In this document: positions 1 to 23,188 of the stretch, one piece after another
How the letters are laid out: each line of letters starts with the position of its first letter
Numbering within the stretch: position 1 is the first letter of the stretch
Source: a virus
DNA length: 23,188 nt
IMG/VR virus record: IMGVR_UViG_3300043409_001721
Span: 1 to 23,188 of that record
Strand: one strand, 5' to 3'
Notes under the pieces: generated by a model
Told to the model about the DNA's origin: nothing
The model's database searches: none
Seen by the model: only the letters and a program-made list of their open reading frames with translations
Program-made: the position numbers and the translations under genes

Positions 1-204
1 CTTGTGTTCTTTGGTCATCCGCGAAAGCTCGGCCTTCGCGGTATCTAGTGCGGATTCTAACCGCTCAACCTCTGCCGGGTCAATCGCATGGTCTTTTTGG
101 AGTTTTTTCTTCTCCGCCAGCAACTGGTCGTTTTTGGCTTTCAGGCCAGAAGTGGCCTCGTCGATCAAGCGGTCAATTTCTGCCTGTTGCTCTGCTGTAA
201 ACAT
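1..204 (-). CDS. Coiled-coil phage protein, N-terminal part (possible scaffold)
   Basis: A minus-strand gene starts with ATG at 204 and runs off the left edge, leaving 68 codons. GGAGG lies 7 bases before the ATG. The visible part begins MFTAEQQAEI and is rich in Glu, Lys, Leu and Ala, with long stretches of heptad-like spacing and no Cys, so it should form a helix or coiled coil. It is the second gene after the MuF head protein. In many phages a scaffold protein or capsid-assembly factor precedes the major capsid gene at this position, so a scaffold role is my inference from position and helical character. The C-terminus is outside the window, so a protease or capsid-binding tail cannot be assessed. 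Confidence 0.7.
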   Translation of the reverse strand, partial: MFTAEQQAEIDRLIDEATSGLKAKNDQLLAEKKKLQKDHAIDPAEVERLESALDTAKAELSRMTKEHK

Positions 205-226
205 AAGATGCCCTCCGGGCGGTTGT

Positions 227-239
227 GCGGCACTGCCGC
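227..239. other. Short GC-rich hairpin before the coiled-coil gene
   Basis: GCGGC-ACT-GCCGC is a perfect inverted repeat in the 39-base gap between the 50-aa gene and the coiled-coil gene. No T-run follows on the minus strand, so it is not a classical terminator. It could be an RNA hairpin that tunes translation or transcript ends ahead of the capsid genes. That role is inference. Confidence 0.4.
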
Positions 240-243
240 GAAT

Positions 244-396
244 TTATTTCAGCGTGGCCAGTATAAGGTTTGCGTCTTTGATGGCCTGCTCTTTTTCTGG
301 AGAATCTGGCAGATCCGACAAGTATTCAATCCACTTGGTCACAGATTCCTGCGTTGGCGAAAACAGAATTTCTGTTGGGGTTTCGATAATTATCAT
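244..396 (-). CDS. Small acidic phage protein, 50 aa
   Basis: The ATG at 396 overlaps the TGA of the MuF head gene as ATGA, which is typical translational coupling. The gene ends with TAA at 244. The product begins MIIIETPTEILFSPT and is mostly helical after a short N-terminal strand, with no Cys and no membrane segment. I do not recognise a family. It lies between the head morphogenesis gene and the presumed scaffold, so a small structural or assembly role is plausible but unproven. The tight overlap and the absence of any better frame in this interval support it as a real gene. Confidence 0.65.
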   Translation of the reverse strand: MIIIETPTEILFSPTQESVTKWIEYLSDLPDSPEKEQAIKDANLILATLK

Positions 397-2915
397 TTGA
401 GCGCGTCCGTGATCAAATCAATGACCTCATTGAGCAGCGTCTTGTTTTGCTCGATTGCCTTTGTAAATGCCGCGCTTGGCGTTTCCACTCTGTAAGATAC
501 AAGCCCGGCTCTTTGTAGCGACTCGCTCAAAGCGTGGCCGAATAACGATAGTATTTCCGGAGTCACTTTCCCGCCTGCGTTTTGGACCGCCCGTTTTACC
601 GCTTCTTTTGCGGCCTGCAGCCCTTTGTTGTATTGCTCTTGCGGTATTCGCTTCATGGATGCGCCAACAAACTGCGTCCCGGTTGGGGTAACTGCAATGA
701 TCTCTTTTGCTCCTGTTTTGGCTGTCATGTTGTAGTCGCCCAGACTAAGATTTGCTTCCTCTGCGCCTGGGTGGTTGTGAACTATCACGTTCCCGCGCAT
801 CACGTTCATTTCCCTGTCGGCAAACTCTACATGTGATGCCCCGCCAGTTTTCCTAAAGATTTCCTTACCGGTTGCGGGGTCGTATATAAGCGCACTTTCA
901 ATATTGCGTTTTTTACCAACGCTCTGCACATAATCCAGTGCGTCCGTGTGAATTTGCGGCCTTGGTGGTGCAGTGTATTTTGTTTTCAACTGGTCTAGCG
1001 TTAACGGCCTGCCAGCCCCATTCGTGAGCTGTGCCAGGGTAATCTTTCCCGACCGGAACAAGTCGGCTCGGCCCTTGCCTAAGACTTCTTCGACCTTTTC
1101 TGCGGGCTGGCGCTCAAGCCATTCAGTGAATGTGGTTCTTGCGGAAATAGGGCCGTCTGCGCTTGCTCGCTGCCCACTGGGCGGAGAATCAAATACTTGG
1201 GGAACCAACAGGCATCGGCAGTTATGAGTTACAATTCCATTTGCCACATACCACCCTTTTTCTGTTTCGAGGTTGTACACATAGCCATGAAAATCGACAC
1301 GCTCAACACTCATGATTTGATCGCTCGCCACGTTGCCGGCGCTTCCTGCAAGCAAATCGCCCGCGAGCTTGGCGTAGGCATCAGTTGCGTTATCCGTAGA
1401 CTCAACGCCGCTGGTGTTGATACCGCTCGCCGTGTCGTGCCGGTAGATATGGTTAACGCTTTGCGTATCTATCATGCTGGCGTCGGGATTTCTGGAATTG
1501 CGGAACGCATGGGAGTTAGCCGCATGGTTATGGTTCGCGCCTTCGCTGACGCCGGAATCAAAACCCGCAACCGTGGAGAGCAGCAATCCGCACGAATGGC
1601 AGCGGCCACCCCAGAGCAGCGAAAACAGCTCGCTAGCCGTGCGCATGATGCTATTCGTGGCAAGCCCGCCAATTTTCAGAGACTCGCCAAGTCTGCGCAA
1701 ACCAGAGAGAGAACCCAGGCGGTTAAAATTTCCAAATCCGAGGTCATGCTTTGCAACATGCTTGCGGCGCGAGGTATTGAATTCACCACTCAAAAGGCTT
1801 TTGGCCCATACAATTGCGACATCGCTGCCGATCCCGTCGCCGTGGAAGTCGCGGGCGGTCACTGGCATTGGCACGGGGCGCACCTTGCCAGAACCGAACG
1901 CCGATTCAATCACATCATGAATTGTGGTTGGCACGTCTTGATGGTCGCCGTTAATGCCGGCTCGCCCATGACTCAAGCGGTCGCTGATTATGTTGCCGCC
2001 TACATCAAGCAAGCCCGCAGCAACCCATCCGCGCCCCGTGAGTATCGGGTGATTTGGGGTGCAGGTCAGTTTTCGACCAGCGGCGGTCTGAATGACGACA
2101 ACTTCTCCATCGAACCACCGTTTACTGTAACCCGTGACATCACCACCGGACGTTATTACCGCATCGCCCGTTAAGCAGTTGAAATGCAAAGGATAACGGG
2201 GCATTGGAAAATTATGGCCTATCGGAGTCCCGTCTTTTTCCCATTCAAGCCCATCCAACGGCGCACATCGCGTGCAGGTATTCGTGTCAAGCGTAGCAAC
2301 TGCGCGGTATCGCTTGATGATGTCTGCGTTGGCCTCAAACATCGCCATGCGAGCGTCATTTGCAACAGTCGCCGTGCTGGTCTGCACCAGTGCAGCAGCG
2401 TTTGCTCTGGATACATCCATGAATTGCAGAACCCGCCGGATGATCTGCTGATTTGTTTCCCCGGCGGCGATCCCTTGTCTCACAGCGCCATTAAACCGAA
2501 AAACAGTATCCGCAGATTGACGGCTCCACCAGTCTGATTGAACCGCACCTTGGATAATGGAATCACCGGCAAGCGTGCGCAGGAAGTCATCAGATAAACG
2601 CGTGATCTGCGACTCAGTCACAAGGAGCGTTGCAGCGGTTGCGGTAGCTGTTACGTTTGCGATACCCGCCATCGCTTCAATGGATACATCAGCCGCCCGT
2701 GCGTAATACTCCTGTATCAATGTCCGGGTTTCGCGTAGCTGCTGATTTGTGCGAGTGCGTGACCATTCAGTGATCGTATTGCCTGCCAGCTTACCCAACA
2801 GCTCCCGCTCAAGCGTTCGGAGTATGTCCAGCACCTCCGATTCCACACTGGCAGCAGTGCGGAACAGATCCAATTGCAAATCGACGGCATCGTCGAAAAT
2901 GCGGTTAATTGCCAC
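393..2915 (-). CDS. MuF-type head morphogenesis protein with intein and JAMM-like C-terminal domain
   Basis: The start is GTG at 2915, with GAGG 7 bases upstream, and it overlaps the portal stop by 11 bases. The precursor is 840 residues. Residues about 1-246 are the N-extein with the MuF domain, ending in PLHFN. Residues 247-565 are an intein. Residues 566-840 are the C-extein, opening with CRCLLVP. After splicing the mature protein would be about 521 residues with PLHFN-CRC rejoined, the usual MuF motif (NCRC). MuF proteins are minor head proteins found inside the capsid or at the portal. Near the C-terminus, HNHP (residues 713-716) followed by S724 and D727, with E697 upstream, resembles the JAMM/MPN metalloprotease motif, though spacing to the Asp is one residue longer than the canonical H-x-H-x10-D. 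Phage MuF proteins are known to carry variable C-terminal toxin-like domains, and this may be one. MuF and intein calls are strong; the JAMM-like call is moderate. Confidence 0.92.
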   Translation of the reverse strand: MAINRIFDDAVDLQLDLFRTAASVESEVLDILRTLERELLGKLAGNTITEWSRTRTNQQLRETRTLIQEYYARAADVSIEAMAGIANVTATATAATLLVTESQITRLSDDFLRTLAGDSIIQGAVQSDWWSRQSADTVFRFNGAVRQGIAAGETNQQIIRRVLQFMDVSRANAAALVQTSTATVANDARMAMFEANADIIKRYRAVATLDTNTCTRCAPLDGLEWEKDGTPIGHNFPMPRYPLHFNCLTGDAVITSGGDVTGYSKRWFDGEVVVIQTAAGRKLTCTPNHPILTGRGWVAAGLLDVGGNIISDRLSHGRAGINGDHQDVPTTIHDVIESAFGSGKVRPVPMPVTARDFHGDGIGSDVAIVWAKSLLSGEFNTSRRKHVAKHDLGFGNFNRLGSLSGLRRLGESLKIGGLATNSIMRTASELFSLLWGGRCHSCGLLLSTVAGFDSGVSEGANHNHAANSHAFRNSRNPDASMIDTQSVNHIYRHDTASGINTSGVESTDNATDAYAKLAGDLLAGSAGNVASDQIMSVERVDFHGYVYNLETEKGWYVANGIVTHNCRCLLVPQVFDSPPSGQRASADGPISARTTFTEWLERQPAEKVEEVLGKGRADLFRSGKITLAQLTNGAGRPLTLDQLKTKYTAPPRPQIHTDALDYVQSVGKKRNIESALIYDPATGKEIFRKTGGASHVEFADREMNVMRGNVIVHNHPGAEEANLSLGDYNMTAKTGAKEIIAVTPTGTQFVGASMKRIPQEQYNKGLQAAKEAVKRAVQNAGGKVTPEILSLFGHALSESLQRAGLVSYRVETPSAAFTKAIEQNKTLLNEVIDLITDALK
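1221..2177 (-). other. Intein in the MuF head protein (319 residues)
   Basis: The intein begins at Cys247 of the precursor (CLTGDAVIT, block A) and ends in HN at 564-565, followed by Cys566 as the +1 nucleophile. Block B is TCTPNHPILTGRGW around residues 284-297, with the conserved TxxH. Block F is the segment around HGYVYNLE (543-550), and block G is GIVTHN. The Hint splicing domain is made of about 65 residues at the N side and about 30 at the C side. The intervening stretch of about 225 residues has no LAGLIDADG or HNH signature and is rich in Gly, Ser, Asn and His. That stretch is the complement of a plus-strand nuclease gene. All standard catalytic residues (C1, block B H, penultimate H, terminal N, +1 C) are present, so splicing competence is expected. 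Insertion at a highly conserved codon cluster of the host gene is typical of homing inteins. Confidence 0.93.
1287..2174 (+). CDS. Vsr/DUF559-like homing endonuclease encoded antisense inside the intein
   Basis: This 295-residue gene lies wholly within the intein on the opposite strand. Residues about 11-40 and 56-92 look like two helix-turn-helix DNA-binding segments. Residues about 150-222 match the PD-(D/E)XK nuclease pattern of Vsr and DUF559 proteins: SE at 151-152, GPYNCD ending in D178, VAVEV with E187, then HWHWH at 192-196 and GWHVLMV at 214-220. Vsr-like (EDxHD) homing endonucleases are established for phage genes and for fractured intein genes, so a role in intein homing is a strong inference. 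Start choice: ATG at 1287 sits just before the first HTH, with GAGG 14 bases upstream, which is far. ATG at 1224, also inside the intein, would add 21 residues with no domain character. A -10-like TACAAT is at 1230-1235 but has no clear -35. The tail after about residue 234 is antisense to the N-terminal splicing domain and has no recognisable fold. Confidence 0.87.
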   Translation: MKIDTLNTHDLIARHVAGASCKQIARELGVGISCVIRRLNAAGVDTARRVVPVDMVNALRIYHAGVGISGIAERMGVSRMVMVRAFADAGIKTRNRGEQQSARMAAATPEQRKQLASRAHDAIRGKPANFQRLAKSAQTRERTQAVKISKSEVMLCNMLAARGIEFTTQKAFGPYNCDIAADPVAVEVAGGHWHWHGAHLARTERRFNHIMNCGWHVLMVAVNAGSPMTQAVADYVAAYIKQARSNPSAPREYRVIWGAGQFSTSGGLNDDNFSIEPPFTVTRDITTGRYYRIAR

Positions 2916-4308
2916 CGATCAACCTCGGCCCTGATGCTGCAATCCGTTCTTGTTCTTCTTCAAACGTGATGTTGGCATCTGCGATTTCGCCAGCCTGTAG
3001 GTTGCTGTAAAGCGTCTGATCTGACATTGCCCCAGCCTGCCACGCACTCACCATCGCAGTCAGTTCCTGCGCAGTCATGCCCACCGGCACGAAGTCCTTA
3101 TTGATCTGGTATTTCACATCGCCGCTTGCTCGCATCCACGCAGCAAACCAGCCGAGCGCCCGCGTGATGCCCATGCTTAAAATGTCAGCCATTGCCGCGA
3201 GCTGCGATTGCTCCCCAGCTTGTCGCTGCTTCAAAGTGTCTGCAGCTTCAACGCTGGCTTTTTGCGATTCAAGCATTCTTGCACCAAGCACAGCCATTTC
3301 GGCCTTTTTTGAATCAAGATTGGTACGCAGTGCACCGAAATCACCAGTGACTTCTAGGTAGCTTGCGGTCGCTTGCGGATCAGGGCAAACAATAGCTGTT
3401 TTACTCCCTATCCTTATTCTCTGACCATCCTCCAACTGTAAACCAGCAATAAAAGGCGTTGGCAGTCCTGAAAAATGACAGCCGTGCTCATAGTCTGCGC
3501 TGACTTGATAATGATGCAGATTCAGTTCGGCCAAATCCAAAAGGGGCGGAGATGACACCGGCCACAAAAGCGAGTCATGACCGAATATCACAAACGGGAT
3601 TTCAGTCATCGGCTGGCCTGACATCAGCGGGAACGAGTCGGATACCAGCTCGTCCTCGTCGCGCTCGTTTATACGGAACACCCTGACCCGATAACCTTCA
3701 GCGGTCAAATCCAGCACCCGGTATCTGGTTTCGGAATCCTGCGCGAATTCGTCATTACCAGGCAACGATGCAGCTTCACGCAAAACCACCATTGTGGTCG
3801 TGAGCTTGTTTCCTATTCGAGCTGACTTCCAGTTTAAAATCGAGTCGGCCTTGTACATAGCCAGAAACGGTCTCAGCCCCATCCGATCAAAATCGGCTTG
3901 AGTCATGTCGCTGGATAGGTCAATCTGCGGATAATCCACAAGCAAGCCCACCCTGCCACTGGTCAGGACTTCCTGTGCTAATTCTTGAGCCATCGCATTA
4001 AGTGGAGTGCCTGCCATGTCTGCGTCTTGCAGTGATTCAACAACGGAAATCGGAGCGATCAGAATAGGCGACTTGCGAAACATGGTGCCTTTCAAGCCTG
4101 ACACTGTGCGCCAGAACGCATTGAAGAACGGCGTGCGTTTGAGCCTAGCGTTATAGTCTATAGGCTCTTCTTCGGTGAGCTTCGGCAGGTAAGTCATGCC
4201 GCGAGAATGGATGCGATGTTCACCCTCGACGCAATCATCGCAACGCTGCCACAATCCTGCTGCTGCGGAGTATTCGGGGTTTTCGGTGCGGACGCCTTTT
4301 TGAGCCAT
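2905..4308 (-). CDS. Portal protein (DUF4055-like)
   Basis: The protein has 467 residues from ATG at 4308, which has GAGG 7 bases upstream. Longer in-frame extensions lack such a site and would run into the terminase gene. The portal forms the dodecameric ring at the capsid vertex through which DNA enters and leaves. The N-terminus has a NPEYSAAAGLWQRCDD segment and a YLPKL segment that resemble DUF4055 phage portal-like proteins. The middle includes RVGLLVDYP, a strand pattern typical of portal wing domains, and the C-terminal third is helical and Gln/Ala-rich. Position between the large terminase and the MuF protein is the canonical order (terL, portal, MuF). The stop at 2905 overlaps the MuF start by 11 bases. 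Confidence 0.88.
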   Translation of the reverse strand: MAQKGVRTENPEYSAAAGLWQRCDDCVEGEHRIHSRGMTYLPKLTEEEPIDYNARLKRTPFFNAFWRTVSGLKGTMFRKSPILIAPISVVESLQDADMAGTPLNAMAQELAQEVLTSGRVGLLVDYPQIDLSSDMTQADFDRMGLRPFLAMYKADSILNWKSARIGNKLTTTMVVLREAASLPGNDEFAQDSETRYRVLDLTAEGYRVRVFRINERDEDELVSDSFPLMSGQPMTEIPFVIFGHDSLLWPVSSPPLLDLAELNLHHYQVSADYEHGCHFSGLPTPFIAGLQLEDGQRIRIGSKTAIVCPDPQATASYLEVTGDFGALRTNLDSKKAEMAVLGARMLESQKASVEAADTLKQRQAGEQSQLAAMADILSMGITRALGWFAAWMRASGDVKYQINKDFVPVGMTAQELTAMVSAWQAGAMSDQTLYSNLQAGEIADANITFEEEQERIAASGPRLIGGN

Positions 4309-4327
4309 TTTTAAACCTCTGCAACGA

Positions 4328-5566
4328 TTATACGCCAACCATTCGCGCAAGCGAAACGGGCCGAATAATCGGAAACTTTCGGTGAATATAATATCCTGCG
4401 CAGTCGTTCCAATCATCAATTGACGGATGAGCGCCAGACTTTTCTGGATCTCCCTTGCTGTCGTATCCTTGTGACTCCATAGCGTCAGTCAGTAGCGGGC
4501 ATTTGTATGTGTTAACGCGAAGCCTGCCGTGAGCCAAAAGGGCGTTGATGGAATTCACCCTGTCCCTGACTGCCGGGTTAGCATTAGGCGCATCAACAGT
4601 GTATCCGGCTCGCTGAATCATCTGTACATCAGTCTGACTGGCGTTTGTTGATCTGCCCTGCCCACTAGCGTCTGGATACACGATAACTTTCCTGCCGTCT
4701 GCCCGGTATTTTTCAGCCCTGATTATAAAGTCCTGCGTGTCATGGCTGACAAATTCATCTACAGCTTCAGGGATGCCATTGCTCAACACCCACACCGTTG
4801 CGCAAGTGCCGCCAATGTTAAAGTCCAGCCCGATATTGCAAATCCTATCCGATGCCAGCAATTCCCTGTCCGTGTGGTGCGTCCGGCGATCAAAAAAGTG
4901 GTACACCTTGTTTTGAGACAGGCTTACGAATTCGCCGTTCAGGTACATATCCGCCAGGATCGGGTCGTAGTTGTCCCTGATCTGCTGAATGTAGCCGTCA
5001 GGCAAATAAGGATTGGATGCAGTCGATGCTTTTATCAGCGCATAACCCTTTGATGGATTTTTTACCCATCGCGCATATGTAAAACCGGAATACCCTTGGT
5101 CGGGCGTTGTCACGTTGCCAATTGTGTTCGGCCTGCCACACTGCTGACGATTACGCTCCGAAACCTTGCGCCATACCACTGCGGCTTTGTCTTTTGGCAA
5201 AGTGTCCAGCTCATCAACAATTGAATCCGCAACCTCATAGGCCACGATCCTTTCCGGCCTGTCGTAGCTGCGGAAAATCATGTCGCCGTAGTTTTCCACG
5301 TTCACCACATAATCGCTTCGATTCGTTTTGAATTTCAGCCCTAGCGCAGACAAGATTTCTTCAGTGCCGGATATTGCCCTGCGCCTCAACAGGTCATACG
5401 TCGGCATGTAATACGCCGTGTCGATGCCCGGAGCTGCAAGCATTTTGAGCAATAGGCGCACAATGCCGGCCTGAGTTTTGCCCGAACCCAAGCCAGCCAC
5501 CATCGCCGGGAACGGGTCTTGATGGAATACGAATTGCTCCTGCGGTTCAGTGAGCGCCAGTTCCAT
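4328..5566 (-). CDS. terL: Terminase large subunit
   Basis: The protein has 412 residues from ATG at 5566 and is the ATP-driven DNA-packaging motor with a nuclease that cuts concatemers. The Walker A motif is GLGSGKT at residues 25-31 and Walker B is SIVDE at 115-119. The C-terminal RNase H-like nuclease is marked by GLDFN (D248), VYPDA (D299) and a HPSIDDWNDC segment (D384, D385, D388). Length is in the usual 400-550 range, towards the short end. The start overlaps the end of the small-subunit gene by 20 bases, and 19 bases separate the stop from the portal ATG, so these genes form one operon. Motifs are complete and I see no sign of decay. Confidence 0.95.
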   Translation of the reverse strand: MELALTEPQEQFVFHQDPFPAMVAGLGSGKTQAGIVRLLLKMLAAPGIDTAYYMPTYDLLRRRAISGTEEILSALGLKFKTNRSDYVVNVENYGDMIFRSYDRPERIVAYEVADSIVDELDTLPKDKAAVVWRKVSERNRQQCGRPNTIGNVTTPDQGYSGFTYARWVKNPSKGYALIKASTASNPYLPDGYIQQIRDNYDPILADMYLNGEFVSLSQNKVYHFFDRRTHHTDRELLASDRICNIGLDFNIGGTCATVWVLSNGIPEAVDEFVSHDTQDFIIRAEKYRADGRKVIVYPDASGQGRSTNASQTDVQMIQRAGYTVDAPNANPAVRDRVNSINALLAHGRLRVNTYKCPLLTDAMESQGYDSKGDPEKSGAHPSIDDWNDCAGYYIHRKFPIIRPVSLARMVGV

Positions 5567-5948
5567 TTTCCGGCCTTGTCGCTCTGATGATCTGGATAAC
5601 TTGATCTGGCGTTATGCCTTCAGGCTCTGATGACTTGTCACTCCACCCGAAATTCTTCAGCGCAAAAATGCTGCCGGTCGGTGATGTGCCGTGCAGTTTC
5701 ATCTCGTAATGCCACTCTACAAAAGCCTTCGCTCGCTTTACGGAGTCAGAAAAGCCGTTATATTTCAAGTACTCATCTATTGATTGGCGAGATGAAAAAC
5801 CGAGATATAAAGCAAGCCCCGTCCATGTCACCGGGTATAGTTTTGCTTCACAAAAACGCTGGTATTCTTCGACTTTCGCGTCGAATTGTTCTGGCGTTTC
5901 GTACAGGCGCGGCCTGCCGTTTGCCTTTGGTATAAGGTTTTTTGCCAT
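5547..5948 (-). CDS. terS: Terminase small subunit
   Basis: The protein has 133 residues from ATG at 5948, preceded by AGGGG four bases upstream. A longer frame reaching 6077 would cross the likely promoter and has a non-conserved leader. The sequence starts MAKNLIPKANGRPRLYETPE. A helical DNA-binding region follows (TWTGLALYLGFSSRQSI), then a segment ending FALKNFGWSDK, a pattern typical of phage small terminases. It recognises the packaging site and feeds DNA to the large subunit. The C-terminal tail about PDQVIQII probably contacts TerL. It is the first gene of the minus-strand packaging and head operon and is divergent from the plus-strand accessory cassette. Confidence 0.85.
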   Translation of the reverse strand: MAKNLIPKANGRPRLYETPEQFDAKVEEYQRFCEAKLYPVTWTGLALYLGFSSRQSIDEYLKYNGFSDSVKRAKAFVEWHYEMKLHGTSPTGSIFALKNFGWSDKSSEPEGITPDQVIQIIRATRPENGTGAH

Positions 5949-5991
5949 GTGACCCCTGGTCAAAATGCGGCCCCTCAAGGGCTGTGCTCGC

Positions 5992-5997
5992 ATTATA
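5992..5997 (-). promoter_or_regulatory. Likely -10 box for the packaging/head operon
   Basis: A perfect TATAAT lies on the minus strand 44 bases upstream of the terS ATG. No good TTGACA is found at 16-18 bases; a TGGACA is present at about 20 bases spacing. A late gene activator might compensate for the weak -35. The location in the divergent gap supports it. Confidence 0.45.
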
Positions 5998-6064
5998 CAC
6001 GCTCTTGTGTCACTGCATGTCCAGCGACTACCTAAATTATTTTCTGCATTCCTTAAAATAGTTG

Positions 6065-6093
6065 TTGCATCACGCATATACCTGCATTACATT
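6065..6093 (+). promoter_or_regulatory. Candidate promoter for the plus-strand accessory cassette
   Basis: TTGCAT at 6065-6070 and TACATT at 6088-6093 are separated by exactly 17 bases; each matches the sigma-70 consensus at four of six positions. The first gene starts at 6136. Four TGCAT pentamers lie in the same gap (6014, 6045, 6066, 6083) and might be regulator contacts, although their spacing is irregular. Confidence 0.4.
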
Positions 6094-6101
6094 TACTCCA
6101 T

Positions 6102-6117
6102 GCCGGCAACCGCTGGC
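6102..6117 (+). repeat. Hairpin H1, copy 1, upstream of first cassette gene
   Basis: GCCGGC-AACC-GCTGGC folds as a six-pair stem (one G-U) with a four-base loop, just ahead of the ribosome site of the 56-aa gene. The same 18 bases occur again at 6350-6367 ahead of the second gene. Confidence 0.6.
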
Positions 6118-6135
6118 CCAGACGGGAGAGACAAC

Positions 6136-6306
6136 ATGACACAGGTACAACAAAACAAGATTATCCAAGCCATTGCAGAATGCAGCCGCTACATTGAAAA
6201 AGAACAGGCCCACCGCGCAGACCTTCGACCTGCCGATGTAGCTCAACATTTAGAGTTTTGCATTCAACACCGCGCAAAACTTCAGGCCATGCTGGCAGCA
6301 GACTAA
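6136..6306 (+). CDS. Small helical protein, first gene of accessory cassette
   Basis: The product is 56 residues from ATG at 6136, with GGGAGAG upstream at good spacing. It begins MTQVQQNKIIQAIAEC and appears fully helical, with many Gln, Glu, Ala and Arg residues, two Cys, no membrane segment and no signal peptide. I cannot assign a family. It is the first of four small plus-strand genes lying between the lysis and packaging operons, both of which run on the other strand. Such inserted, oppositely oriented small genes are often accessory (moron-like) functions. A hairpin precedes its ribosome site and another follows its stop codon. Confidence 0.72.
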   Translation: MTQVQQNKIIQAIAECSRYIEKEQAHRADLRPADVAQHLEFCIQHRAKLQAMLAAD

Positions 6307-6313
6307 CCCCACC

Positions 6314-6327
6314 GGCCAAGGATGGCC
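6314..6327 (+). repeat. Hairpin H2, copy 1, after first cassette gene
   Basis: GGCCA-AGGA-TGGCC is a perfect five-pair stem with a four-base loop just after the stop of the 56-aa gene. It lies in a 15-base sequence repeated at 6626-6640 after the second gene. No T-run follows, so it is not a standard terminator. Confidence 0.6.
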
Positions 6328-6349
6328 ACACACACACATACCCCCCCCC
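6327..6349 (+). repeat. CA dinucleotide tract and C9 homopolymer
   Basis: Six CA units (6327-6338) are followed by TA and a run of nine C (6341-6349) in the gap before the second cassette gene. Such simple tracts are prone to slippage. Here they lie in untranslated leader, so any length change would alter spacing and not reading frame. Confidence 0.7.
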
Positions 6350-6365
6350 GCCGGCAACCGCTGGC
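6350..6365 (+). repeat. Hairpin H1, copy 2, upstream of second cassette gene
   Basis: This is an identical copy of the stem-loop at 6102-6117. It is followed by GAGGAGAG and the ATG of the 78-aa gene. Confidence 0.6.
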
Positions 6366-6383
6366 CCCAAGAGGAGAGAAAAA

Positions 6384-6620
6384 ATGATTCAGATCGACAA
6401 AAACTTGAACGTAATTCAAGACAATCAGCGAACAGGCTATGTGGTATTAAATGCCGGCAAAGTAGGCGCGACTCCAATGCTTTGCGCTGGCGTCGGTAGC
6501 TGCTCAGTAAAGCGTGGCCGCGTAGTGCATAACGTGCGTGCTACCTACAAACAAGTGCAGGTGACGCTACCGCTGACTGATCAGAGTTTCGCTGCCGCTG
6601 TCCGCGCAGTAAAAGCCTAA
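6384..6620 (+). CDS. Small unknown protein, second gene of accessory cassette
   Basis: The product is 78 residues from ATG at 6384, with a strong GAGGAG upstream. The N-terminal half alternates hydrophobic and polar residues as in beta strands (QRTGYVVLNAGKVG), followed by CAGVGSCSVKRGRVV and a final helix. It is basic, with two Cys three residues apart from a Gly-Ser turn, and it has no membrane segment. I do not recognise the family. It shares flanking hairpins with the gene before it, which suggests the two units spread or were copied as cassettes with common flanks, though the proteins themselves are unrelated. Confidence 0.7.
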   Translation: MIQIDKNLNVIQDNQRTGYVVLNAGKVGATPMLCAGVGSCSVKRGRVVHNVRATYKQVQVTLPLTDQSFAAAVRAVKA

Positions 6621-6627
6621 CCACCCC

Positions 6628-6640
6628 GGCCAAGGATGGC
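6628..6640 (+). repeat. Hairpin H2, copy 2, after second cassette gene
   Basis: This is the second copy of the CCGGCCAAGGATGGC element (6626-6640). Here the stem shortens to GCCA/TGGC because the outer base has changed. It lies six bases after the stop region of the 78-aa gene. Confidence 0.5.
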
Positions 6641-6661
6641 ACACCTAACAGGAGATAAGCC

Positions 6662-6928
6662 ATGTTTATCAATTACAGCACACAGACCGGCCTTAGTATC
6701 AACACATTCCGCACGCCATCCGGCTATGCAAATAGCGACATCATCGGCCTTGTAGATGATATTTGCGCTGGTAAAGATAGCTGCTGCCCGCTTGATGGTT
6801 CAAAGGCTGCACTTGAAGATGGCAGTTTGTGGGCAGAATGCCCGGATGAAACCCTTGAGGATTTGCACGCACTGATCTGTGAGCATGAAAAAAACGCTAT
6901 AGGAAATAAAAGCAATACAGACAAATAA
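6662..6928 (+). CDS. Small acidic protein, third gene of accessory cassette
   Basis: The product is 88 residues from ATG at 6662, with GGAG seven bases upstream. It is acidic, with a run of Asp and Glu around EDGSLWAECPDETLEDL, and has four Cys, including the adjacent pair in DSCCPLDG. There is no transmembrane segment. I do not recognise a family. Small acidic proteins in phage accessory operons are sometimes DNA mimics or inhibitors of host defence, but nothing in this sequence proves that. The gene sits 16 bases before the ribbon-helix-helix gene and is probably co-transcribed with it. Confidence 0.72.
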   Translation: MFINYSTQTGLSINTFRTPSGYANSDIIGLVDDICAGKDSCCPLDGSKAALEDGSLWAECPDETLEDLHALICEHEKNAIGNKSNTDK

Positions 6929-6944
6929 AAAAGGAGCAAATGGC

Positions 6945-7118
6945 ATGATAAAGCGTAAACTAGGCAGACCGAAATCAATAAACCCGCGCCAAAACGTCCG
7001 CATAAGACTGCCACAATCAACGCTAGACGGAGTTGATAGTTTGGTGGGGGGTATCTACCCAGACCGTACAGCAGTGATTGAAGCGGCAATAATCGCTTTT
7101 CTGGAGCCGAAGGAATGA
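6945..7118 (+). CDS. Ribbon-helix-helix DNA-binding protein
   Basis: The product is 57 residues from ATG at 6945, with AAGGAG eight bases upstream. An ATG at 6940 hits a stop after two codons. The basic N-terminus (MIKRKLGRPKS) is followed by NVRIRLPQSTLDGVDSLV and then YPDRTAVIEAAIIAFLE. This is the strand-helix-helix pattern of CopG/Arc-type repressors. It is the last gene of the four-gene cassette, a position typical of autorepressors that control small accessory operons, including anti-CRISPR operons. Its likely target is the cassette promoter near 6065-6093. The stop lies four bases from the convergent lipoprotein stop. Confidence 0.8.
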   Translation: MIKRKLGRPKSINPRQNVRIRLPQSTLDGVDSLVGGIYPDRTAVIEAAIIAFLEPKE

Positions 7119-7122
7119 AACC

Positions 7123-7353
7123 CTAGCGATTACAAGCGGCTACCAGTTGTGCCAATTGTTCTGGGGTAACGGATTGCCCCTTCGGCAGCTCTATCCTTGA
7201 GTACACGGCGGTGGATTTTGTCCACACGGGCCTGATCTCCACATTCGCGCAGAGTACCCCGTTGTCTGTTTCGTCAATGCCTATACTGTTTTCCAGACTT
7301 AGCCCCTGACAGCCTGCCAGAACGATCACAGACGCGATTACAGCAGCTTTCAC
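7123..7353 (-). CDS. Small outer-membrane-type lipoprotein
   Basis: The product is 76 residues from GTG at 7353, overlapping the previous stop as GTGA. A short hydrophobic signal (MKAAVIASVIVLAGC) ends in the lipobox LAGC, so Cys15 should be lipidated, as in Gram-negative hosts. The mature part has a second Cys pair and ends QLVAACNR. It is the last gene of the lysis block, where an outer-membrane spanin is often found. However, it is not proline-rich like Rz1 and no inner-membrane spanin partner is visible next to it, so that role is only a guess. The acyl-chain signal is clear; the function is not. Confidence 0.8.
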   Translation of the reverse strand: MKAAVIASVIVLAGCQGLSLENSIGIDETDNGVLCANVEIRPVWTKSTAVYSRIELPKGQSVTPEQLAQLVAACNR

Positions 7354-7757
7354 GGTTTAGCCCTCTTGTGGTATGCCACCAGCTTAGAATAGCCCCTAAC
7401 GCCCATATAACACCACCAGCGCCTTGCGAATCCCACCCCGTTCTCTTTCAGCCTTTCGCGGAAGAAAGCATCGGACTGAGCGCGCACAGACCACGGCAGC
7501 AAGCCCTGATCTGTCATCAGGCACAGAGCATCGTGAACAGCAGAAGCAATCACCATAGCCGGCGTGTCTACCGCCGGGCCGCTTCCAAAGTCCCATTCAA
7601 AACCATGCCCAAGTAGCATACTGCCGTCCTCGTATAGCTGGCAGGGCGGCTGTGGCAGCGTAACGTCAAAGCCCTTGATCGGGGTCTGGAACAGCAAGGG
7701 CGACAGCAGCCGGCCCTTTGTGCCTTTGTCAATCAAATCGTAGTGAATGGCAGTCAC
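7350..7757 (-). CDS. DUF1353 family phage protein
   Basis: The product is 135 residues from GTG at 7757, overlapping the stop of the lytic enzyme gene as GTGA. The core motif GFEWDFGSGPAVDTPAMV followed by ASAVHDALC (roughly residues 52-79) is the hallmark of DUF1353. The conserved His75-Asp76 suggests a metal- or peptide-binding site, but the biochemical role of the family is not established. It lies inside the lysis block, between the lytic enzyme and the lipoprotein, which hints at a cell-envelope function. The gene overlaps both neighbours, so expression is coupled to lysis genes. Confidence 0.85.
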   Translation of the reverse strand: MTAIHYDLIDKGTKGRLLSPLLFQTPIKGFDVTLPQPPCQLYEDGSMLLGHGFEWDFGSGPAVDTPAMVIASAVHDALCLMTDQGLLPWSVRAQSDAFFRERLKENGVGFARRWWCYMGVRGYSKLVAYHKRAKP

Positions 7758-8230
7758 GGTATCAGCTCACAAGCTGTCTGCCAGTGGTCTGCCCAAGATT
7801 CAGGCTTGGCCTTTCCCGGTCGCCAGAGCTTCAGGTAGTACGCCCATGCCAGATCGGGATCGGTCGGGATCGGGTTCTGGTGCGTGAAGATCAACAGCCT
7901 GGCGCAGCAGGCAGCGAGAATGTCGTTGTGCTCAATAGCCGCGTGAATGTCATCAACAACAGGCCGGACGCCCATTGCATTGCATATGTCGGCAAGCCGG
8001 CTGGCGGTCTTGGCTTTGTCTACTTTGACCAGCAAGCCCTCAACGCCGATACGCTCGAACTGCCAGAATGATCTGGCCGGCCCCTGCCCCATCTGCCTGC
8101 GGGCTTTGAACCGGCTTTCCTGTAGTGCTATCGCAATCATCAGCCGGCGAGCGGCTGGCGTATCGTATTCAGCAGGCAAGAGGCTGAAAGCTGCCGGGAG
8201 TATCCAGCGGTTGATAAATTCTGGAGTCAT
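7754..8230 (-). CDS. Lysozyme/transglycosylase-like lytic enzyme (endolysin)
   Basis: The product is 158 residues from ATG at 8230, overlapping the holin stop as ATGA. The segment ALQESRF with E38 and then GPARSFWQFE resembles the catalytic region of lytic-transglycosylase-like phage muralytic proteins, where the Glu is the general acid. There is no signal peptide, so it would need the holin to reach the cell wall. The holin directly upstream supports an endolysin. Residues beyond about 110 (WAYYLKLWRPGKAKPESW) are common to phage proteins of this type. I am confident in the gene and moderately so in the exact enzyme class. Confidence 0.8.
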   Translation of the reverse strand: MTPEFINRWILPAAFSLLPAEYDTPAARRLMIAIALQESRFKARRQMGQGPARSFWQFERIGVEGLLVKVDKAKTASRLADICNAMGVRPVVDDIHAAIEHNDILAACCARLLIFTHQNPIPTDPDLAWAYYLKLWRPGKAKPESWADHWQTACELIP

Positions 8231-8574
8231 GGTTTTTCTGCCGGTTCAGCGCCAAGAATACGAGCGATTTTTGCGCCAGCGGTCTGTTCCATCATGGCTA
8301 TTGCTCTGCCGCCCATGTGGCCAGCCACTCCGACAAGAAAGGCGGTCAAGAAGAAGTTGAACCCGGCACTGGCGCAAATGTAGGCCGTCATCACACCGGA
8401 AAAGCCTGAAATGGCGCATTCGCCGATCATTTCGATGATTGAAAATGGCGTCTTTCCGCTACGAACGCGCCCGATATAAGACACGGCCCCGCCCCACGCA
8501 GCGAGAAACAAAAACCACACATAAGCTACCCACTGACTAGCAACTGCCGTCAAATCTTTCGCCCAATCGTCCAC
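8227..8574 (-). CDS. Holin, LydA-like with three membrane segments
   Basis: The product is 115 residues from GTG at 8574; no convincing ATG precedes the first membrane segment. Three hydrophobic stretches are at about residues 14-34, 50-71 and 73-94, with a short cytoplasmic basic loop (GRVRSGKTPFS) after the first. The pattern matches LydA-like phage holins, which form holes in the inner membrane to release or activate the endolysin. The C-terminal tail is charged and short. The lytic enzyme gene follows immediately with an ATGA overlap, giving a normal holin-endolysin pair. The ribosome site is weak (AGG about 10 bases upstream), consistent with tight timing. Confidence 0.82.
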   Translation of the reverse strand: MDDWAKDLTAVASQWVAYVWFLFLAAWGGAVSYIGRVRSGKTPFSIIEMIGECAISGFSGVMTAYICASAGFNFFLTAFLVGVAGHMGGRAIAMMEQTAGAKIARILGAEPAEKP

Positions 8575-8600
8575 GGTGCTGCGCCTGTGTGAGTCTCGCC

Positions 8601-8867
8601 TTAAGCGGCTCTATTTTTGCGCCGATTCAGCCAATTGTAAAGCGCCATAGCACAAAACGCGCCGATCCATGCCCCCGTACCGATTGCCACCACGATTTGC
8701 CATTGGAATCCGCCACGCGATACCACCGAAACGCCGTAGACCTCGCCTGCTGCCATTAGGTACGAAGTAGGCACCATCCATGCGTAGTGGTTGCCAATGA
8801 CGTTTTTCTGCTGCCAGACCTTCAGGCCAACGTAGCAGAAAGAATTGATGAACAGGGCTAGGATCAT
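8601..8867 (-). CDS. Small membrane protein, 88 aa
   Basis: The start is ATG at 8867, overlapping the previous gene as ATGA; longer frames upstream are not supported. Hydrophobic segments are at the N-terminus (MILALFINSFCYVGLKV), in the middle (MVPTSYLMAAGEVYG) and near the C-terminus (VVAIGTGAWIGAFCAMAL). A basic tail NRRKNRAA follows. It lies directly before the holin gene. It could be a second holin or antiholin-type protein, or another inner-membrane factor. I do not recognise a named family. Confidence 0.72.
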   Translation of the reverse strand: MILALFINSFCYVGLKVWQQKNVIGNHYAWMVPTSYLMAAGEVYGVSVVSRGGFQWQIVVAIGTGAWIGAFCAMALYNWLNRRKNRAA

Positions 8868-9127
8868 CTCAGCCGCTCGCCTACAAGGTTTGCGTAGCCT
8901 GCGAGGTCGTCCCACGAGTCCTTGCAGTTGTTGTCGCCCGAAACGATCCGGCTGATCTTCGTGCATATCATGTCCATTGCCTCAAGCTGCACAGCCGGCC
9001 ACTCCTTACAGTTCTGCTCACGATAATCTGCTATAACTGCCTTCAGGATTTGCGCAATCACCGCCGTGTCGGCAAAGTCGCCGTGAGTCTTTTCCCTTTC
9101 GTTTAGCACCGCGTTTTCGTAGTTCAT
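8864..9127 (-). CDS. DUF6378-like phage protein
   Basis: The product is 87 residues from ATG at 9127, overlapping the upstream membrane gene as ATGA. It begins MNYENAVLNEREKTHGDF and ends DSWDDLAGYANLVGERLR. The KTHGDF segment, the LEAMDMICTKISRI helix and the W-x-D-x-A-G-Y motif are those of the small phage family DUF6378, linked in databases to nucleotide-modification contexts. The invariant His, Asp and Glu residues suggest a metal-dependent nucleotide-binding fold like MazG-type proteins, but activity is unproven. Confidence 0.8.
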   Translation of the reverse strand: MNYENAVLNEREKTHGDFADTAVIAQILKAVIADYREQNCKEWPAVQLEAMDMICTKISRIVSGDNNCKDSWDDLAGYANLVGERLR

Positions 9128-9330
9128 GCCCGCCCCCATTTGATCCAGTTGTAAGAAGCCACGCCAATGTAAACAACGCTGATGAACATCAAATCCGGCA
9201 TGTCTTTTCCGCCTGCCCGAACTATCCACAGCACTTCAGCGGCAATGCCGAACAGCCAGCCGATGGAATTTTTTTTACCAAGCAACACGAGTCCGGTTAT
9301 TTGCAAGACGTTCGCTATCCAGCCGATCAT
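9124..9330 (-). CDS. Small integral membrane protein, 68 aa
   Basis: The product starts at ATG 9330 with an ATGA overlap with the upstream gene. It holds two to three hydrophobic segments (IGWIANVLQITGLVLLG, IGWLFGIAAEVLWIV, LMFISVVYIGVASYNWI) and very few charged residues. The Trp/Tyr-rich ends loosely resemble one repeat of PnuC-type nicotinamide riboside transporters, but it is far too short to be a whole transporter. I treat it as an unassigned phage membrane protein. Membrane proteins encoded near the lysis genes can also modulate lysis timing. Confidence 0.72.
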   Translation of the reverse strand: MIGWIANVLQITGLVLLGKKNSIGWLFGIAAEVLWIVRAGGKDMPDLMFISVVYIGVASYNWIKWGRA

Positions 9331-9773
9331 TGCCGGTTGTCCAGTCTGTGCAACACAATCTTGCCGCCCGTGAATACGTTGCGTTTGGCCGCTGCTTTGA
9401 CCGCTTGAAAAGGTGTAGCGCCAGCATCAAGCGCAGCCTGTGCGTAGCTTGAACCGCTGCCGATTGCGCCTCTGTCAGCCACTACCGGATGCCACGATAA
9501 AATGCCGCTGTCTGCCATTGCCTCGAACAGCTTCCCGCCAGTCCAGATCAATGCGTGAACGTCCAGCGATTTTCGGCACCCATGTTTTCCCGCAATGAAA
9601 GTATTGGCCACTTCTTCAAAGTCACAGACAGCGCCGGCCATGAACAAGGTGATCCGCCCGCGCTGGTAACGCTTGCTGGCGGTGTCCGTGAACAGCTCGC
9701 CGGTAGCGGCATCGACAATGCGCGAATCAGTGGCAACGGTTTTGGATTTTAGGCAATAGGCCACGGTGGTCAT
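9327..9773 (-). CDS. Proteasome/HslV-like Ntn hydrolase
   Basis: The product is 148 residues from ATG at 9773. After the start Met comes TTVAY, so Thr2 would become the N-terminal nucleophile after Met removal. TDSRI (residues 15-19), a Lys at 34, the FMAGAVCD turn around G47, and AIGSGSSYAQAALDAGA (about 103-119) reproduce the pattern of HslV and 20S proteasome beta subunits. Phages carry such small proteasome-like proteins, but their substrates are mostly unknown. It lies between small unknown genes and the DUF6378 block and is not next to an AAA unfoldase, so it is either self-acting or uses a host ATPase. The start overlaps the previous stop as TAATG. Confidence 0.82.
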   Translation of the reverse strand: MTTVAYCLKSKTVATDSRIVDAATGELFTDTASKRYQRGRITLFMAGAVCDFEEVANTFIAGKHGCRKSLDVHALIWTGGKLFEAMADSGILSWHPVVADRGAIGSGSSYAQAALDAGATPFQAVKAAAKRNVFTGGKIVLHRLDNRQ

Positions 9774-9949
9774 TAGACGTCCGCTTGCCAGTCAAACCAC
9801 TCGTCTAGTTCTTCCCATATCGCCCGCTCGACCGCTTCCGTTATGACTCGCCCATCGGGTCTGTCTGTGTGCTTGTGAGCGCGGGCATATCCGTAAGTGA
9901 TCCCTTTTTCGATGCAGAGTTCCAGCAGCTTGCGGTGGTTAGGCGTCAT
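9773..9949 (-). CDS. Small phage protein, 58 aa
   Basis: The gene starts with ATG at 9949, overlapping the upstream gene as ATGA, and ends TAA at 9773, sharing a base with the next ATG. The product begins MTPNHRKLLELCIEKGITYG and ends WEELDEWFDWQADV. It is helical, with an Arg/His/Lys-rich middle (ARAHKHTDRP) and an acidic, Trp-rich tail. The general pattern is seen in many tailed phages as a conserved hypothetical protein, and I know no function. Overlaps on both sides argue it is translated. Confidence 0.72.
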   Translation of the reverse strand: MTPNHRKLLELCIEKGITYGYARAHKHTDRPDGRVITEAVERAIWEELDEWFDWQADV

Positions 9950-10158
9950 GTTTTGCCGCCTGCCGATGTTGCGGCAAATACCGCCGCAAACTCAAAACAA
10001 CTTGGCTTTTCCGAAAACATCGCAATCGGGAAATCTTCAGCGCCCCACCATTTCACAGCGTCGGCTATGACTTCCGGCGTGATTGCCCTGTCGCATGTTT
10101 CGCTGTTGGTGCAGGCTTGCCAGTACGGACAAAACTTTTTGTCGCGGAAGCAGATCAT
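9946..10158 (-). CDS. Small Cys-containing phage protein, 70 aa
   Basis: The product starts with ATG at 10158, overlapping the phosphoesterase stop as ATGA; AAGGGGGG lies just upstream. The N-terminus holds three Cys (C3, C10, C16) and one more at C22 in the segment CPYWQACTNSETCDR, so metal or disulfide chemistry is possible. The second half contains VKWWGAEDFPIAMF. I do not recognise the family. Confidence 0.7.
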   Translation of the reverse strand: MICFRDKKFCPYWQACTNSETCDRAITPEVIADAVKWWGAEDFPIAMFSEKPSCFEFAAVFAATSAGGKT

Positions 10159-11372
10159 GCGCCCCCCTTGAATTCGCGCAAGTCAGGCCGAATCGTGCAG
10201 CGCGAAATCTCGCCAGCCGTCTTGTGGTAGGTGATCGCTTTGGCTTCGCGGTTGGAATACAGGAAGCCGCGAGCGCCGTGTGCGTCCCTTGCCGATAGGG
10301 TTGGGTGCTGCTCAACAACAATGCCGCCCTTGTCGATCAGCTTGGTGTGGTGCATGTGGCCGGTGTGGATGTAGGTGAACTCGCACTGACCATATTCGCT
10401 TTTGAACTTTGGATCAGTGGCGAACAAGAGCGGAAGGTTGTCCATTTTCTGCAAGTGGCCGTGATGCCAGCCGATAAACACCTTGCCCCAGCGGTAGTGG
10501 TAGAACGGGAATGCGCTGTCATCGACAGTCACGCGAGCATTGGCGCGGAAAGTGTGCGACATGATCGCCCGCAGCCATACGCTAGACGCAATATCGTGGT
10601 TGCCCTCTGCCATCAGCACATGAACGCGCTTGTGCTTGTGTAACAGCATTTCAACGGCTTTCAGGCAAACGCTGATTGCAGTACGCACCAACAACGGGAA
10701 CCTGGTGTCAGCATCCAACACGTTTTTGGCTGTCGGTGTCATTGCCAGCAATCCGTCCCAGTGCAATAGATCACCAAGCTGCGCAAAGATACCCACTTCC
10801 GAATTTGGGCTACCTTCGATCATTGCCGCAAACGCATTTAGCAGCACGCGCTCTGCAATCGCCATATCCCAGCTTGCGCCGGTTTCATCAGCCCACGAAT
10901 ACATGCCCAAGTGGAAATCGGTCAAAGTGTAAAGCGTGAGGCTGTCGGCAATCTGATGCGCTGGCGCTTTTACTGGCTTGAACGGTTCAATGCCGCTTGA
11001 TAGTTCCTGCACCGCTTCCGCAAATGCTTGCGCGTGCTTGTCCTTGTCTGTCTCCGTTTTGTTCCAATACATCGCAACCGTTTCAGATCCATCTTCAGCA
11101 ACCTTCACCAGTTCGCTGCGGCCCTTCACCGCAAATGGCGGCGGCGTAATCCTTGTCAGGCCTTGCTCTGGGTCGTAGCCATGCCTGCGCAACATGATTT
11201 TGATGCGCTCTGCGCGTGCGTTTACGTTGCGTGTGGCGATCTGCTCAATTTTGGCGATTTGTGGCTGCGTTTTTCCTTCGATCAGCATCGCCAGCGTTTT
11301 CTTTTGCGTGTTGGTTTCAAGCAGATCGGCCATCTCTGGCGGGACTGCTTTCCAGTTCCAGTGCTTGCTCAT
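10155..11372 (-). CDS. Metallophosphoesterase with N-terminal HTH-like region
   Basis: The product is 405 residues from ATG at 11372, with GAGG nine bases upstream; a TTG five codons earlier is less likely. The first 70 residues contain a helix-turn-helix-like segment (LIEGKTQPQIAKIEQIATRNVN), and the catalytic domain follows from about 145. Dinuclear-metal motifs are complete: TDFHLG (D152, H154), GDLLHWD (D201), GNHD (258-260), HHGH around 303, and TGHMHH (339-342). This is the calcineurin-like superfamily that includes Mre11/SbcD nucleases. A role in phage DNA processing fits the NinG neighbour. The substrate cannot be read from sequence. The 5' end overlaps the NinG gene by 56 bases. Confidence 0.9.
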   Translation of the reverse strand: MSKHWNWKAVPPEMADLLETNTQKKTLAMLIEGKTQPQIAKIEQIATRNVNARAERIKIMLRRHGYDPEQGLTRITPPPFAVKGRSELVKVAEDGSETVAMYWNKTETDKDKHAQAFAEAVQELSSGIEPFKPVKAPAHQIADSLTLYTLTDFHLGMYSWADETGASWDMAIAERVLLNAFAAMIEGSPNSEVGIFAQLGDLLHWDGLLAMTPTAKNVLDADTRFPLLVRTAISVCLKAVEMLLHKHKRVHVLMAEGNHDIASSVWLRAIMSHTFRANARVTVDDSAFPFYHYRWGKVFIGWHHGHLQKMDNLPLLFATDPKFKSEYGQCEFTYIHTGHMHHTKLIDKGGIVVEQHPTLSARDAHGARGFLYSNREAKAITYHKTAGEISRCTIRPDLREFKGGA

Positions 11373-11931
11373 GTTTTTTAGCCTCAAGTTGCTGCCGTTT
11401 GTCCTTGTACTCGGTTTTTAATTCCTTGATCTGCTCTACCGTGTACTTCCTGACTTCATGCGGGCCTTCCAACCACGCCAAGCGATCCGGCCCAATCCGC
11501 ATCAGCAGTTCTTTCCGGTACTCAATCAGGTTGCCGGATAGGTAGCTGTTGCACGCCTCGCACTGCTTCCAGCAATTCAACGGCTCGAACCGTAGCGCGG
11601 GCATACTCCCTACACTGCGGTAATGGCCGGCATTCATCTTCACGTTGTTGCCACGCCCACAGCTCACACACGGCAAATGCTGGTCACGCGCCCGGATGTA
11701 GGCGTTAAAGCTGGCCTGCGCTTCCTTCAGCCACTCAGAGCGCGTTTTCAGCTTGGCCTTTGTCTCTGCCTTGTCTTTCCGCGCTTTTACCTTCAGCCGC
11801 TTCCTGCCGGCATGTATTGCCCATTCGATCTTGTGATCTTCACTGCACCACGCCTGCAAGCCCTGCACGATCCCGACTTCACGGCGGAAGCGGTCGCCAC
11901 AGTGGGAGCATTTGCGCGTTGCTGTGGTCAA
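11317..11931 (-). CDS. ninG: NinG-like recombination protein
   Basis: The best start is TTG at 11931, where TTGA overlaps the previous TGA and GGGAG is eight bases upstream. The product is then 204 residues, close to lambda NinG. It opens with a zinc-finger pair (CSHCG at residues 8-12, later WCSEDH), then a basic helical spacer, then CVSCG and GHYRSVG, and CEACNSYLSGN. That order of Cys/His motifs is the NinG (Rap) signature. In lambda the protein is a structure-specific nuclease for recombination intermediates. It lies between a conserved unknown gene and the metallophosphoesterase, so this part of the operon is about DNA transactions. Confidence 0.9.
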   Translation of the reverse strand: MTTATRKCSHCGDRFRREVGIVQGLQAWCSEDHKIEWAIHAGRKRLKVKARKDKAETKAKLKTRSEWLKEAQASFNAYIRARDQHLPCVSCGRGNNVKMNAGHYRSVGSMPALRFEPLNCWKQCEACNSYLSGNLIEYRKELLMRIGPDRLAWLEGPHEVRKYTVEQIKELKTEYKDKRQQLEAKKHEQALELESSPARDGRSA

Positions 11932-12398
11932 GCCGCTTGCTCCCTCTGAAATTTTGAGAACTCGCCACGCGATTCCAGCACCAGCCCATCGCCGGCAGCG
12001 ATGTTTTGCAGCCAGCACAGAAAAATGAACATCTCGCCTCGCGTGTATTCCTTCGACGATCTCAACTGCAATGCGCCCGCCTCGCCCGTCCAGGGATCAA
12101 TCGGCCTGATTACCATCCATGCCGCGCCTGTCTCGGTGTAGTAACGCCTCTTTGCGACTTTCTTGATGCCTTCCAGTTCGGCTTCCGTTACTGCTTTCTT
12201 CGCTTTGTTCAACAGGTGTGCGGCGTACTCGGTCAGCCAAACATGAAGCAAGGCGTTTTGATCCAGCGACCTATCCGCACCAATGCGCCAGGTGAACGTA
12301 ATGTATTTATGTTCACGGAACAGCGACTGCATGAAATTCACAAACGCCAGCACGGCGACAGGCGAATTCACAAGGAAGGTTTTTTCGTCAATTTGCAC
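11928..12398 (-). CDS. Conserved phage protein upstream of ninG (nin-region)
   Basis: The product is 156 residues from GTG at 12398, overlapping its upstream gene by 11 bases. A central segment, RSLDQNALLHVWLTEYAAHLL, precedes KKVAKRRYYTETG and then WMVIRPIDPWTGE. The pattern is that of a conserved phage family often found next to NinG. The RSLDQN region loosely recalls NinB, a DNA-binding recombination protein, but the match is too weak to name it so. It has several conserved aromatic residues, no membrane segment and no signal. Confidence 0.78.
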   Translation of the reverse strand: MQIDEKTFLVNSPVAVLAFVNFMQSLFREHKYITFTWRIGADRSLDQNALLHVWLTEYAAHLLNKAKKAVTEAELEGIKKVAKRRYYTETGAAWMVIRPIDPWTGEAGALQLRSSKEYTRGEMFIFLCWLQNIAAGDGLVLESRGEFSKFQREQAA

Positions 12399-12600
12399 GG
12401 CGCTTCTTGGCCTCGCCGTCGATCTTCACGCGCCACGCCTGATCGTTTTGAGTGTGCATGTTGATGGACGCCGGCAATACCTGTTCGCCGCTTGCCTTGC
12501 TTTGAATCTTTCCGCCTCTTGCCTCAAAAACGGCAACTTGCGCGGCGATTTCTTCCGGGCTGAATCCTGCGGGCGGTGGTGGTAGTGTGGGGCGGCTCAT
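12388..12600 (-). CDS. Small phage protein, 70 aa, with RGGKI motif
   Basis: The product starts with ATG at 12600, in an ATGA overlap with the 53-aa gene, and overlaps the following gene by 11 bases. The N-terminus is proline-rich (MSRPTLPPPPAGFSPEE). A helix leads to FEARGGKIQSKASG, an R-G-G-K-I turn seen in several small phage proteins, and the tail is basic (GEAKKRRAN). The function is unknown. The basic character suggests nucleic-acid contact. Confidence 0.68.
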   Translation of the reverse strand: MSRPTLPPPPAGFSPEEIAAQVAVFEARGGKIQSKASGEQVLPASINMHTQNDQAWRVKIDGEAKKRRAN

Positions 12601-12758
12601 GGGATTCTACCAGCTAATTTATCGCTCACCATTGCAGCAAGCCTCTGCTCGTCGTTGTTCGCCGGTAGTGCCAGTTGATCGCGGTCGTCTTCGCGCTGCA
12701 TGAATGCGAAAATGATTTCCTCGGCTTCGCGCCGGTCTAGCGTTATCGTGTCTTTCAC
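12597..12758 (-). CDS. Small helical protein, 53 aa
   Basis: The start is GTG at 12758 (GTGA overlap with the upstream stop); the gene ends TGA at 12597 (ATGA overlap with the downstream start). The product is helical and acidic, with REAEEIIFAFMQREDDRD and a Leu/Ala-rich second helix. I cannot assign a family. Precise overlaps on both sides support it as a true gene, and no other frame fills this interval. Confidence 0.62.
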   Translation of the reverse strand: MKDTITLDRREAEEIIFAFMQREDDRDQLALPANNDEQRLAAMVSDKLAGRIP

Positions 12759-13063
12759 TTTGCCCCCTCAATTACAGCTAAAAGTTGTGCCAGTGTTTTT
12801 ATTGGCTTCAGCGGCTTGCCAGTTCCGGCGCTTGCCGTCAGCCCCTTTTTGCCCATTTCGTTATCAATTGCGAACCATTCCAGCCACTCGAACTCGTCGC
12901 CGATAATCAACGAAATGGCGCGGGTGTATGTCGCCTGCATCGTCCATATGCTTTGCTTTAATGGCCCATCATTCACACCGATGGCCTTGTCGAGCGCGGC
13001 CAGCGCCCTGTCGCTGTTTTTGATGGTGGTCTGCCACTCTTGCAGGAGCTTTAGCTTGTTCAT
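12755..13063 (-). CDS. Unknown phage protein, 102 aa
   Basis: The start is ATG at 13063, overlapping the zinc-ribbon gene as ATGA. The product is mostly helical (MNKLKLLQEWQTTIKN, DRALAALDKAIG) with a middle segment DEFEWLEWFAIDNEMG and a C-terminal LAQLLAVIEGAK. It has no Cys and no membrane span. I do not recognise it. It is part of the chain of overlapping small genes between the replication genes and NinG. Confidence 0.7.
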   Translation of the reverse strand: MNKLKLLQEWQTTIKNSDRALAALDKAIGVNDGPLKQSIWTMQATYTRAISLIIGDEFEWLEWFAIDNEMGKKGLTASAGTGKPLKPIKTLAQLLAVIEGAK

Positions 13064-13311
13064 GCGCTCACCCTCAACGACACCGAGGCCATGCGGCCCA
13101 TGATTGAATTAAATCCTTCAAGCGGCGTTGATTCAATCCGCGCCAACCTTTGCACGTTGCCGTCAACTTTTTTCGGCCTGCCGCGTTTCACAAGTTTATC
13201 ACTGCGGAAACGCTTGCGGGCCAGAGCCTCATCAGCAACGCACCGCTTGCAAACAAGGCGTGCCGTGTAGCACTCAGCATTGCAGCCGTTTTTGCACATG
13301 CGCGGAGTCAT
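13060..13311 (-). CDS. Zinc-ribbon protein with GRPKK tail motif, 83 aa
   Basis: The start is ATG at 13311 (ATGA overlap); a TTG seven codons upstream is less likely. Cys residues at 6, 10, 14, 21 and 24 (MCKNGCNAEC, CKRC) form a probable zinc ribbon. Basic residues follow, with RGRPKK at 43-48, which resembles an AT-hook and suggests minor-groove DNA contact. The function is unknown. Together with the next gene upstream it may act as a small transcription or DNA-processing factor. Confidence 0.72.
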   Translation of the reverse strand: MTPRMCKNGCNAECYTARLVCKRCVADEALARKRFRSDKLVKRGRPKKVDGNVQRLARIESTPLEGFNSIMGRMASVSLRVSA

Positions 13312-13715
13312 GCTGTCACCTGTAGCGGCCAAGGCCGGCGCAAGTAATCGGAAGCCATTGCAGCCTGCCAGCCGCCGACAGCAGCAATTGAAAGCTGCTC
13401 AGTGCCATCAATCGAACGGTCTTTCCTGTCCTGCCACCGCTGGCGCTGTTCGGCCTGAACGCAAGCAACGCAAACGGTGCGGCTGACTTTCTTTTTGCCT
13501 GGTTGGTCGCAGCGCGGGCAGACAAAATTCGGGCAGTCACGGTTTGATCGCAGCGCCCTAGCCTCTGCCAGTGTGCGCAGGGTCATACCAGCCTTGCGCA
13601 GGGCTTTGCGCATGGAGTTAGCGCATATGCTGTAATCGGCGGCCAGCCTTTCAACGCTGATGCCTTCGTTGTAGCGGTTCGCAGCCTGTTCGATCTGTAC
13701 AGGTGTCAGGCTCAT
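13308..13715 (-). CDS. HTH plus zinc-ribbon protein, 135 aa
   Basis: The start is ATG at 13715, overlapping the helicase-loader stop as ATGA. Residues about 6-43 form a resolvase-like helix-turn-helix (IEQAANRYNEGISVERLAAD, then SMRKALRKAG). Residues 61-85 hold a Cys cluster (C66, C69 and C82, C85 in CPRC and CVAC) typical of a zinc ribbon, and a basic stretch follows. This should be a DNA-binding regulator or replication accessory. No specific family is assigned. Confidence 0.75.
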   Translation of the reverse strand: MSLTPVQIEQAANRYNEGISVERLAADYSICANSMRKALRKAGMTLRTLAEARALRSNRDCPNFVCPRCDQPGKKKVSRTVCVACVQAEQRQRWQDRKDRSIDGTEQLSIAAVGGWQAAMASDYLRRPWPLQVTA

Positions 13716-14141
13716 TTTAACAGCTCCTTGATCCTAGCCAGCTTGGCGCGGGCGGATTCTTCAGAAGCTAAAACGTGAACGGATTCGGGCAGCGCCTTGA
13801 ATGCCGGAACTTCCAGCGACTCACCGGCAAGCACGCGGCGCACGACTTGTTGGTATGCCACATCGAACAGCGGGAACAGTTCGCGGCTTGTCATGTGGCG
13901 CATGTCGTAGCTGCCGACTGAGTAAGCGGCGTGATAGATCGCGGGGTGCGTCCAGTTGTGGGTTTGCCAGTCCTGCGCGCAACAGGCTTCGCTCATGGCG
14001 TCACGCGTTTCCGGCAATCCCAAATCCTGGGGGGTGATTCGGCAGAGTTCGCGGAAAGCTGGCAGCGACAGGAAGCCGGTGAAATTCTTCACCTTGCGCA
14101 TTCCCATGCGGATCGCCGGCACCGGCAAATCTGCAAGCCCT

Positions 14142-15017
<876 letters not shown>

Positions 15018-15209
15018 CTACAGAACCCCCCAAAGCGGAGTCACTGTAACCAGCAGACCGACCATTCCGGCACTGATCAACAAGCCGAAGAAGATGGCGC
15101 ACAGGCCAATCTCTCCCGGTGTGGCTGGCTCTGCTTTCGATGCCAGCAGCAGGGCCAGGGATATGCCGGCAACGATCAGGGCGGCTATCAGGGAACGGTG
15201 GTCGATCAT
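15018..15209 (-). CDS. Small membrane protein, 63 aa
   Basis: The start is ATG at 15209 (ATGA overlap with the regulator). Two hydrophobic segments, LIAALIVAGISLALLLA and LCAIFFGLLISAGMVGLLV, are joined by a short acidic loop (SKAEPATPGE). It has no enzymatic motif. Two-span membrane peptides in early phage operons sometimes act in exclusion or as host modulators. The function is unknown. Confidence 0.7.
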   Translation of the reverse strand: MIDHRSLIAALIVAGISLALLLASKAEPATPGEIGLCAIFFGLLISAGMVGLLVTVTPLWGVL

Positions 15210-15433
15210 GCTCGCCGCCTTAACGACGACAGGCCGTGCAATTTTGCCAACTTAAAGAGCGCGGCAGCTGTTTTTTGGCTGGCTATATGATGGCCGGTTT
15301 TGATCCTGCTCAATAAAGGCACGGATGATGCACCTTCTGAGCTTTCAAGCATTGCGCTTATGGCTGTCAGGCTGTAGCGGTTGGCCATGAGGTCTGCAAT
15401 GCACTCTGGGGCAGTTGGTTGTTTTTTGGTCAT
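15206..15433 (-). CDS. Small HTH-like regulator at the cro/cII position
   Basis: The start is ATG at 15433, with a strong AGGAGG upstream; the extension to 15457 lacks a site. The 75-residue product has a helix pair (IADLMANRYSLTAISAMLE), a turn, then VPLLSRIKTGHHIASQKTA and LFKLAKL. This arrangement resembles small Xre/Cro-type HTH proteins, with SRIKTG in the recognition region. It is the first gene of the long minus-strand early operon and divergent from the recombination operon, which is the position of cro or cII in lambdoids. I cannot tell which; the repressor cI is not in the window. Confidence 0.65.
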   Translation of the reverse strand: MTKKQPTAPECIADLMANRYSLTAISAMLESSEGASSVPLLSRIKTGHHIASQKTAAALFKLAKLHGLSSLRRRA

Positions 15434-15452
15434 AGTTCCTCCTGTTGGGCCG

Positions 15453-15482
15453 ATCATAAACTACAATCCTGCTAAAATGCAA
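15453..15482 (-). promoter_or_regulatory. Likely early promoter of the minus-strand operon
   Basis: On the minus strand TTGCAT (15482-15477) and TATGAT (15458-15453) are separated by 18 bases. They match the sigma-70 consensus at four and five of six positions. The regulator ATG lies 20 bases downstream of the -10 region, so the leader is short. Confidence 0.5.
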
Positions 15483-15527
15483 AAATATTTTTGAAATTAG
15501 TGTTGCAAGGTGTATTGGCATGTGCAA
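15481..15527. promoter_or_regulatory. Operator-like symmetric elements in the divergent control region
   Basis: A 12-base palindrome AAAAATATTTTT is at 15481-15492, and the inverted pair TTGCA (15503-15507) and TGCAA (15523-15527) lies next to it. They sit between the divergent regulator and recombination operons, where a Cro/CI-type repressor would bind. A weak plus-strand promoter, TTGAAA at 15491-15496 and TATTGG at 15513-15518 (16-base spacing), overlaps them. The assignment is tentative. Confidence 0.35.
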
Positions 15528-15559
15528 AGATTGCCTTACTTCCACAACGAGGGCAGGAA

Positions 15560-15979
15560 ATGAACAACACCAATCAACAGTATCACGCGGCAGTTATGGA
15601 CTGCCCGACTTATAGCAGCAGAGCGAAAGCTCCCAAGGCTGATCTTGATAGCAAGATCAAGGCAGCGATTGATGCTGCTGTTGATGACGGGCTGATCTAT
15701 GTTACCGGAAGCCGCGACTATGCATTCAGCATTGACGGCGAAGTCCAGTTTTACAATCAGCTTGTCAGCCTTTGCACAGCAACCGAGAAAGCCGATCTGC
15801 TGCACGAATGGATTCTGACCGGCGATCAAGCCCGCGCTGTCGAAGTGGTAAATTACCTGATGGCCGATTTCAACCCGGTCAAATTCATTGCCCGCGACTC
15901 TGCCACGCGAATCATCAATCACTGTTTGTTCAGTCAGAGCGTTACCGAAGCTCTCGCCGCAAGAGGCCTGCCGTTTTGA
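15560..15979 (+). CDS. Unknown first protein of the recombination operon, 139 aa
   Basis: The start is ATG at 15560 with AGGAA and GAGGG just upstream; the frame before it has no good site. The product is soluble and acidic, with helices such as LDSKIKAAIDAAVDDG and KADLLHEWILTGD, and a strand region LIYVTGSRDYAFSIDGEV. No family is recognised. Its position next to the control region means it is the first early gene on the plus strand, a place where phages often carry host-takeover or anti-defence proteins. That is inference from position only. Confidence 0.72.
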   Translation: MNNTNQQYHAAVMDCPTYSSRAKAPKADLDSKIKAAIDAAVDDGLIYVTGSRDYAFSIDGEVQFYNQLVSLCTATEKADLLHEWILTGDQARAVEVVNYLMADFNPVKFIARDSATRIINHCLFSQSVTEALAARGLPF

Positions 15980-15993
15980 AAACGAGAAAACCA

Positions 15994-16104
15994 ATGGCGA
16001 CACGCAACACCGACAGGGATGCAATGAGCCAAGCCGCGCAGCTCCACGCTGCGGCTGTTGTGGCGCTGTTCATCATGCTCTGGATTGCAGGCGGTGCGGC
16101 ATGA
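15994..16104 (+). CDS. Very small membrane peptide, 36 aa
   Basis: The ATG at 15994 gives 36 residues; an in-frame ATG at 16024 with AGGG upstream gives 26. A single membrane segment (AAAVVALFIMLWIAGGAA) ends the peptide. The stop overlaps the next ATG as ATGA. The overlap and the hydrophobic helix support it, but it is at the limit of what can be called. Confidence 0.5.
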   Translation: MATRNTDRDAMSQAAQLHAAAVVALFIMLWIAGGAA

Positions 16105-16289
16105 TAGTCGCGGCTTACTTTACGATATTCCTTTCAGGCTGCATGTTCACTTTGAGCGTGCAAGCAATCCTTGCAATGTGGAGGAATCCTACGCCGCCAG
16201 ACGGTTGCCATGTCGTAATCCGCAAGGGCAAAAGGTTTGTGCGCAGGAATCCGAAGCCGAAACAGTTGGTGGAGGTGCCGAATGAATGA
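16101..16289 (+). CDS. Small single-span membrane protein, 62 aa
   Basis: The start is ATG at 16101, overlapping the previous stop as ATGA. The N-terminal hydrophobic segment (MIVAAYFTIFLSGCMFTLSVQ) is followed by a basic cytoplasmic tail (RKGKRFVRRNPKPK). Its tail overlaps the next gene by eight bases. The topology would place the basic part inside the cell. I know no homologue by name. Confidence 0.65.
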   Translation: MIVAAYFTIFLSGCMFTLSVQAILAMWRNPTPPDGCHVVIRKGKRFVRRNPKPKQLVEVPNE

Positions 16290-16452
16290 CCTACGCCAGC
16301 ACGTTGACCAATTGCACGAAGCCACGAAGCTGCTCGCACTCATCACTAGCACGGACGACACCGAAATACTGCGGCAGATTGCGGCACACGCTGCACTGCG
16401 GCAGATCAAAGATGCAAGATCGCAATTAACGAAACCGAGGGTTAGAACATGA
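16282..16452 (+). CDS. Small helical protein before recT, 56 aa
   Basis: The start is ATG at 16282, with GGAGG six bases upstream. Two helices (DLRQHVDQLHEATKLLALI and LRQIAAHAALRQIKDA) suggest a small helical hairpin. The TGA overlaps the recT ATG as ATGA, so its translation is coupled to the recombinase. The role is unknown; regulators and nuclease inhibitors occur at this position in other phages. Confidence 0.68.
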   Translation: MNDLRQHVDQLHEATKLLALITSTDDTEILRQIAAHAALRQIKDARSQLTKPRVRT

Positions 16453-17207
16453 ACGCATTAACAGTACGGGGTGGCTTCGCGCTGGCCCCGCAATCAATGA
16501 CCGAAGCAATGACGATGGCAACAATGCTGTGCAAGTCCAGCATGGTGCCGAAGTGCTACACCAACAAACCTGAAGACACGCTTATCGCAATGATGATGGG
16601 CAGCGAACTGGGATTGAATCCGATCCAGTCGCTGCAAAACATCGCGGTAATCAACGGCAAGCCGAGCATTTACGGCGATGCGCTGGCCGCACTGGTGCAG
16701 AACCATCCGGCCTTTGGTGGCATGGAAGAGTTATTCAACGAAACTGGCATGGTTGCCACCTGCACTGTCTGGCGTAAAAATGGAACAAAGCACACGCAGA
16801 CGTTCGGCCAAGCTGATGCGCAGAAAGCAAACCTGTGGGGCAAGGCCGGCCCCTGGACACAATACCCGAAACGAATGCTTGCCATGCGCGCCAGAGGCTT
16901 TGCCTTGCGGTCACAGTTTGCCGACGCCCTTGCCGGTTTGATTACACGCGAGGAAGCCGAGGACATGCCGCAACAGTTGCAGGATTACACAGCGCCCACG
17001 GCGATTGCCGGCGAAGTCGTGAACCCTGAGCTTGATGGATACATTGAAGGCATCAACAACGCTTCTAATATGGAATTCTTGCAGCAAGCATTTGCAACAT
17101 CGTGGAAGGCTTGCGCAGGCAAGGCAGACCGCGAAGCACTGACAAGGGCCAAGGATACGCGCAAAGCTCAACTTGCTGTGTCGGAGGTGTCAGATGCAGC
17201 AGCGTGA
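16449..17207 (+). CDS. recT: RecT-family single-strand annealing protein
   Basis: The product is 252 residues from ATG at 16449. The core has PEDTLIAMMMGSELGLNPIQSLQNIAVINGKPSIYGDAL, read in two parts (residues about 41-80), which is the characteristic RecT motif. It is followed by aromatic and charged strands, then KRMLAMRARGFALR. RecT proteins bind single strands and anneal them after a 5'-3' exonuclease resects the duplex. The exonuclease gene follows with a 14-base overlap, giving a classical two-component recombination system. The Ala/Asp-rich C-terminal tail is variable in the family. Confidence 0.92.
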   Translation: MNALTVRGGFALAPQSMTEAMTMATMLCKSSMVPKCYTNKPEDTLIAMMMGSELGLNPIQSLQNIAVINGKPSIYGDALAALVQNHPAFGGMEELFNETGMVATCTVWRKNGTKHTQTFGQADAQKANLWGKAGPWTQYPKRMLAMRARGFALRSQFADALAGLITREEAEDMPQQLQDYTAPTAIAGEVVNPELDGYIEGINNASNMEFLQQAFATSWKACAGKADREALTRAKDTRKAQLAVSEVSDAAA

Positions 17208-17823
17208 AGATGCTTGGTATGTGGCAAGGCTTGGCCGGGTAACTGCCAGCAAGATTTCCGACTTGATAGCCAAAACGAAGTCAGGCCCAAGCGCCAGCCG
17301 CCGCAACTACATGATGCAGTTGTTGTGCGAACGCCTGACCGGCAAGCGTGAGGAAGGCTTCACCAGCGCGGCAATGCAACGCGGTACCGATCTGGAAGCC
17401 ATTGCCCGCAGTGCCTACGAAGTGGATCAGGGCGTGATGGTGCAAGAGGTTGGCTTTATCCCCTGCCCCGGTATCCCGATGGCTGGCGCGAGTCCTGACG
17501 GGCTTGTGGGCGATGATGGTCTGGTTGAGATCAAATGCCCGAACACTGCCCAGCATGTTGACTTCATCCGTACCGGCAAAATCGACAGCGGTTACGAATG
17601 GCAGATGACAATGCAAATGGTCTGCACTGGCCGCAAGTGGTGCCACTTTGTTTCATTCGATGACCGCTTGCCGGAAGCCCTGCAATACCGCTGCAAGCGT
17701 TTTCCGTTTGACGCCGCCCGCGCTGCTGAAATGCTCGCCGAAATCAAGTCATTCATTGCCGAACTGGACGCGCTTGAAGCTGAAATGCGCGGACTGATGG
17801 CACCGATTCAACAAGTAGTGTAG
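17194..17823 (+). CDS. Lambda exonuclease-like (YqaJ) nuclease
   Basis: The product is 209 residues from ATG at 17194, with GGAGG six bases upstream; a start at 17173 is less likely. The YqaJ fold is shown by RGTDLEAIARSAY (E68), ASPDGLV (D102), LVEIKCP (E112, K114) and YEWQMTMQM (Q137). These are the metal-binding and catalytic residues of the lambda Exo group. It degrades one strand of double-stranded ends in the 5'-3' direction and hands the product to RecT. The C-terminal helix may mediate trimer contacts. Confidence 0.92.
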   Translation: MQQREDAWYVARLGRVTASKISDLIAKTKSGPSASRRNYMMQLLCERLTGKREEGFTSAAMQRGTDLEAIARSAYEVDQGVMVQEVGFIPCPGIPMAGASPDGLVGDDGLVEIKCPNTAQHVDFIRTGKIDSGYEWQMTMQMVCTGRKWCHFVSFDDRLPEALQYRCKRFPFDAARAAEMLAEIKSFIAELDALEAEMRGLMAPIQQVV

Positions 17824-17858
17824 GCCAGGATAAAGGCGCTTATGGCGCAGGAGGATGT

Positions 17859-18074
17859 ATGACCCCGACAACCGAAGAACTGAAAGCTGCGCTGTTACAT
17901 GCTGACTACATGGAGCCTATCAACGAGACACTAGCACGAAGCATTCGCCTGCTTGCACAGGCCGAACTCTCCAGGCGTGAGAAAGTGAGGGCGGCGGTAT
18001 GCTGTCGCCTACCGACCGTGCAGCCCAACTTCCTTGAGAACGGACTTCATCTCTTCGCGGATTATCTGGCGTAA
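17859..18074 (+). CDS. Small last protein of the recombination operon, 71 aa
   Basis: The start is ATG at 17859, with a very strong AGGAGG upstream. The first about 45 residues are helical and acidic (TEELKAALLHADYMEP, LLAQAELSRREKVR). The last part (CCRLPTVQPNFLENG) is less regular and lies over a small gene on the other strand. The strong ribosome site makes the start sound. The C-terminal end may have been shaped by the overlap. Confidence 0.62.
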   Translation: MTPTTEELKAALLHADYMEPINETLARSIRLLAQAELSRREKVRAAVCCRLPTVQPNFLENGLHLFADYLA

Positions 18075-18098
18075 TAATGCTGTTTCGTCGGTGAGCAT
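18009..18098 (-). CDS. Tiny helical peptide at the end of the tail operon, 29 aa
   Basis: The start is ATG at 18098, with CGGAG five bases upstream. The peptide begins MLTDETALLRQIIREEMK and ends EVGLHGR at a TAG. It is one amphipathic helix of a type seen as small genes near tail-fibre genes of several phages. It overlaps antisense the end of the plus-strand 71-aa gene. Short length limits certainty. Confidence 0.45.
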   Translation of the reverse strand: MLTDETALLRQIIREEMKSVLKEVGLHGR

Positions 18099-18166
18099 GG
18101 TTACTCCGTTACTTGCATAGATTATAGACCAGCCGTTGTTAGCGGGAATACTTCATGCTGTTGGAG

Positions 18167-18391
18167 TTATTTATACTTTGGATAGGCAGGAAAGGCAGGG
18201 TGTATCCCACCTCGCTCAATAACGCTATCTAAATAATTTTTATATCCATCAAATGTAATATCTTTTTGATCAAACTTATCAGCGGCTAAATCTGCATTAT
18301 ATTTTACCAGCAATTCTTTAGCAGACTCAGTGGTAGCTGCAAGAGGCGCATCAGTAGCTTCAAAGAAAAACGATGTTGGTGCAATTCTCAT
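18167..18391 (-). CDS. Small tail-fibre-associated protein, 74 aa
   Basis: The start is ATG at 18391, with GGAG six bases upstream and an ATGA overlap with the propeller gene stop; the TTG at 18403 lacks this support. The product begins MRIAPTSFFFEA and ends PAYPKYK, with a helical middle (ESAKELLVKYNADLAADKF). It shares the AT-rich composition of its neighbour. By position it could be a fibre chaperone or a small tail cap protein. No family is recognised. Confidence 0.7.
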   Translation of the reverse strand: MRIAPTSFFFEATDAPLAATTESAKELLVKYNADLAADKFDQKDITFDGYKNYLDSVIERGGIHPAFPAYPKYK

Positions 18392-20094
18392 TTGATTCTC
18401 CAATACTCAATATTAGTAGGCGATATGCCCGCAGTTTGTTGCTGGTTACTATAAGGGTAGGGGCTATAGTTTGTTGCTGTAGCAGCAGTCGCAGACGTTA
18501 CAAATAGTGGATATTGTGGTCTTTGAGTTTGCACCTGAATAATTGCATCAGAAGCTAAATAGTTTACAAAAGTTTTTTGATATCCAGACGCATTAGCAAT
18601 AACAGAGTAATTATTTATAGTAGCAACTGAAAAGTCTGATTTCTTAATAACATTTTGTCCTATTGTTACATAATCAGTAAGTTCCATGTAAGGCTGACCA
18701 TAACTTGTTGTTGCGCTGTTATAAGTAACATTTGTCCAAGTGGCTGCGTCAGTAGATTTCCAAATCCCTATTGATCCATATACATACCAAACTGATCCTA
18801 GAAAAACCATACCCATACTAGAATCGTCAGATGAGGCATTTTGAATTAAATTATGCGTCCAAGTGGCGCCAGCATTTATAGAAACAGCCGCATACCAGCC
18901 AGACGTAGTTCCATAAACAAAACACCATCTTGAATTTGCTGAATCGTAGTCTCCCGGCATCTGTTGATAAGAAGCATTTATGGTAGCCGCAGGAGTCCAG
19001 TTATAAGTTACAAAGGATTGCCCACCATTAGTTGTTACATAAATTCTATTGGATGTAGTTGCAGCACTAAAAACGAGCATAAAGGTGCTTGAATTGTCTC
19101 CGGCTGAAAATGCTCCGTGCGGAGTTGTATTGTAGACTGAACTTACACCTGAAAATGTTGAGCTAGAAAATGAAACACCATCGTTAGTCGAATATCTATA
19201 TGCATTATTTGTACTACAGAAAATAGTAGTTCCATCGTAGTTCATTGCAAATCTACAAAATGAACTCATTAAACAAGGAACATAGTAAGTGTTACTTGTT
19301 AGATCAACTGCTGCTGAAATTTCAGTAACTGTTGCTCCACCGTTTAAAGATTTGTAAAAACTATATGCGCCAGCGTTTGCATTATTTTTTAATTGAAAAT
19401 ACAACTTGAGACCATCTCGAACTGCTCCGGTGTTGTAGTACGTTTGATCACCAAAATACTCTACAGTAAAAGTATTTGTAACTGAAACATATGTAATACT
19501 TGATTTTGTCCAAGCAGCGCCCGCAGTAGAGGTATATAGAGATGCAGAATTATAATATTGTTCACTTCCTATAACTCTGAATGTGCTAGTCGAGGAGTCG
19601 TACCAAGCTGCTATTGCAAAAGGTACGGGCATTGAGACCATTGCACCTGTAGTCGCATTAAAAACCGCAGCAGGTATTGGTTGACCGTAACTTTGCCTAT
19701 AGCCACCAGTTTGGTGCTGAACAATTGTATTTGTTGAGTTTGTTCCTGACATTCCTACAAATCTATTCTTACCAACCCTTCCTACAAAGGGCATATACGA
19801 ATATGCGTCAGTAGTCCCTCGTGGGTTATATTGTGCAGTAGAATAATTATTTGGTTGAAAAACTATTGTTCCCCAATTTTTAGCAGCGCCGCTATTTATA
19901 CTGCCAAGAAGTGGAGTTGGAGTTAAACTATTTAATGCTACATATTTTGGATAATCTGCCGAACTAAGAGAAACGGTCAAAGTTGACGGCAAATATTGCG
20001 CTCCGTCTGCCTCTACAATAATGCCGTTGCTTGCACTATTGCGATAAATTGAGCCATTGATTGGAACTTGGACTTCTTTGGATGTGCGCCCCAT
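18388..20094 (-). CDS. Asp-box beta-propeller tail protein (receptor-binding candidate)
   Basis: The product is 568 residues from ATG at 20094, with GAGGAG upstream inside the end of the previous gene. It contains at least six Asp-box-like repeats (S/T-x-D/N-x-G-x-S/T-W/F): STAGAAW, SLNGGAT, STNDGVSF, TTNGGQSF, SINAGATW and STDAATW, spaced tens of residues apart. Such repeats fold as blades of BNR or sialidase-like beta-propellers. No obvious sialidase catalytic set is visible, so binding of surface glycans or proteins is more likely than cleavage. The gene is Ser/Thr/Asn/Tyr-rich and much more AT-rich than the phage average, suggesting recent exchange. Confidence 0.8.
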   Translation of the reverse strand: MGRTSKEVQVPINGSIYRNSASNGIIVEADGAQYLPSTLTVSLSSADYPKYVALNSLTPTPLLGSINSGAAKNWGTIVFQPNNYSTAQYNPRGTTDAYSYMPFVGRVGKNRFVGMSGTNSTNTIVQHQTGGYRQSYGQPIPAAVFNATTGAMVSMPVPFAIAAWYDSSTSTFRVIGSEQYYNSASLYTSTAGAAWTKSSITYVSVTNTFTVEYFGDQTYYNTGAVRDGLKLYFQLKNNANAGAYSFYKSLNGGATVTEISAAVDLTSNTYYVPCLMSSFCRFAMNYDGTTIFCSTNNAYRYSTNDGVSFSSSTFSGVSSVYNTTPHGAFSAGDNSSTFMLVFSAATTSNRIYVTTNGGQSFVTYNWTPAATINASYQQMPGDYDSANSRWCFVYGTTSGWYAAVSINAGATWTHNLIQNASSDDSSMGMVFLGSVWYVYGSIGIWKSTDAATWTNVTYNSATTSYGQPYMELTDYVTIGQNVIKKSDFSVATINNYSVIANASGYQKTFVNYLASDAIIQVQTQRPQYPLFVTSATAATATNYSPYPYSNQQQTAGISPTNIEYWRIK

Positions 20095-20097
20095 AAC

Positions 20098-20409
20098 TTA
20101 CTCCTCATACCCGTAAACAGAAACAGATAAACTTGCGCTATCTGTATAGATAACTGTATTTTTTGTAGCTTGAGCTACAATGCCCGTTCTCTCAAAAACA
20201 CTATAAGCAGGGACTTCAGTATCGTATTCAATGTATTCTGAGTTAGAAGGAGTTCCAGTAGCTGCTATCGCCAATCGAATGTTTGCTAGGGTACTGCCTC
20301 TGTTGCATACGCTTATGTTAAACGTAGCCGTCTTAGACGCAGGGACGGTATAAACCGTTGTGTTGGTTGTAGCACTTGGTGCTGACTGACCTAAAATTCC
20401 AGAAGCCAT
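20098..20409 (-). CDS. Small beta-rich tail protein, 103 aa
   Basis: The start is ATG at 20409; the stop lies three bases before the next ATG. The sequence is beta-rich (TTVYTVPASKTATFNISVCNRG, read as two strands, then IRLAIAATG) and ends SLSVSVYGYEE. Proteins of this size and look are common near phage fibres and are thought to be fibre connectors or tip parts. No catalytic motif is seen. Composition is AT-rich like the next two genes. Confidence 0.72.
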   Translation of the reverse strand: MASGILGQSAPSATTNTTVYTVPASKTATFNISVCNRGSTLANIRLAIAATGTPSNSEYIEYDTEVPAYSVFERTGIVAQATKNTVIYTDSASLSVSVYGYEE

Positions 20410-20419
20410 AATCTAATCC

Positions 20420-21274
20420 TCAAAATCCTGCGAAAAAGTAAGCCTTGTTGTTACTGAAGCTGGCCGCTGCAACCACCGGCTCGCCACTAACCTTGATGTA
20501 ACTCACACAGTAAACAGTCGTCCCGTCACTTTCGTAAATTGCCCTATCGCCAGCCGCCGTTGTTATGTTCACAGCACCCGGCAGGTTGTTAGTCGTAGCG
20601 TTATGAGTCAGTGTCAGGATGCCATCAAAGATCACTGTTCTAGGCCCACGGGTCAGGGTAACAGCAGTGATCGTTGTCGTGCCGGTGATGTGGACGCGAT
20701 TGCCTGTTGCGGTGTTGAGGTTGATCGTAGAGGCTGACGCTATTGCTATGCCGGTAGCCCACTCTTGCGCCCCTGTGAAGGTGTTAGCACTCAGGACTGC
20801 ATACCCAGCCGCTGGTAGATAGGCAGTGAGCCACGCAGCGCCTGAATAAGCCCGCATTTCACTTGCGACGCTATTAAAGTACAGAGCACCTGTTAAAAGT
20901 GCGCCGCCATCATTGTCTAGCGTTGGGTCAGACGTTTTAGCGCCGAGGTATCGGTCATCAAAGCTGTCGTATGAAGCCGCTGCGCTCGTTGCGCTTGCGG
21001 TGGCACTCGATGCTGATGCCGTTGCTGAAGCAGCGCTTGCTGTAGCACTTGAGCTTGCACTTGTCGCTGTAGCGGCATTAGCTGCTGCATTGGTCGCGTT
21101 TGTGTTGACCTCACCAGCAACGGTATTGGCCTGGCCAGCCCAAGTGTTTATCTCGGTTCTCAACGTCGGCAATGCAGTGCCGAGAAATGTATCGGCGCGA
21201 CTGTCGAAAGTCGCCGGGTCTGCCGTAGTTGGCACACTCCCCAGACTGGAAATGTTTTGCGTGATCGTTGTCAT
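20420..21274 (-). CDS. Tail fibre protein with Ala/Ser/Thr-rich stalk
   Basis: The product is 284 residues from ATG at 21274, overlapping the previous stop as ATGA. The region about residues 55-100 is almost only Ala, Ser, Thr and Asn (TATSASSSATASAASAT and so on), which should form an extended trimeric coil. After it comes SFDDRYLGAKTSDP and ALLTGALYFN, a junction frequently found in phage tail fibres. The C-terminal half is beta-rich. It probably makes the stalk that holds the receptor-binding propeller encoded downstream. Confidence 0.82.
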   Translation of the reverse strand: MTTITQNISSLGSVPTTADPATFDSRADTFLGTALPTLRTEINTWAGQANTVAGEVNTNATNAAANAATATSASSSATASAASATASASSATASATSAAASYDSFDDRYLGAKTSDPTLDNDGGALLTGALYFNSVASEMRAYSGAAWLTAYLPAAGYAVLSANTFTGAQEWATGIAIASASTINLNTATGNRVHITGTTTITAVTLTRGPRTVIFDGILTLTHNATTNNLPGAVNITTAAGDRAIYESDGTTVYCVSYIKVSGEPVVAAASFSNNKAYFFAGF

Positions 21275-22332
21275 ATTCTTTCCACCTTGATGTTTACAAC
21301 TGCCTTTTCAGGCAAGGCCACGTTTATTACGAATTCCTTGTACACGCCCAATACCGCCAGCGCCTCAAAATAGCCGTCGTCATCGTCCGCGATTCCATAC
21401 CAGAATGCAGGGGTCGCGTTAAGTTCGTCACGCACAGCCCTGATTTTATTAACCGCCGATTTTTCAGCCCAGATCGTTTGCGTGGTCGTTGGAATGTTCC
21501 GGCGCTGAGTAAGAACAGCATTGCCATCAACGTTACGATCAACGGTAGAAAAATTCAACGTATCAGAAACCGCATTGTACTGTGTAGCGCCGATATAAAC
21601 GCTGCGACCGAGTACGAGCGCCCCACAGTATGCGCTACCGGCTGCGGCTGTGACGGTAAAAGTGAAAATAGAATCGGTGTAAGGCGGTATATCGAAAACG
21701 GCGAGCGATTCTTTTTGAGCAAACGGGCCGAAAAAGTATTCGTACCATCTTGTCGTGGTGCGGGTATTCAGCGTGCCGGTTTCGCTGTAGATCGTGCCGC
21801 CGCCTAATACACTGGTAACGGTGAGACTGTAGGACGATCCACCCAGTCCGGTGACTGCGAACGAATCACAGCGAACGCCAGGAGCCACCACAACCGTGAT
21901 GCTTCCAGGCTTTTCGGTTTGATTGTTGCGAGTGTAGTCGAACATTCGCCAGCGATTCGTGGCACCGAGTAATTCCCAGCTTGCAGTGTCGGTCACAGCC
22001 TTGTTGCTGTTTGGATAGACGAGCGATTGATAGAGCTTGTGACTTGCAATTACGCTGACAATATCGCCGATGTCGTAGTTATGCCCAGAATTCCACACCG
22101 GGTACACAATCCCGACATTTGTCCACCACACCCCTTCAACAAGCGCGTTGCCAGTGTTTGAGTTCTGCTTGGATTCCCAGACGGTCTGAGCGACACCGTT
22201 TACCGGAGCAAGCCCTACCCGTGCCCCGATCGTGTATGTCGTACCGGAGTTATACGTTGATGCCACGGCTTCGGGAACCGTGCTGCTAGTTAGCTGCGAG
22301 TCGCCAATGGTTGCTGGTGGGATGACTTGCAT
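21271..22332 (-). CDS. Tail/baseplate protein with carbohydrate-binding-like repeats
   Basis: The product is 353 residues from ATG at 22332; TAATG joins it to the tape-measure stop. Near the N-terminus two similar segments (TYNSGTTYTIGARV and VWNSGHNYDIGDIV) resemble repeats of type-3/5 carbohydrate-binding modules. The middle (ITVVVAPGVRCDSF, SYSLTV) and the rest are beta-rich. It follows the tape measure, so it is a distal tail or tip component. No hydrolase residues are recognised. Confidence 0.78.
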   Translation of the reverse strand: MQVIPPATIGDSQLTSSTVPEAVASTYNSGTTYTIGARVGLAPVNGVAQTVWESKQNSNTGNALVEGVWWTNVGIVYPVWNSGHNYDIGDIVSVIASHKLYQSLVYPNSNKAVTDTASWELLGATNRWRMFDYTRNNQTEKPGSITVVVAPGVRCDSFAVTGLGGSSYSLTVTSVLGGGTIYSETGTLNTRTTTRWYEYFFGPFAQKESLAVFDIPPYTDSIFTFTVTAAAGSAYCGALVLGRSVYIGATQYNAVSDTLNFSTVDRNVDGNAVLTQRRNIPTTTQTIWAEKSAVNKIRAVRDELNATPAFWYGIADDDDGYFEALAVLGVYKEFVINVALPEKAVVNIKVERI

Positions 22333-23188
22333 TATGCGGCTACCGTTACAAGAGATTCACCATCGCGAGTTACACGCAACAGCAGGTCAGCGGTTCTTGA
22401 CGTCGCACGGGCGGTCTCTGACATCATCGCTCTCATGGCCGACAGCTCAGAAGCCATTTTACCCCATCCGGCGTCCATTTGGCGCGATTCAGTTGCCGTC
22501 AGTACCCGTTCGCCCCGGTGCAGCTCTGCTCGATAGCCGTCGAAAGGTACGTAATCGAGACCACCATTGAGAGAGCCGTCAATCCCGCCGACCAACATCG
22601 CGGCTTTTTCGAGCATGGCGTTTGCAGATCCAGCGGATAGAATTTGATTCTTTGCGTTGGCGTCAATCTGAGTTCCCATGCCCTCAATCCACAATCTGAC
22701 GTATTCGTTCACCTGCTGATCAAGTGGTTTGGATTTTGCTTTGCCGGCTTCGGCTGCATTTCCGACAAAAACGCCGTCGCCCTGCCCGGTTTCGCTCATG
22801 CCCATACTGCGGAAATGTGACGCGTTCAAGTTCACGGATAGGCCAGCAGCCCGTGCCATGTCTGTCAGTGCTGCGTCGTAATTTCGAAACGTGTCGATAA
22901 TCTGACCAGCAGCCCCTTGGTCTTCGCGGCGTGCAAATCCTACCGGATCAAAGCCAGAGGCGAATGCGGGAACGTCGAACTTCTGGTCGGCCTTCGCGCC
23001 GGGTACGTCATGCAACAGCATCCCCGCGTTCGAACTCATCGTGCCAGAATCGTCCATAATCTTCGCAAGCGCCGCCGCTCCTGCAAGCGCCCAGCCCCAG
23101 CCAGGTATTGCTTGAAGTGCGGCCATCACGGCGGAGCCTGCGGTAGACAAACCGGAGCCTATGCCGGCCATTATCCCGCCGCCGCCTG
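22332..23188 (-). CDS. Tail tape measure protein, C-terminal part
   Basis: The reading frame is open to the right edge, where glycines and Ile precede the first Met at 23171, so the N-terminal bulk lies outside the window. The visible part has a hydrophobic Gly/Ala-rich stretch (IPGWGWALAGAAALAKI), a long Ala/Gly region and the tail motif DYVPFDGYRAELHRGERVLTATE. The last pattern (VP-x-D-G-x3-L-H-x-GE-x-VL) is typical of tape-measure C-termini. The tape measure sets tail length and may cross the membrane on injection. A separate short protein starting at 23171 cannot be excluded. Confidence 0.8.
   Translation of the reverse strand, partial: GGGGIMAGIGSGLSTAGSAVMAALQAIPGWGWALAGAAALAKIMDDSGTMSSNAGMLLHDVPGAKADQKFDVPAFASGFDPVGFARREDQGAAGQIIDTFRNYDAALTDMARAAGLSVNLNASHFRSMGMSETGQGDGVFVGNAAEAGKAKSKPLDQQVNEYVRLWIEGMGTQIDANAKNQILSAGSANAMLEKAAMLVGGIDGSLNGGLDYVPFDGYRAELHRGERVLTATESRQMDAGWGKMASELSAMRAMMSETARATSRTADLLLRVTRDGESLVTVAA

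Follow-up and report, generated by a model that had tools for sequence, protein, structure and literature searches.

The stretch of DNA analysed here (the window) is a virus record of 23,188 bases, probably a fragment. Between its lysis genes and the gene for the terminase small subunit (terS), four small open reading frames, each preceded by a Shine-Dalgarno (SD) sequence, occupy positions 6136-7118 of the plus strand and oppose minus-strand neighbours on either side, as the preliminary description had noted (Table 1). To the left lie terS (PHROG 606, E=6e-21) and the genes for TerL, portal and MuF; to the right are a putative Rz1-like spanin (a weak match, E=0.005), a DUF1353 protein, a PHROG-3108 protein and a holin, followed further right by NinG, NinB, an O-like replication protein, RecT and an exonuclease. 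The flanks had been taken for late operons; they do run on the opposite strand, but are rather one minus-strand replication-Nin-lysis-terminase block with the cassette placed between lysis and terS. The stop codon of gene 4 at 7118 nearly abuts the convergent spanin stop at 7123. The claim that genes 1-3 resemble no known family holds, with no notable Pfam or PHROG match, and the acidity of the gene 3 product was confirmed. A tblastn search of 50,697 phage records matched none of proteins 1-3, a pattern search combined with tblastn returned no relatives of genes 2 and 3 in viral contigs, and structure prediction gave no usable model for gene 2 (pLDDT 39). Further to the left, the MuF head protein gene contains an intein that is absent from the related contigs L002-L004; inside it lies an opposite-strand reading frame of 295 aa, which, judging from its signatures, is probably a homing endonuclease encoded antisense to its intein.

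Table 1. Features of the cassette and its surroundings. Positions refer to the window unless another contig is named.
Feature	Position	Strand	Evidence or remark
MuF intein, about 319 aa (residues 247-565; gene at 393-2915)	1221-2177	-	PF14890
ORF inside the intein, 295 aa	1287-2171	+	HTH and REase_MTES_1575/Vsr-like signatures
terS, window	5547-5963	-	
terS, siblings	L002 4967-5332; L004 4081-4464		
Mom-family genes, each with a ParB-domain gene	L002 4227-4967; L004 3362-4078		Between cassette promoter and terS
Fixed promoter and leader; on the opposite strand it also precedes terS	5941-6135	+	blastn to siblings, alignment
Candidate operator TATTTT-N11-AAAATA, low confidence	6038-6060		Perfect 6-bp inverted repeat; in window, L002 and L004, not in L105
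Putative promoter TTGCAT-17-TACATT	6065-6093	+	Inspection and sibling alignment; weak consensus match
Type A hairpin GCCGGC-AACC-GCTGGC, predicted mRNA 5' end	6102-6117	+	Conserved in siblings; predicted fold
Gene 1, 56 aa	6136-6306	+	ORF with SD; homologue not found; no recognised family
Type B hairpin GGCC-AAGGAT-GGCC, after gene 1 stop	6314-6327	+	Model R1, E=3.4e-8 over 6306-6333
Second type A copy, before gene 2	6350-6365	+	55-nt direct repeat of gene 1 leader, 76%
Gene 2, 78 aa	6384-6620	+	ORF with SD; homologue not found; no recognised family
Type B hairpin GCC-AAGGAT-GGC (3 bp), after gene 2 stop	6629-6640	+	Model R1, E=2.9e-5 over 6620-6647
Gene 3, 88 aa, acidic	6662-6928	+	ORF with SD; homologue not found; no recognised family
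Gene 4, ribbon-helix-helix (RHH) DNA-binding protein, 57 aa; likely autorepressor	6945-7118	+	Kept at the same position in L002, L004 and L105; RHH_1 matches; AlphaFold model

A TerL search returned 80 related contigs, among which only L002, L004 and L105 (the siblings) contain homologues of the RHH gene. Across the left junction, blastn aligned positions 5941-6139 with L002 at 94.5% identity, 5941-6119 with L004 at 88.9% and 6023-6117 with L105 at 84.5%. This similarity of promoter and leader stops at the ATG of gene 1; it restarts at 6932-6946, where the RHH gene begins, and continues into the lysis genes at 78-88%, with the stretch just past the RHH gene finding no match in L002. Between the two start codons no coding sequence is common to the siblings and only short leader repeats match, while the flanks of the variable block are 78-95% identical. 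The payload comprises three other small genes in L002, about six in L004 and a single one in L105, and the gene directly before the RHH gene is different in every sibling. Because the leader is conserved up to the ATG, the coding sequence behind it is unshared and similarity returns at the RHH start codon, the cassette is, as read from these alignments, a moron-type accessory operon of hypervariable content, in which the promoter and the terminal RHH gene are fixed: an extra gene set that varies among close relatives between constant flanks. The cassette had also been called inserted, a term that we abandon, since the search met no empty site and a cassette is also present in each of the three siblings that have the same junction.

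Beyond the promoter, away from the cassette, L002 and L004 each carry a ParB-domain gene together with a Mom-family gene (PF25680); the window has neither, and a different terS takes this place in it. The two Mom-family genes are of different kinds (E=3e-55 and 7e-43). The terS types of the window, L002 and L004 are themselves unrelated though the TerL proteins are 97-98% identical, which represents a terS swap.

The RHH assignment of gene 4 was examined by the homology and neighbourhood search that the preliminary description had suggested. Homologues of 68-79% identity end the cassettes of the three siblings, and gene 4 is a real gene on this account. All four members of the family match RHH_1 (PF01402), the best being a homologue with E=3.6e-4; the window copy scores E=0.018 and 15.4 bits, below the curated cut-off of 20.5. 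In the AlphaFold model (pLDDT 72) helices 24-37 and 41-53 follow the sequence VRIRLP, as expected for an RHH protein, and the expected strand is not formed in this monomer. The top PDB match in a fold search was NikR, an RHH protein, at an insignificant score, and a sequence search of the PDB found no relatives. The terminal gene can be called RHH-like, with weak profile support for the window copy. Hairpin-bearing cassettes that oppose terS also occur in two more distant TerL relatives, L357 and L360; the RHH candidate there is a different one, Arc-like (PHROG 582, E=0.0027), and is the last gene in L360 and the third of five in L357.

Given the terminal position of its gene, the RHH protein probably represses its own promoter, an assignment we hold with modest confidence. 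The sole operator candidate for it is the inverted repeat TATTTT-N11-AAAATA, retained in three of the four phages. The proposed promoter hexamers TTGCAT and TACATT were not picked up by a promoter consensus scan. A palindrome, TGACCYCTGGTCA, is located at about 5952-5965, just upstream of the first leftward (terS-side) gene, in the window, L002 and L004. RHH antitoxins are common, and gene 4 matches a PHROG antitoxin weakly (E=0.39 for the window, 0.025 for L002), so that a type II toxin-antitoxin module with the RHH protein as antitoxin was considered as well; it is highly improbable, as the changing gene in front of the RHH gene leaves no fixed toxin partner and no toxin family was matched.

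The preliminary description made no mention of the RNA hairpins, which are the more unusual feature of the cassette. In the window and the three siblings the type A sequence, CATGCC[A/G]GCAACCGCTGGC, directly follows the predicted promoter; it recurs in L086, L087 and L098 after a promoter unrelated to that one, which makes two unrelated promoters in total. In these six contigs the hairpin is identical to that of the window or differs by one wobble change, the variable stem base being a G or an A that faces U, so that stem pairing is kept. A 19-mer of type A precedes another gene in L361, L362 and L364, and occurs in L363 apparently by chance inside a coding frame. One payload gene (MLTKNCEPP...) is found after type A in L004, after type B in L098 and after neither in L086, with the joins falling a few bases before the ATG; another (MIIRTYED...) is preceded by type A in two different phages, L002 and L098. 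The occurrence of these genes behind differing leaders or in different phages suggests that the leaders act as joints for exchange.

Type B hairpins have the general form GGCC-A[A/C]GGA[T/C]-GGCC and lie between a stop codon and an SD sequence, with stem variants GGCC, GCGCC, GGGCC, TGCGC and CGCC. The 15-mer CCGGCCAAGGATGGC occurs in more than 100 viral contigs, where many hits are chance coding matches; a stop codon before the site and an SD and start with a reading frame after it accompany 22 of 104 distinct CCGGCCAAGGATGGC sites in the sense orientation as against one in antisense. When intercistronic hairpins before an SD and ATG were collected from the TerL relatives with the loop unspecified, ACGGAC was the only recurrent hexaloop (six sites, two stems) and AAGGAC occurred once; both are among the most enriched hexaloops in a scan for any hairpin in the same contigs. 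Likewise, with stem and flanks fixed and the loop left free, the sites in viral contigs between stop and SD had ACGGAC five times and AAGGAC once. At least one intercistronic site, in L259, is an exception that lacks GGA, its loop being ACTACC. As competitors, the loops ACAACC and ACTACC were rejected, nearly all of their occurrences falling inside one long coding frame. In a set of 37 sites, pre-selected by loop pattern and stem, changes on both sides affect five of the six stem pairs, a level that none of 500 shuffles reached. The alignment behind the covariance model R1 was chosen with the pattern CA.GGA[CT]G, which makes its loop invariant by construction. Single-sequence folding pairs A with U within the AAGGAT loop.

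Model R1 finds 1-8 type B copies in other uncultured phages; Plesiomonas phage phiP4-7 and a Kagunavirus gave no match. Queries with both hairpin elements gave only chance-level matches in cultured phages, and no host was inferred that way. In Rfam, no covariance model matched positions 5900-7200 at E<=5, and no paper on recurrent hairpins between phage genes came up in a literature search. A pattern scan of GTDB returned 11 type B matches; one, in a Candidatus Thiosymbion genome (L342), is convincing by context, and the others are apparently coding or have no start downstream. In the family of this organism 2 of 116 genomes match R1, one of them (L367) ahead of a terminator-like hairpin instead of a gene. 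Candidatus Thiosymbion MAG contigs that are possibly prophage or viral (L355, near 3700, and L354) contain several type B-like elements in the neighbourhood of SSB and recombination genes. In another phage group (L111, L130, L135, L137, L149, L163, L167, L178 and others) CCGGCCAAGGATGGC likewise follows a stop codon; there it is succeeded by TATAAATAG, a late-promoter-like sequence, and not directly by an SD. Type B looks like a recurrent, strand-oriented phage element that has not been catalogued.

Short repeated sequences, some of them inverted repeats, are known from the translation starts of a subset of genes in Cluster K mycobacteriophages (SAS/ESAS; PMC3203893), and the cassette hairpins resemble them in preceding some phage genes. 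SAS, however, is a 13-bp sequence, GGGATAGGAGCCC, at the start site itself, whereas GGCC-ANGGAY-GGCC precedes an SD that is distinct from it, in numerous unrelated contigs; on reading the cassette leaders we met AGGAGA or GGGAGA and GGCC hairpins, and not GGGATAGGAGCCC.

A closer likeness is to the binding sites of CsrA/RsmA. The RsmA consensus is CANGGAYG and the CsrA SELEX consensus RUACARGGAUGU (PMC7705225); high-affinity sites mostly have stems of at most 4 bp and GGA in six-nucleotide loops, RsmE prefers and contacts ANGGAN, and the dimer on glgC is tethered by a hairpin immediately before the SD, from which it bridges to the SD, a mechanism that works over 10-63 nt (PMC7652899). Both type B copies of the window, and the recurrent loops ACGGAC, AAGGAC and AAGGAT, present CANGGAYG in a short hairpin whose loop contains the GGA. 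Like the glgC and hcnA leader hairpins and the CsrB repeats, type B combines an ANGGAN hexaloop closed by C-G with a short stem, lies just upstream of an SD and has a second GGA within that SD. The spacing from loop GGA to SD GGA has a median of 13 nt (range 9-33) and is at least 10 nt in 31 of 33 sites; some spacings, of 9 nt, fall short of the bridging range. Unlike the known sites, type B is found in intercistronic gaps of phages, its 4-bp GC stem is strongly conserved and its ligand is putative. The Candidatus Thiosymbion genome with the sole GTDB match convincing by context encodes CsrA. A phage-encoded CsrA was discarded as ligand, no CsrA gene being present in 37 phage records, and the ligand would accordingly be that of the host. 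From these sequence features we infer, tentatively and at somewhat less than even probability, that host CsrA/RsmA binds the type B hairpins. Literature searches on CsrA/RsmA and phage mRNA returned nothing on an element of this kind.

A local structural element, serving as mRNA stabiliser, processing site, read-through insulator or standby site with the AAGGA loop, deserves the same tentative weight. The location right after a stop codon and before an SD would suit all of these roles, and related 15-mers occur in phages whose hosts possibly lack CsrA. Yet the loop holds A.GGA with variation at positions 2 and 6, as CsrA/RsmA sites do, ACGGAC would pair poorly with the anti-SD, and RNase or insulator roles require no fixed loop.

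As to the payload, the preliminary description had put forward an anti-defence locus. The accessory nature of the cassette, its conserved RHH end and the wholesale replacement of its payload agree with this proposal, but no family match does: the 27 cassette proteins of the window, the siblings and three more distant relatives were compared with Pfam, PHROGs, NCBIfam and PADLOC and yielded MazG, DNA-binding proteins and families of no assigned function; none matched a family known for defence, anti-defence or anti-CRISPR activity. This absence is weak evidence, as the majority of anti-defence proteins belong to no recognised family, and the Mom genes next door and the rapid turnover keep the idea alive. 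Payload replacement of this extent between near-identical phages is as expected of anti-defence or moron loci, and two kinds of Mom across the same promoter fit an anti-defence neighbourhood. That at least one cassette gene acts against host defences is plausible, if short of an even chance.

In acr-aca operons, too, unrelated small payload genes are joined to a conserved DNA-binding gene and recombine around this constant regulator. The cassette might accordingly block CRISPR or restriction defences right after infection, with the RHH protein as Aca and type B as incidental insulators. Its small genes of no known family ending in a DNA-binding gene, the exchanged payload and the Mom genes across the promoter would all agree, and there is a precedent in archaeal viruses, in which unrelated early genes sharing a conserved upstream regulatory sequence were predicted to be anti-defence genes (PMC11065993). 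There, though, the shared element is a promoter, whereas that of the cassette is mainly an RNA hairpin inside the operon, known from sequence. The Aca proteins of the AcaFinder survey fall into 12 families, every one of the helix-turn-helix type (PMC9765179); the cassette regulator is RHH-like, no Acr homologue was matched among the 27 proteins, and the conserved RNA hairpins are additional. In other places, the genes close to these hairpins or downstream of them include SSB (in the L355 neighbourhood), MazG and DNA-binding genes, so that a hairpin by itself is no marker of anti-defence. By the tests applied to its sequence, for Acr or anti-defence homologues and for an HTH-type Aca, the cassette is not an acr-aca operon, and a function of that type is unlikely.

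Lambda bor lies opposite the late genes, between the lysis genes and cos/terS, which we take to be the position of the cassette. The locus shares with bor and other lambdoid moron loci its place between lysis and terminase genes, the orientation opposite to late genes and a putative promoter of its own; it departs from bor in being multi-gene and hypervariable and in having its own RHH gene and leader hairpins. Expression mainly from a prophage, as for bor, with superinfection exclusion or host fitness as the outcome, would suit this placement antisense to lytic genes, which is typical of moron loci with their own promoter (PMC7067206), and the lambdoid-like set of O-like protein, NinG, NinB, RecT, exonuclease and holin. 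Neither an integrase nor a repressor was identified in the 23-kb fragment, and we regard this role as rather doubtful, slightly less so than the acr-aca function. By TerL, the phage is nearest to Kagunavirus and Plesiomonas phages.

On the basis of these observations, we propose a moron-type operon in which a constant frame holds an interchangeable payload under RHH repression and CsrA/RsmA-gated translation, a model to which, taken whole, we give even chances. Transcription would start near 6100, so that the mRNA opens with the stable type A hairpin, spans the swappable small genes and ends in the RHH gene adjoining the convergent lysis genes. The RHH protein would most likely repress its own promoter within 5941-6100. 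The type B hairpins, with their C-G-closed ANGGAY hexaloops typically 9-15 nt upstream of the SD, would most likely serve as host CsrA/RsmA sites; as happens in glgC, CsrA/RsmA may then span hairpin and SD, keeping downstream translation low until CsrA is titrated. New genes would arrive by recombination and be joined at the conserved region of leader and start codon, and the payload proteins probably act on the host, in anti-defence, superinfection exclusion or takeover. By analogy, the cassette would work like a moron locus with an Aca-like regulator and CsrA-type leaders.

The accessory operon is real and hypervariable but ordinary in kind; its widespread RNA element is unusual and appears uncatalogued. 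With a single covariance model, the type B tag can be searched for and gives 1-8 copies per phage contig, against chance-level matches in cultured phages, and the arrangement of RHH gene, promoter and payload delimits a defined set of small uncharacterised proteins for defence assays. It is conceivable, though we would not yet favour it, that many uncultured phages share an intercistronic RNA element recruiting host CsrA/RsmA, which would make accessory proteins dependent on host physiology or titrate CsrA, with the leaders as gene joints. If this is true, a short tag would point to the exchangeable host-interaction genes of uncultured phages, in the way that Aca genes flag anti-CRISPRs, and the expression of phage accessory genes would be tied to CsrA/RsmA.
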